DNA of 64,000 bases from positions 38,580,382 through 38,644,381 of the forward strand of contig CM026394.1 of assembly GCA_014843695.1 (NCBI GenBank), written 5' to 3'. Shown piece after piece: positions 1 through 64,000 of the stretch. The notes under the pieces are model-generated. The model was not told the DNA's origin, searched no databases, and saw only the letters and a list, made by a program, of their open reading frames with translations. Within the stretch, counting starts at the first letter, position 1. Every line of letters starts with the position of its first letter. The stretch is from Archivesica marissinica (Eukaryota > Mollusca > Bivalvia > Venerida > Vesicomyidae). Both the position numbers and the translations under genes were made by a program.

Positions 1-340
1 TCCAAAGCGTATGCCAACAAAATCGTACAACATCTGTGATTGGCCTAACCGCACACTGACAACCAATCCAAAGCGTGTGCAAACAAAATGGTACAACAAC
101 TGTGATTGGCCAAACCGCAGACTGACAACCAATCCAAAGCGTGTGCCAACAAAATGGTACAACATCTGTGATTGGCCTAACCGCACTCTGACAACCAATC
201 CAAAGCATGTGCCAACAAAATGGTACAACAGCTGTGATTGGCCTGACCGCACATTGACAACCAATCCAAAGCATGTGCCAACAAAATGGTACAACATCTG
301 TGATTGGCCTCACCGCACACTGACAACCAATCTAAAGGGC
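1..340. repeat. 66-bp minisatellite, five copies, cut by window edge
   Basis: A 66-bp unit starting TCCAAAGCG repeats about five times with a few substitutions and runs off the left end. The period is 22 codons, so an open frame at 11-421 is a by-product of the repeat. From 340 to about 595 I see no gene. Confidence 0.9.
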
Positions 341-597
341 CTGAACATTTTGGCTATGGAAATTTCGAGAGAAAAAAGAATCTTGCATATATGTCAATAT
401 AACACAATCTATGTAATGTGAAGGGGTCCACCTGAACCAATAGCCCAACAAGCTCGCATTGGTCATTATATTATTGTACAAGACATTTGAAAGCTAAGCC
501 GATGGCGAACCGAAGGGTGTAACCCAACACTATAACACTGGTCAGTATCAAGGAATAAAAACATGTGCTGCGTTTATTGGTTGTTTGTATTTAAATT

Positions 598-830
598 CAT
601 TTAACGTCACTACCGGGTGCCCATTTGAACGACGGTCAGTTTACCTAACATAATTGTTCCTGGGCAGGCTCCAGCTGTTAACAGGTACTTGGTGTACCAA
701 CCTCCGTAAGAAACTGCCAACGTTTTCATATACACGTTCTTAGAGGGGCTCGATCTCGTGACCATCAGTGACGATAGGTTACAGAGGTATACAAGGCAGT
801 GACCTAGACCACTCGATCACGGAGGCGGTC
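598..830 (-). mobile_element. SINE-A copy
   Basis: The tRNA-like head is at the right (complement of CTCGATCACGGAGGCGG). The tail at the left carries the CGTCACTACCGGGTGCCC hairpin variant. It is more diverged than the copies at 6983 or 16986. Confidence 0.8.
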
Positions 831-837
831 CTGCATT

Positions 838-1112
838 TTGTGTTTTACGTTTATATATCGTCGCTACCGGTTGCCCATATGAGCGACGCCTCAAGAAGAG
901 ATTAGTCATTTTAGAATGTTGGGGAATAGTGCAATGATACAGACAGAGATACATTCCAGAGAGTCTCCTCTGGTTCTTTTACGTGCACGGTGTACAGCAC
1001 CGACACGAGACCTCGGTTTAAAGTCCCATCTAGGGTCAGACGGGGTATCGAACTTGCGATCCATGGATTACCAGACAAACGTGGCAACCACTCGACCACG
1101 GAGGCGGACCTG
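838..1112 (-). mobile_element. SINE-B body joined to a SINE-A-like head
   Basis: The tail (TTTATATATCGTCGCTACC) and body match SINE-B. The extreme right end reads CCACTCGACCACGGAGGCGGA, the head edge of SINE-A, so this is a composite or a nested insertion. Confidence 0.7.
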
Positions 1113-1239
1113 CAGGTATATTGCATTCCATATATTTATATCACATAGGGTAACACCAACGATGATATTAATAAGCGCGTATGACCGCCCACTTCGGTCA
1201 GTCTCGTAGGATAGCTCTCATAAATTAATAGAACATCAG

Positions 1240-1548
1240 TCTATACTAGAGATATATGGGTCTTAGGTTCGGGTCGTGGTGTGGTGTTTGGAACAGTGAG
1301 TGTAAGTGTGGGCTGCATGTATTCGTTATAGTGGTTTCGTTTAGTTTATGCAATTATGTTTTTTTCTTTTCTTGTCAAAATCCGTCATTTAGTTTAATTT
1401 TACTCTAATGTGATGTTCTGGTGAGGGCCGTTACCTAATGTTGTTAAGGCTTGTGGCCGAAACCATTTGTCTTATCATGCTATGTTCCTGTACTTATGCT
1501 TTGTATATTATAATAATCATGCAGAATGCAATAAAATATGATTAAACT
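1240..1548 (+). mobile_element. LINE-like 3' end fragment
   Basis: The block ends GCAATAAAATATGATTAAAC and contains GGGCCGTTACCTAATGTTG. Related ends occur at 6595-6765, 10045-10180 and 31550-32290, always in this orientation with the same AATAAAATATG terminus. This suggests 5'-truncated copies of one retrotransposon. No reverse transcriptase is visible. Confidence 0.55.
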
Positions 1549-1610
1549 AACTAGTAGCTCCGCCCTACTGCGTGTACAGTGTTGTAAGCCCAACAGATCG
1601 AATGGTGTGT

Positions 1611-1868
1611 GTGTTTTACTTTTATTTATCGTCGCTACCGGTTGCCCATATGAGTGACGCCTCCTGAAGAGATCAGTCATTTTAGATTTTTGGAGGATAG
1701 TGCATTGATACAGACAGATACCCATTCCAGAGTCTCCTCTGGTTCGTTTACGTGCACGGTATACAGCACCGATATGAGACCTCGGTTTAACGTCCCATCT
1801 GATAGACTGTTATTATTTTTAGGGTCAGACGGGGGATCGAACCTGCGATCTCTGGATTACCAGTCCGA
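1611..1868 (-). mobile_element. SINE-B copy
   Basis: It runs from the tail TTTATTTATCGTCGCTACC to GATCTCTGGATTACCAG at the head. The B box is seen as GGGGGATCGAACCTGCGA (complement). The outer part of the head is missing. It ends about 65 bp before the MRH exon at 1935. Confidence 0.85.
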
Positions 1869-1934
1869 ATGGTAATTTAACATCAGCATCTAAATAGTGG
1901 TGTAAATATTCAAATATAAATTATACATTTCTAG

Positions 1935-2056
1935 ATGTGTTTGACGGAAAATGGTACCGGAACACAGATAGGTGATGCTGGAAAGACATTGTTTCAGTAC
2001 TCGACAGACACGTCTATTGTTACAGCTGCCTACACAGTCAGAAGCAGCGAGCTACA
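1935..2056 (+). CDS. MRH gene exon: N-terminal part of MRH domain
   Basis: The acceptor is TACATTTCTAG and the donor CTACA|GTACGT; the exon is 122 nt and ends in phase 2. It reads MCLTENGTGTQIGDAGKT then LFQYSTDTSIVTAAYTVRSS. The Cys-Leu start, GTG-x-x-x-G turn and F-x-Y strand are typical of MRH domains. The ATG at its start is probably internal, since the exon follows an acceptor at once. A SINE-C begins 16 nt past the donor. Confidence 0.7.
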
Positions 2057-2072
2057 GTACGTAAAAACAACT

Positions 2073-2305
2073 GGAAGTCGTGATAGCGCAGTGGATGCGC
2101 GTTCGCTTCAGGTGCGAAAGGTCCGGAGTTCGAACCCCGCTGGAGCCGTTTCGATAGTGCCCTTAGGCAAGGCATTTAAATTCTACATTGCCTCTTTTCT
2201 CTCCTTCATGGCGATGGATTCCATCAGGAATGAGGTCTCGAGAGTGATTAGTATAAGTTGTAAGAAGTTGTTTCGCAATCGAGCTAAAATAAATTTGTAT
2301 AAACT
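2073..2305 (+). mobile_element. SINE-C copy
   Basis: It has the A box TAGCGCAGTGG, an anticodon arm TTCGC-TTCAGGT-GCGAA (CAG, Leu-like), the B box GAGTTCGAACCCC and the tail AAATTTGTATAAACT. It is nearly full length. Confidence 0.9.
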
Positions 2306-2359
2306 GATACTGAAAAACATTTCAACCAGATTATGTAATGTGTGCATGTGCCTTTAAAA

Positions 2360-3760
2360 GTGTGTGTATATTCAAGGAATAAATCCCGAGTTAATAGTTT
2401 CCATTGGGAGTGGCTAAAGTGTGTGGAAGCCGAATGTATCGGGCTATGGACTACATTGGACGTGGTTAAAGTGTGTGGAAGCCGAAGGTATCGAGATATG
2501 GACTACATTGGACGTGGTTAAAGTGTGTGGAAGTCGAAGGTATCGAGATATGGACTACATTGGACGTGGTTAAAGTGTGTGGAAGTCGAAGGTATCGTGT
2601 TATGGACTACATTGGACGTGGTTAAAGTGTGTGGAAGCCGAAGGATCGAGATATGGACTACATTGGACGTGGTTAAAGTGTGTGGAAGTCGAAGGTATCG
2701 GGTTATGGACTACATTGGTCGTGGTTAAAATGTGTGGAAGCCGAGGTACGGGTATGGACTACATTGGACGTGGTAAATAAATGTGTGGAAGCCGAAGGTA
2801 TCGGGTTATGGACTACATTGGTCGTGGTTAAAGTGTGTGGAAGCCGAAGGTATCGGGTTATGGACTACATTGGACGTGGTTAAAGTGTGTGGAAGCCGAA
2901 GGTATCAGGTTATGGACTACATTGGACGTGGTTAAAGTGTGTGGAAGCCGAAGGTATCAGGTTATGGACTACATTGGACGTGGTTAAAGTGTGTGGAAGC
3001 CGAAGGTATCGGGTTATGAATACATTGGACTGGTAAGTGTGTGGAAGCCAAGGTATCAGGTTATGGATACATGGACGTGGTTAAAGTGTGGAAGCCGAAG
3101 GTATCGGGTCATGGACTACATTGGTCGTGGTTAAAGTGTGTGGAAGCCGAAGGTATCAGGTTATGGACTACATTGGACGTGGTTAAAGTGTGTGGAAGCC
3201 GAAGGTGTCGGGTTGTGGACTACATTGGTCGTGGTTAAAGTGTGTGGAAGCCGAAGGTATCGGGTTGTGGACTACATTGGTCGTGGTTATAGTGTGCGGA
3301 GGCCGAAGGTATCGGGTCATGGACTACATTGGACGTGGTTAAAGTGTGTGGAAGCCGAAGGTATCGGGTTATGGACTACATTGAACGTGGTGATAGTGTG
3401 TGGAAGACGAATGCTTCCACGCTAACGTTAAACACGCCCAATGTAGTTCATTCACCGATGGAAATTATTACCCGCGATTCATTATATTTACATAAGTATT
3501 CTTTGCAATGGCACAAAGCAAATATAGCACACTTTGCATTTAAAATGTTTTAGTCCAGATTTGCAACTTACCGTGTGCATGACTATGTAAATAGATCATC
3601 ATTGGAAAAGCGTAAACTGTAAGACAGTCCTTTTCTCGCGACGAACGGTGCCTAACACTGCGACTGCGCATGTCCGTAGCTTCGAGTGCGCATGTCAGCT
3701 GAATATCATTAGTTGGAAACCCTCATACAAAAATGTATACTATCAGTGCACATACGTTCA
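2360..3760 (-). mobile_element. Foldback-type element with an internal satellite
   Basis: The right arm (about 3430-3760, reversed) matches 15530-15830 and 63370-63640. The left arm (TTAATAGTTTCCATTGGG, about 2393) is a short inverted counterpart of CCGATGGAAATTATTACCC at 3457. The 52-bp array occupies what is a single-copy loop at 15.8 kb. Confidence 0.6.
2400..3425. repeat. About 52-bp minisatellite, about 20 copies
   Basis: The unit contains ATGGACTACATTGGACGTGG then TTAAAGTGTGTGGAAGCCGA. Copies near 2990-3090 have several single-base deletions that the others lack. Overlapping short frames here are not genes. Confidence 0.92.
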
Positions 3761-3838
3761 TCAAATGAATTACAATTATAGCTATGTATATATATATATA
3801 TATATATATGTGTGTAAACAAAATCTTGATTTTCCAAG

Positions 3839-3923
3839 GGTATCCGAAGTAGAACTGATATGCGACCCAAAGGCCTGTGATCCGGTATTTACACCAACTG
3901 GAATGAAGTCCGTCGGACTATAT
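3839..3923 (+). CDS. MRH gene exon: central Cys-containing strand
   Basis: The acceptor is TTTTCCAAG and the donor TAT|GTAAGT; the exon is 85 nt, phase 2 in and 0 out. It reads VSEVELICDPKACDPVF then TPTGMKSVGLY. The SEVELICDP strand matches the family pattern (R-S-T-x-I-x-F-x-C-D), but the residue before Ser is Val rather than Arg. Confidence 0.8.
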
Positions 3924-4418
3924 GTAAGTACTAGTTAATTTATATAAACTGATTTTAGCTCGATTGCGAAACAAGTTATTGCAACATTAACCCAGTGCTC
4001 TTCCTAGAGGGCGATGTGGGCGAATGAGTCGCTCTAAGTGACCCACCCAGACTTCGCCATAATAAAAAATATTCAAACATTATTTTTGCAAACCAAACAA
4101 TCATACAGAACTGTGTCATAGTAAGATACACGTGCTCATTATAAAGCACTCCTATTTATATGTTGTATTTAATAGTCATACTGTGCATTTTAACAATATT
4201 GTGTTGCAATTTATTAAATAACACCATTTAAGAGTGCGATCGCGTGCGTTCTCATTTATCCCAAACAGTCTGACCTAGAATGAGCCTTGCTGATTAGCTT
4301 AGTCTCGATCGACACTTCACTCCTGATATCACCACGAGGGAATGAGAACCGGCAATATATGTATAAGTGTGCACATCACAGCCATGACTCTGGTAGGGCT
4401 AGCTCTACCCATTGGTTA
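3924..4418. other. Intron, no gene seen
   Basis: A SINE-C tail fragment (minus) lies at about 3938-3990. The rest is AT-rich sequence with nothing I recognise. Confidence 0.6.
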
Positions 4419-4422
4419 CTAG

Positions 4423-5091
4423 TGTAACATAGTTACCTTTTGCCATACGCCTATATACATGTGTCGTGATTAATTACCTTATGTTTTGATGACTCTCTTA
4501 ATTTAATTATTTAAACATGTATGATTATATTATAGGACAACAGTCTTTTCAGTGTGTGTACGGTATGTCCTTTGTTGGGGACATATGATATACATGTCTG
4601 CACTTAATAAAATGGATGGTGGAATTCCATTGTTTGGATCACGCAACCATCATATGGGATTTCACCAGACATGTGGTGATAGAGTGCTTACTAAGCAGCG
4701 TACACACAATGAATTGACTGGTGCAAGCCGGAATTAATGCATGGTTTGCAGAGGTGTTGCACTCTCTCTGGCAGTAGACACGGACGGTGTCACAGGGTCA
4801 TGGAAACGCATGATCGTGTGATCAAGTCTATTTGATATTCCATGCTAAATTGTCAACAATTGAAAAGCTAAATGAATTTGATTAGTTAAAAGAATTGTGG
4901 GCAGAGCTTATAGCTCTCCTCACAATTGTCTATAAAACCATCTCGGACAGCTTAGAGAGGGAGAGAGCCTGGTTGGTTACTATTGAGACTAGCGTCTCTG
5001 TGTTGGTTATAATGTCGGCTCTTAGATGTAATTAAATACTATTAAGACTTTGTTGTTGCTGTGATTACGTCGCCGAGTCCACATCGTAACA
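4423..5091 (+). mobile_element. Candidate solo LTR
   Basis: The segment begins TGTAACATAG and ends CATCGTAACA, giving TG...CA ends, with CTAG directly repeated on both sides (4419-4422 and 5092-5095). Inside are a TATA-like CTATAAAACC near 4930 and an ATTAAATA poly(A)-like signal near 5030, in the order expected of an LTR. No polyprotein is nearby. Confidence 0.4.
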
Positions 5092-5095
5092 CTAG

Positions 5096-5790
5096 GCGTA
5101 CAACCTATCTAGTGCACCAATGAGGCTCACATCGGTATGACCATATCATCTGGTAGTGTTGTTGTTGGTGCGAGTCTCAAAATGACAACAATAAAAATCT
5201 TAGACCAACAAAAGAAGAAAGCAGATTTGAGCTGAGGTTGAATCTCAGTATCAACCAATCAAATTACTTAAACGTTTTATAACCTCCTACACAGGTAACA
5301 CGAAGAGCATCAATCAACCTCCTCGATACTTATAGATTATCGGGATACATCGATAACAGCTAGCGATATCATCTGATCCGACATATATACAGAATATCAA
5401 TAGAAACCGGGCAATGGCATAAACCTAATCAAATTTCCAGAAATGAAAGTGTATCACATGCAACATACTAGAAGATGAATTCCATTTTCTATTGGAATGC
5501 CAATTATATAAAGATATTACAAGTACCTATTTTAAGCAATATTACTGGACACGTTAAAATAATTCCCACATTTATAGAAGTGATATCATTTGAAAACTCA
5601 GGTATTATGAAAAACTATTGGGTTTTGTCTAAGTTCAAGTTAAACAATTTAAATTACTGTTTATATCTGCATATAAATGTAATGATCGCCATTTTAAGTT
5701 GAAACTTTGTAGAACTGTAGGCTTAATTCTCTGGTTATTATAAGCTTCGAAATAGTAAATACCCAACACCCATCAGCTGGTTGTTTTTGT
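5096..5790. other. Intron, no gene seen
   Basis: AT-rich sequence between MRH exons. A 75-codon frame at 5475-5702 has no recognisable similarity and is probably chance. Confidence 0.5.
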
Positions 5791-5792
5791 AG

Positions 5793-5914
5793 AGTTTCCA
5801 ACTGACAAGTGTGTGCTCTTGTGCAGGGCTATGCAACGAAGATGGTCCAATCAATTGCAAGAATGCTAACAAAACGGAGCAAGCATTTGGTCCCGTGATA
5901 ATTGTGCTCCTTGC
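5793..5914 (+). CDS. MRH gene exon: end of MRH domain and start of membrane helix
   Basis: The acceptor is TGTTTTTGTAG and the donor CTTGC|GTAAGT; the exon is 122 nt, phase 0 in and 2 out. It reads SFQLTSVCSCAGLCNEDG, then INCKNANKTEQAFGP, then VIIVLLA. SFQLTSVCSC is the usual Y-x-F-x-x-x-S-x-x-A-C end of an MRH domain, and NKT is a possible glycosylation site. The hydrophobic start of the helix is completed by the exon at 7366. Confidence 0.8.
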
Positions 5915-6089
5915 GTAAGTCTGTCTCGTCTGTCTGTCCGTCCGTCCGCCCGCCCCATCTGTCTGTATGTCTGCGTGTGTCTGTCACTCACACTGACTTC
6001 TATATATATATTACACATGCCTGTATTTACCTCATATGACCTTTCAAATAAGCCACGCCCAGTGACATTTAGATTGATCTTATATAAAA

Positions 6090-6335
6090 GTATTTGTTTA
6101 TTATAGTGTCACTCCTATTTAAAGGGCCAGCCATTTCTGACTTATGAGATAGCTCTTTTTATGAACATCAGTACTTTTCGAATCCTATGCTTGTATGCCT
6201 GGCGCCAGGCATAATTATGTAATCGGTAACCAGTATTTAACTAGCTGGCGGCTCACTAACCGGCCATATCAGAACAAACCCCTGACGAGGTTCGAACCTT
6301 CGACCTCCCGCTCCGTAGGCGGACGCCTCAAACAC
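6090..6335 (-). mobile_element. SINE-F copy
   Basis: It carries a B box (complement GAGGTTCGAACCTTCGAC) and shares TTTATTATAGTGTCAC and GGTAACCAGTATTTAACTA with the copy at 25335-25530. Confidence 0.6.
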
Positions 6336-6594
6336 TAGTTCCACTTGTAGTACATGTATGTACGATGAATGTTAATATATATTGATAACAGGTTGGTGAA
6401 GTTGGTGTGATGTCCAATAAAGAAAACGCACTAAACATCTTTCTATTTCTCATTTTCGTCTTTAAAATTAACATCATCAAATTTCGAAATTTAGGTTTAT
6501 TAGTTTCCAGTTAATCAATATCAACATAGATAAAGTATAATTGATAGTACTGAGACGATATTGCACATTTTGTTAAATAAAGTTTGATTATTGG

Positions 6595-6765
6595 GAAGGG
6601 CCGTTTTCTAATGCTGGTTATAACTTGTGGCCCGACCCTTTTGCTATGTTACACAGATGTAATATATGTGCCTTATAATCTGTTAACTTATTTCACATCT
6701 GATTCATGCTCGAATGTAATATTGTATTGTCGAATGTATTACATATGAAATAAAATATGGTTAAA
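6595..6765 (+). mobile_element. LINE-like 3' end fragment
   Basis: It contains GGGCCGTTTTCTAATGCTGG and ends AAATAAAATATGGTTAAAA, like the copy ending at 1548. Confidence 0.5.
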
Positions 6766-6982
6766 ACAATAGGTCAATGGGTAAGCAACACGTCATGCCG
6801 TGACTAATCATCAACATGCAGGGATGTATTACACGTGTGTGCATACACTCATATATATGATGGCTGTATTAAAATGAATGCAAGAAAAGTTATATGATCA
6901 AGTATTATATGGGTTGGTGTAACTAAATGAGAAGTGGTGCGATACAGCACGAGTGGTAAACTTATTAATATCCGAGCGATCT

Positions 6983-7250
6983 TATTATGTTATATTTCGG
7001 GTTTTACGCCTGCATCAGCACCATTTTGGGCTATATCGCCGGCGGGCAGTTTTACCTAACAACACCTTTCCTGGGCAGGCTCCAGCGGTTAACCAGTACT
7101 TGGGTGCACCAACCTCCGTAAGAAACTGCCAACTTTTTCATATAAATGAGACACGGCCTGAGCGGGGCTCGAACCCGTGACCATCAGTGATGATAGGTTG
7201 CAGTGGTATGCAAGTCAGCGACCTTAACCACTCGACCACGGAGGCGGACC
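6983..7250 (-). mobile_element. SINE-A copy with 11-bp target duplication
   Basis: It is full length. CCGAGCGATCT flanks it on both sides (6972-6982 and 7251-7261), which shows retroposition and fixes its ends. The A and B boxes are clear on the minus strand. Confidence 0.93.
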
Positions 7251-7365
7251 CCGAGCGATCTAAATGTATTGTTTGATCTTCATTAAAGCGACACTACATC
7301 GGCGAAAACGCAAATGTCTGCAACAAAATAAGGTTAAATCAAAACGCACATGCTATATTTATTAG

Positions 7366-7492
7366 ATTGGCTAGCATGGTAGCCGTGTACCTTATCTGTG
7401 GTACATTATATATGAAGATCAAGAAGAATGCCTCTGGAACAGATCTGATACCAAATAAAGACATGTGGGGGAATGTTCAGCTGCTGATTACT
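7366..7492 (+). CDS. MRH gene exon: membrane helix and cytosolic start
   Basis: The acceptor is ATATTTATTAG and the donor ATTACT|GTAAGC; the exon is 127 nt, phase 2 in and 0 out. It reads LASMVAVYLICGTLYMK, then IKKNASGTDLIPNKDMWG, then NVQLLIT. A hydrophobic helix is followed by a basic stop-transfer and an IPN-x-x-x-W segment, as in cation-dependent mannose-6-phosphate receptors just after the membrane. The paralogous exon at 53528-53654 has identical length and phases. The final tail exon was not located. Confidence 0.85.
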
Positions 7493-7500
7493 GTAAGCAT

Positions 7501-7660
7501 TAGTTTATACAAATTTATTTTAGCTCGATTGCGAAACAAGTTCTTACAACTTGGCTCTGTCATTATCAATGCACTCTCCTCAAAGTCTAAAATGCCTAGT
7601 CTCTTCAGGAGACGTCGCTGATATAAATCACCGGTAGCGACGATAAATAAACGTAAACGC
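7501..7660. mobile_element. Head-to-head SINE-C tail and SINE-B tail fragments
   Basis: A SINE-C tail in minus orientation (AGTTTATACAAATTTATTTT) starts 8 nt past the splice donor. It is followed by the 3' part of a SINE-B in plus orientation, ending AGCGACGATAAATAAACG. Confidence 0.75.
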
Positions 7661-7711
7661 GTACAGTTATTGTATACTTGTCTACCGAATAGTATTGTTA
7701 TACACAATTAT

Positions 7712-7920
7712 TTGAGCTCGATTGCGAAACAAGTTCTTACAACTTATATTAATCACTCTCGAGACCTCATTCCTGATGGAATCCATCGCCATGAAGGAGA
7801 GAGAAGAGGCATGTGGAATTTTAAATGTATTGCATTGCCTCGTAACGGCTTCAGCGGGGATCGAAATTCGGGCCTTTCGCACCTGAAGCGAACGCGCTAC
7901 CACGGCGCTATCACGACGTC
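7712..7920 (-). mobile_element. SINE-C copy
   Basis: It runs from the tail (GAGCTCGATTGCGAAACAAG) to the head (CTACCACGGCGCTATCACGAC). The B box is degraded. Confidence 0.85.
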
Positions 7921-7924
7921 CACT

Positions 7925-10040
7925 GTAAGTATTGTATTTCCACTAAGTGTAGATAGAATATGTTTATATGTGTTTATAATAGCCATGATTAAAGATGGAA
8001 TTCGCATATCCTACACAAGTATGGCCCTAGTTAATGTGTGTAGTAGTAAGGGCGCCACTTTGGACATCACGACTGCGCATGCGCGATTCTACTTTCAGAA
8101 ACAGGGAAAACCCTCATGTTATATGGGCATACTAATTGCAACAAGTACACAAATCCCAAACACATTTTGCAATATAACCAAGAAATGTGGTTGATTTGCT
8201 TCTTGAAATTAGTTATAATATTTACATTTATTTTACCACAGTCTGTTCTTTTTGCATGTCATGAATGTATACTATGTTTCATATTTAAGATGGATGATTT
8301 GCCTTGCTAAGACGATTGTTCAGCATCCATAGATAAATTTGAAATATGCAGTCTGTTCATATATAGCGATATACTTATAAGTTATTACGGGGCTAATTTA
8401 TGTTGCGTAGCTGAATTTACGCTACAAAGCACGGGCCTACACATTCGTGTGGATTTTATTTGTTTGCTTTACCGAAAGACGAATAATAAGTTAAAGAGGG
8501 TTGATTCCGACTGATATAAAGCTAGCCACGTCATTTAATAATCAAAATCATGATCTCCGTTATCCATTTATAAGGAATAGATCACACTAATTGAATGAAA
8601 TACACGAAAACAATTGAAATATTACCACAAAACTACAAACATCTGTTATCTGGCAAATTGGACACAACACACAGGGGTGCTAAAGGAAGTAAACAAACTG
8701 GCACTGAGTGCGCAGGCGTTATTTTCTCGGGAACTAGTTATGATATGGCTATTTCTGGTTTGATACTGCTTCGTGACCTATCAAACCAACAAACGTACTA
8801 TCAGACTGGAAAGCACAGCGTATCTAGCTTGGATTGTAGACAGTATTGTCGTAGGCAAATAGAAGGGAAAAATAAGGCTGACATTCATATCTACGTAATA
8901 AATGTATATCTACATGGTCTCTTGTAACATAATGGGGTTATATGTTGATTATGTTAATTAATTACCTCCATAATTAGTTGTATAGCATGGTACATATTCA
9001 TGAGTATTGGTCCATTTATAATAATGCTGTATACGGTCGTTATACAAGGCAATTATACATGGAACTGTACTAACTGTTTATGTTGGCAGAGAAGCAAATA
9101 CATTTGGCAGATAAACAAGTATACTTGGCGTGGACATCCCTTACATGTAAAGGTTTTCCCACACATGTGTGCTATTACATCAGAAATGTACTCTGATGTT
9201 TTAAGTTTAAACAGTACACTTTCAAAATATTAACATGTTATTTCCATACAAGCATGTGTTTGCACCAAAACAATATATCCGAATTGATATAATGAGTGGC
9301 AGTTATGCCAAACATGTTTACTGGAACATCTGTAGCTTGACATTTTATGGAATACATGTCCAAGCTTGCTTCTCTATAACAGATGAGATAAATTTAAATT
9401 ATGGGGCGACGAACTGGGATTTTGAAAGTGCCGTAATGGTGCTTATGCACATCGTAACAATTTATTTTAATGATAAATAAATACTTGTGTTATAACTTGG
9501 ACTTGTTGAAACTTATGCTATACGATTACGGTACAATCTTGCATAGACAGGCCTATTATATTGATGTGTTTCAGGAGGGAATAATGTTCACATTCAGCAG
9601 ATGTCTACCGAAGAAATACAACTATGAAACAATGAGCTCATGACGCAGTGTCATCTAACTTGCTTTGTTTGTTTTGAAACTTGAATAGATGAATCAACAG
9701 CCACGGTTTAGCGACTGTCCAGTTTAAGATGTCGGAAACTGGTGTCCGTATTTATGTACGAGCATTATTTCAGGCATAGACGTGTCGGCGGGTAAATCCT
9801 ATATGACCAGGCTTCCGCATGCCATTTTCCTCACATGTTTCTTTGTTTAATATAAATTCGCACCGATTGCTGGGGTCAAATAGCGCTTCTTCAGATCTAT
9901 TATTTATAAAGTACCTCCTTTGATTGATGTATCTTTATGGCGTAACTAATATTGTGACAACTTATGGCCCAACACATTTGCTTCAACATTAATTGACAAT
10001 TCTTGTGCAAACCAATGACATGGAATGTATATACTATACA
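7925..10040. other. About 2.1 kb with no recognised gene
   Basis: A piece near 8060-8150 (ACTGCGCATGCGCGATTC, AAAACCCTCATG) resembles the arm of the foldback family. A 110-codon frame at 8595-8927 and two shorter frames at 9000-9480 match no family I know. The missing last exon of the MRH gene may lie here. Confidence 0.5.
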
Positions 10041-10044
10041 TAAT

Positions 10045-10180
10045 TATACTGGTGCGGGCCGTTGTCTAATGTTGCTAAAACTTGTGGCCCAAACCATTTG
10101 TATTGTCATGCTATGTATTGTATCTTAATGTGCATGACATATGTATTATTGATTTGCAATAAAATATGATTAAATAAAAA
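10045..10180 (+). mobile_element. LINE-like 3' end fragment
   Basis: GGTGCGGGCCGTTGTCTAAT leads to the end GCAATAAAATATGATTAAAT, as at 1240-1548. Confidence 0.55.
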
Positions 10181-10267
10181 CATAATGATAGCAGTGTGTT
10201 CATTTGTTTCGTTCTGCACATTGTATTGCACAGAATGAATGCAATAAAATATGTTTAAAAATCAAAC

Positions 10268-10533
10268 TGTTATGTTATATTTCGGGTTTTACGCCTGCAT
10301 CAGCACCATTTTGGGCTATATCGCCGGCGGGCAGTTTACCTAGCAACCCCTTTCCTGGGCAGGCTCCAACGGTTAACCAGTACTTGGGTGCACCAACCTC
10401 CGTAAGAAACTGCCAACTTTTTCATATAAATGAGACACGATCTGAGCGGGGCTCGAACCCGTGACCATCAGTGATGATATGCTACAGTGGTATACAAGTC
10501 AGCGACCTTAACCACTCGACCACGAAGGCGGAC
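10268..10533 (-). mobile_element. SINE-A copy
   Basis: It is full length and close in sequence to the copy at 6983. Confidence 0.9.
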
Positions 10534-10539
10534 CTGTTA

Positions 10540-11668
10540 GTTATAACGTAACCTTTTATTGATATTTCATTTATGCTTTCTGGTGAATGATTTGAGTTTT
10601 CCAAGTGAAACTGAATTCACAGTTCAACGTGTTAACCACTAGACAACTGACCAGCCTATTTTCTCACAAAAATAAATCTTATGTTGCAGACGTTACAATT
10701 ATCTCGTTGAATAACAAGAACCATACAATGGGAAACTCAGTAAGCACTAGTTTCAAGAGGAAGGCATTAAAACTAAACAATACCCCACTTTCTCTTGCAA
10801 GCATGTATTTTATTTTTATTTTTCAATTTCTAACATATAGATCGAGCATATAGCGAAATGCTATCTGGATCATACTGCCCTTCTGAAATAATAAAACAGT
10901 GCAATAAAATTTCAAATTAATACATCTCGTCTTTCATACTAATGACAAAATTACATAAGCCAATGACCGTAGTTATTAATATTAATTTTAGCGTAGTGGC
11001 ACCAAATTACTCTTCAATCCCATAGCAAACTGTTACTAATGTGTGATGCAAAATGAGTTTGCATAATAGTGTTGAATGTAAGATATTAAACAGTTTCATA
11101 TATCATGTAAGCTGCTTAATTACTAATACATATATCAAAAAAAAATTGGCGCGAAAATAAGGGCCTGCAATTAAATTTCAAAATGGTTTTGTACATGTAT
11201 ACTTTGCTTGTATGACATTGATCACGTGTAAATAGTATGTATAATATGTATATAATTATGACTATGTACTATATGTATACGTCTAAATAAACAAATAAAC
11301 TGAAATAAACTGTGTTACATTTAAGAATTAAATAGTTCGATATATCCTCTGAGCTATTTGATTATTTATAATCTGTCAAATTATATATATTTTTGGCACG
11401 AAAATAACGGCATGCAATTAAATTACTCCTAACAATTAACATGAATAATTCATTAGCTTGTCAAACCAGCTGACCAATCAATCAATAAAAATCGTTCAAC
11501 ATATCGCTATATCTCATAACAAAAAGGGTAGTAACACTCAGTGACGCACACTTACCCAGTTTTTAACAGAGGTGTGGCTAACTTATAGGAATGGTTTGAT
11601 ACCATAGTTGACATAATGTATGCGCTTACGGAATGTGCATCATGCATGTATGTTAACTATGTAGATCT
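10540..11668. other. AT-rich stretch downstream of the TEP stop codon
   Basis: No gene is recognised. It may hold TEP 3' UTR. Poly(A)-signal-like AATAAA words occur on the minus strand near 10806-10820. Confidence 0.4.
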
Positions 11669-11671
11669 TAC

Positions 11672-11757
11672 CTAATGACAACCGCACGTGCTGCAAATGT
11701 CGCAGTATGAGGAGTCCTTCAACAGTGTCGATTCAAAGAATGCCAGAGCACGGTTGT
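11672..11757 (-). CDS. TEP exon: Cys-rich C-terminus and stop
   Basis: The acceptor is TTATATTTAG. The first two bases complete a split Asp codon, and the exon reads DNRALAFFESTLLKDSS then YCDICSTCGCH and stop. The four closely spaced Cys recall the C-terminal cysteine signature of invertebrate TEPs and argue for a secreted protein rather than a GPI-anchored, CD109-like one. The stop TAG is followed at once by GTAAGA, a good donor, so a 3' UTR intron is possible. Confidence 0.8.
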
Positions 11758-11961
11758 CTAAATATAATAGGAATGTATTACTGTTTACTACCATACACTA
11801 ATGCGACATATCGCCATAGTAAACCCATACAACAAATCGTCTTTATTGTGAAAGGAAGCACGATCGAACACAACTGCAATTCGCCTTCAGTTATTTTGAT
11901 GTCGCTAGCTAAAAGGTAGTAATCCATAAATGAACCAACATAAAAAATATATAAACTTTAT

Positions 11962-12200
11962 ATAGTTTACAGCGATTGCATAGCAAGCTTTAACAACTTA
12001 CTGATTATATTTAATCACTCTCGTTGGTGCGAATGAAAGCGTAAGAGTAGAACCAACGCACATTCGTGTCGGAGTAAACCGGAGTATTCATAGAAAACCA
12101 ACATGTCCGATTTGGCGACAAACATACCATCTCACATACTTCCGTTTCAAGTATCAAACACAGATTGCATTGGTGAGAAGGGAGGGTTCTAAGCACTGCT
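11962..12200 (-). mobile_element. SINE-D copy
   Basis: The tail is TTTACAGCGATTGCATAGC and the head is degraded at about 12200. It is one of the more diverged D copies and lies in the last TEP intron. Confidence 0.7.
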
Positions 12201-12451
12201 CTAATCGGGCATACATAGCAATAGCATTAGGAAATTACCTTATCGTTTGTACTTAAAGAGACACACAGACTAGTCATGCACATTAATTCTGATATGTATA
12301 CACTACCACAATGTGCAGCCAACTATAAAACAGCGAGACATAGTCACAATAACTTACAGGAATCATTGAAATGGTTCGAACATTAAAATACTTTACCCTC
12401 AACTGCATATATACTTTTTAAATCATGTTATAACGGTGTCATAACGTGTAC

Positions 12452-12563
12452 CTGGCTCATAGTAGTCGAATACCCGGATGGCAGCAGGCTTGGTTTTGGC
12501 AACGAGGTCAGTTCTGATCATTTCAACAGTAGCGCACGTTTGAGGGTATATATTTGGCAATAT
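12452..12563 (-). CDS. TEP exon: end of MG8 domain
   Basis: 112 nt, phase 0 in and 1 out, donor GAGCCAG|GTACAC. It reads ILPNIYPQTCATVEMIRTD then LVAKTKPAAIRVFDYYEP. The KPA-x-I-x-V-x-DYYEP strand is diagnostic of the A2M receptor-binding domain. Confidence 0.93.
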
Positions 12564-12569
12564 CTGAAA

Positions 12570-13040
12570 CGGATTCACAAAAAAACCAAACAAACAAAAC
12601 AAAAAACCAAACAAACAAACAAAAAAACCAAACAAACACACAAAAAACCAAACAAACAAAGCATAGTTCAATCATAATTCACTGGTAAACCTGAATCACA
12701 GGATGGTACTTTGATTGTTTGTGATACTTTTGTTGTTTTAACGGATTAGCCATAGTTCTGTAAATTTAAATCACAGGATGGTGTTTTCATTTTTTGTGGT
12801 TTTTATGGGGTTTTTTGGTTTTGTTATTTTTTTGGTATTGTTTTTGAAAAAAAAACAACAAACAAACAAAGAAAACAATTAGGCATAGTCCAGTAAATTT
12901 GAATCACAGGATGGTGTTTTGATTGTTTGTGTTTTTTGGCATTTTTTTGTTTTGTTTTTGTTTTAAAAAAAAACAAACAAACAAAGAAAAGGATTAGGCA
13001 TAGTTCTGTAAATTTGAATCACAGGATGATAATTTGATGT
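12570..13040. repeat. Poly-A/T-rich diverged repeat
   Basis: AAACCAAACAAAC runs are followed by about three units sharing AATCACAGGATGGTGTTTTG and T/G-rich runs (about 120-130 bp period). Confidence 0.7.
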
Positions 13041-13099
13041 TAACAATTTGAATTTTTGATTGACTTGACTACACATAATATAACTGAACATAGTAATAA

Positions 13100-13872
13100 T
13101 GGAGTTGATGTACTGTTTCTATTTCATCTGCATGGTGATGCATCCGGTATAAAGTATGAGTTGAATGTACTGTTTCTATTTCATCTGCATGGTGATGCAT
13201 CCGGTATAAAGTATGAGTTGAATGTACTGTTTCTATTTCATCTGCATGGTGATGCATCCGGTATAAAGTATGAGTTGAATGTACTGTTTCTATTTCATCT
13301 GCATGGTGATGCATCCGGTATAAAGTATGAGTTGAATGTACTGTTTCTATTTCATCTGCATGGTGATGCATCCGGTATAAAGTATGAGTTGAATGTACTG
13401 TTTCTATTTCATCTGCATGGTGATGCATCCGGTATAAAGTATGAGTTGAATGTACTGTTTCTATTTCATCTGCATGGTGATGCATCCGGTATAAAGTATG
13501 AGTTGAATGTACTGTTTCTATTTCATCTGCATGGTGATGCATCCGGTATAAAGTATGAGTTGAATGTACTGTTTCTTTTCATCTGCATGGTGATGCATCC
13601 GGTATAAAGTATGAGTTGAATGTACTGTTTCTTTTCATCTGCATGGTGATGCATCCGGTATAAAGTATGAGTTGAATGTACTGTTTCTATTTCATCTGCA
13701 TGGTGATGCATCCGGTATAAAGTATGAGTTGAATGTACTGTTTCTGTTTCATCTGCATGGTGATGCATCCGGTATAAAGTATGAGTTGAATGTACTGTTT
13801 CTATTTCATCTGCATGATGATGCATCCGGTATAAAGTATGAGTTGAATGTACTGTTTCTATTTCATCTGCAT
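13100..13872. repeat. 57-bp minisatellite, about 13 copies
   Basis: The unit GTTGAATGTACTGTTTCTAT plus TTCATCTGCATGGTGATGCA repeats almost without change. The period is 19 codons, so long frames stay open on both strands (13056-13607 plus, 13069-13542 minus). These are repeat artefacts. Confidence 0.95.
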
Positions 13873-14194
13873 TTTGGGTTTAAGATTACACCAATAGCTT
13901 AAGTCATGCGGTGATTCTCTAGCTGTTATTGGTGGAGAAAGACGTTATGTTACTCTCAGGCACATACGGACACATGAGTAGAACCACACGACCTTCTGCG
14001 ATCCAGCATAATAAATTCCTAATATGAAAGAATTCGACAACCCAGTGTGATTCGAACATACATAGCAAGGAGGAGAAGAATTATATAAGACTATGTCTTC
14101 CATTCTAATCCTGTTTCTGTATTCTGATTATGTGTGATTGTTCAACTTAGTATGTATTATATTGGGAAATAAAATATGTTTAAACTAAGTGGTT

Positions 14195-14345
14195 TGAAAT
14201 CAACGATCGGATTAGAACACCGCTCAGATCGTGTCTCTTTATAAAAGTTACCAGTTTCAAACGGAGGTTGGTGCACCAAGTACTGTTTAATCGCTGGAGC
14301 CTGCCCAGGAAATGTATCGTTTGCTAAACTGCCATAATAATTATG
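14195..14345 (+). mobile_element. SINE-A fragment
   Basis: It covers the part after the B box to CTAAACTGCC. Head and tail are missing, and it is diverged. Confidence 0.65.
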
Positions 14346-14399
14346 TCATTTTAGTTAATCAATTCAATTGCAACTCAGAATTGTGTACACTAATTATAC

Positions 14400-14559
14400 C
14401 TGATCGTAGTACAGTACAACAGTCTTCTCGTCGCGGATTTCAGACTGTCTAACACTGTCAAGTTGTGTATCTGTGCTTTCAAGGTCAGCCGAGAAACCTG
14501 AGGGCAGATCTATCTCTATCACTGCCATGCCTGGACCAACATATCGCTGTGGTAAATAT
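14400..14559 (-). CDS. TEP exon: MG8 receptor-binding domain core
   Basis: 160 nt, phase 2 in and 0 out. It reads YLPQRYVGPGMAVIEIDLPS then GFSADLESTDTQLDS, with EKTVVLYYDQ at the end. G-M-A-V-x-E-x-x-L-P-S-G-F is the core of the A2M receptor-binding domain. Confidence 0.95.
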
Positions 14560-14799
14560 CTAAATACAGAACAACATTAAATTAATAACTTACAACAAAA
14601 ACATATGGATTCAAATCATTTAAAAAATGTACATGAACCTAACTCCACAGAGCATATCTGAAGATATGGAAGGAATATGACCATATATACGCTTTCGTCA
14701 TTTGCTTCGCAATTGTTGTAAAATAAATAGAGTTTGAAAAAATGTATAAAGCGTCCTGCAGTATATCTAAAATAACAAGCCTAGTATACATTGTGTTTG

Positions 14800-15135
14800 T
14801 TTGTTCGGGCTTACGCCTTATTCAGCACCATTTTGTGCTATATCGACGGCGGACAGTTTACCTAACAACACATTCAGCGGTGATCCAGGTTTTACACCTT
14901 ATTCAGCACCATTTTGGGCTATATCGACGGCGGACAGTTTACCTAACAACACCATCAGCGGTTATCCAGGTTTTACGCCTTATTCAGCACCATGTTGGGC
15001 TATATCGACGGCAGACAGTTTATCTAACAACACCTTCAGCGGTTAACCAGTACTTGGTGCACCATATAAACATACATGGACTGAGCGGGCCTCGAACCAG
15101 TGATATGTTACAGTTAGACTCGTCCACGGAGGTGG
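14800..15135 (-). mobile_element. SINE-A copy with triplicated 3' segment
   Basis: The segment TTACGCCTTATTCAGCACC through CAACACCTTCAGCGG occurs three times in a row (from about 14812, 14890 and 14972) before a single degraded head. This is a local tandem expansion inside a SINE. Confidence 0.8.
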
Positions 15136-15267
15136 TCCTAGTATACGTATTGATTATATCATTGTTTATATTACCCAGCATTCCTTGTGGTTAAATATGT
15201 ACGTGTGGCTTCTCCATGTGCGTGATACACTAAGTAAGAAAATACCTGTTAATATATTAGAATATAC

Positions 15268-15377
15268 CTTGCACACGTTTTCAATACGACGGAGCGAAGC
15301 GTTTCCTTTACAATGGTTGTTGTTATGTTGAATGCAGGTAGGGAGACCTCTGTTTCTACATTGAATGATACAGATAC
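15268..15377 (-). CDS. TEP exon: start of MG8 domain
   Basis: 110 nt, phase 0 in and 2 out. It reads VSVSFNVETEVSLPAFNITT then TIVKETLRSVVLKTCA. V-S-x-x-F-N with P-A-F-x-I and the later Cys fit the beginning of the receptor-binding domain. Confidence 0.9.
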
Positions 15378-15529
15378 CTGAAAGTGTGGACACAGTATAC
15401 ACCATTACACTTACTTATCAATGCTTAAGTATTCAAGAAATAGGAGTACGTGTGCATTGTGTAAGTTGTACTGATTTACAATCAATAGATATTTAATGTA
15501 TAATATTTAAATCTCGATTCCATTTCCTT

Positions 15530-16130
15530 CCATGAACGTATGTGCCCTGATTGTATACATTTTTGCATGAGGGTTCCCAACTAAAGATATGCAGCTGACA
15601 TGCCCACTTGAAGTTTAGGGCATTCGCAGTGTTCGGCAGCATTTGTCACGAGAAAATGCATGTCTTACACAGTATTTGCCTGTTTCGGCAGACGATAAGG
15701 GGCAACTCTGGACTAAAAACATTTAAAATGCAAAATGTGCTATATTTATTTTGTGTCATTGAAAAGAATACTTACTGTAATTAAAAGCAATGAATCGCGG
15801 GTTTATAGTTTCCATCGGGGTATGAACTACATTCGGCGTGCTTACAGTTAACGTAGTTTATACAAATTTATTTTAGCTCGATTGCGAAACAAGTTATTTC
15901 AACTTATATTAATCACTCTCGAGACCTCATTCCTGATGGAATCCATCGCCACGAGGGAGAGAGAAGAGGCAACGTGGAATTTAAATGCCTTGCCTAAGGG
16001 CACAATCGTAACGGCTCCAGTGGGGCTCGAACTCCGGACCTTTCGCACCTGAAGCGAACGCATACAGTTAACGTGGATGCCATACCCCGATGGAAATTAT
16101 AAACCGGCGATTCATCCCTTAATTATTCAA
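15530..16130 (+). mobile_element. Foldback-type element with nested SINE-C
   Basis: Inverted arms TGAATCGCGGGTTTATAG (15791) and CTATAAACC-like ATAAACCGGCGATTCA (about 16098) flank a short loop. The left extension matches 3430-3760 (reversed) and 63370-63640. It is the best single-copy reference for the satellite-bearing relative at 2.4-3.7 kb. Confidence 0.65.
15855..16062 (-). mobile_element. SINE-C copy with 12-bp target duplication
   Basis: TACAGTTAACGT is repeated at 15843-15854 and 16063-16074, so the SINE inserted in the loop of the foldback element. The 5' head is cut short at GAAGCGAACG. Confidence 0.92.
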
Positions 16131-16546
16131 CTGTCCGATTACAGCAGTTTTTGTTTTGACACATATGACATATAATTTGCAATTTTTATGCGTTGAGAGG
16201 TTTTTCATTTCATTAACGAAGACTATTTACTGCAATGTACGAATGCACCTTACTGATTTCCTTCAGATGTAATAAGACTGAAAGTATACAGACAAACAGA
16301 AACGTTTCTTTTTCATATTCATGGTTACTATACTATGGTTGTGTGACCAAAAAATCATTTAATCGAGAAAAATGGCTTATTTATTTAATAGCAAATTTCC
16401 AAAACTCGTTTCATAAAATCACCACTATGTAAGATCCTATATATATCACCACTAGATGGAACAACACAAACAGTAGATTATTCCCCCTTGTTGGGACCCG
16501 ACCTCCCCCCAAGTAGTTTAGGTCAGAGAGGGCCATTGACATCTAC

Positions 16547-16639
16547 CTGAGCGAGCACAGATCCACTACCATGCGCTTGAAGAGAGACGGCTGGTGGATT
16601 GTTGCTATTGTTGGCATGGGATACAGCACTGTGGGGTAT
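16547..16639 (-). CDS. TEP exon: end of second CUB segment
   Basis: 93 nt, phase 0 on both sides, donor GCTCAG|GTAGAT. It reads IPHSAVSHANNSNNPPAVSL then QAHGSGSVLAQ. The A-x-G-S-G-x-x-L-x-Q ending is the usual link from CUB to MG8. Confidence 0.88.
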
Positions 16640-16985
16640 CTAAAAAGTATAAGGATAATTTATCAGTACATTGTATTGAATGCATATGTAGCAACTTGAG
16701 CAGATTTTTGTAAATATATGTGTTTGTATAAAACAGTATGTCATTACAGCGTAGTTCTACATAATTTAAATAATCTCTAATCATTACGTGGGACAAAAAT
16801 TAGGAAATATATTTTATAACATAACTTTACTTGTATTCAGTGTAATACAGTCAGGACATAAATTCTTCTATGACCACACCTGGAAGGATTCTGATTGGTC
16901 GCTGCATGACATTGACAGCTTGTAATAGACATTTTGCATGTGTTCAAGTTTTATTTAATGAAAATCAACTACTTAGGTTAATGAA

Positions 16986-17250
16986 TTATGTTATATTTCG
17001 GGTTTTACGCCTGCATCAGCACCATTTTGGGCTATATCGCCGGCGGGCAGTTTACCTAACAACACCTTTCATGGGCAGGCTCCAGCGGTTAACCAGTACT
17101 TGGGTGCACCAACCTCCGTAAGAAACTGCCAACTTTTTCATATAAATGAGACACGGTCTGAGCGGGGCTCGAACCCGTGACCATCAGAGATGATAGGTTA
17201 CAGTGGTATACAAGTCAGCGACTTTAACCACTCGACCACGGAGGCGGACA
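16986..17250 (-). mobile_element. SINE-A copy with 13-bp target duplication
   Basis: TTAGGTTAATGAA flanks it at 16973-16985 and 17251-17263. It is full length with a clean sequence, probably a young copy. Confidence 0.95.
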
Positions 17251-17540
17251 TTAGGTTAATGAAATGCTAAACTGGAACTAGCTGCATAGTGAATAGTGAG
17301 TACATATAGTGTCGACTATTTGGGTGTAGTTGTTTAATTATCACGGACTATTTACTACGGAGTAAGGATGCAGCTTAATGTAATAACGTTCAAAAACTCG
17401 TTTCATACAATATGGTATGAAATCACTACTCATGTAAGATTCTATATGTTTATTCATGTTTGCATTTATAAAGGAGCAAATGATCAAGTCGTAATGAATG
17501 CTGGTGCCAACAAATGGAATAATAGTATATGCCAACATAC

Positions 17541-17687
17541 ATCTACAAGTTTCAAAACCATTGCTTCACTTTTGCCAATGTGGATCTGTTTTTGGAAACT
17601 GCCAGAGGTAACATCAACTGTGAGGTCAAGGCTGCCTGCGAACATCGATCCGTACTCAGACAGTGCCTGCAGACCGAGCACTGTATC
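17541..17687 (-). CDS. TEP exon: thioester-domain end into CUB
   Basis: 147 nt, phase 0 on both sides, donor GTAGAT|GTATGT. It reads DTVLGLQALSEYGSMFAGSL then DLTVDVTSGSFQKQIHI. DT-x-x-x-LQAL-x-EY is the conserved last helix of the thioester domain. Confidence 0.93.
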
Positions 17688-18132
17688 CTGCCAAACAAAA
17701 GTGAAAAATAAAATTATACAGTTCTGAAGCAGAATTATGGTTATACATTATGTCTACCCAGAGGTAGCTGAGATGAAAACAGAATCGCTCTGATGTGATA
17801 TCCTACTAGAGTAGATCATACCGGTTGATGATTTGTGTGCCAACGAATAGCACATACTACAGGACATCAGTTTACTTTTGAATGTATATGTCAAGTTAGG
17901 TATTACGGGTCTCTTTTACCCTTGACTTTGATGCAAATCCGGACTCATTACTGGTTCACAAATCATGTGTTTTCTTGCCCATTATGTTAGACTCTCACTG
18001 CTGGCTGATGTCAAGCATATATAGGGTTGAAATACTAGAAGGTATTTCGATTAGGCTGATATGCAGTGATGCGATTGAATAATCACACTGATGTATTGTA
18101 GTTGTTATTATATTGTATTTGTTTATTTGTTG

Positions 18133-18382
18133 GTTCGGGTATTACGCCTGCATCAGCACCATTTTGGGCTGTATCGCCGGCGGGCAGTTTACCTAACAAC
18201 ACCTTTCCTGGGCAGGCTCCAGCGGTTAACCAGTACTTGGTGCACAACCTCCGTAAGAAACTGTCAACGTTTTCAAATAAATGAGCCAAGGCCTGAGCGA
18301 GGCTCGAACCCATGACCATCATCATTGATGATAGGTTACAGTGGTATACAAGACAGCGATCATAACCACTCGACCACGCAGG
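18133..18382 (-). mobile_element. SINE-A copy next to a splice donor
   Basis: Its head ends about 8 nt from the 5' splice site of the exon at 18391-18599. It is slightly shortened and diverged. Confidence 0.85.
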
Positions 18383-18390
18383 TTGGTTAC

Positions 18391-18599
18391 CTGTGTTGAT
18401 CTGAATCCTCCTCGTGAGTTACGTTGGGATACAAGCCACTGCAGGATAGGGAAGCCAGTCTGAAGTTGCCTGGTCTCTACGAGATACAGTAAGGCATATG
18501 ATGCGATCTCAACCTCCAGTGGCGGACTCTGGTAATAACTGTGCTGCCAGTGACTGAATTGCGTTCTCTTATTTGTGGAGTTCCAGAACATCTTTCCAT
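18391..18599 (-). CDS. TEP exon: late thioester domain
   Basis: 209 nt, phase 1 in and 0 out, acceptor ATTAAACAG, donor CACAG|GTAACC. It reads DGKMFWNSTNKRTQFSHWQ, then PPLEVEIASYALLYLVETRQ, then WLVSQRNSRGGFRSTQ at the end. E-x-A-S-YALL and Q-R-N-S-x-GGF-x-STQ are family hallmarks. Confidence 0.95.
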
Positions 18600-19014
18600 C
18601 TGTTTAATATGATGTATAGTTCATATTGAAATACATTATACTGAGACACATGGCTGAACATTAACACAACTTTTGTACAAAGGTTATTCTTTTACTTGAT
18701 ATAGTGACAGAACACGTTTTGCGATTGGAACAGAAGCTTCTAAGTTGTCATCAAAGAGAAACCTGCAATGAATACAATATGTAGGGGTGCAATTTGCAAG
18801 ACAAAACATTTACATATCTATTTTGGTAGATGGTCATCAGATGATACGTGTTGCCGTACCCTGCATAATGGCTACTGGCTACAAAATGGGGCTATGTTTT
18901 AATGTTTGTAAATATACCACATGTCCTGTCTCCGCCTTGCTTTTTATCCTGATTGTTATATTTGATCATGTGGTTTAGTTACTAAGATAATGTATGCTCA
19001 ATACTGATATCTGC

Positions 19015-19800
19015 TTTGAGTAATTTCTTTGGCTTCAAACGTCATAATTTCTGATAAGGATTAAAACAAGCTGTACACTCCTCTGTATTGGGTTGGGCAC
19101 TACTGGCTTCAAACGTCATAATTTCTGATAAGGATTAAAACAAACTGTACACTCCTCTGTATTGGGTTGGGACTACTGGTCAAACTCATAATTTTGATAA
19201 GGATTAAAAAAGCTGTACACTCCTCTGTATTGGTTGGGACTACTGGCTTCAAACGTCATAATTTTGATAAGGATTAAAACAAGTGTACACTCCTCTGATG
19301 GTTGGGCAACGGCTCAAACGTCAAATATGTAATAAACAAGTGTACCTCGGGTGGCACTACTGCTAAACGTCAATTCTGAGATTAAAACAACTACTCTCTG
19401 ATTGGTTGGGCACTACTGGCTCAACGTCAAATTTTAGAAAAACAAGCTTACACTCCTCTGTATGGGCAACTGGCTTCAAACGTCATAATTTCTGATAAGG
19501 ATTAAAACAAACTGTACACTCCTCTGTATTGGGTTGGGCACTACTGGCTTCAAACGTCATAATTTCTGATAAGGATTAAAACAAACTGTACACTCCTCTG
19601 TATTGGGTTGGGAACTACTGGCTTCAAACGTCATAATTTCTGATAAGGATGTAAAAAAGCTGTACACTCCACTGTATTGGGTTGGGCACTACTGGTTACA
19701 AACATCATAATTTCTGATAAGGATTAAAAATGCTGTACACTCCTCTGTATTGTGTTGGGTACTACTGGCTTCAAACGTCATAATTTCTGATAAGGATTAG
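19015..19800. repeat. 74-bp minisatellite with an eroded middle
   Basis: The unit GGCTTCAAACGTCATAATTT plus CTGATAAGGATTAAAACAAA is clean at both ends, but the copies at about 19150-19480 have many one-base losses. A stray half unit lies at 19988-20015. Confidence 0.88.
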
Positions 19801-20049
19801 TTTAGTTTAATCATATTTTATTGTTTATTTATATACAATACAATTACAAATATAAACATGGTAAATATATAAGCAAACTGATACAACTACAATGCTATGC
19901 TTATACTTACACAGTGCACGAATAAAATCTAGAAGCAAATGGGTTGGGCAACAAGTTTTACCAACATTAGCTAGTGCCCTCCCCATGATAAGGATTAAAA
20001 AAAGCTGTACACCAAATGAAAAGAGTGTACTAATAATGTATTACGGTAC

Positions 20050-20236
20050 CTGCTGTTTTGACTGCTATCTTATCCAAGCTGGTGTATGACACATACGCTT
20101 CGGGGCTACCAACTTTACTGAGGGCATAACTAACAATAGCAAGCTCATAAGCATCTATGATCCTCTTGGTACGTATGGCATTTTCTAGATGTGTTCTGGC
20201 TTTTAATATTCCAGTTGCGTAGTTGTGGCGGTTATA
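20050..20236 (-). CDS. TEP exon: middle of thioester domain
   Basis: 187 nt, phase 0 in and 1 out, acceptor TTTACATTCAG, donor ACAGCAG|GTACCG. It reads YNRHNYATGILKARTHLEN, then AIRTKRIIDAYELAIVSYAL, then SKVGSPEAYVSY. LEN-A...D-x-YELAIVSYAL is the standard alpha-toroid repeat. Confidence 0.93.
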
Positions 20237-20619
20237 CTGAATGTAAAGCATATGTTCGTACAATATATTAATTTCTTTTATGCTTTGCAATGAATGATTG
20301 AGCTTCCGATTAAATCCATTTTCGTTTGTATAGCTATACAATAGATATGTACTGTACATAATGAACGAATAAATATGTTTAAACCAATGATTGAGTTTTT
20401 TTCTCAGTGAAAGGAAATGCTATCTTTCACTGCTTTCAAACAGTGGAAAATGGAATTTTTTTCTGCCACTGAATTACGTATTCCTCCACAGTTGTGTGTA
20501 CGCTTGTATTATAGCTTTTTTCTGGCAATGATTAATCATAAAGTAATATATTCTCATGAATTTGTTTTGTCTGTAGATTTTAATTTTGGCAACAAACTGA
20601 AAATAACTTGAATTTATAC

Positions 20620-20830
20620 AAGAACTATTTCCGGACGTTCACTCTAACATATGTGGCTGTGCGGTTGTGTATTGTAATGAAACGAGGTCGCCGACAGGTG
20701 CAGTGGAAACGAATTAAATTTGATAACAAACATTATATTACCCAAAGATCATTGGAAATCATAAAATAAAAAGAAGATTTGTTTTCATTAGTGTTTAACG
20801 CAACTCGTGGAAATACAAAATTCGGTGATC
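20620..20830 (+). repeat. Dispersed repeat, partner of 56760-56945
   Basis: GGACGTTCAC, TGTGCGGTTGTGTATTGTA and AAAAAGAAGATTTGT occur here and in the same order on the opposite strand at 56760-56945. The family is unknown. Confidence 0.6.
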
Positions 20831-21757
20831 AATCAATGAAATAAACCGCTATCTTACACTAATAAACAGTTTATAAGTATGTATGTTTGTTTTATCTTGC
20901 ACTAATAAACACAACTAGCATCTATATCCTACATACATAACCTACATCAGAATATGTGATTGTTTCTGTTATACGTACGAAGTGTCACTAAAAATCATAC
21001 TTGCTCTGAGGTTATTCAACTTCTCAGATCTCAAACTCCAGTTAGAGCGATATAATTGGTTGATACAGAAATTTGCATTCAGCTCAACCAACCAATCAGA
21101 AGCTTGCGATTGACATTTGAGAATTGTTTTTATTACCTCCAGGCCTGAGCTAATATTATATTTTGATATTCTTAGCCTAGTAATGACGTCACCTGAAGAA
21201 ACACAATGTTCCATCCGCCAATAACAGCATTCAGCGACATTATACTAACTTAAATACTCTGATATGGGATAATATAGAAATAATTTATAGGAGTTGCTTC
21301 GGTAAGTGTGTGGTTATAGATACACAAATAAAAATGTCGTTCAACGGTTTTCAAAGAAGTCCAGGAATCCACATGCTGACCTCAGCTAAAGTATAATTGC
21401 CTATTACTGACAACACTACAAACAATCTAAAATTTACTGAGAATGAAACTATTTAGAGGTTATTACGTGGCTAGTTCCAATCCCCAATATCGACACTATG
21501 TAACTTGATATCAGCCACAGACCATTGATACAATATTTAATTAAGACTGAAGCGCAGTTCGCTTTAAGTCGTCACCATATTAATGTTTATAATTCGGTAG
21601 TTTTCTTGGTGTCAGTCAGTCATTGGTCAATATTTATTAATAGTGTTGCGAACGAAAATTTCGCGCCACTTGATCGAATTTTGTTGTCACCTGTGTATGC
21701 TGCTTTTAACTCAGACGTTATCTTTTTAAACAGAAAGAAACACAATACGTTTCGTAC

Positions 21758-21835
21758 GTGTATTAGAGTTGGTTCCGCTTCCGCCAAAGCTATCAACACA
21801 AACGCTGTAAGACTGTATCCGGAACTGGAGCCTCC
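21758..21835 (-). CDS. TEP exon: thioester-domain helix
   Basis: 78 nt, phase 0 on both sides, acceptor TTGTTTCAG, donor ATACAC|GTACGA. It reads GGSSSGYSLTAFVLIALAEA then EPTLIH. GG...LTAFVLIAL follows the catalytic-His region in the family. Confidence 0.92.
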
Positions 21836-21917
21836 CTGAAACAAATATAGCTCTCTCCATTAGTATTAGTATTTTAACTACGATTCAAATACCAATGATA
21901 ACCAAAATACATGTATA

Positions 21918-22589
21918 CTTTAAAGCGACATTACATTGCAAAATTGAAATATTAGACAGTAGTCTCTCTCATTCGCTCTTTGGAATATCTCAACCAGGTT
22001 ATAATTTGGCGAGAAGTGACAACATTTATTTTCCAAATAATATACTTATAGCGACATTACATCGCAGAAAGCCCCCAAAAAAACAGCATTTTTGTTCACG
22101 TATACAAATGCATTGCTACTAAAAATTCTTCCGAATACATTCGAACACTAACATTGAATCAATAAACAATGTTGTTCTTTTGGTCTACAAACTTTCAAAA
22201 GTGAAATTAGAATTTCATGTAACGGTCATCCACGCTCCTGAATCGACGTTTGTTTGCCATTGCAGTCAACACTAAACACGCGATACTTTAGTTTAGAGAT
22301 AATTTAAATACGATTACTCTACAAATAAATATACATAGGCACACATGTGAGATATCACGGTAAATATGTACAATAACGAGAGTTATTCAGGATAAACGTG
22401 TTGTATTACGCATAAACGTCAACCCTATTTACATTATTTTGTTATGTCAACAAACCGCGTATACGACGTTTGTTTATTTATTGAAATACTCACATTTTGA
22501 GGCAAATATTTGGAAACAAATTATACCATATAATAGCAAATTACATTCTGCAGACATTTGTGTTTTCACCGATGTAGTGTCGCTTTAAA
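21918..22589. mobile_element. MITE with TTTAAAGCGAC termini
   Basis: The left end TTTAAAGCGACATTACAT and right end (complement TTTAAAGCGACACTACAT) are inverted repeats. A solo end lies at 7284-7310. An internal copy of the terminus near 22050 suggests a nested relative. No coding capacity is visible. Confidence 0.65.
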
Positions 22590-22656
22590 TACATACGTGA
22601 TAAGTGATACTATTGTTTTACATGAGATGGAGGAAATACGAACATGAACTATTTAA

Positions 22657-25315
22657 CCCTTTCCTTCATAGAGATTTAGGTTAATAATTTAATATACTAT
22701 TATATCTCCATAGATATTACTGGGACTACATAGAGATTTAAGTTAATATACTATTATATCTCCATAGATATTACTGGGACTACATAGAGATTTAGGTTAA
22801 TATACTATTATATCTCCATACAAACGACAGCCATTTAACCCTTTCCTTCATAGAGATTTAGGTTAATATACTATTATATCTCCATAGATATTACTGGGAC
22901 TACATAGAGATTTAGGTTAATATACTATTATATCTCCATACAAACGACAGCCATTTAGCTACCATGCAGTGGATAAGTAGTCGCCATATCTATCCCACCT
23001 CCATAGATATTACTGGGACTACATAGAGATTTAGGTTAATATACTATTATATCTCCATAGATATTACTGGGACTACATAGAGATTTAGGTTAATATACTA
23101 TTATATCTCCATACAAACGACAGCCATTTAGCTACCATGCAGTGGATAAGTAGTCGCCATATCTATCCCACCTCCATAGATATTACTGGGACCTCATAGA
23201 GATTTAGGTTAATATACTATTATATCTCCATACAAACGACAGCCATTTAGCTACCATGCAGTGGATAAGTAGTCGCCATATCTATCCCACCTCCATAGAT
23301 ATTACTGGGACTACATAGAGATTTAGGTTAATATACTATTATATCTCCATACAAACGACAGCCATTTAGCTACCATGCAGTGGATAAGTAGTCGCCATAT
23401 CTATCCTACCTCCATAGATATTACTGGGACTACATAGAGATTTAGGTTAATATACTATTATATCTCCATACAAACGACAGCCATTTAGCTATCATGAAGT
23501 GGATAAGTAGTCGCCATATCTATCCCACCTCCATAGATATTACTGGGACTACATAGAGATTTAGGTTAATATACTATTATATATCCATACAAACGACAGC
23601 CATTTAGCTATCATGCAGTGGATGAGTAGTCGCCATATCTGTCCCACCTCCATAGATATTACTGGGACTACATAGAGATTTAGGTTAATATACTATTATA
23701 TCTCCATACAAACGACAGCCATTTAGCTATCATGCAGTGGATGAGTAGTCGCCATATCTATCCCACCTCCATAGATATTACTGGGACTACATAGAGATTT
23801 AGGTTAATATACTATTATATCTCCATACAAACGACAGTCATTTAGCTATCATGCAGTGGATGAGTAGTCGCCATATCTATCCCACCTCCATAGATATTAC
23901 TGGGACTACATAGAGATTTAGGTTAATATACTATTATATCTCCATACAAACGACAGCCATTTAGCTATCATGCAGTGGATGAGTAGTCGCCATATATATC
24001 CCACCTCCATAGATATTACTGGGACTACATAGAGATTTAGGTTAATATACTATTATACCTCCATACAAACGACAGCCATTTAGCGATCATGCAGTGGATA
24101 AGTAGTCGCCATATCTATCCCACCTCCATAGATATTACTGGGACTACATAGAGATTTAGGTTAATATACTATTATACCTCCATACAAACGACAGCCATTT
24201 AGTTATCATGCAGTGGATAAGTAGTCGCCATATCTATCAAACCTCCATAGATATTACTGGGACTACATAGAGATTTAGGTTAATATACTATTATATCTCC
24301 ATACAAACGACAGCCATTTAGTATCATGCAGTGGATAAGTAGTCGCCATATCTATCCCACCTCCATAGATATTACTGGGACTACATAGAGATTTAGGTTA
24401 ATATACTATTATATCTCCATACAAACGACAGCCATTTAGCTATCATGCAGTGGATAAGTAGTCGCCATATCTATCCCACCTCCATAGATATTACTGGGAC
24501 TACATAGAGATTTAGGTTAATATACTATTATATCTACATACAAACGACAGCCATTTAGCTATCATGCAGTGGATAAGTAGTCGCCATATCTATCCCACCT
24601 CCATAGATATTACTGGGACTACATAGAGATTTAGGTTAATATACTATTATATCTCCATACAAACGACAGCCATTTAGCTATCATACAGTCGATAAGTAGT
24701 CGCCATATCTATCCCACCTCCATAGATATTACTGGGACTACATGAGATTTAGGTTAATATACTATTATACCTCCATACAAACGACAGCCACTTAGTTATC
24801 ACACAATCGATAAGTAGTCGCCATATCTATCCCACCTCCATAGATATTACTGGGACTACATGAGATTTAGGTTAATATACTATTATACCTCCATACAAAC
24901 GACAGCCACTTAGTTATCACACAATCGATAAGTAGTCGCCATATCTATCCCACCTCCATAGATATTACTGGGACTACATGAGATTTAGGTTAATATACTA
25001 TTATACCTCCATACAAACGACAGCCACTTAGTTATCACACAATCGATAAGTAGTCGCCATATCTATCCCACCTCCATAGATATTACTGGGACTACATGAG
25101 ATTTAGGTTAATATACTATTATATCTCCATACAAACGACAGCCACTTAGCTATCACACAGTGGATAAGTATTCGCCATTTCTATCCCACCTCCATAGCTA
25201 TTACTGGGACTACATGAGATTCTGGCCTGCAGTATGAACATTGGTTTGGCTAATACATTGTCAATGTATGTCGTATTGGTAATGGCGCCAAGAGGTGCTT
25301 CTATGAGGGAAAGGG
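22657..25315. mobile_element. piggyBac-like non-autonomous element filled by a satellite
   Basis: The ends CCCTTTCCTTCATAG and CTATGAGGGAAAGGG are inverted repeats (14 of 15 match). Both are flanked by TTAA (22653-22656 and 25316-25319). A CCC(T) terminus and TTAA target duplication are the piggyBac signature. Almost the whole interior is the 119-bp array, and no transposase is present. Confidence 0.75.
22670..25215. repeat. 119-bp minisatellite with shorter variants, about 20 copies
   Basis: The unit includes TCCATAGATATTACTGGGAC, TATACTATTATATCTCCATA and GTGGATAAGTAGTCGCCATA. The first copies (22680-22830) lack the second half and give an approximately 54-bp period. Later copies carry shared variants such as CACACAATCG, showing block duplication. 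Confidence 0.95.
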
Positions 25316-25334
25316 TTAAATGCAGATACATATA

Positions 25335-25530
25335 TAAAGTGTTTGTTTATTATAGTGTCACCCCTATTAAGTGACACAATTTTGTTTATGAACATCAGTG
25401 CTGCACATATCATATCCTCTCTCAGGCCCTGAGAGGGACAATGCTGATAGGCAATCAGTAACCATCATTTAACTAACTGGCAGCGCATCAACCGGTCATA
25501 TCTGAATGAACCCATGACGAAACCACGGAA
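25335..25530 (-). mobile_element. SINE-F copy, diverged
   Basis: It shares TTTATTATAGTGTCACCCC and ATCAACCGGTCATATCTGAA with 6090-6335. The head is degraded. Confidence 0.5.
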
Positions 25531-25692
25531 ACAGTATGTATTATATTTACTGTAAAATTCCAGCTTAATGAACACAATCCGTGTAGTTTGACAACATTAA
25601 TTTGGTAGATCTGGAGAAAACTTAGAATATCTTAACAGAACAGAAATATTAAACTTGTGTATTTGACACTTGTAAATTCAAGCTAACGTTAC

Positions 25693-25849
25693 CCGAAGTG
25701 ATGAGCTGTGGACACTACCCCTAGCTGGGAAAGATCCGTCATAGTTTTGATAACGTAGAATCCAGTTGGCAGCCTGACTAAGAATGCCATCAGCTATAAA
25801 CACATGCTCTTTGGCCTGGTGGAATGACTTCAGTACAAATGCTGTCAAC
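25693..25849 (-). CDS. TEP exon: thioester domain with the catalytic-His region
   Basis: 157 nt, phase 2 in and 0 out, donor CTTCGG|GTAACG. It reads LTAFVLKSFHQAKEHVF, then IADGILSQAANWILRYQN, then YDGSFPARGSVHSSSLR. Complement C3 and many TEPs have V-I-H-x-x-x-x-G-G at the end of this segment. Here the spliced sequence is V-H-S-S-S-L-R-G-G, so His is one place early and Ser sits in the usual His position. Confidence 0.93.
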
Positions 25850-26069
25850 CTTAAACGAAACAGACTTGTTGGTCAAACATGTATCTTGACATTAATGTGA
25901 ATATTGAATGAGTGGACTCCGTAGCCGAGTGCTTACAGTTGTTCATTTCAACTATCTTACCCATAACCGATGTAGGTTCGAATCCCACTAGGAATTTCGA
26001 ATTATTTAATGTGAGGAAGCTATCCATCTGGTTTGCGAAAGGTCGTTCGTTCTACGCAACTGCCAGTCA

Positions 26070-26070
<1 letters not shown>

Positions 26071-26134
<64 letters not shown>

Positions 26135-26139
26135 TGTAT
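26071..26139. repeat. (GT)n(GTGC)n microsatellite
   Basis: About 13 GT units run into about 11 TGCG units. Confidence 0.97.
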
Positions 26140-26145
26140 GTATTT

Positions 26146-26345
26146 TCCTTTAATGTCAACCCCTCGCGGGGAATTAGACATGTTTTCCTGGGCAGGCTTA
26201 GCCGACCTAAGCGATTAACCAGTACTAAGCAATGTGTGTGAGGTGCCTTGCTCAATGACACTACATACGTGGCCTGACCGAGTATCGAACCCGGGACCGT
26301 TCGATTCCAAATCCGACGCTCTACCACTGGACCACGGACGCCACA
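26146..26345 (-). mobile_element. SINE-E copy
   Basis: Minus-strand head: GTGGTCCAGTGGTAGAGCGT (A box), a TTTGGAA anticodon loop and B box GGGTTCGATACTCGG. The body ends in CCCTCGCGGGG (complement). The full unit is about 195 bp. Confidence 0.85.
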
Positions 26346-26395
26346 TGGTGCGACTATAAACCCAAACCCAAAAACAAACGAAACCTGAAGATCTA

Positions 26396-26582
26396 TTAGT
26401 TTATATAAATTTATCCTATCTCGATTGCGAAACAAGTTCTTACAACTTAATCACTCTTGAGACCTCATTCTTGATGGAACCCAACGAAGGATGGTGAAGC
26501 GGCAGCGTGGCATTTAAGTAACCAAGTGCCTTGCCTAAGGGCACAAACGTAACGGCTCCAGAGAAGCTCGAACTCCGGGCAT
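26396..26582 (-). mobile_element. SINE-C copy, head truncated
   Basis: It runs from the tail TTTATATAAATTTATCCTAT to GAAGCTCGAACTCCGGGC at the B box. Confidence 0.85.
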
Positions 26583-27074
26583 TTCGATGTCCGAATATGC
26601 CATATATTCAGGGCTGGGAATGGGAAATTGTGTAACAGAGGAAATCTGTCAAAATATTGAAAAATAGAGGATTCTCCCACCTAAAAAGTGAGAGCAAAAT
26701 CCTTCCTGACCAGCCTGGACCAAATATGAAAATAATTAGTTTCAAGATTTTGACCAAAACAGAGGAAATCACAACACTGTATATTATATATCACTTATTG
26801 TGTGCATGCTGCTTGAAATACGATTGATTCCATGGTATTTCCCTGTCGCCAATACATAAACTAAATCACGACTTACTAAGTTAGTGGGGAAAAGATTTTT
26901 ATAAAAGCTACTTTTAGCTTCCTACTTCATCTTTGCATTATGTATTTACGTATGTCGTTGTATGTAATATGTGATTTATGTTTTGCAATAAATAATTGAT
27001 GATCACATATTGGCATGTAAAATGAACAAGTGAAGGCTTCTTCCCTGTCCTGTTTATCCTTCTGTATCTTATAG

Positions 27075-27312
27075 CTTAGTTTATACAAATTTATTTTAGC
27101 TCAATTGCGAAACATGTATTTACAACTTATATTAATAACTCTTGAGACTTCATTCCTGATGGAACCCATCCCCACGAGGGAGAGAGAAGAGGCAACGTGG
27201 AATTTAAATTCCTTGCCTAAGAGCACAATGGTAACGGCTACATCTGGGCGCGAACTCGGGGCCTTTTCGCACCTGAATAGAACGCGCTACGACTGCGCTA
27301 TCATGATTTCCA
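27075..27312 (-). mobile_element. SINE-C copy
   Basis: It is full length to CGCTACGACTGCGCTATCAT, and its head edge lies about 40 nt from the donor of the exon at 27353. Confidence 0.88.
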
Positions 27313-27352
27313 TGACCTGTATCTGTATGCTAATTTTTGAAAGTCACCTTAC

Positions 27353-27434
27353 CACATGCTGCCTTGACCGTCCCTCTGTCCCCATATGCTGTATGATCCG
27401 TCTGAATGCTGGAACGTCAACTCACGCTGATAAC
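27353..27434 (-). CDS. TEP exon: thioester domain, GYQRE segment
   Basis: 82 nt, phase 1 in and 2 out, acceptor TTCAAAATAG, donor ATGTG|GTAAGG. It reads [20 protein letters not shown] then RDGQGSMW across the splice. GYQRE-L...DGSYS-x-x-G...GS-x-WLTAFV is highly conserved in TEPs. Confidence 0.95.
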
Positions 27435-27497
27435 CTATTTTGAATAAATTAAATGTAAACATTTGAGTTCGGGTAACAACATACACTACTTAGTATG

Positions 27498-28067
27498 TAG
27501 CCTGGGAACAGGCGTCGATATATGTTGCCTGGTCAGTCAAATAAATATATTTTAACACCTAGACTTAGCCTGGGAACAGGCGTCGATAAATTTGGCCTGG
27601 TCAGTCAAATAAATATAATTATTTTAACACCAAGACTTAGCCTGGGAACAAGCGTCGATATATTTTGCCTGGTCAGTCAAATTAATATATTTTAACACCA
27701 AGACTTAGCCTGGAAACAGGCGTCGATATATGTTGCCTGGTCAGTCAAATAAATATATTTTAACACCAAGACTTAGCCTGGGAACAGGCGTCGATATATT
27801 TTGTCTGGTCAGTCAAATAAATATATTTTAACACCAAGACTTAGCCTGGGAACAGGCGTCAATATAGTTGGCCTGGTCAGTCAAATAAATATATTTTAAC
27901 ACCAAGACTTAGCCTGGGAACAGGTGTCGATATATTTGGCCTGGTCAGTCAAATAAATATGTTTTAACACCGAGACTTAATTGGGCCGTATTGAGTTTCT
28001 GATCATATCAACGTGTCATTTTGCCAGAAGTTAAAAAGTGAAAAATCGACAGACTGGCACCAGGCTA
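27498..28067. mobile_element. TIR element with 9-bp target duplication and internal 68-bp array
   Basis: The ends TAGCCTGG and CCAGGCTA are inverted. CTTAGTATG is repeated at 27489-27497 and 28068-28076. The first half is a 68-bp unit (CTTAGCCTGGGAACAGGCGT...) repeated about seven times. A relative at 38038-38435 has only one unit. The superfamily is unknown. Confidence 0.8.
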
Positions 28068-28237
28068 CTTAGTATGTACTAATTTCATTCTTAAAACTAT
28101 TTTCAAATGTAAGATTAAGCCATGTTAGAATAATTAGTGACCTCCTATCTGATGGAATCCGAAATTGACCAATTTAAATAGTTGGAATCTTTTGTATTTA
28201 CTGTTGTTCCCTAACCACCTATTTTATCACAATCATG

Positions 28238-28519
28238 GATCTGTAGCCCAGTGGTAACACGTTGGACTGGTAATCCAAGGATCGCAGGTTCGATCCCCCG
28301 TCTGACCCTAATAAAATTAACAGTATTTCAGATGGGACGTTAAACCGAAGTCTCGTGTCGGTGCTTTACACTGTGCACGTAAAAGAACCAGAGGAGACTC
28401 TGGAATGGGTATCTCTCTGTATCGTTGCACTATCCTCCAAAATCTAAAATGACTAATCTCTTCAGGAGGCGTCGCTCATATGGGCAACCTGTAGCGACGA
28501 TAAATAAACGTAAAGCACA
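28238..28519 (+). mobile_element. SINE-B copy with 10-bp target duplication
   Basis: CACAATCATG flanks it at 28228-28237 and 28520-28529. The head has A box TAGCCCAGTGG, arm TTGGA-CTGGTAA-TCCAA (anticodon GGT, Thr) and B box GGTTCGATCCC. The tail is a GTCGCT...AGCGAC hairpin followed by GATAAATAAACG. It is a full-length reference copy. Confidence 0.95.
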
Positions 28520-28740
28520 CACAATCATGTTAAATAATATATAACAATTGTGTTTACAGTAACATCCAGCTATCAGCAGAGCCTCGTTCTTTGCATGTAT
28601 CTTCAGCCCTCATGTGGGATTTCCTTATGTGCAACTCTTGGAGATACTAGATTACCTTTATATAACCTCTGAACATTAGCTTAGCGCTATTTCCCGACTA
28701 TAACAAGGTACCAGGTCAACAAAACAAAAGTCGTGTGTAA

Positions 28741-28976
28741 GTGGAAGTCGTGATAGCGCAGTGGATGCACGTTCGCTTCAGGTGCGAAAGGTCCGGAGTT
28801 CGAGCCCCACTGGAGCCGTTACGATTGTGCCCTTAGGCAAGGCATTTAAATTCCACATTGCCTCTTCTCTCTCCTTCATGGCGATGGATTCCATCAGGAA
28901 TGAGGTCTCGAGAGTGATTAATATAAGTTGAAAGAACTTGTTTCGCAATCGAGCTAAAATAAATTTGTATAAACTA
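28741..28976 (+). mobile_element. SINE-C copy
   Basis: A full-length copy with intact A and B boxes (TAGCGCAGTGG, GAGTTCGAGCCCC), the cleanest of the family here. Confidence 0.93.
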
Positions 28977-29016
28977 ACAAAACAAACACACACGTGTATA
29001 TAGAGGTACAATGAAG

Positions 29017-29143
29017 TACAGTCAAACTTGCTCGAACGACCACGTCTATTAAGAGACAACTTGGATTAAGAGACCACTTTTTTCAGTTCCCATATTGTGT
29101 TGTTAGTGGTATCTTAATACAAGTTTGACTCGACGTTACTGTA
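29017..29143. mobile_element. MITE, variant of the TACAGTCAAAC family
   Basis: It begins TACAGTCAAACTTG, has an inverted CAAGTTTGACT near 29120, and holds TTAAGAGAC motifs in place of TTAAGCAGCC. Confidence 0.6.
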
Positions 29144-29236
29144 CTTACATAATGCTAACATTTTGCTTAGACATAAGGCATATAATGATACTATTTATAA
29201 CACTGGTATACTGAAATAATAGATATAATTATATAA

Positions 29237-29457
29237 GTTTATTAAACGTTGCTACTGGTTGCCCATTTGATCGACGACCAGTTAACCTAACAACACCTTT
29301 CCTTAGCAGGCTCCGGCGGTTAACCAGAACTTAATGCACCAACTATTACATATAAAGATACATGTTCTGAGAGGGCTCAAACCCGTGACAATCAGTGATG
29401 ATAGGTTACAGTGGTATGCAAGTAAGCGACCTTAGCCAATCGACCACGTAGGCGGAC
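29237..29457 (-). mobile_element. SINE-A copy with hairpin tail
   Basis: The tail ACGTTGCTACTGGTTGCCC joins the SINE-A body. The head edge is CGACCACGTAGGCGGA. Confidence 0.85.
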
Positions 29458-29645
29458 AATAATTATATAGATGGTCTGATTCAAAGCACAGGAACTGATA
29501 GACTTCGCAGCAAAGAGCGAAAGCACAGTCGCAGAACAGAGTGAGAATACCTACCTGATTCCATGGTACATAAACAAACTGAGAAATATATTAAATAGTA
29601 CCATTCTTCTACATGTAAACATAGCATCAACATAACATCCATTAC

Positions 29646-29822
29646 CTTTATACATGTAATTTAGGGCTGTGGATGCTATCTCCTGAGTTAGCCTTCTCGT
29701 CTTCTTTAGATAGTTGTAGACAAAGACGTCTGGTGCCAGGCTTGTCATAGTTTGTTCGCCGCAACCCGTTGGCATGCGCAGTAAACTCTTCAAGTTCTTC
29801 AATGTCGGTCCCATTGTGTCAC
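29646..29822 (-). CDS. TEP exon: thioester site GCGEQ
   Basis: 177 nt, phase 1 in and 1 out, acceptor TTTTCCCTCCAG, donor TAAAG|GTAATG. It reads GDTMGPTLKNLKSLLRMPT, then GCGEQTMTSLAPDVFVYNYL, then TQEIASTALNYMYK. The Cys and Gln of GCGEQ form the internal thioester that bonds to targets, so the reactive motif is intact. Confidence 0.98.
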
Positions 29823-30017
29823 CTGGAGGGAAAACAACACAATTGGTTAAACATATGTATTCATTCATAATGTACAGTACATATCTATTGTATACAGAAT
29901 GAAAATGGATTTAATCGAAAGCTTAAAGCTTATTGAGATTATCTCCATTGTCCACAACACAATTGATAGTTTAATAATATTTTATTGCAAATCAATAGTA
30001 AATATGTCATACATAGT

Positions 30018-30105
30018 GGAGCTCATACCCGTGACCATCAGTGATGATAGGTTAGAGTGGTATACAAGTTGGGAACCGTACACCACGGAGGCGCTCTCTA
30101 CCAAC
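30018..30105 (-). mobile_element. SINE-A head fragment
   Basis: CCGTGACCATCAGTGATGAT through CACCACGGAGGCG, with no body. Confidence 0.7.
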
Positions 30106-30267
30106 AATAGCCGATGAATAGCCATATGACCTACGGTGAATTTTAGCTTAGTTTAATCATAGGTTATTGCAAATCAATAGTAAATATGTCATATTAGGCA
30201 TACATATACAATAAACATGCAAATGGTTTTGGCCACAAGTTTTAACAACAAAATAATCTGAGTTTCT

Positions 30268-30400
30268 GTCCTGAATGCCATATTGTCTCTTCTCCCTCCG
30301 TCGTGGCGATGGATTCCATCAGAAATGAGGTCATGAGAGTTATTAATATACGTTGTTAGAAATTGTTTCGCGATCGAGCTCAACTAAATTTGTATAAACC
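30268..30400 (+). mobile_element. SINE-C 3' fragment
   Basis: It covers CCATATTGTCTCTTCTCCC to AAATTTGTATAAACC. The head is missing. Confidence 0.8.
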
Positions 30401-30423
30401 AAATCTACAATGTTTTGCATTAC

Positions 30424-30679
30424 CGATTACTGATACTTGAATCTTTTGAGAGTCTGCGACGAAGCTTGGTGGGAAACTAAGAGGAACATCCAAGGCCGTA
30501 TGCTCGTTCAAGATCAACGGAACATTGAAGTGCATGGTTGTTCCTTCCGCCTCTACAATCAGATCCCTCTTCACCCTGTCTGCTGACAACGGTGTCTGTG
30601 CCTTCACTGCAATAGTGGCCACGCCCACTATGCTTGACACCACGGGAATGAATACAGATTCAGCCTGTCCTGCTTCGAT
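30424..30679 (-). CDS. TEP exon: end of MG7 and first CUB segment
   Basis: 256 nt, phase 0 in and 1 out, acceptor TTAAATAG, donor GTAATCG|GTAATG. It reads IEAGQAESVFIPVVSSIVG, then VATIAVKAQTPLSADRVKRD, then LIVEAEGTTMHFNVPLILNE. The A-D-x-V-x-R-x-L-x-V-E-A-E-G strand is the usual start of the CUB domain before the thioester domain. Confidence 0.93.
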
Positions 30680-30689
30680 CTATTTAATT

Positions 30690-31545
30690 TAATAAAAATC
30701 CAATTCTGAATCAATTTATAATACAGATGCAATAGTTGAATATATTGATGTTCCTTTTAAAATTTCAATCTATGTAAAACAAAACTGAGATAATTGAATC
30801 AAGTCAAGTCAAAGGTTTTATTGGCAAAGACATGTCCATCGTCAAGAAACATATTTGGCGGTTATATACAAATTGTACAGACAAGCATGTATTATTCAAA
30901 ATATACATCTAACTCGCTGTTGCAATGTCATGTTATTCAATAAATATAAATATATAAATATACATAGATATATATATATATATATATATACCGTTTCCAT
31001 GACCTAGTGGTTAAATACTTTACTTTATATTGGTATAGTGGGCAGATGTACATCACATTTACTAATTAGTCTCGTTTCTTTTATTTGTAGCCAAATACAT
31101 AATAATAATTTTATATACATGTACTTACTAGCTAAATTTATAATTTTATTTTGTTTGTGTTGTTTTCATAGAAGTTTTAAATTTGTTATTATTTGGCCAG
31201 GAAGGAACAATAATATCTAGGTAAATGTTGACTTCCGAGATCAATATTATACGGACAAACTAATAAGGAATGATGCAACTTTGTACATAATCTTTGATTT
31301 CTCTCAATATATAATATACACTATTATATGAATCTACGTAATGCATAACAAAACTGCGATAAAGAAATCTAAGGATTCTAATCTAAGGAATCTAATTATA
31401 TCTGTCGAGCTTAGATTTGAAATACAAATAAACTACTGGAATATATTTCTGTCCAGCTTAAATCTATTTATAATACAAATACAATGTACACGTAAACTAC
31501 TGGAATCTACAGATTATACCTGTCCAGATTACATGTATCCATAAA
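30690..31545. other. Intron, AT-rich, no gene
   Basis: It holds a (TA)n run near 30967-30990 and low-complexity AT sequence. I recognise no exon. Confidence 0.5.
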
Positions 31546-31549
31546 ATAA

Positions 31550-32290
31550 ATCGGGTTCGGGTTTTGGCGTGGTGATGAGGAGTAAGTGGTGGAACAGCGG
31601 GTTATATGTTGTTGTTGTTGATTTTGTTGTTGTTATATTTTATGACATACACACATAGTTTTCACATGTTAACAATATACATAACACTGAACGAATACAG
31701 AGTCTATATATCTAATGATAACATGCTTACATTTATTTTTGTTTTCAATATTTGTTTTTACGTAATGTCATAAAATATGTAAAATTTGTGATGTGACCCT
31801 CCCTTATCTGATGGGTACATTTTAATATATATATTGTTTCATGAAAATCCTTCTAAAGTGAAATACATAAACGAGATGTGTATAGGAAAACAGATTCTAA
31901 TTTCCCCAATTAAGCGGGTTATATTCACATTTTTCATTCTAACTTTATGTTGTTTTTCTTTTAATAAATTATTTAAAGAAATAACATTTCCCCCTTTTGT
32001 CATTTTTTTGCGAATCAAAAACACGTAATTTAGTGTAATTAAACGTGTCTGTGACATTCTGGTGCGGGCCGTTTACTAATGTTGGAAAAACTTGTTGCCC
32101 AAACCTTTTGTTTTTATTAATTTGCATGTAGCATCATCTCTCTATCTATATAAGTTTATTTAAAGTCGCCACCGCATAAATGCATTTGGGCGACTATATG
32201 TAGCATCATTTTATGTATTGTCTATTATATACCTATAGCTTTTGTATTATTGTAAATCTTAAATGCAATAAAATATGATTAAACTACTAT
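31550..32290 (+). mobile_element. LINE-like 3' end fragment, longer copy
   Basis: It has a GGGTTCGGGTTTTGGCGTGG start (compare 1268), GGTGCGGGCCGTTTACTAAT in the middle and GCAATAAAATATGATTAAAC at the end. It is interrupted by the small insertion at 32138-32197. Confidence 0.55.
32138..32197 (-). mobile_element. 60-bp tail-only insertion with 12-bp target duplication
   Basis: ATGTAGCATCAT is repeated at 32126-32137 and 32198-32209. The insert is little more than TAAGTTTATTTAAAGTCGCC and a reverse GGGCGAC, i.e. the hairpin tail used by SINE-A and SINE-B. Confidence 0.85.
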
Positions 32291-32299
32291 AAAAACAAA

Positions 32300-33160
32300 T
32301 AAACTAATTGAATCTATATTGATAATTCTTGTCCTGTTTGCTTTTTTAGTATTAAGCCGCAACGACTGCTTATGTCATATGGCGACTGTACAGCTATAAT
32401 TTCGATTATGAGGAATATTTAGATATAATGTCCAATGATTCATTCAGAAAACAGTTTACTTGTCTCAGAGTGTGTTCTCATAGCTTAGAACTTGAATTAG
32501 GTAGATATAGTGCAATAGATAGTTAATCGTTTATGCATGTTGTGTAATGTATATGTCGTTGAGTCCGAATATCATTTTGTGTTATGTAGTCTAAGATAAT
32601 CTGACATTCGGAATAAATATTTAGGCAACAAATCATGGCCTAAATAAACATAGTTAATGCCATGATGTCTTCTGGAAAGAAAAATCAATTATTTAATTAA
32701 TCAAAGTTTATAAATGAAGCTTTTAAAATCGTAAAGATAGCCTTGAAAAGTTGACTGTTTTGTAAATAGTTTCCTATTATGTATGTGTGATGTTGAATGT
32801 AATTATATTTGTTGTATTTGCGATAGTTCCTATTGTATTTGTTAATGGCCATATGCAAATTGTATTTTGCTGAATTGAAAAATGTGAATTATTATGGAGG
32901 AAGAACCTGGATCGCCACTTCCCCAAACATTATTTCAGGCACTGGCTGCAACTCACATAGAACCACCGACACTACGCAAGCCAGCTGGATAGCTTCCTCA
33001 CCATAATTCCATACAAACCTGCAGCGACTAGGGGAAGTGATATAAAGTCAATGCCACATCGGAGGTACTAGTCAGATACTAATGCATGTATCACTCTCAG
33101 GTAGACATCTACGCTCAAGCATACTTATGATTTGAAATAAGTATATGATATTGCTAGTAC
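32300..33160. other. Intron, no gene seen
   Basis: Unique-looking AT-rich sequence; nothing recognised. Confidence 0.5.
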
Positions 33161-33164
33161 TTAC

Positions 33165-33266
33165 ATGTACAGTTTTCACAATATCCTTCGACACAAAAGT
33201 AGTATGTCCAGGGGAGTCTTGAATTATTACTTTAAAATCGTCAGATTTCTCCAAGGTCACGACAAC
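33165..33266 (-). CDS. TEP exon: MG7
   Basis: 102 nt, phase 0 on both sides, donor GTACAT|GTAAGT. It reads VVVTLEKSDDFKVIIQDSP then GHTTFVSKDIVKTVH. V-x-V-T-L-E-x-S-D-x-F is the conserved MG7 strand. Confidence 0.93.
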
Positions 33267-33639
33267 CTAAAATATACATGTAGCAACTAATATATAGAAT
33301 ATATTATTTATGTATATGTACTTGTATGTGAATAAAAATGGCTTTGTCCTATAAAATAAAAAATAATAATAATAAAATAAAAATATATATATATAGTATA
33401 CACTGTCAATAACTTTGTCCATGGACTTGCGAGATGACATGACATATCTATTGCGAGTTCTAACATCATTTATTCTACTCACTTTCTCCTGTGGCAGGGA
33501 TACGTTGTCAATGCTGTTATCAAACAAACACGTACGTGAGTATTACCGATTACTTTGTTATACTAGTACAGCGATTAATGATAATATTGCTAATATTGGA
33601 ATCACGAGATATTACTACATGTACTACTTTTCACGAGTG

Positions 33640-33865
33640 TATACCTCGCTTCTCACCAATGCAACCCGGGTTCGATCCTCGGACCGGGAAGTATGTGAGA
33701 TGGCACGGTGGTCGCCAGCTCGGACAGGTGGGTTTTCTCAGGGTACTCCGGTTTCCTCCCACACGAATGACCACATTTACGTTTACATCCGTGTCAACGA
33801 GAGTGATTAATATAAGTTGTTAAAACTTGTTTCGCAATCATTGTAAAATAAATAAAGTTTAAGTT
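33640..33865 (+). mobile_element. SINE-D copy
   Basis: It covers TCACCAATGCAACCCGGG, B box GGGTTCGATCCTCGG and tail GTTGTTAAAACTTGTTTCGC. The 5' edge is replaced. Confidence 0.85.
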
Positions 33866-33992
33866 TAAAATAAATATGATATAAAATTTACTACGTAGCT
33901 ACATAATATATATATATTATATAAATAAAATAATTAATTCCTGTTTCGTCACTTCTATTCGGAACGGCATTGTATGTATGTATGCTCCTTTA

Positions 33993-34186
33993 CTGTCAAA
34001 CCCCTCGCGGGGACTTAGATATGTTTTCCTGGGCAGGCGTAGCCGACCTAAGCGATTAACCAGTACTAAGCAATGTGTGTGAGGTGCCTTGCTCAATGAC
34101 ACTACATACATGGCCTGACCGAGTATCGAACCAGGAACCGTTCGATTCCAAATCCGACGCTCTACCACTGGACCACGGACGCCACG
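33993..34186 (-). mobile_element. SINE-E copy
   Basis: It is full length from CCCCTCGCGGGGAC to CCACGGACGCCAC and nearly identical to 26146-26345. Confidence 0.9.
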
Positions 34187-34433
34187 CATTTAGATACATG
34201 TATATAACCGTCAAATTGACCTCCATTTTGAACGCATTTCTTTTCGCTTTGTTTATATTGACGGTAGTCTAAATTGCAATATAATAGCGAGGCTTAGATT
34301 TATAATGTTCTTATAATGTGTTGCACATCGAGAAAAACGAACGAGCGGATGCTTATAAAAACCTGAGAATTATCTTATATTTCCATATATTTATAATAAT
34401 GTATTGAGGTTAAGGAGATTGTTGTGTACTTAC

Positions 34434-34547
34434 ATCAAGGTCTTGTCCCATGTAGTTGAACACGTTGGCTTGGAGAACGACTTCTTCTCCTCGAACAATG
34501 GAATATGGCAAGTTGAGGTTGATGAAAAATGGTCGGAAGGTTGTAAA
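34434..34547 (-). CDS. TEP exon: start of MG7
   Basis: 114 nt, phase 0 on both sides, donor CTTGAT|GTAAGT. It reads FTTFRPFFINLNLPYSIVRG then EEVVLQANVFNYMGQDLD. F-x-P-F-F-x-x-L-N-L-PYS-x-x-R-G-E is a strong family signature. Confidence 0.97.
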
Positions 34548-34681
34548 CTACAATTGCATGTCAATAAATACTATAAACGGATTCAAGCATACAATAGGTG
34601 GGTGTTAAGGGCTGTGAAGCACAACAAACATTATGTGTGATACATACTATTCGGTAGAAAGTATACAACAACAGTACGAAT

Positions 34682-34770
34682 TTACGTTTATTTATCGTCG
34701 CTACCGGTGATTTATATCAGCGCCGTCTACTGACGAGACTAGGCATTTTAGACGTTCGAGGATAGTGCAT
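34682..34770 (-). mobile_element. SINE-B tail fragment
   Basis: TTTATTTATCGTCGCTACC to GGATAGTGCATTA; the head is missing. Confidence 0.8.
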
Positions 34771-34903
34771 TAGTTTGTATTGGCAATGTAGAAAATACAA
34801 GTTGCCTTAGAGAACTAAGCGACAAGGCTATATATTATGCATCGTTGATCTGAAGGTAATGTTTCGGTCATGTAGTCTGAGACAATAGACAATAGTTACG
34901 TAC

Positions 34904-35021
34904 TTTGGTCTTTCCGTCGGTAATTCCTAGTCCGCTGTTTCTGTTCACAGAGAATGCCGTGGCATACCATGAGGTTATTGTGTCTGGCACGGTTGTTGAT
35001 AATATGGCACTGCCGCTGGCA
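34904..35021 (-). CDS. TEP exon: A2M segment
   Basis: 118 nt, phase 2 in and 0 out, acceptor GACATTGCAG, donor CCAAA|GTACGT. It reads ASGSAILSTTVPDTITSWYA then TAFSVNRNSGLGITDGKTK. VPDTITSW-x-x-x-AF...GLG is diagnostic of the A2M domain. Confidence 0.97.
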
Positions 35022-35361
35022 CTGCAATGTCAGAACAATGTGCAAAATATATAATAACAGCACCAATGATATAGAATTATTATAGATTATTGTTCTATTC
35101 ACTATAATTAGGTTGTTCTGCTTGCTTCCATGATATAACATTTAATTATCTCCCTTGATCAGAAAAAATGGGCGAATATTTAGAAAACGGCGAAATGGGG
35201 AGAATTGTACACATTTTATAATACATATTTATCATTATAATAACTGTTACTGGATATCTAAGGTCATATGTTATGCCTTTAAATCAATAGTACCAGTAAG
35301 TTTGTATTCCACTGGATAGAAACAATGGAGTAGCCTATGTTATCATTACCTATTTGCAAGC

Positions 35362-35424
35362 GTTCGCGCCCCGCTGGAGCCGTTACGATTGTGCAATTAG
35401 ACAAGAAATTTACATTCTACAGTG

Positions 35425-35465
<41 letters not shown>

Positions 35466-35563
35466 CCGTGGCGATGGATTCCGTCAGGAATGAGGTTTTG
35501 AGAGTGATTATTATAAGGTGCAAGAACTTGTTTCGAAATCGAGCTTAAATAAATTTGCATAAA
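35362..35563 (+). mobile_element. SINE-C copy with (CT)n expansion
   Basis: From CCCCGCTGGAGCCGTTACGA to AAATTTGCATAAAC. The normal CTCTCTCC inside the family has grown to about 34 bp of CT. Confidence 0.85.
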
Positions 35564-35688
35564 CATATGTCCAGTTAGGTATTATTTCACCATCAAATAA
35601 CATCATGTTATATTGCATCAAATGGTTTCATATATAAATACGAAAGAACGATGTCGCCATCTACAGAAAGACAGATGCATCATCTTAC

Positions 35689-35767
35689 CCTATTGTTACA
35701 CTAGTCCAAAGCCAAGTTTCTGGGAAGAAATCTCTCGTATGCTCCACTTGTTGTAGGTGCTGGGCGC
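35689..35767 (-). CDS. TEP exon: first constant exon after the bait region
   Basis: 79 nt, phase 1 in and 2 out, acceptor GTATCTAG, donor ATAGG|GTAAGA. It reads AQHLQQVEHTRDFFPETWLW then TSVTIG. V-R-x-x-F-P-E-T-W-L-W is the fixed motif that follows the bait region in A2M-family proteins. All three bait exons end in the phase this exon needs. Confidence 0.97.
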
Positions 35768-35769
35768 CT

Positions 35770-36930
35770 AGATACGAATACAGTTAAACATGGTGGTATT
35801 GAAGCTGAATACAGTTAAACATGTTGGCATTGAAGCTGAATACAGTTAAACATGGTGGTATTGAAGCTGAATACAGTTAAACATGGTGGTATTGAAGCTG
35901 AATACAGTTAAACATGGTGGCATTGAAGCTGAATACAGTTAAACATGGTGGCATTGAAGCTGAATACAGTTAAACATGGTGGCATTGAAGCTGAATACAG
36001 TGAAATATGTCGGCATTGAAGCTGAATACAGTTAAACATGGTGGCATTGAAGCTGAATACAGTTAAACATGGTGGCATTGAAGCTGAATACAGTTAAACA
36101 TGGTGGCATTGAAGCTGAATACAGTTAAACATGGTGGCATTGAAGGTGAATACAGTTAAACATGGTGGCATTGAAGCTGAATACAGTTAAACATGGTGGC
36201 ATTGAAGCTGAATACAGTTAAACATGGTGGCATTGAAGCTGAATACAGTTAAACATGGTGGCATTGAAGCTGAATACAGTTAAACATGGTGGCATTGAAG
36301 CTGAATACAGTGAAATGTGTCGGCATTGAAGCTGAATACAGTTAAACACGGTGGCATTGAAGCTGAATACAGTTAAACATGGTGGCATTGAAGCTGAATA
36401 CAGTTAAACATGGTGGCATTGAAGCTGAATACAGTTAAACATGGTGGCATTGAAGCTGAACACAGTTAAACATGGTGGCATTGAAGTTGAATACAGCTAA
36501 ACATGGTGGCATTGAAGCTGAATACAGTTAAACATGGTGGCATTGAAGCTGAATACAGTTAAACATGGTGGCATTGAAGCTGAATACAGTTAAACATGGT
36601 GGCATTGAAGCTGAATACAGTTAAACATGGTGGCATTGAAGCTGAATACAGTTAAACATGGTGGCATTGAAGCTGAATACAGTTAAACATGGTGGCATTG
36701 AAGCTGAATACAGTTAAACATGGTGGCATTGAAGCTGAATACAGTTAAACATGGTGGCATTGAAGCTGAATACAGTGAAACATGTCGGCATTGAAGCTGA
36801 ATACAGTTAAACATGGTGGCATTGAAGCTGAATACAGTTAAACATGGTGGCATTGAAGCTGAATACAGTTAAACATGGTGGCATTGAAGCTGAATACAGT
36901 GAAATATGTCGGCATTGAAGCTGAATACAG
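35770..36930. repeat. 31-bp minisatellite, about 37 copies, abutting a TEP splice acceptor
   Basis: The unit GAATACAGTTAAACATGGTG plus GCATTGAAGCT is very uniform and starts about 5 nt beyond the acceptor AG (plus strand 35768-35769). On the TEP sense strand each unit contains TTTAACTGTATTC, which resembles a branch site plus pyrimidine tract. Confidence 0.95.
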
Positions 36931-37204
36931 GTTAGTTCTTGTGGTATTGATATGATATTGAACTACTAAATATATGTTCGGTCTGGTTGCATTGAAACCA
37001 AACAGGTTAGTTTTTGTGGCAATGAAACTAAATCCGGTTAGTTAGCGCATAATATGATTTTACGGATGTATAGATGTACATGCATGAACATAAACATAAA
37101 TCGTCAACTGATCCCTAACCGCATGCAACCAATTGCTAATCTGAATACCATATGTACCGCCCAACCATTTAACACGAGTTTCTTACCACACAATTATGGC
37201 ATCA

Positions 37205-37460
37205 AAGTCCGATTAGCGCAGTGGTTAAAGTAGTGCGCTCGCTTCTCACCAATGCAACCCGGGTTCGATCCTCGGACCGGAAAGTATGTGATGGTACGAT
37301 GGTCGCCTGAGCGGACAGGTGGTTTTTCTCCGGGTACTCCGGTTTCCTCCCACACGAATGACCACATATACGCTTTCATCCGCGCACAGCGAGAGTAATT
37401 AATATAAGTTGTTAAAACTTGCTTCGCAATCGTTGTAAAATAAATAAAGTTTAAACTTTA
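37205..37460 (+). mobile_element. SINE-D copy
   Basis: The full head has A box TAGCGCAGTGG, a TTCTCAC anticodon loop (CTC, Glu-like) and B box GGGTTCGATCC. The tail AACTTGCTTCGCAATCG is shared with SINE-C, followed by TAAAATAAATAAAG. Confidence 0.92.
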
Positions 37461-37464
37461 AACT

Positions 37465-38030
37465 TTCAAATGGCTTCTTATAAGAGGATACTAAACAATT
37501 TCAAATTTATTTTTAATCGTGTTAAATGGTATCCATTATTATGTCTTAGAAAAGAAAGCATTCTGACAATTGAAAATGTCTTCAACTTGCACTGCCCAAA
37601 CATGCAATTTATACTAAAGTCTTGTGTCCATTTTATCAACACGTCTTATATGCGAGTACATGCCAAAACCTACATATTTCCGGACCAAAGTAGAGAGGTC
37701 ATCTAATAGGCGAGTATGAACGGTAGTCTAGCTCATACTGTCATTTTTTTATCAATTAATATAAGATGTAGAAAACAAACTTCCCAATTCCAAACGCATT
37801 CTCGTTGTGTTAAATGCCTAGTGTACGGAACTGCTACAAAGGACGTCATGTTCACGTATTTTCCGACAGACTGTTCGCATTGCTACAGTTGAACGACGAA
37901 CCGTATTCGTTATTAACTTCATAGCACGTTAATTGCCGAATCATAATATTTATTAACTCTCCGTACTACAAAGTATATCAATATGAGATATACAACGTGT
38001 ACAATATATGCATCGTATGCACACCGTGTC
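37465..38030. other. Intron, no gene seen
   Basis: AT-rich; short frames only. Nothing recognised. Confidence 0.4.
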
Positions 38031-38037
38031 ATAGACT

Positions 38038-38435
38038 GGGAACAGGCGTCGATATATTTTGCCTGGTCAGTCAAATAAATATAGTTTAACACCGAGACTA
38101 TTAATTGGGCCATATTTAGTTTCTGATCATATCAACGCCTGGGAAAAAGTGGGGGATTGTCCGTGTAATTATTGACTCGCATTAATCCTATTAATAGGCC
38201 TATTAGCACGTGACTTAATTAATGACGTACTTGAATCGAAAGCGAGGCATTCCGATTGAATTACGTTTCTATATTTAGCGATATTATCATGTAGAGAAGA
38301 GTTGTCGTTCTTCAAATCTACACCCTCATAAAAGTGGGTGTAAGTAGATGGCGCTACGATCGGAAATCCAGTTTCCTCAGGCTGTCATTTTGCCAGAAGT
38401 TAAAAAGTGAAAAATCGACAGACTGGAACCCAGGC
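38038..38435. mobile_element. TIR element related to 27498-28067, with a nested insertion
   Basis: It starts TAGACTGGGAACAGGCGTCG and ends CAGACTGGAACCCAGGCTA, as in the 27.5 kb element, but with a single 68-bp unit. About 245 bp (38138-38384) interrupts the shared part. That insert has ends GCCTGGGAAA and TTTCCTCAGGC, which look inverted. Confidence 0.7.
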
Positions 38436-39062
38436 TAACCGGGTCGCGACGATCAGATCAAACCAAAAACGGGCATGTTCTGTGATTCATAAATCAATAA
38501 AATATGAACAAAATGATGTCACATATATTGAAGTGTTGCCATCAATTCATATATCATATTATATTAAAAAAATAAAAATCTTAACGAATAAATACCAATT
38601 AGTACGTAGAAGGACTTCTTGTGGAATAAGAAAGAATGCGTGTCTGCTTTATCACTATATATGTTAAAATGAACAAGAGGAAGAAAAACAGTTAATGGAC
38701 ACGAGGCACCAATCTGCTGAAAGATCTAGAAAACTCCCTAATATAAATCTTTCTCTAAACATTAAAGAAAAAACTTCGAGTTTCGCTTCAGGATACATTA
38801 AGCTATTACATAAATGAAAAGTGTTTGATGTTGTAAGCTGAATATGCACTTTAACTTGATATAATATTATATATATGTTTCAAATTTGTATTAGTTTATG
38901 TATGTTGAAATTGAAATAAAATTGGAAAAACAAAATGAAAACTCCCTATGTAATGGTATGTAACTATGTGAAAGCGCATGCAAATGAAACTAGCTAAAAC
39001 AGTATCAATACAGTAGTGTGGCTAAGGTTGACCGGCCTTAAATTGCACCAGGACCAGCTGCA

Positions 39063-39325
39063 ATACCTAAAGTGACTCCGAGGTCGCTGACTTGTGTAGT
39101 GCACCACTGTAACCTATCATGACTGATGGGTTCGAACACCGCACAGGCCGTGTCGCATTTACATCAACATGTTGGCAGTTTCTTACTGAGGTTGGTGCAG
39201 CAAGTACTGGTTAACCGCTGGAGCCTGCTCAGGCAGGAAATGTGTTGTTAGGTAAACTGCACGCCGGTGATATAGCCCAAAATGGTGCTGATGCAGGAGT
39301 AAAACCCGAATAAACAAACATGATA
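39063..39325 (+). mobile_element. SINE-A copy
   Basis: From CTCCGAGGTCGCTGACTTG to AGTAAAACCCGAATAAAC. The A box is degraded. Confidence 0.85.
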
Positions 39326-39599
39326 TAGTACAACTATGCTGCTGATTTATTTAAAATAGAGGTTAATCTTGGAGTCGAGGATTGTCTTTGCACCAGTCAC
39401 TACTACTCTAAATGGTGTGTTGCTTATTAATATACGGTGCTCCGGCGCAATTTTTGGAAGTGTTAAATCAGTAAGTCGATGTTGTTTGGACATACACGAG
39501 TAGGCGTTGCGTCAATTGCACATCACCGCATAAATAGGATATCTGCTGATTTAAAAACGAGGATCGCGGAATTAAGGAAAGGGATTCGAATAAGTTACT

Positions 39600-40580
39600 A
39601 TGTAACTTTCCCCCCAATCCTAACTGTACTATTGCAACTATTCCTGTGTTATGTACCATTCTCCCCAATCCTAACTGTGCTATTGCAACTATTCCTATGT
39701 TATGTACCATTCCCCCAATCCTAACTGTGCTATTGCAACTATTCCTATGTTATGTACCATGCTTGCCAATCCTAACTGTGCTATTGCAACTATTCCTATG
39801 TTATGTACCATGCTTGTCAATCCTAACTGTGCTATTGCAACTATTCCTATGTTATGTACCATGCTTGCCAATCCTAACTGTGCTATTGCAACTATTCCTA
39901 TGTTATGTACCATGCTTGCCAATCCTAACTGTGCTATTGCAACTATTCCTATGTTATGTACCATGCTTGCCAATCCTAACTGTGCTATTGCAACTATTCC
40001 TATGTTATGTACCATTCTTGCCAATCCTAACTGTGCTATTGCAACTATTCCTATGTTATGTACCATTCTTGCCAATCCTAACTGTGCTATTGCAACTATT
40101 CCTATGTTATGTACCATTCTTGCCAATCCTAACTGTGCTATTGCAACTATTCCTATGTTATGTACCAGTCTTGCCAATCCTAACTGTGCTATTGCAACTA
40201 TACCTATGTTATGTACCATTCTTGCCAATCCTAACTGTGCTATTGCAACTATTCCTATGTTATGTACCAGTCTTGCCAATCCTAACTGTGCTATTGCAAC
40301 TATTCCTATGTTATGTACCATTCTTGCCAATCCTAACTGTGCTATTGCAACTATTCCTATGTTATGTACCATTCTTGCCAATCCTAACTGTGCTATTGCA
40401 ACTATTCCTATGTTATGTACCATTCTTGCCAATCCTAACTGTGCTATTGCAACTATTCCTATGTTATGTAACATTCTTGCCAATCCTAACTGTGCTATTA
40501 CAACTATTCCTATGTTATGTACCAGTCTTGCCAATCCTAACTGTACTATTGCAACTATTCCTATGTTATGTACCATTCTT
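39600..40580. repeat. 51-bp minisatellite, about 19 copies
   Basis: The unit CCAATCCTAACTGTGCTATT plus GCAACTATTCCTATGTTATG is highly uniform. The period is 17 codons, so frames of about 300 codons are open on both strands without being genes. The array lies in the intron between the last bait exon and the first constant exon. Confidence 0.96.
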
Positions 40581-41139
40581 GAATATAATATTGTTTAAAC
40601 CAACGAGGATCGGGTTCCGACATGCTACGGTCCTTCACTAAAGATATTCACACGACATGTGAACATTGCTAGCCCATGATGACGTCACATATTTATCTGC
40701 CAGTGGATGCTGACGAACATTTTATCAGGCAGTCTGTTTTGGGTCGTTATTTAAGACTAACGTATAAATCATAATGTTCTTTAATACATTGTGAAAAACT
40801 AGCTAACCTCGGACCATAAAAAATACAAAGGTGATATTAAATTGAATATCTGAAAGAGGTCAACGGAAACAGCTATTATTGTACATATGACGTCATACCG
40901 ATATACACATCACTAGTGACTTTATCGGTCGCTTTAATAATTGCAGGCATTGAGAGAAAAAATGACGGATATGTAGTCCAGTGGTAACACGCACCAACAT
41001 TACAGAACGTGCATCCATGTATATATAATTAACAAATACCATGATGTATGTAATAAATATGCAGTGAAAAGTTTTATAAAATGACTATTTACTGCGTTAT
41101 GCTTTAAACATTTGTTCTGTGTGTGTGTGTGTTTTACGT

Positions 41140-41382
41140 TTATTTATCGTCGCTACCGGTTGCCCATATGAGCGACGCCTCCTGTAGAGATTAGTAATTT
41201 AGATTTTGGAGGATAGTGCAATGATACAAACAGAGACCCATTCCAGAATATCCTCTGGTTCTTTTACGTGCACGGTGTAAAGCACCGACACGAGACCTCG
41301 GTTTAACGTCCCATCTGAAAGACTGTTAATTTTATTAGGGTCAGACGGGGGATCGAACCTGCGATCCCTGGATAATAGTCTT
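41140..41382 (-). mobile_element. SINE-B copy
   Basis: It ends at GATCCCTGGATAA, without the outer head. A separate plus-strand SINE-B head scrap (TAGTCCAGTGGTAACACG) lies near 40975. Confidence 0.85.
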
Positions 41383-41726
41383 GAAGTTGTCTGTTTTCAA
41401 GATTGTAAAGAATTTATACTAAAGTAGTATGGTAGTGCAACTCTTTCAATATAAACGAGCATCGATGAAACGCGAATGTTGCCAATATGTTAAACTTGCA
41501 ATTAATCGGTTGAAAGAGAGCACTCATATTACATAACTTATTCACAAACCAGGTTTAAAATATGTATATATGTAATTAATGGGGCCGCTTCAAAACGCGT
41601 TTCTTTTTACATGTCGTGTGTTTATTATCATAGACGATGATCTGACAGCTCGGAGTAGTTGGATAATGAATGCCTGACCTGAACTAATGCCTGGAAGTGC
41701 AGTGGGTGTCTGACCGATCTGCAGAC

Positions 41727-41907
41727 CTGGCTGGGCAGTTGGTGTCTGACCGGATACCAGATATGGAAGGGCAGTGGTCGTCTGACCTGGGTAATAATGC
41801 GATCCACTACCGCCACCTGTCCCTGTATTACAGTCTATCTGCCGCTTGTAGTGCGGATGTGCCCATATAAACCTATCGACATCCGTCAGTACATGCATTC
41901 CCGACGT
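41727..41907 (-). CDS. TEP alternative bait exon 3
   Basis: The acceptor is TACTATGTTATAG, and the exon is phase 0 in and 1 out (181 nt with donor CCAG|GTCTGC). It reads TSGMHVLTDVDRFIWAHPHY then KRQIDCNTGTGGGSGS, followed by Pro/Thr/Gln-rich repeats with GQTPTA. The first 26 residues match exons 1 and 2. The tail differs completely, as expected of a protease bait. Two other GT donors in the same phase (after 41787 and within 41690) would give shorter or longer versions. Confidence 0.88.
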
Positions 41908-41919
41908 CTATAACATAGT

Positions 41920-43425
41920 AATACAGGAATTTCTTAGGGAAATATTCTTGTTTTATTATTGACGTTAACTGTAACAGAAGAATCTCATCTTTTAATTCTA
42001 TTTAAATATCTTCTCACTTCTATCTGTAAAACACATCTTATTTTCATGGCACATTATTCTAACTTACAAATTGAAATGCTTAACACGTGCATGTGCGGTG
42101 CGGTGCGTACGTACGTATGTATGTATGTATCTATGTATCTATGTTGTATCTATGTATCTATGTATGTGCTTTGTGCGTTCTACATATCACTAATACTATT
42201 ATAATGTAAAACTATTGTATTACGTTACAATACCACAACCGGTGTTTTACGGTTAACAAAAAGAGCATGAAATTAAATGCTATGTAACTATATATTGTAT
42301 ATTTTCCATCTACATATTAATAACAAAACTAACTTATAGGCCTGTGGATTGTGTGGGAATAGTAGCATGTACATAGTTTATGTATTAATTGTTTGTGTGT
42401 TCGGTATATACACGTATCGTATGTGCATTGTACATGACTTCTAAACTCATTGTTTTATGGTTAGTAGTAAATTAAAAGTTTGCATAGCTCTCTACAATGC
42501 ACAAATAAGTATGTGTTAGGTTAGTAGTATGTATAAATTATATGTAAATTACTTATATTTCCGTTGTACTGTGTTGTAGCAATACTACCATATTTATTAT
42601 AATACTGCTACCATAATTCACAAGTGCATTGGTCAATACTTTTGGCAGTATTGGTGCGTAATAAAACCCAACTCATGGACACACACCTCTTTTCAAACAA
42701 TGTAATGTTAATCAAGATTGTTATTCCTAAAATGCATACCCATTGAAACTTTGTGCTGTATTGTTCAAGATTGGTATGTTGGGCATCAATGACATGCAGG
42801 TCAAATATTACAAAGATATATTTCAGAAACAATGGCTACATCTACATGGTGGGTAGACAAGCCTATGGATACATTGGCATGTTTGATGGACATGCAGTGC
42901 GTGCCATACCGAATTATGCATTACGCGGTCATTGTGTGACACACTGATTTCTGTCAGAAGAAAGAAATTGCAAACGAGAATTTAATACGACAAAAAATGC
43001 ATAGGGTATATTTGATAAATGCTTCCTAATGATATATTATATTTTAATGTAATTTAGGGGCATATGCTCTTATATGTTAATGTATTTAATAATCCAATTC
43101 GATTAATGTTTTAGGAAATCTATGTGAGTGAGTATTTGGTTTAACGGCGCATCAGCACAGTTCAGGCTATATCGCGCCGGGTTAAGTATATTGAATACAA
43201 TTAGGAAATCTAGCAAACAATTGGCAGCGATGTGCACTCGACGCAACACCATAGAACAACCTCGGCTGACCAATAGAATTCCGATACAATCCGGATGAAA
43301 ACACACTGGAGTCGTTAATGTGTATATATCGATTTAGAACTGTAATACATGGGCCAATCGAAGTAGCCATGACGTAGCTATAATAGCATACATTATCTTA
43401 ACCAGACACTATAATTTTTATTGAA
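41920..43425. other. Between bait exons 3 and 2: no gene seen
   Basis: It holds a (TATG)n-like run at 42111-42165 and a SINE-A-like scrap near 43130-43190 (GGCGCATCAGCACAG). The rest is AT-rich. No further bait exon was found. Confidence 0.5.
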
Positions 43426-43429
43426 TACG

Positions 43430-43575
43430 TTGATGACGGTGCGGATGAAGAAGATGAAGAAAGCGACGAGGACGTTTATGACGATGCAGATGAAGAATAT
43501 GAAGAAACCGAAGTGGACGTTGATGACGATGTGGATGAAGAAGATTAAGAAACCGATGAGGACGTTAAAGATGAT
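43430..43575 (+). repeat. Short repeat encoding acidic residues
   Basis: Two to three units of about 48 bp containing GATGAAGAAGATGAAGAAA read on the plus strand as Asp/Glu runs (DEEDEESDEDV) before an in-frame stop. There is no start or splice context, so it is probably a minisatellite. Confidence 0.6.
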
Positions 43576-43834
43576 AAGAATGCTGGTAAGTTAAACTGAT
43601 CAACTGACAATACTGACATACTATTAACATATTAGACAAATTAGGTATATTCGCATTGTTGATGCTTATATAATTCGTATGTCATTTACAATGTAGCCAA
43701 CTAACTAATACCCTGCATGAATCATCGGATTCATTTTATCGCTCACCATGAGTACAGTCAACGTATATTAAAGTAGGGAAAATATATTTTTAAAAATAGC
43801 TCAGTTATATGTGCGAACATATCCCACAGCAAAC

Positions 43835-44045
43835 CTGGACTTGCTGTTGTGTACATTAACGGTGTAGTTCCTAGCATTGTTGGGTACGTCATTGTAGTAG
43901 TCGACGGCATGCCTGGCATTGTGGTAGTAAAGACATGACCATTCATACTGCTACCAGTTGCTGGGATACAGTCAACCTGTCGCTTGTAGTAAGGATGGGC
44001 CCAACTAAAGTTGTCAACGTCCGTCAGCACTTGCATGCCCGTCGT
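43835..44045 (-). CDS. TEP alternative bait exon 2
   Basis: The acceptor is AATATGTTATAG and the donor AGTCCAG|GTTTGC; 211 nt, phase 0 in and 1 out. It reads TTGMQVLTDVDNFSWAHPYY then KRQVDCIPATGSSMNG, then a Thr/Met/Pro-rich tail of about 35 residues. The G-x-x-VLTD start corresponds to the A-G-L-x-V-L-T-D strand just before the bait in CD109 and TEPs. It is one of three interchangeable cassettes. Confidence 0.92.
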
Positions 44046-44274
44046 CTATAACATATTAATTGTATTAATTATGCACAGGAACAAAATACTATCGACCGAA
44101 GACCTATATACTTATACCTTATAGCAGTGGTGTACATGTACCCTGACCTATCACAGTGGTTAATCATGACTAGTCAAAATAAACCATGAAATATATCGCT
44201 ACTATATCTTTGGACCAATGAAAATTTACTAGTCACTAATACTAATTAGGAAAGCATAGCAGGTCTAGCATGCT

Positions 44275-44550
44275 ACCTTAGCTGACCATGCGATTAGAGC
44301 TCAAGAAATGCCTAACTTCCAAGGGAAATGTGTCCTGACCATGTCATTAGAGCCCAAGGAATGCCTAACTTCCAAGGGAAATGTTTCCTGACCATGCCAT
44401 TAGAGTCCAAGGAATGCCTAATTTCCAAGAGAAATGTTTCCTGACCATGCGATTAGAGCTCAACGAATGCCTAACTTCCAAGGGAAATGTATCCTGACCA
44501 TGCGATTAGAGACCAAGGAATGCCTAACTTCCAATGGAAATGTTTCATGG
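44275..44550. repeat. About 53-bp minisatellite, five copies
   Basis: The unit includes CTGACCATGCGATTAGAG and GAATGCCTAACTTCCAAGG, with moderate divergence. Confidence 0.88.
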
Positions 44551-44923
44551 GGATAATGAACTTGAGCAATGATGTATTCAGCAAATATCGGCATCATGGG
44601 TAGTAATGAAGTTTTATTTATAAACAATTAACCATGATCACAACTGTCGAAAATAAGGATAAATCATGGATAAAAAGTTAAAAACAGATAATGCTGAACA
44701 TCGAAATGTGCTGCATTGAAACATTCTCGCTGTCCATGTTGGTTACTACGTAATGTTACTACACACTGTGTGTTGGTCTATTTTATTTATAAGATATGAA
44801 AACATTTTGCCTCTATTTAAAGGAGGGTATTATTGTTTATCAAATGTCAATCAGGTATTTTTATCAGCGAAAACGTGTGTCTGTTATATATCAATTATGT
44901 CTTTTATACTTTTTATGTCAATG

Positions 44924-45020
44924 TCCATGGGCAAGCATGTGCTGACCGACGAATACAGCTTTCAGATGGACCATCCTTCCACGGTGTATTCCAGGAACGA
45001 GAGGGCATGTTATCCTTACC
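44924..45020 (+). pseudogene. Inverted, dead copy of a TEP bait exon
   Basis: On the plus strand, opposite to the gene, the sequence reads SMGKHVLTDEYSFQMDHPS then TVYSRNERACYPY. It aligns with the bait exons from base to base at GGC-A-G-CA--GTGCTGAC-GAC and CATCCT. The expected acceptor context TATGTTATAG has become TATGTCAATG, so the splice AG is lost. The frame stays open to a stop at 45061. An inverted exon cannot enter the TEP mRNA. Confidence 0.65.
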
Positions 45021-45522
45021 TGTGTGATGTACAAACTAACCAATATGCTAGTCTAGTCTAGACAGACTTACATTGTTAGTTTAAACAATATGTATTTCTT
45101 TAAATAAACATAGTCAAGTATAAGTAATATGTACATACATGTAGGATTGAGGAGAAAGCAACCTGCTAGTATGGCTACCTCTTTCTTACTTGTTGATAGC
45201 AAACCAATGTCGCTGCTCCGTGTTCTGTTTCGTGTGACCATGCGCGTCGGTGTCAGCATTGGTAATACTATTGAGCTTAGCATGTAGTTACACCTACCTT
45301 ACGACAAACATCTGTTCTTCACATGAGAAACATGGGCCTTGCCCTTAACGGTGCCACAATAGATTGATTATCAAAGGGGAGATACACTGGGCGGTACACA
45401 ACTGCAAAGTCTAGCACTCAATCAAGATATATGTGTAAGAACAAAGTTTAAAATATTTACCCAACTCATGTTGGTTGATTTGGAGAGGTTTTATTTGTTT
45501 CGACCATGCCTTCAGAGATTCT

Positions 45523-45768
45523 TTAAACTTTATTTATTTTACAATGATTGCGAAGCAAGTTCTAAGAACTTATATTAATCATTCTCGTTTGCGCGGATGA
45601 ACGCGTAAATGTGGTTATTCGTGTGAGAGGAAACCGGAGTACCCGGAGAAAACCCACGTGTCCGATCTGGCGACCACAGTACCATCTCACATACTTCACG
45701 GTCCAAGGATCGAACCAGGGTTGCAATGGTGAGAAGCGACCGCGCTAACCACTGCGCTAATCGGGCAG
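45523..45768 (-). mobile_element. SINE-D copy
   Basis: It is full length from TTTAAACTTTATTTATTTTA to CACTGCGCTAATCGGGCAG, lying between bait exons 2 and 1. Confidence 0.92.
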
Positions 45769-46989
45769 CCTTCAGAGATTAATATTTACTATGTATTTTA
45801 GAATTATCTCAATACATTAGTGTCGTATGTTGTTCAAAAGATTAGATTAGCGCTATATTATACTGGGATTATTTAGTAGGTGTATATGTTAAGCAACTAT
45901 AATACTTTCGATTGTTCCTAGCAGGGAACTAGTAATATATATATTATCCGGCTCTCTATATTAGATTTTTCGGCTTAGAAGCCTTTTTCACGGGAAACAT
46001 AAATCATTAAGAAAACTAAATGACAAATTCCATTGGAGTTGAAAGTGGAGTTGATATGCACAATTATGCTTGGCATAATCCAATCCAAAGTTTCATTGAT
46101 TTCTGGCCAAATGGTTGCTGAGAAATAGCACGGTCAAGAATAACAGGACGGATGGAACCAAAGAGAAATAACTCAATGAAATATCAGTCCAGTGACATGC
46201 GCCGATGAGATGCACTACTAGGCTTTGTACCAATCGATTCTGAGAAGTTTCCCTGATTCCCGGAAAATAGTTGCTGAGAAATAGCGCGACCAAGAATAGC
46301 AGGACGGAGGGAATCAAAGAGAATTAACTCAATGAAATATCAGTCCAGTGACATGCGCCGATGAGATGCACTACTAGGCTTTGTACCAATCGATTCTGAG
46401 AAGTTTCCCTGATTCCCGGAAAATAGTTGCTGAGAAATAGCGCGACCAAGAATAGCAGGACGGAGGGAATCAAAGAGAATTAACTCAATGAAATATCAGT
46501 CCAGTGACATGCGCCGATGAGATGCACTACTAGGCTTTGTACCAATCGATTCTGAGAAGTTTCCCTGATTCCCGGAAAATAGTTGCTGAGAAATAGCGCG
46601 ACCAAGAATAGCAGGACGGAGGGAATCAAAGAGAATTAACTCAATGAAATATCAGTCCAGTGAAATACTGCTTGGTGAAAGTGAAAGGCTTTGTACCAGT
46701 CAGTTCTGAGAAGTTTCACTGATTGCCGGCCAATTGGTTGCTGACAAATAGCGCGACCAAGAATAGCAGGACGGAGGGAATCAAAGAGAATTAACTCAAT
46801 GAAATATCAGTCCAGTGAAATACTGCTTGGTGAAAGTGAAAGGCTTTGTACCAGTCAGTTCTGAGAAGTTTCACTGATTGCCGGCCAATTGGTTGCTGAC
46901 AAATAGCGCGACCAAGAATAGCAGGACGGAGGGAATCAAAGAGCCATAACTGAATGAAAAGTGGAACGCCGATGATATGTACAATTAGT

Positions 46990-47252
46990 TATGTTATATT
47001 TCGCGTTTTACGCCTGCATCAGCACCATTTTGGGCTATATCGCCGGCGGGCAGTTTACCTAACAACACCTTTCCTGGGCAGGCTCCAGCGGTTAACCAGT
47101 ACTTGGGTGCACCAACCTCCGTAAGAAACTGCCAACGTTTTCATATAAATGAGACACGGCCTGAGCGGGGCTCGAACCCGTGACCATCAGTGATGATAGG
47201 TTACAGTGGTATACAAGTCAGCGGCCTTAACCACTCGACCATGGAGGCGGAC
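46990..47252 (-). mobile_element. SINE-A copy inside the 156-bp array
   Basis: Full length. Similar TGTACAA words on both sides suggest a short target duplication. The insertion postdates the array around it. Confidence 0.92.
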
Positions 47253-47461
47253 TGTGTACAACTAGACTTGACCACTCACTCATGATAAGTTTCACTGTTT
47301 TTCGGTCAGTGGTTCTAAGAATAGAGCGGGAAAAATGCTATGTATACTATATGAATAAAAAGGAAAGGGCCATACCATGAACACTTATCCGAGTGGAACG
47401 CGCCGGCGATATGCACAACTAGGATTGTTTCCAAGGATTGTTTCCAATCACTCCTGTGATG

Positions 47462-47560
47462 TTTCATCGATATCTGTTTCGATATCTGTTTCATCGATAT
47501 CTGTTTCGATATCTGTTTCATCGATATCTGTTTCGATATCTGTTTCATCGATATCTGTTC
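47462..47560. repeat. 27-bp minisatellite
   Basis: CATCGATATCTGTTTCGATA plus TCTGTTT repeats about 3.5 times. The unit itself contains a doubled GATATCTGTTT. Confidence 0.93.
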
Positions 47561-48011
47561 AGTGGTTGGTGAGAAATAGCGCGGATAAAAATAACAGGAT
47601 GTACGGATGGAAAGGACCAAAACTCAATGAAAAATCATCCGAGTAGAACGTGACGATGATATGCACAGCTAGGCTTGGTATCATTCACTCCTGTGAAGTT
47701 TTATTGATTTACGGACAGTGATTGCTGAGCCATACAGCTGAGATGAACAATGGGACGCACGGACGGAGCAGTGACTATATGCTTCCCCTTTCGGAGAATA
47801 AAATCGATACCAGCTACCATTGGTTGGTATTAGCGACGATCGCTATTAATATTTATCATCGACGTAAGTTCCTTTTATGTCAATAAAACAATTTTTAATA
47901 AATACGGTAACAAATAATTAACATTCAGTCTGATACTGAGGAGAGGCAAATTAAAGAGATGATGGTGGTTTGAATGTGGGATACTTAGATTAGAAAGTGT
48001 GTACGTGCTAC

Positions 48012-48147
48012 CTGGAGATGTGCCCGTTTCGAAACCACTAGAAGTGCCTGTTCCTCCCGTTGATGGATTGCAGTCTATTTGTCTCTTGTAATACGGATGG
48101 GCCCAACTAAAACTGGTAACGTCAGTCAGAACGTGGATGCCTGCCGT
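48012..48147 (-). CDS. TEP alternative bait exon 1
   Basis: The acceptor is CACTATGATACAG and the donor TCTCCAG|GTAGCA; 136 nt, phase 0 in and 1 out. It reads TAGIHVLTDVTSFSWAHPYY then KRQIDCNPSTGGTGTSSG and a short Ser/Thr/Gly tail. It has the shortest bait of the three (45 codons against 60 and 70). No further TEP exon was recognised upstream (to the right) in this window. Confidence 0.92.
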
Positions 48148-48439
48148 CTGTATCATAGTGCATAGAGGTTTGTTTGTAATTCAATAAGTAACATATATTA
48201 AATGCGTTATGCAGACATGGATTCATATGAAGCAATCCATGTCGTTACATAGTGTTATATATAGTTATTAGTGGACATGCATGAACGATGCAAACTGTTA
48301 AATGCTGTAATAAAGTTACCAAGGGGTCAAGTATAATAAGGTACCAGGCATGGAGCATGTGGTTGTAGTTTGATATGCCAAATGTAAATCGACAGTTGTA
48401 ATGTTTACGCGTATAAATTTGAAAAATTATCAGGATGCA

Positions 48440-49110
48440 ATGTATACATACACAAATCGGGATACAGTACATACACAAATCGGGATGAAATAAGTAGATA
48501 CACAAATCGGCATACAATGTGTACATACACACATCGGGATGAAATAAGTAGATACACAAATCGGCATACAATGTGTACATACACACATCGGGATACAGTA
48601 CATACACACATCGGGATACAGTACATACACAAATCGTGATACAGTACATACACAAATCGTGATACAGTACATACACAAATCGGGATACAGTACATACACA
48701 CATCGGGATACAGTACATACACAAATCGTGATACAGTACATACACAAATCGGGATACAGTACATACACAAATCGGGATACAGTACATACACAAATCGGGA
48801 TACAGTACATACACAAATCGGGATACAGTACATACACAAATCGGGATACAGTACATACACAAATCGGGATACAGTACATACACAAATCGGGATACAGTAC
48901 ATACACAAATCGGGATGCAATGTGTACATACACAAATCGGCATACAATGTGTATATACACAAATCGAGATACAGTACATACACAAATCGGAATACAGTAC
49001 ATACACAAATCGGGATACAATGTGTACATACACACATCGGGATACAGTACATACACAAATCGGGATACAGTACATACACAAATCGGGATACAGTACATAC
49101 ACAACCTTCG
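48440..49110. repeat. 23-bp minisatellite, about 29 copies
   Basis: The unit ACACAAATCGGGATACAGTA plus CAT recurs, with longer variants containing CAATGTGTACATACAC. The apparent 285-codon minus frame is repeat only. Sequence from 49110 to 49515 shows nothing recognisable. Confidence 0.95.
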
Positions 49111-49519
49111 TTGTTTCTTATAAGCGAATGCCATTTGTAAACATATCTAAATCGTGCTGACTGAACTGAGAGGACATCTTTAGCATACTTAGATATATCT
49201 CAAAATGAGTTATATCTGTAGGTGAGTTGTGTTGTTAACAGACCCACTACAACATTGGTTGATATCACAAACAAATTGGTAATTGCTTATAGTAATATAG
49301 AACTCATGTTCATTTTCTGGGTAGAGATGTCCCCTTAAATTGATTCCAATGGCTATAATTGATTCCAATTTAGTTCATCAATTAGTCAAGATTAGTCAAA
49401 TGAGATGTTGTACGCAATAACACAATTACGGTTTCTTCTAATATTGGGTTTCAAGTTTATTCAAGTGTATTGGCATTATCAGCAATACATTGCCTTTGGC
49501 CATTTACATAAGTATAAAC

Positions 49520-49553
49520 TATGGCACACACACACCACACACACACACACACA

Positions 49554-49603
<50 letters not shown>

Positions 49604-49620
49604 CCACACACCACACACAC

Positions 49621-49655
<35 letters not shown>

Positions 49656-49670
49656 CACACACCACACACC

Positions 49671-49712
<42 letters not shown>

Positions 49713-49915
49713 CACACACACACACCACACACACACCACACAAACACACCATACAAACACACATCACACACTCCACACATACACCACCCACACACCACAC
49801 ACACACCACACACGCACATACCACACGCACCCAAACCACACACACACACCACACACGCACATACCACACGCAAATACCACACGACACACCACACACACAT
49901 CACATGCACACCACA

Positions 49916-49946
<31 letters not shown>

Positions 49947-50500
49947 CATCACATACACACACATCACATACACACACATCACACACACCACACACACCAC
50001 ACATACACCACACACACACACCACACACACACCACATACGCACATACCACACGCAAATACCACACGCACATACCACACGCACACAGCACACGCACACATC
50101 ACACGCACATACACCACACCCAAACACCACACATCACACAAACACCACAAACAAACACACCACACACACCACACACACCACACACACCACACACACAACA
50201 AACACATACCACACACACATACCACACACACCACACATACACACACACCACACACACTTCACACACACACCACACAACACACACCACAAACACACCACAC
50301 ACGCACATACCACACGCACATACCACACGCACATACCACACACACACACCACACGCACACATCACACTCATACACCACATCCACACACCACACGCACACA
50401 CCACGCGCACACACCACGCGCACACATCACACGCACACAAAACACGCTCACATATACACGACACACCACACACACACACACACCGCACACACACACCACA
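49520..50500. repeat. Compound (AC)n simple repeat up to an assembly gap
   Basis: CACACA and CACACC runs with ACGC and CATAC variants extend for nearly 1 kb. Frames reading His/Thr or Cys/Val here are not genes. Confidence 0.97.
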
Positions 50501-51500
50501 NNNNNNNNNNNNNNNNNNNNNNNNNNNNNNNNNNNNNNNNNNNNNNNNNNNNNNNNNNNNNNNNNNNNNNNNNNNNNNNNNNNNNNNNNNNNNNNNNNNN
50601 NNNNNNNNNNNNNNNNNNNNNNNNNNNNNNNNNNNNNNNNNNNNNNNNNNNNNNNNNNNNNNNNNNNNNNNNNNNNNNNNNNNNNNNNNNNNNNNNNNNN
50701 NNNNNNNNNNNNNNNNNNNNNNNNNNNNNNNNNNNNNNNNNNNNNNNNNNNNNNNNNNNNNNNNNNNNNNNNNNNNNNNNNNNNNNNNNNNNNNNNNNNN
50801 NNNNNNNNNNNNNNNNNNNNNNNNNNNNNNNNNNNNNNNNNNNNNNNNNNNNNNNNNNNNNNNNNNNNNNNNNNNNNNNNNNNNNNNNNNNNNNNNNNNN
50901 NNNNNNNNNNNNNNNNNNNNNNNNNNNNNNNNNNNNNNNNNNNNNNNNNNNNNNNNNNNNNNNNNNNNNNNNNNNNNNNNNNNNNNNNNNNNNNNNNNNN
51001 NNNNNNNNNNNNNNNNNNNNNNNNNNNNNNNNNNNNNNNNNNNNNNNNNNNNNNNNNNNNNNNNNNNNNNNNNNNNNNNNNNNNNNNNNNNNNNNNNNNN
51101 NNNNNNNNNNNNNNNNNNNNNNNNNNNNNNNNNNNNNNNNNNNNNNNNNNNNNNNNNNNNNNNNNNNNNNNNNNNNNNNNNNNNNNNNNNNNNNNNNNNN
51201 NNNNNNNNNNNNNNNNNNNNNNNNNNNNNNNNNNNNNNNNNNNNNNNNNNNNNNNNNNNNNNNNNNNNNNNNNNNNNNNNNNNNNNNNNNNNNNNNNNNN
51301 NNNNNNNNNNNNNNNNNNNNNNNNNNNNNNNNNNNNNNNNNNNNNNNNNNNNNNNNNNNNNNNNNNNNNNNNNNNNNNNNNNNNNNNNNNNNNNNNNNNN
51401 NNNNNNNNNNNNNNNNNNNNNNNNNNNNNNNNNNNNNNNNNNNNNNNNNNNNNNNNNNNNNNNNNNNNNNNNNNNNNNNNNNNNNNNNNNNNNNNNNNNN
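50501..51500. other. Assembly gap of exactly 1000 N
   Basis: A round-number run of N between two tandem arrays, so the true length is unknown. Confidence 1.
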
Positions 51501-52906
51501 ATGTATATACACGTGACACTATTTCATATTAACCAGATGTGGTGAGACGATGACCATATGTATATAACGGACACTATCATATTAACCATTGTGAGACGAT
51601 GTACCTATATGTATATACACGTGACACTATTCCATATTAACCATATGTGGTGAGACGATGTACCTATATGTATATACACGTGACACTATTCCATATTAAC
51701 CATATGTGGTGAGACGATGTACCTATATGTATATACACGTGACACTATTCCATATTAACCATATGTGTTGAGACGATGTACCTATATGTATATACACGTG
51801 ACACTATTCCATATTAACCATATGTGGTGAGACGATGTACCTATATGTATATACACGTGACACTATTCCATATTAACCATATGTGGTGAGACGATGTACC
51901 TATATGTATATACACGTGACACTATTCCATATTAACCATATGTGGTGAGACGATGTACCTATATGTATATACACGTGACACTATTCCATATTAACCATAT
52001 GTGGTCAGACGATGTACCTATATGTATATACACGTGACACTATTCCATATTAACCATATGTGGTGAGACGATGTACCTATATGTATATACACGTGACACT
52101 ATTCCATATTAACCATATGTGGTGAGACGATGTACCTATATGTATATACACGTGACACTATTCCATATTAACCATATGTGGTCAGACGATGTACCTATAT
52201 GTATATACACGTGACACTATTCCATATTAACCATATGTGGTGAGACGATGTACCTATATGTATATACACGTGACACTATTCCATATTAACCATATGTGGT
52301 CAGACGATGTACCTATATGTATATACACGTGACACTATTCCATATTAACCATATGTGGTCAGACGATGTACCTATATGTATATACACGTGACACTATTCC
52401 ATATTAACCATATGTGGTGAGACGATGTACCTATATGTATATACACGTGACACTATTTCATATTAACCATATGTGGTCAGACGATGTACCTATATGTATA
52501 TACACGTGACACTATTTCATATTAACCATATGTGGTGAGACGATGTACCTATATGTATATACACGTGACACTATTTCATATTAACCATATGTGGTCAGAC
52601 GATGTACCTATATGTATATACACGTGACACTATTTCATATTAACCATATGTGTTGAGACGATGTACCTATATGTATATACACGTGACACTATTCCATATT
52701 AACCATATGTGGTCAGACGATGTACCTATATGTATATACACGTGACACTATTCCATATTAACCATATGTGGTCAGACGATGTACCTATATGTATATACAC
52801 GTGACACTATTCCATATTAACCATATGTGGTCAGACGATGTACCTATATGTATGTACACGTGACACTATTCCATATTAACCATATGTGGTCAGACGATGT
52901 ACCTAC
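51501..52906. repeat. 59-bp minisatellite, about 24 copies
   Basis: The unit ATGTATATACACGTGACACT plus ATTCCATATTAACCATATGT is nearly uniform. The second copy (51541-51600), close to the gap, has several single-base losses. Confidence 0.95.
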
Positions 52907-53012
52907 ATCTATAAGTCTGAAATAAAAATCTGTTCTGTTCAGTTCTTGATTTCATATATCTGAGCTTAATGTTGTCTATTGTCTACTAGTTTTCTGATTC
53001 ATTGTATTAGCC

Positions 53013-53498
53013 TACAGTCAATCCTGTCTTAAGCAGTCAGCCAATGGAATCCCACAGTGGCTGCTTAGTTTATACAAATTTATATTAGCTCGATTGCGAA
53101 ACAAGTTATTACAACTTATATTAATCACTCTCGAGACCTCATTCCTGGTGGAATCCATCGCCACGAGGGAGAGAGAGAAGAGGCAACTTGGAATTTAAAT
53201 GCCTTGCCTAAGGGCACAATCGTAACGGTCCCAGCGGGGCTCGAATAGTGGGGTTATTGAATAGTCCACACACGTTTTCATTTTCCGATTTATGCAGTCA
53301 TACTGCACGTCATGCTGAAACGTCAATGTAAACGTACACTCGTATGTGGCTGCTTAGCACAGGTGGTTGCCAATGTCAAATATATAATAAAACAACATAT
53401 TGGGAATCTAGAAAATGGCTGCTTACTACGTGTTAGCTTCTTAATGGCTGCTTATTAGCTGCTTATTGGAGGTGGCCATTGACACAGGTTTGACTGTA
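53013..53498. mobile_element. MITE of the TACAGTCAAAC family, split by a SINE-C
   Basis: Termini TACAGTCAATCCTGT and ACAGGTTTGACTGTA are inverted. TGGCTGCTTA motifs recur inside. A SINE-C (minus, 53068-53247) interrupts it. The right end lies 29 nt before the exon at 53528. Confidence 0.82.
53068..53247 (-). mobile_element. SINE-C nested in a MITE
   Basis: From the tail TTTATACAAATTTATATTAG to CAGCGGGGCTCGAA. The head beyond the B box is missing. Confidence 0.88.
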
Positions 53499-53527
53499 AT
53501 GATCAAAACTCATTGTGTATATTTCAG

Positions 53528-53654
53528 AGTCTTTTCTGTTGTGATTCTTTATTTTGTTGTTGGAACATTGCTGCTGAAATTCGTCAAGAAGAAGGAAGGA
53601 ACCGGGGTGATACCAAACTTGACATTCTGGAGAAGTCTACCTGTTTTAATTAAG
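53528..53654 (+). CDS. Orphan paralog of the MRH-gene membrane exon
   Basis: The acceptor is GTATATTTCAG and the donor ATTAAG|GTAATT; 127 nt, phase 2 in and 0 out, the same as 7366-7492. It reads VFSVVILYFVVGTLLLKF, then VKKKEGTGVIPNLTFWRS, then LPVLIK. The helix, basic stop and IPN-x-x-x-W-x-x-x-P-x-L-I order match the first copy. IPN-L-T-F-W is closer to vertebrate cation-dependent mannose-6-phosphate receptors. No lumenal exon was found upstream, but the gap at 50501 could hide one. Confidence 0.78.
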
Positions 53655-53670
53655 GTAATTTACACATGTC

Positions 53671-54214
53671 TTTAAAGCAGCACTATATCGTAATAAAGGA
53701 TTTGTTCGGTAAAATATAATACTAATGTATGTTTGTTTACAAAACTCGAAATAGTCGCTCAGAAACGATAAAACCTCAATAAATATACACTGTCGTACAC
53801 GCGAATTGTTTATCAACACACGCAATGTAAACACGCATAGCGTGCATGCGTGAAACAACAGCGGATGTAGAAAAGCACGTTGGAATGTCAACATATTATG
53901 AACATGAAATACTATCTATCTATCTTCCTCTAATATCGAATCCCTCGCGGGGATGTAGACATATCCCTAAAAGACTAACAAGTAATTCAATTAAAAAAGA
54001 CAACGTGGGATAAATGGGGACGATGCATTCCGATTGTTAACAAGTGCGTGACCGACCGATTCGGAAAGTCCTACTTTCGGTTTCGAGTTTGTTTTATGGC
54101 AACAAACACTGTTTACTTATTGAACATAATTATGCAAATTATAATTTAAGAATGCGTAGTAGCATTGCTATTTTTCAAATATATTTTATTTCATACGATA
54201 TAGGGCTGCTTTAA
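53671..54214. mobile_element. MITE with TTTAAAGCAGCAC termini
   Basis: TTTAAAGCAGCACTATATCG at the left and TACGATATAGGGCTGCTTTAA at the right are inverted. A SINE-E scrap (CCCTCGCGGGGATG) sits near 53940. It begins 17 nt after the orphan exon's donor. Confidence 0.72.
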
Positions 54215-54221
54215 GGATACG

Positions 54222-54404
54222 GGGACCTAGACATGTTTTCATGGACTGGCTTAGCCGACCAAGCGGTTAACCAGTAATAAGCAATGTGGGTGAGGTGCCT
54301 TGCTCAATGAAACTGACACTACATACATGGCCTGACCGAGTATAAATCCCAGGACCGTTCGATTCCAAATCCGACGCTCTACAACTGTACCACGGACGCC
54401 ACAC
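54222..54404 (-). mobile_element. SINE-E copy
   Basis: From ACGGGGACCTAGACATG to CCACGGACGCCAC. The B box is weakened (GAGTATAAATCCC). Confidence 0.82.
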
Positions 54405-54453
54405 ATTGCGCTGTATGCGAGCGTCCAGTTTGTTATACATGTACTTGCAATAC

Positions 54454-54724
54454 TTATCGTCGCTACCGGTTGCCCATATGAGCGACGCCTCCTAAAGAGA
54501 TTAGTCATTTTTAGATTTTGGAGGATAGTACAATGATACAGATAGAGACCCATTCCAGAATCTCCTCTGGTGCTTTTACCTGCAAGGTGTAAAGCACCGA
54601 CACGAGACCTCGGTTTAAAGTTCCATCTGAAAGACTGTTAATCATATTAGGATCAGACGGGGGATCGAACCTGCGATCCGTGGATTCTCAATCCAACGTG
54701 TTGACCACTGGACTACGGATCTGT
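54454..54724 (-). mobile_element. SINE-B copy
   Basis: Full length. The head complement reads GACCACTGGACTACGGATCTG. Confidence 0.92.
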
Positions 54725-54772
54725 CTGTAACAATGTTATAAGTGTTGAATACAATATTTATTATCAAAGGAA

Positions 54773-54954
54773 TACAGTCAAACCTGTCTTAAGCAGCCAA
54801 CCAAGGGAATCACTGAAAGTGGCTGCTTAGCACAGGTGGCTGCTTAATAGAGATCAAATGTATAGTAAACTAGCATATTGGGAATCTTGAAACTGGCTGC
54901 TTAATACAGGTTGGCTGCTTAATATAGGTGACCACTAACACAGGTTTGACTGTA
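54773..54954. mobile_element. MITE of the TACAGTCAAAC family, intact 182-bp copy
   Basis: Perfect 15-bp inverted ends TACAGTCAAACCTGT and ACAGGTTTGACTGTA. If TA is the duplicated target, the element proper starts at CAG. Three GGCTGCTTA motifs lie inside. Confidence 0.9.
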
Positions 54955-55001
54955 CATGAATATGGTTTTCTATGTAACATAAATAATAAGTAGGCAAAAC
55001 A

Positions 55002-55226
55002 TTAAACATCTTTAATTCCAAAATGTTCAGAACACACCATCGTGTACTGCAAGTTACTCGGCTTGATGCTTCTATTAATGTGCGCCAGCCATGTTTCTCT
55101 TCTTTTTTGGGAAAGTTCATTTGTTTTCTCGCCTTGTGGAGTAATTACAGCAGGCAGTCTATAAAATGACACCTTGTCTCTTTTCCCCCGATTCGCACAA
55201 CCGAATACACCACAAAAGTTAACCAT
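55002..55226 (-). CDS. THAP zinc-finger fragment, 74 codons
   Basis: The frame reads MVNFCGVFGCANRGKRDKVS, then FYRLPAVITPQGEKTNEL, then ETWLAHINRS, and ends MVCSEHFGIKDV. C-x4-C, FYRLP, W and C-x2-H fit a C2CH THAP domain, a DNA-binding fold found in P-element-type transposases and transcription factors. The frame stops a few residues after C-x2-H, before the usual final Pro/Phe. It is either a first exon or a truncated copy from a transposon. Confidence 0.75.
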   Translation of the reverse strand: MVNFCGVFGCANRGKRDKVSFYRLPAVITPQGEKTNELSQKRRETWLAHINRSIKPSNLQYTMVCSEHFGIKDV

Positions 55227-55382
55227 TATCCGTTAATAATGCGCCTATTGTCCGTGTTTACAAAAGAAATCTTGCAGAACGTGTGTATTGAATTTGTGTA
55301 GTGGAGCGTACTCCAACATGGCCGACGCATTAGCAATGACGTCACGCGAGAAGCCTCTATAGGATAAATTTGGAAGTGCAAA

Positions 55383-55628
55383 AACTGAGCACTGTGGTTA
55401 GCGCGCTCGCTTCTCGCCAATGCAACGGGTTCGATCCTCGGACCGGGCAGTATGTGAGATGGTACGGTGGTCGCCAGATCGGACAGGTGGGTTTTTCTCC
55501 GGGTACTCAGATTTCCTCCCACACGATTGACCATATTATACGCTTTCATCCGAGCCAACGAGAGTGATTAATATAAGTTGTTAGAACTTGCTTCGCAATC
55601 ATTGTAAAATAAAATAGAGTTTAAACTG
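55383..55628 (+). mobile_element. SINE-D copy
   Basis: From CTGAGCACTGTGGTTAGCGC to AATAAAATAGAGTTTAAAC. The B box is GGGTTCGATCCTCGG. Confidence 0.9.
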
Positions 55629-55639
55629 AGCCATCTCTA

Positions 55640-56060
55640 TTGAATATAATTTTGTTTACATTTTTTTCAGAATGGAGCTTTGTTTACAGTGAGTAAATGT
55701 CGTAAGAGTACGACTCGCTACGATGAAATATGAGCATGGATTATACACCCGGATAAACGAGCACTTTAGAGTGTTCATACATATCCAAATACATACTGTT
55801 GGTCCGAACATCCAACTTATTTTACAGAACAGAACAGTATCTTTATTTAGGAACACAGATTACAAAACATGACATTTTGTAATAACATATGAACAAAAAA
55901 TAATTTCAAAATAACGTACATGGGTACTGGACTACCTGTGAAATAGTGATTTTCAATCAAATGAAATGTGTATTTATGGTATGGTTATGTTAATAGAATT
56001 CGCACCTTGAAACAGATCCAGTAGTGTTGCTTCGATATTTCACAATTAAAGCCGGTTCTA
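55640..56060. other. No gene seen
   Basis: Unique-looking AT-rich sequence between SINEs. Nothing recognised. Confidence 0.4.
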
Positions 56061-56067
56061 GAGTGTG

Positions 56068-56350
56068 TTTTACGTTTATTTATCGTAGCTACCGGTTGCC
56101 CATATGAGCGACGCCTCCTGAAGAGATTAGTCATTTTAGATGTTTGGAGGATAGTGCAATGATACAGACATAGACCCATTCCAGAGTCTCCTCTGGTTCT
56201 CTTACGTGCACGGTGTAAAGCACTGACACGAGACCTCGGTTTAACGTCCCATCTGAAAGACTGTTAATTGTATTAGGGTCAGACGGGGGATCGAACCTGC
56301 GATCCCTGGATTACCAGTCCAGCGTGTTACTACTGGACTACAGATCCGTC
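56068..56350 (-). mobile_element. SINE-B copy
   Basis: Full length. The head complement is GTTACTACTGGACTACAGATC. Confidence 0.92.
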
Positions 56351-56439
56351 CGGTTCTAGAGCTCGCAGCTTAGTATATAAGTAATAAAACAAACATACAT
56401 ACTTATATAGAGTGTTTATTAGAGTAAGATATGATTTTA

Positions 56440-56757
56440 TGTCATCGAGTGATCACCGAAATGTGTATTGTCACGAGTGGCGTCATTGTGATCACCGAAA
56501 TGTGTATTGTCACGAGTGGCGTTATTGTGATCACCGACATTTGTATTTCCGCGAGTGGCATTATTGTGATCACCGACATGTGTATTTCCACGAGTGGCAT
56601 TATTGTGATCACCGAAATGTGTATTTCCGCGATTGGCGTTATTGTGATCACCGAAATGTGTATTGTCACGAGTGGCGTTATTGTGATCACCGAAATGTGT
56701 ATTTCCGCGAGTGGCGTTATTGTGATCACCGAAATGTGTATTTTCGCGAGTGGCGTT
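56440..56757. repeat. 39-bp minisatellite, eight copies
   Basis: GTGATCACCGAAATGTGTAT plus TTCCGCGAGTGGCGTTATT. The period is 13 codons, so three frames stay open. Confidence 0.95.
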
Positions 56758-56759
56758 CT

Positions 56760-56945
56760 TACACTAATAAACACAAATCTTCTTTTTCTTTTTATGATTG
56801 CCAATGAGTTTGGCTAATATAATATTTATTTTCAAATAGTATCCACTTTACTGCCCTTTCGGGAGCCTCATTGTACTACAATACACAACCGCACAACCAC
56901 TTCTGTTAGTGTGAACGTCCGTAATAAGAAATAGTTCGGGTATAA
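56760..56945 (-). repeat. Dispersed repeat, partner of 20620-20830
   Basis: On the minus strand it carries GGACGTTCACACTAACAG and GTGCGGTTGTGTATTGTA. The ordered blocks match 20.6 kb at roughly three-quarters identity by eye. Confidence 0.6.
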
Positions 56946-57236
56946 TTTCAAGTTAGTTTCAGCTTGCTGTCAACAATTGCTGTCAAACTACAGACAAATA
57001 GGACTAAATGGACCATCACTGTGAACCCAAGAACGACGGAGTCGAAATGAACATTCATACGCGCAAGTGGCAAGGACAGTTCTGGGCGTTCCAGCATCAC
57101 CGTTACCACCGGAAGCAAATACAAAGAGATTGTCGAAATTTTAAATGGTGTTTGTCTCCTCAAACTTTCACATACAGGGAACTCTTAGATACTCATGGAT
57201 ATACACGCTCATTGATTCATCAATGTGAATACTTTG

Positions 57237-57412
57237 GAAGTCGTGATAGCGCAGTGGATGAGCGTTTGCTTCAGGTGCGAAAGGTCCGGACAAGTACTCC
57301 GCTGGAGCCGTTACGATTGTGCCCTTAGGCAAGGCATTTAAATTCCACAACGCCTCTTCTCCCTCCGTCATGGCGATGGATTCCATCAGGAATGAGGTCT
57401 CGAGAGTTTGAA
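57237..57412 (+). mobile_element. SINE-C copy, tail missing
   Basis: GGAAGTCGTGATAGCGCAG to GAGGTCTCGAGAGTTT; the B box is destroyed (GGACAAGTACTCC). Confidence 0.85.
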
Positions 57413-57506
57413 CAGTTTGATAAGCCATATAGGCTTGACACTATACATACAAACATTTTAAGCCATATCCAATCATGTTTTAAAATGGCATCCCGTCACA
57501 TCAGAC

Positions 57507-57782
57507 GGATCTATAGACCAGTGGTAACACGCTGGACTGGTTATCCAGGGATCGCAGGTTCGATCCCCCGTCTGACCATAATAAAATTAATAATCTTTCA
57601 GATGAGACGTTAAACCGAGATCTCGTGTCGGTGCTTTACACCGTGCACGTAAAAGAACCAGAGGAGAATCTGGAATGGGTTTCTGTCTGTATCATTGCAT
57701 TATCCTCCAAAAATCTAAAATGACTAATCTCTTCAGGAGGCGCCGCTCATATAGGCAACCGGTAGCGACGATAAATAATAAA
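57507..57782 (+). mobile_element. SINE-B copy
   Basis: Full length from GGATCTATAGACCAGTGG to AGCGACGATAAATAATAAA. Confidence 0.92.
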
Positions 57783-57789
57783 ACGCACA

Positions 57790-58685
57790 CACACCACACG
57801 CACGCACGCACACACACACACTTTGAACCCTAAACCACGTGTCCAGATCACAAGCGTATGTGGAAAGGTGTTGCTAGGTAAATTGCAACGTTAATTAAAC
57901 TTTACAAAAACAAAACAACACATTTCTAAACGGTCACCTGATGTTTTATAATATTTGGAGCCAACTAACAAATATACAACATCAATATTTTATTATTGTC
58001 ATTTAATGCATTTTATTCCATATGAGGATACAGCATTTCACTGGCTTAAGCATATATATTTGACCTTATAAGATAAGATAAGACATTTTTTATTATAGTG
58101 ACATGTGCGTTCATACATACAATATTACAATAAATATATAATTTTACAATAGCACCCGGCCCAGTGGACCTATAAGTCACCTTAAACTTTAAATTATAAT
58201 TATTAACAACCGTTAACGGTATACAATATACCATTAGCTATGACAACTGATTTCAATTCACAAGTTATTAAGTATGTACAAATATACATATATGGACATA
58301 TAAGACATTTATAGTACACAAACATTTATGAATACATAATACTTCTTCTCAGCATGTAATATTTCATTATACATTTTCTGGGGTAAGTATTCATAAGTAG
58401 GCAAAGTTTATCAGTTTCTGACATGTTCAAGTAATCAATATTCAAAATAATATCACCATAAATGTCTTGTCTTATTTCTCTGTATAAGTCACAGTCTAAT
58501 TATATAAGATTAACCTAATTTACAACAAATAATTATGTACACAATAAATACAAGTGGATTGAAATGAAAGCTAAATGCTTATTGGATTTCTCTCCAGTTT
58601 TCATTGCATTGCATAAAGATATGTACAACAGTATGAAATATGATTATATGAATATTGATATTATATGATTATTAGTTTGCTCCAA
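57790..58685. other. No gene seen
   Basis: A short CA/CGCA run (57784-57820), then AT-rich sequence. I see no exon or repeat family. Confidence 0.45.
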
Positions 58686-58689
58686 ACAC

Positions 58690-59165
58690 TGTAAGACAAC
58701 AGGTGACCGACTAGGAATGTTGTTGAGTGTAGTGTTGAAGTCAGCATAGCGCACGCGCTTCCGGTATGAACGACCCGGGGTTCCGACTAGGAATGTTGTT
58801 TAGTGTAGTGTTGAAGTCAGCATAGCGCACGCGCTTCCGGTATGAACGGCCCAGGGTTCCGACTAGGAATGTTGTTGAGTGTAGTGTTGAAGTCAGCATA
58901 GCGCACGCGCTTCCGGTATGAACGGCCCGGGGTTTCCGACTAGTAATGTTGTTGAGTGTAGTGTTGAAGTCAGCATAGCGCACGCGCTTCCGGTATGAAC
59001 GGCCCGGGGTTCCGACTAGGAATGTTGTTGAGTGTAGTGTTGAAGTCAGCATAGCGCACGCGCTTCCGGTATGAACAGCCCGGGGTTCCGACTAGGAATG
59101 TTGTTGAGTGTAGTGTTGAAGTCAGCATAGCGCACGCGCTTCCGGTATGAACGGCCCGGGGTTCG
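58690..59165. repeat. 76-bp array of SINE-C-like tRNA heads, six copies
   Basis: The unit GACTAGGAATGTTGTTGAGT plus GTCAGCATAGCGCACGCGC and CGGCCCGGGGTTCC resembles a tRNA head. The last copy runs on as GTTCGGGTCCAGCAATAGCC and GTTACGGTATCCTTAGACAC, which matches the SINE-C body after the B box. Confidence 0.75.
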
Positions 59166-59261
59166 GGTCCAGCAATAGCCGTTACGGTATCCTTAGACAC
59201 GGTGCTTCGTCTCCGTATGCGTTTTAAATATAACACTATAATTCGCTATGTTATATTACAT

Positions 59262-59424
59262 ATGTTATATTTCGGGTTTTACGCCTGCATCAGCACCATT
59301 TCGGGCTATATCGCCGGCGGGCAGTTTACCTAACAACACCTTTCCTGGGCAGGCTCCAGCGGTTAACCAGTACTTGGGTGCACCAACCTCCGTAAGAAAC
59401 TGCCAACTTTTTCATATAAATGAC
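59262..59424 (-). mobile_element. SINE-A, head missing
   Basis: It stops at TTCATATAAATGA. A detached head scrap, GACCTTAACCACTCGACCAC, lies at 59607. Confidence 0.88.
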
Positions 59425-59429
59425 TATAA

Positions 59430-60890
59430 TTCACATGCAAATTTATCCTAGTGTTAGCTTTCGTAAACCACAATTTATTAGTGATTTTGTTACACATATC
59501 TATAAAGGGAGGTAATTTACAAATGGTAATTTAATAAAAGCACGTTCGTTTGTGGGCATATTTTCCCAATTTTACTTTTTTTCATCAAATTTACAACGAC
59601 CTTAACCACTCGACCACGGAAACGTAATATATATATTATATATATCGTACAAAATCAACCGGAAGTAATGGGAGTTACCCCACACATGACCGGAAATCTG
59701 CGAAACCGGAACCACACATCAACCCAGAAGTCATTACCGGAAGAGCGGAAACCACTTGTATTAAAATGTAAAATAGTGTTCATAATAACCTGCAGCTGAT
59801 CGGGTAGTAGACTATCTACATAGTGGTACATTTCAAATAACCTTCCAATCTATTGTTCCGTATGTGAAGAAGATTTAACATTAGTTAAAACACTGTCATG
59901 ACGTCATACATTTGTACTTGCAGTACATTATTATTATTCTTGGACTGCTCTCAAAAGGCCAGAGTATTACATCAAATCCTATGCGTAAATGTTCGAAATT
60001 AACAATTTGAGTGAGTATTATATGTTCTATAAGTGTGTGTATGTGTGTGTGTGTGTTTTAAGTAAGATATATACCTCAAACGGATCCATTACATAAATAG
60101 TAGCACTGTGTTCGATGCTACTCGCCTCACACAGTCCAATATTTTACATATTGTGTCGTTTTCAGCTTATATCCTATGCTTAGAATAGTGTATGTAAAAA
60201 TAATTACTCTTCTTATTTATTTCATCTAGTATACAGTCATAAATGTTTCTTGTATCATCTCCAATGAATGCTCGAGTTTTCAGTGACAGAAAATGAACCG
60301 TGGATAATGGATTTTCTCTGCCACTGGTTGTATGTTAGCTATTTCTGATAATCGTTAACATTCCTCCCTTTCAGAAATAGAAATACATTTTTTCAGCTTC
60401 AGATCTCATGTTTCGTGCCCGCAGGAGGAACGTTCCTCCCTTTGAAAATAGAAATACACGATTCCGGTTTCTGTTAACTTGATAGAAATGAATATTTCGG
60501 CACTTATTACCATAGTACAGATATATGCTTGGACAAGGGAGGAACGTTCCTGCTAGAGAAATTAATGAATGATTTCCGTTTTTCCTTACTTCTGATGCAA
60601 ATATAATTGTTTGCACTATCTTATGTGTTCGTGCCCACAATGGTGCTACGTTCCATCCTTTGAAAATATAAATACACGATTCTGGTTTCTGTTAACTGTT
60701 GATGGAAATGGATATTTCGTAACATTTTTTTTCAGTTTCTGTTAAAGTTGGATAGAAACGTATATTTCCGATTTCGGGAACGTCCCTCCATTTGAGTAAT
60801 GCAGAGCTATGTCAATTGCCTATTTGATGAACAACTTCTTGCACTCCTTGGCCAATGGAGGAACTTTCCTCCTTTGGAGTAATACAGACA
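59430..60890. other. No gene; diverged repeats in the right half
   Basis: From 60360 on, GAGGAACGTTCCTCCCTTTG and GAAAATAGAAATACACGATT recur loosely, an old tandem or dispersed repeat. From 59430 to 60350 nothing is recognised. Confidence 0.5.
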
Positions 60891-60899
60891 TATGTCAAT

Positions 60900-61140
60900 T
60901 GCTGGGGCCGTTACCAGTGTGCCCTTAGGCAAAGCATTTAAATTCCATCTTGTCTATTCTCTCTCCCTCGTGGCGATGGATTCCACCTTGTCTATTCTCT
61001 CTCCCTCGTGGCGATGGATTCCACCTTGTCTATTCTCTCTCCCTCGTGGCGATGGATTCCACCTTGTCTATTCTCTCTCCCTCGTGGCGATGGATTCCAT
61101 CATATCTCGATAGTGTAAGAACTTATTTCGCAATCGCGCT
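60900..61140 (+). mobile_element. SINE-C with 38-bp internal duplication
   Basis: CCTTGTCTATTCTCTCTCCC plus TCGTGGCGATGGATTCCA is repeated four times in place of the single copy in other SINE-C. The element then leads straight into the 15-bp array. Confidence 0.88.
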
Positions 61141-62215
61141 AAACTAAATGTGTATAAACTAAATGTGTATAAACTAAATGTGTATAAACTAAATGTGTAT
61201 AAACTAAATGTGTATAAGCTGAATGTGTATAAACTGAATGTGTATAAACTAAATGTGTATAAACTAAATGTGTATAAAGTGAATGTGTATAAACTAAATG
61301 TGTATAAAGTGAATGTGTATAAACTAAATGTGTATAAAGTGAATGTGTATAAACTAAATGTGTATAAAGTGAATGTGTATAAACTAAATGTGTATAAAGT
61401 GAATGTGTATAAACTAAATGTGTATAAACTAAATGTGTATAAACTAAATGTGTATAAAGTGAATGTGTATAAACTAAATGTGTATAAACTAAATGTGTAT
61501 AAACTAAATGTGTATAAACTATAAACTAAATGTGTATAAACTAAATGTGTATAAACTAAATGTGCATAAACTAAATGTGTATAAAGTGAATGTGTATGTA
61601 TAAACTAAATGTGTATAAAGTGAATGTGTATAAACTAAATGTGTATAAAGTGAATGTGTATAAACTAAATGTGTATAAAGTGAATGTGTATAAACTAAAT
61701 GTGTATAAACTAAATGTGTATAAAGTGAATGTGTATAAACTAAATGTGTATAAACTAAATGTGTATAAAGTGAATGTGTATAAACTAAATGTGTATAAAC
61801 TAAATGTGTATAAAGTGAATGTGTATAAACTAAATGTGTATAAACTAAATGTGTAAAACTAAATGTGTATAAACTAAATGTGTATAAACTAAATGTGTAT
61901 AAACTGAATGTGTATAAACTGAATGTGTATAAACTGAATGTGTATAAACTGAATGTGTATAAACTAAATGTGTATAAACTGAATGTGTATAAACTAAATG
62001 TGTATAAACTGAATGTGTATAAACTAAATGTGTATAAACTAAATGTGTATAAAGTGAATGTGTATAAACTAAATGTGTATAAACTAAATGTGTATAAAGT
62101 GAATGTGTATAAACTAAATGTGTATAAACTAAATTATAAACTAAATGTGTATAAACTGAATGTGTATAAACTAAATGTGTATAAACTGAATGTGTATAAA
62201 CTAAATGTGTATACA
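61141..62215. repeat. 15-bp array grown from a SINE-C tail, about 72 copies
   Basis: TAAATGTGTATAAAC repeats directly after the SINE-C end GCGCTAAACTAAATGTGTAT. Variants with AAAGTGAATG alternate in blocks, showing multi-unit duplication. Its frames read YKLNV or HLVYT repeats and are not genes. Confidence 0.95.
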
Positions 62216-62279
62216 CTAAGGTTGCATATAGGCCATTTACAGTTCGTCAAGAACGTCATTCTGTAGTATATTCAATATT

Positions 62280-62405
62280 GTTTATACAAATGTATTTTAT
62301 TGCGAAACAAGTTTATACTACATTAGATTAATCGTTATCAAGACAGCATTCCTTATGGAATCCATCACCTTGGTGGAGATATAAGAGGAAATGTGGAATT
62401 TAAAG
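62280..62405 (-). mobile_element. SINE-C 3' fragment
   Basis: TTTATACAAATGTATTTTAT to GGAAATGTGGAATTTAAAG, diverged. Confidence 0.8.
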
Positions 62406-62416
62406 ACGCGTTAACC

Positions 62417-62660
62417 GCCTCCGTGATCGAGTGGTTAAGGTAGCTGACTTGTATACCACTGTAACCTATCATCTCTGATGGTCACGGGTTCGAGCCCCGC
62501 TTAGATCGTGTCTCATTTATATGAACAAGTTGGCAGTTTCTTACGGAGGTTGGTGCACCAAGTACTGGTTAACCGCTGGAGCCTGCCCAGGAAAGGTGTT
62601 GTTAGGTAAACTGCCCGTCGCTCAAATGGGAAACCGGTAGCGACGTTAAATAAACTTAAA
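62417..62660 (+). mobile_element. SINE-A with hairpin tail
   Basis: A full-length plus-strand copy with A box TGATCGAGTGGTTAAGG and B box GGGTTCGAGCCCC. The body ends GTTAGGTAAACTGCCC, then the tail CGTCGCTCAAATGGG with AGCGACGTTAAATAAAC, the tail also used by SINE-B. Confidence 0.93.
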
Positions 62661-63010
62661 TAAATAAAATTGTTTTAAAAATGCTGCTGCGTAGATTACT
62701 CCCGACCCATGAAGATACTGTGGATTAACGTCCTATGACAGCTGCTCCGGGTCGATAATAGGCCAGGGCGAGGTTGCAAGCTACAATATACGTCTACAAT
62801 AATGCGTCTGTGCAATACTACATATCGATAACATTCCATTGTGCGTAGTATGTCGTTAATATAAAAGTCATATGCTTACAAAATAACCCGATTATCCCAC
62901 TTCACTTACAAGAAAGAAACACGTTTTTTGACAATAAAATACAGATCAATTCGTTCAGAAGGGGTGCCCCTAATGTAGCGAATTGTAAGGCATTTGGACA
63001 ATATACTAGG

Positions 63011-63173
63011 TACAGTCAACATCTCCATTAAGCAGCCAACCTACATTAAGCAACCAGTTTCCGGATTCCAAATTGTTTTATTGTACATGTGCCCTTTATT
63101 AAGCAGTCATATGTGCTAAGCAGGCACTTTTTATGATTCCATTGGCTGGCTGCTTAAGACGAGTATAACTGTA
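63011..63173. mobile_element. MITE of the TACAGTCAAAC family
   Basis: TACAGTCAACATCTCCATTA at the left and GACGAGTATAACTGTA at the right, with AAGCAGCC and GGCTGCTTAAG arms. Confidence 0.78.
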
Positions 63174-63299
63174 TGCGATGTTTGATATTCTGGCAAAATA
63201 TAATGTATACAATATCGAGACATATATACCTGACGTACATCATGTTTACATAGATACGTTTTATATCATGTGTTAAAGGAAGTGTCTATATGAAGATGA

Positions 63300-63640
63300 C
63301 TTATAAGCCCGTTGGGCCGAGTATTAACTATAGTATTAATTATATTTGCATTGATATCGCATTTCCTTCGATGAACGTATATTCCCTATTTGTATCCATT
63401 TTCAAATGAATTTCTTCACTAATGATATACAGCTGACATGTGTACTCGAAGTTACGGGCATGCGCATTCGCAGTGTTGGGCAGCGTTCCTCGAAAGAAAA
63501 GGCGTGTCTTACAGTTTACGCTGTTCCAAGGATGATCTATTTACCGGACTCGACACACGGCAAGTTGCAAATCTCGACTAAATACATTTGTAATGCTAAG
63601 TGTGCAATAGTTGTTCTTTGTAATGAATGAGACAATTAAA
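63300..63640 (+). repeat. Arm of the foldback-type family
   Basis: TTCCTTCGATGAACGTAT, GATATACAGCTGACATG and GCAGTGTTGGGCAGCG match 15525-15800 in the same order. A 74-codon frame inside is not conserved in the other copies. Confidence 0.7.
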
Positions 63641-63649
63641 TATAATAAT

Positions 63650-64000
63650 TAACTTTGCTTGTATTCAGTGTAATAACACCATCTCATAATTTCTTATATG
63701 CACACACGTGTAATAACACCTTGAAGGATTCTGATTGGTCGAATAAGCTTTATAATTTGTAAATTAAACTTTATTTCTATTTGAATTGGCAATACAAACT
63801 AGTTTAAGTATAGACGCAATTATAACGCTGTTTAACATTTAAATATAACGCTGCTTCGCGTAGTGACGTCATGTCAATTTAGTGACGTCATGACAATTTG
63901 CCCTGACACGTGGCACCAAAATGAAAGTAGCAACGTTACTTATTAATTAAAACTAGCACGCTACGGTAATGTGATAAAAAGGATCGTACACTCGTCGTGA
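63650..64000. other. No gene seen at right edge
   Basis: AT-rich; GACGTCATG words recur near 63865-63900. Nothing recognised. Confidence 0.4.

Follow-up and report, generated by a model that had tools for sequence, protein, structure and literature searches.

The gene and its constant exons

The window, by which we mean the whole 64,000-nucleotide stretch of DNA analyzed here, carries on its minus strand the downstream half of a gene of the TEP/alpha-2-macroglobulin superfamily, CD109-type, from a clam near Mercenaria and Ruditapes. The preliminary description had recognized a TEP immune gene, and the following parts were present in a 16-exon gene model with GT-AG introns at every junction: the A2M (Pfam PF00207, 6.1e-29), thioester (TED; PF07678, 2.6e-90) and receptor-binding (PF07677, 6.4e-15) domains, and the CGEQ motif, intact as GCGEQ in exon 29822-29646. 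Two further exons, 16547..16639 and 11672..11757, are left out of the model. The constant exons, in order of transcription, are as follows.

35689..35767, minus strand: constant exon C, 79 nt, phase 1 to 2, GAQHLQQVEHTRDFFPETWLWTSVTIG
34904..35021, minus strand: A2M domain (gene model; PF00207)
34434..34547, minus strand: A2M domain (gene model; Pfam)
33165..33266, minus strand: constant exon (gene model)
30424..30679, minus strand: exon ahead of the thioester domain (gene model)
29646..29822, minus strand: TED with thioester motif GCGEQ (gene model; PF07678)
27353..27434, minus strand: TED (gene model)
25693..25849, minus strand: TED (gene model)
21758..21835, minus strand: TED, 3' end less certain (gene model)
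20050..20236, minus strand: TED (gene model)
18391..18599, minus strand: TED (gene model)
17541..17687, minus strand: constant exon (gene model)
16547..16639, minus strand: constant exon IPHSAVSHANNSNNPPAVSLQAHGSGSVLAQ, 93 nt, frame kept (tblastn match; limits by eye)
15268..15377, minus strand: constant exon (gene model)
14400..14559, minus strand: receptor-binding domain (gene model; PF07677)
12452..12563, minus strand: receptor-binding domain (gene model; Pfam)
11672..11757, minus strand: last exon and stop, DNRALAFFESTLLKDSSYCDICSTCGCH* (tblastn match 11758-11678; limits by eye)

Over the aligned stretches, exon C was 67-87% identical to its Mercenaria and Ruditapes relatives, and the segment at this exon reads ..QQVEHTRDFFPETWLW. 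One protein search with the gene model scored residues 143-343, which follow the bait, and another scored residues 12-162.

Start cassettes E1, E2 and E3

Three exons upstream of exon C, here termed start cassettes, lie before a gap in the assembly.

41679..41907, minus strand: E3, start cassette, 229 nt (181 nt with donor 41727), tail of GQTPTAQPG-like repeats
43835..44045, minus strand: E2, start cassette, 211 nt, phase 0 to 1, T-rich tail
48012..48147, minus strand: E1, start cassette, 136 nt, phase 0 to 1, TAGIHVLTDVTSFSWAHPYYKRQIDC followed by the tail NPSTGGTGTSSGFETGTSPG
50501..51500, no strand: assembly gap of 1000 N, at the end of the gap-free stretch C9:38531426-38630881 that bears the downstream half

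As had been described, the three share a 26-residue start (motif TxGxxVLTDV..YKRQxDC), with 20 of 26 residues identical in each pair and YKRQ kept throughout. The starts scored 119-122 against each other (BLOSUM62), compared with 34 for the best of the other 30,399 26-residue stretches in six frames. Equally borne out were the common phases (0 at the start, 1 at the end; lengths of 136, 211 and 181 or 229, all 1 mod 3) and the lack of significant likeness between the tails, the score being reached in 191, 690 and 60 of 1000 shuffles. Substitutions between the starts fell mostly at third codon positions (11/17, 16/22 and 12/17 in the three pairs), with dN of 0.12-0.13 and dS of 1.1-1.3 for two pairs, that of E1/E3 not being computable. 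The shared start is under purifying selection. It aligns to CD109 (8s3o, 9fx2) ahead of the bait and FPETW; judged from alignment, it lies just before the bait, and the tails occupy the bait position.

E1-E3 all read in frame into 35767-35689 and the exons that follow, as proposed; E2 was read with the whole model, and E1, E2 and both E3 forms down to 17541. The proposal that using two exons at once breaks the frame also held, a stop being met in all six ordered pairs, and the triple E1-E3 and a skip of all cassettes likewise met an early stop. Because two of E1-E3 or none would shift the frame into a stop, faulty transcripts would be removed, and by this frame logic each protein would carry one start cassette. 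The acceptor motif TATG(A/T)TA(C/T)AG, reported as common to the cassettes, occurs four times in the window, three times exactly at the E1-E3 acceptors, but is absent from a fourth start cassette, A, found outside the window. No shared intronic elements were detected beside E1-E3, the 1.5-kb flanks having only matches of 11-15 nt in common, one of which (E2/E3) sits at the acceptor.

The 3' end of E3 is uncertain. Donor 41727, originally assigned to it, is in phase but is not the top-scoring site (4.0): among ten phase-1 GT sites the best were 41679 (6.4), 41787 (5.7) and 41727, and a GT after 41611 scores higher (8.0) but is in the wrong phase. With its end at 41679, E3 can be aligned to the tail of Mercenaria P0124 almost as far as the counterpart of exon C. 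The best phase-1 donor of E2, CAG/GTTTGC, is weak (4.0), and both E2 and E3 contain higher-scoring GT sites in other phases. The donor scores of E1, E2 and E3 (5.5, 4.0 and 6.4) are low compared with those of 15 constant exons, for which the leave-one-out median is 6.6 and the lowest value 0.5; cassette A has the strongest donor of the start cassettes (9.1). Weak donors fit regulated exons, but also poorly used ones.

The difference in donor strength would suit a gene in which a single cassette, for example A, is used and E1-E3 are functionless relics. We consider this very unlikely in view of the third-position bias, a dN/dS near 0.1 for the two computable pairs, and the fact that E1-E3 are all open, in the same phases and with splice sites present. 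In addition, the E3 tail is conserved in Mercenaria and Ruditapes: it proved homologous to P0124 and P0126 (0/1000 shuffles; repeated, 0/2000). The tail of A matched P0122 (0/2000 shuffles), and the E1 and E2 tails had no significant relative among 12.

The upstream half and the assembly

No start cassette beyond E1-E3 was found in the window by a search that included a six-frame scan, and genome-wide only A, E1 (twice), E2 and E3 matched (40 of 40 candidates scored). Each of the 14 relatives with the start motif holds exactly one (among 283 proteins, in the matches listed). These relatives are mostly gene predictions, each with one form.

The gene's upstream half was located beyond the window, and the contig that bears it seems to be misplaced. 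A neighboring plus-strand stretch covered 542 of 590 residues of P0121 (79-668), and N-terminal macroglobulin domains were not found in the window. Upstream exons were sought by tblastn with 120 relatives (E up to 0.05, best per bin), 14 closer relatives (best 40 matches) and seven relatives (E up to 0.001, best per bin). The 48-64 kb part of the window was rejected as their location, as no such exon appeared there among the matches listed and it lies partly across the assembly gap. The upstream join is not visible in the window because the part beyond 51,500 lies across that gap. An upstream constant exon, C9:38518445-38518522, ends in phase 0 (..HDPKRVMK), matching the cassettes.

We infer that the two halves belong to one gene, although they are oppositely oriented in the assembly. 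E1 has an exact copy (136/136) on the plus strand at C9:38528372-38528507, and the two copies sit within about 2.3 kb matching at 94-100% in opposite orientation. Both observations would also fit exons that came from different gene copies or haplotypes, or from a segment duplicated in inverted orientation, and not from one array. The probability of such an artifact is low, given that E1, E2, E3 and exon C share one gap-free stretch and that one upstream and one downstream half of such a gene turned up in the genome, 32 of 144 candidates having been scored. Moreover, E1 lies ∼2 kb from a 1-kb gap at both places, as would be the case if overlapping contig ends had not been merged.

Two in-frame tail-only exons, B1 and B2 (phase 1-1), also lie outside the window and are able to follow A. 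The A+B2 sequence aligns across the baits of P0122, P0127, P0132 and P0134, all four of the predicted proteins aligned for this, from four bivalve genera, and A can probably be lengthened by B1/B2. Tail-only pieces near C9:38522.9-38523.1 kb were considered as decayed cassettes, and this was rejected on the grounds of their phase (1-1), good donors and an A/B2 join that matches relatives; descent of tail-only exons from full cassettes is possible. Of the one-of-three choice originally envisaged, the bar on two or none of E1-E3 stands, but there are at least four start cassettes plus B1 and B2. One of three is therefore too narrow a description and, with tail exons perhaps joined in series to A, the bait may in part be combinatorial.

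Proposed bait choice and comparison with known systems

E1-E3 and A probably form the bait array of one TEP/CD109-type gene, with one start cassette per protein. What the DNA itself shows comprises the exons with their phases and splice sites, the stops, the selection acting on the start, and the homology that links the A tail, the E3 tail and the A/B2 junction to baits in predicted proteins of other clams. Splicing would pick one cassette per transcript, each comprising the stretch leading into the bait and a bait tail (phase 0 to 1), and would place it after the upstream constant exon, which ends in phase 0, and before exon C. Transcripts with two of E1-E3 or with no cassette would be shifted in frame, reach a stop and be removed, and B1/B2 would extend A. 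Cutting of the tail would then trigger the thioester, and different tails would answer to different proteases, in the preliminary description those of pathogens. Against one cassette per transcript, a Haliotis model with the other type of cassette (P0177) has two of them in series; Pinctada P0157 looks similar.

The tails in the window are rich in T (23%), G (19%), P (12%) and S (11%), with Lys/Arg at 0 of 116 positions. In the tails of relatives, Lys/Arg counts were 7/518 for type II (12 proteins) and 10/1047 for type I (31 proteins, of which 12 are isoforms from two genes), compared with 84/1487 for a mixed set of 45 other TEP tails. Lacking Lys/Arg, the window tails offer no site for trypsin-like enzymes, and metallo-, elastase- or subtilisin-like proteases are therefore the likelier cutters. 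The same composition, with YKRQ kept in E1-E3, could mean that the tails are sugar-bearing spacers: real alternatives, but mucin-like and O-glycosylated, tuning length, folding or sugar display, with cutting at the shared YKRQ or elsewhere. Tail choice would then not set protease specificity. This reading is possible but the less favored, as the tails are located where A2M/CD109 carry the bait and, even without basic residues, could be cleaved by other protease classes. According to PMC7016707, cleavage in snail and scallop TEPs is assumed to occur at the same position, and scallop isoforms respond to challenge.

In that account, CfTEP of Chlamys (Azumapecten) farreri has seven isoforms from six mutually exclusive exons, and BgTEP2 of Biomphalaria glabrata has 12 mutually exclusive exons over 30 kb. 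Bait-like regions also vary by splicing in Drosophila TEP2 (five variants), shrimp A2M-2 (six) and tick A2M, according to PMC7016707 and PMC2685406. Like CfTEP, the window gene is a bivalve TEP/CD109-type gene with alternative exons at the bait position and presumably one form per protein; with BgTEP2 it shares tandem one-of-many exons at the bait. The multiplied exon differs, so the likeness to a scallop TEP noted in the preliminary description is one of principle only. Variation among CfTEP-B to -F is confined to the part that follows the pre-bait stretch (..VYHHVEPHIYYP) and reaches up to FPETWLWxNxTxG, so that the alternative part is tail plus FPETWLW, whereas in the window gene it is start plus tail and FPETWLW is constant. 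Within each BgTEP2 exon it is reportedly the C-terminal part that holds the conserved residues, and in the window gene the N-terminal part.

The CfTEP/BgTEP2 layout is found instead in a second TEP gene of the same genome (C6:24974.8-24999.6 kb). Both genes have arrays at the bait with lengths of 1 mod 3, but the pre-bait stretch of the C6 gene has its own constant exon, and its ten cassettes run from phase 1 to 2 and end in FPETWLWxNxTx. With both packagings in one genome, bait swapping in mollusc TEPs seems, on balance, to have arisen more than once, through multiplication of different exons of one module. Phase-1 introns would bound the bait; one lineage (scallop, abalone, the C6 gene) would have multiplied the 1-to-2 exon of tail and FPETWLW, and the other (the window gene) the 0-to-1 exon of start and tail, also making 1-to-1 tail-only exons that lengthen one cassette. 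If this is true, a single clam genome contains two bait repertoires, built separately and each open to its own choice, and one animal would suffice to ask whether every infection brings a different bait into use.

Alternative bait exons allow an immune effector to vary without lymphocytes. Two differently built arrays in one genome, together with bait-tail types that several clam genera have in common, would suggest that selection has repeatedly favored variety in the bait. For the window gene, the lack of Lys/Arg narrows the protease classes able to trigger its baits. No paper on this cassette type in clam TEPs was found in the literature searched, which lacks most subscription journals. Tandem alternative bait exons are already known from CfTEP and BgTEP2; what differs here is that start and tail together form the multiplied exon, with FPETWLW constant.

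Start cassettes and their splicing frame

Inspection of the window revealed that a near-identical 26-residue start opens three open minus-strand exons, the start cassettes E1, E2 and E3, each of which carries its own tail. These exons, the constant exon C, and two exons added to the gene model on the basis of tblastn matches and inspection of the sequence by eye are as follows.

48147-48012, minus: E1, TAGIHVLTDVTSFSWAHPYYKRQIDC
44045-43835, minus: E2, TTGMQVLTDVDNFSWAHPYYKRQVDC
41907-41679 or 41727, minus: E3, TSGMHVLTDVDRFIWAHPHYKRQIDC
35767-35689, minus: exon C, GAQHLQQVEHTRDFFPETWLWTSVTIG
16639-16547, minus: downstream exon added to the model
11757-11672, minus: last exon added to the model

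The three starts scored 119-122 against each other, whereas none of the remaining 30,399 stretches in the six frames of the window exceeded 34. As proposed in the preliminary description, each cassette starts in phase 0, ends in phase 1, directly follows the acceptor TATG(A/T)TA(C/T)AG and reaches exon C in frame, and pairwise comparison of the E1, E2 and E3 tails gave no significant likeness. A model of E2, exon C and 14 further exons had GT-AG introns at all junctions, and its product contained A2M, thioester (GCGEQ) and receptor-binding domains, as in the TEP family, in agreement with the identity first assigned.

The reading frame remained open when E1, E2 or E3 was used singly, but all six ordered pairs (with 41727 as the E3 end), the combination of all three exons and the omission of all three reached a stop, and mutual exclusion would thus be enforced at the level of usable message. 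The one-of-three choice suggested earlier therefore holds for the frame logic of E1-E3 but not for the count, given that a fourth start cassette (A) and two tail-only exons (B1 and B2) lie outside the window. Two predicted proteins, P0177 (Haliotis cracherodii isoform X1) and P0157 (Pinctada), seem to join two cassettes of the tail-plus-FPETWLW type in series; these are either an argument against strict exclusion or faulty gene models.

Nucleotide differences among the shared starts fell mostly at third positions (11/17, 16/22 and 12/17), with dN of 0.12-0.13 and dS of 1.1-1.3 (two pairs; the third was not computable), and the flanking introns had common matches of only 11-15 nt. E1-E3 are thus old copies maintained by selection and, as judged from sequence, real and alternative exons.

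Repeat units in the E3 tail (41787-41679, minus) contain GGTCAG (four times) or GGTCTG (once), each a possible phase-1 donor, and the length of the tail could vary through donor choice. In minus-strand orientation, exon C is preceded by a 31-bp minisatellite of 37 copies (35776-36930) that ends 8 nt before the first base of the exon, and the shared acceptor would thus have its branch-point region within a tandem repeat. An open stretch at 55232-55005 (minus) encodes a THAP domain (PF05485, 3e-09), possibly from a transposon.

The upstream half and the C9 assembly

A search of the 1.54-Gb genome, in which 32 of 144 candidates were scored, placed the window at C9:38580382-38644381. Between the array and C9:38804381, a stretch with runs of N that include 5,000 N directly past the window, tblastn of the minus strand with seven relatives revealed no macroglobulin-domain exons beyond one first-exon match (C9:38732113-38731946) and TEP-derived repeats (38728.6-38729.7 kb). 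The plus strand at C9:38494.6-38540.4 kb covered 542 of 590 upstream-half residues (P0121 79-668; search without 280 bases), with exons in collinear order up to 38521 kb. The last upstream constant exon, VISSLKLASHSSSDSSALHDPKRVMK, has the phase-0 donor GTACGA, and is followed by these features.

C9:38520812-38520950, plus: cassette A, 139 nt (1 mod 3), TTGMHVLTDVDSFSWAHPYYKRQIDC plus PPTPAPGVTYHPGQYPTWVPG, 3' of the upstream constant exon
C9:38522862-38522921, plus: tail-only exon B1, 60 nt, phase 1 to 1
C9:38523007-38523123, plus: tail-only exon B2, 117 nt, phase 1 to 1
C9:38528372-38528507, plus: exact 136-nt copy of E1, 3' of B2

A genome-wide cassette search (40/40 candidates scored, E up to 1) returned only A, E1 twice, E2 and E3. 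Because B1 and B2 run from phase 1 to phase 1, their addition after A costs no frame, and A, A+B1, A+B2 and A+B1+B2 all read open. The A+B2 join (YPTWVPG followed by MLPTPAPG) was matched within the baits of all four relatives aligned (Mercenaria P0122, Mactra P0127, Mya P0132 and Dreissena P0134), in which the exon may be either B1 or B2, since B1 starts similarly (MVATPAPG).

The E1 copy sits in ∼2.3 kb common to the window and the plus-strand site (94-100% identity), and 1-kb gaps (window 50501-51500; C9:38530426-38531425) each lie ∼2 kb from one E1 copy. The simplest reading would be that the gap-free stretch 38531426-38630881 has been placed backwards, with its end overlapping its neighbour unmerged; a true inversion or inverted duplication is a possible alternative. 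Flipping this gap-free stretch would give the order upstream constant exon, A, B1, B2, E1, E2, E3, C and on to the stop. Just beyond the shared block, one E1 copy has an apparent retrotransposon (by eye). The first coding exon, C9:38731946-38732113 (minus), is on another stretch than C9:38494554-38496233 (plus), and both sites have in common ∼1-kb tandem repeats (93-97%) that are TEP-exon-like (DHPHKPVAYTLLINGLSGQFFQIQVP), suggesting a possible second scaffolding error.

Relatives and the bait

The closest proteins among the matches listed (best 120 per list) were CD109-like TEPs of Mercenaria, Ruditapes, Mactra, Mya, Dreissena and Sinanodonta. A tree of 42 of 46 intended rows, from which four relatives without a match to the FPETW pattern were left out, placed the gene within a 16-row clade (100/100), adjoining five Mercenaria/Ruditapes rows (92/82) and apart from the scallop CfTEP, which fell in a separate 14-row bivalve group (95/93); the deeper branching order is uncertain, given the long branches of several outer rows and the incomplete resolution of the deep forks.

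The start motif occurred, once each, in 14 of 283 proteins among the matches listed, and in 12 it was followed by a tail and then the exon C counterpart, P0123 and P0129 being set aside for their cysteine-rich baits. The A and E3 tails were each related to 7 of these 12 relatives' tails (≤2/2000 shuffles), and the E1 and E2 tails to none of the 12 (2000 shuffles); A and E3 showed some mutual likeness (score reached in 8/2000 shuffles). P0123 (Ruditapes) and P0129 (lgn source) have ShK-like domains in the bait (PF01549, 2.2e-05 and 4.7e-05) and 19 cysteines within 180 residues before FPETW/FLETW, and P0027 (Saccostrea) possibly resembles them; a literature search on both terms found, by title, no paper on ShK-like domains in TEP baits among the 10 of 12 matches listed.

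The start region is, we presume, the last strand of domain MG6, with the bait next after it. Alignment of a Mercenaria relative with human CD109 structures (8s3o, 9fx2) placed the start before the bait (vmkttGmqlLTDv versus vfqecGlwvLTDa) and the tail between the start and FPETW. By position and family knowledge, the tails are read as putative bait. Lys and Arg were absent from the window tails (0/116; 0/137 with A) and made up 7/518 residues in relatives of the same type, 10/1047 in the scallop type (31 proteins, including 12 isoforms from two genes) and 84/1487 in a mixed set of 45 other TEP tails. The window tails thus offer no site for trypsin-like enzymes, leaving any cutting to other classes; their composition is also consistent with glycosylated spacers, which fits as an alternative role. 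A hard clam study (PMC4769524) describes several TEP transcripts as up in lesions of a protistan parasite, with baits not distinguished.

Comparison with known arrays

Alternative bait exons in TEPs are already a known kind, and the likeness to a scallop TEP drawn earlier stands for alternative exons at the bait but not for what varies. Start-plus-tail packaging, tail-only extension exons and the coexistence of the two packagings in a single genome appear new, as searches of an open-access collection with few subscription journals listed no description of them. According to PMC7016707, Biomphalaria BgTEP2 has a tandem series of 12 exons that are mutually exclusive and that each carry their conserved residues in the C-terminal part, and six such mutually exclusive exons are cited for CfTEP; by contrast, the window cassettes share their N-terminal 26 residues.

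The five CfTEP isoforms aligned (-B to -F) and seven isoforms from Haliotis had a constant pre-bait stretch, with variation from there to FPETWLWxNxTxG and an N-terminal extension as a further difference in the Haliotis set. The same layout was found in a second TEP gene of the clam genome.

C6:24981506-24995057, minus: ten tandem tail-plus-FPETWLW cassettes (L036-L038)

Here a separate constant exon of 64 nt (phase 0 to 1) encodes the pre-bait stretch, and after it come cassettes that are all open, all 1 mod 3 and all with a phase-2 donor, the acceptors being picked by hand from phase-matching AGs; two have FQETW and FLETW in place of FPETW. Lys and Arg account for 12/295 residues of these ten tails, which speaks against their scarcity as a general rule.

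Both genes have a phase-0 intron before the pre-bait stretch and a phase-2 intron after FPETWLWxNxTx/TSVTIG, but the inner phase-1 intron lies on opposite sides of the bait, and so a different exon has been multiplied in each. Both layouts are thus present in one genome: tail plus FPETWLW is the alternative part in CfTEP, Haliotis and the C6 gene, whereas in the window gene it is start plus tail, with FPETWLW in constant exon C.
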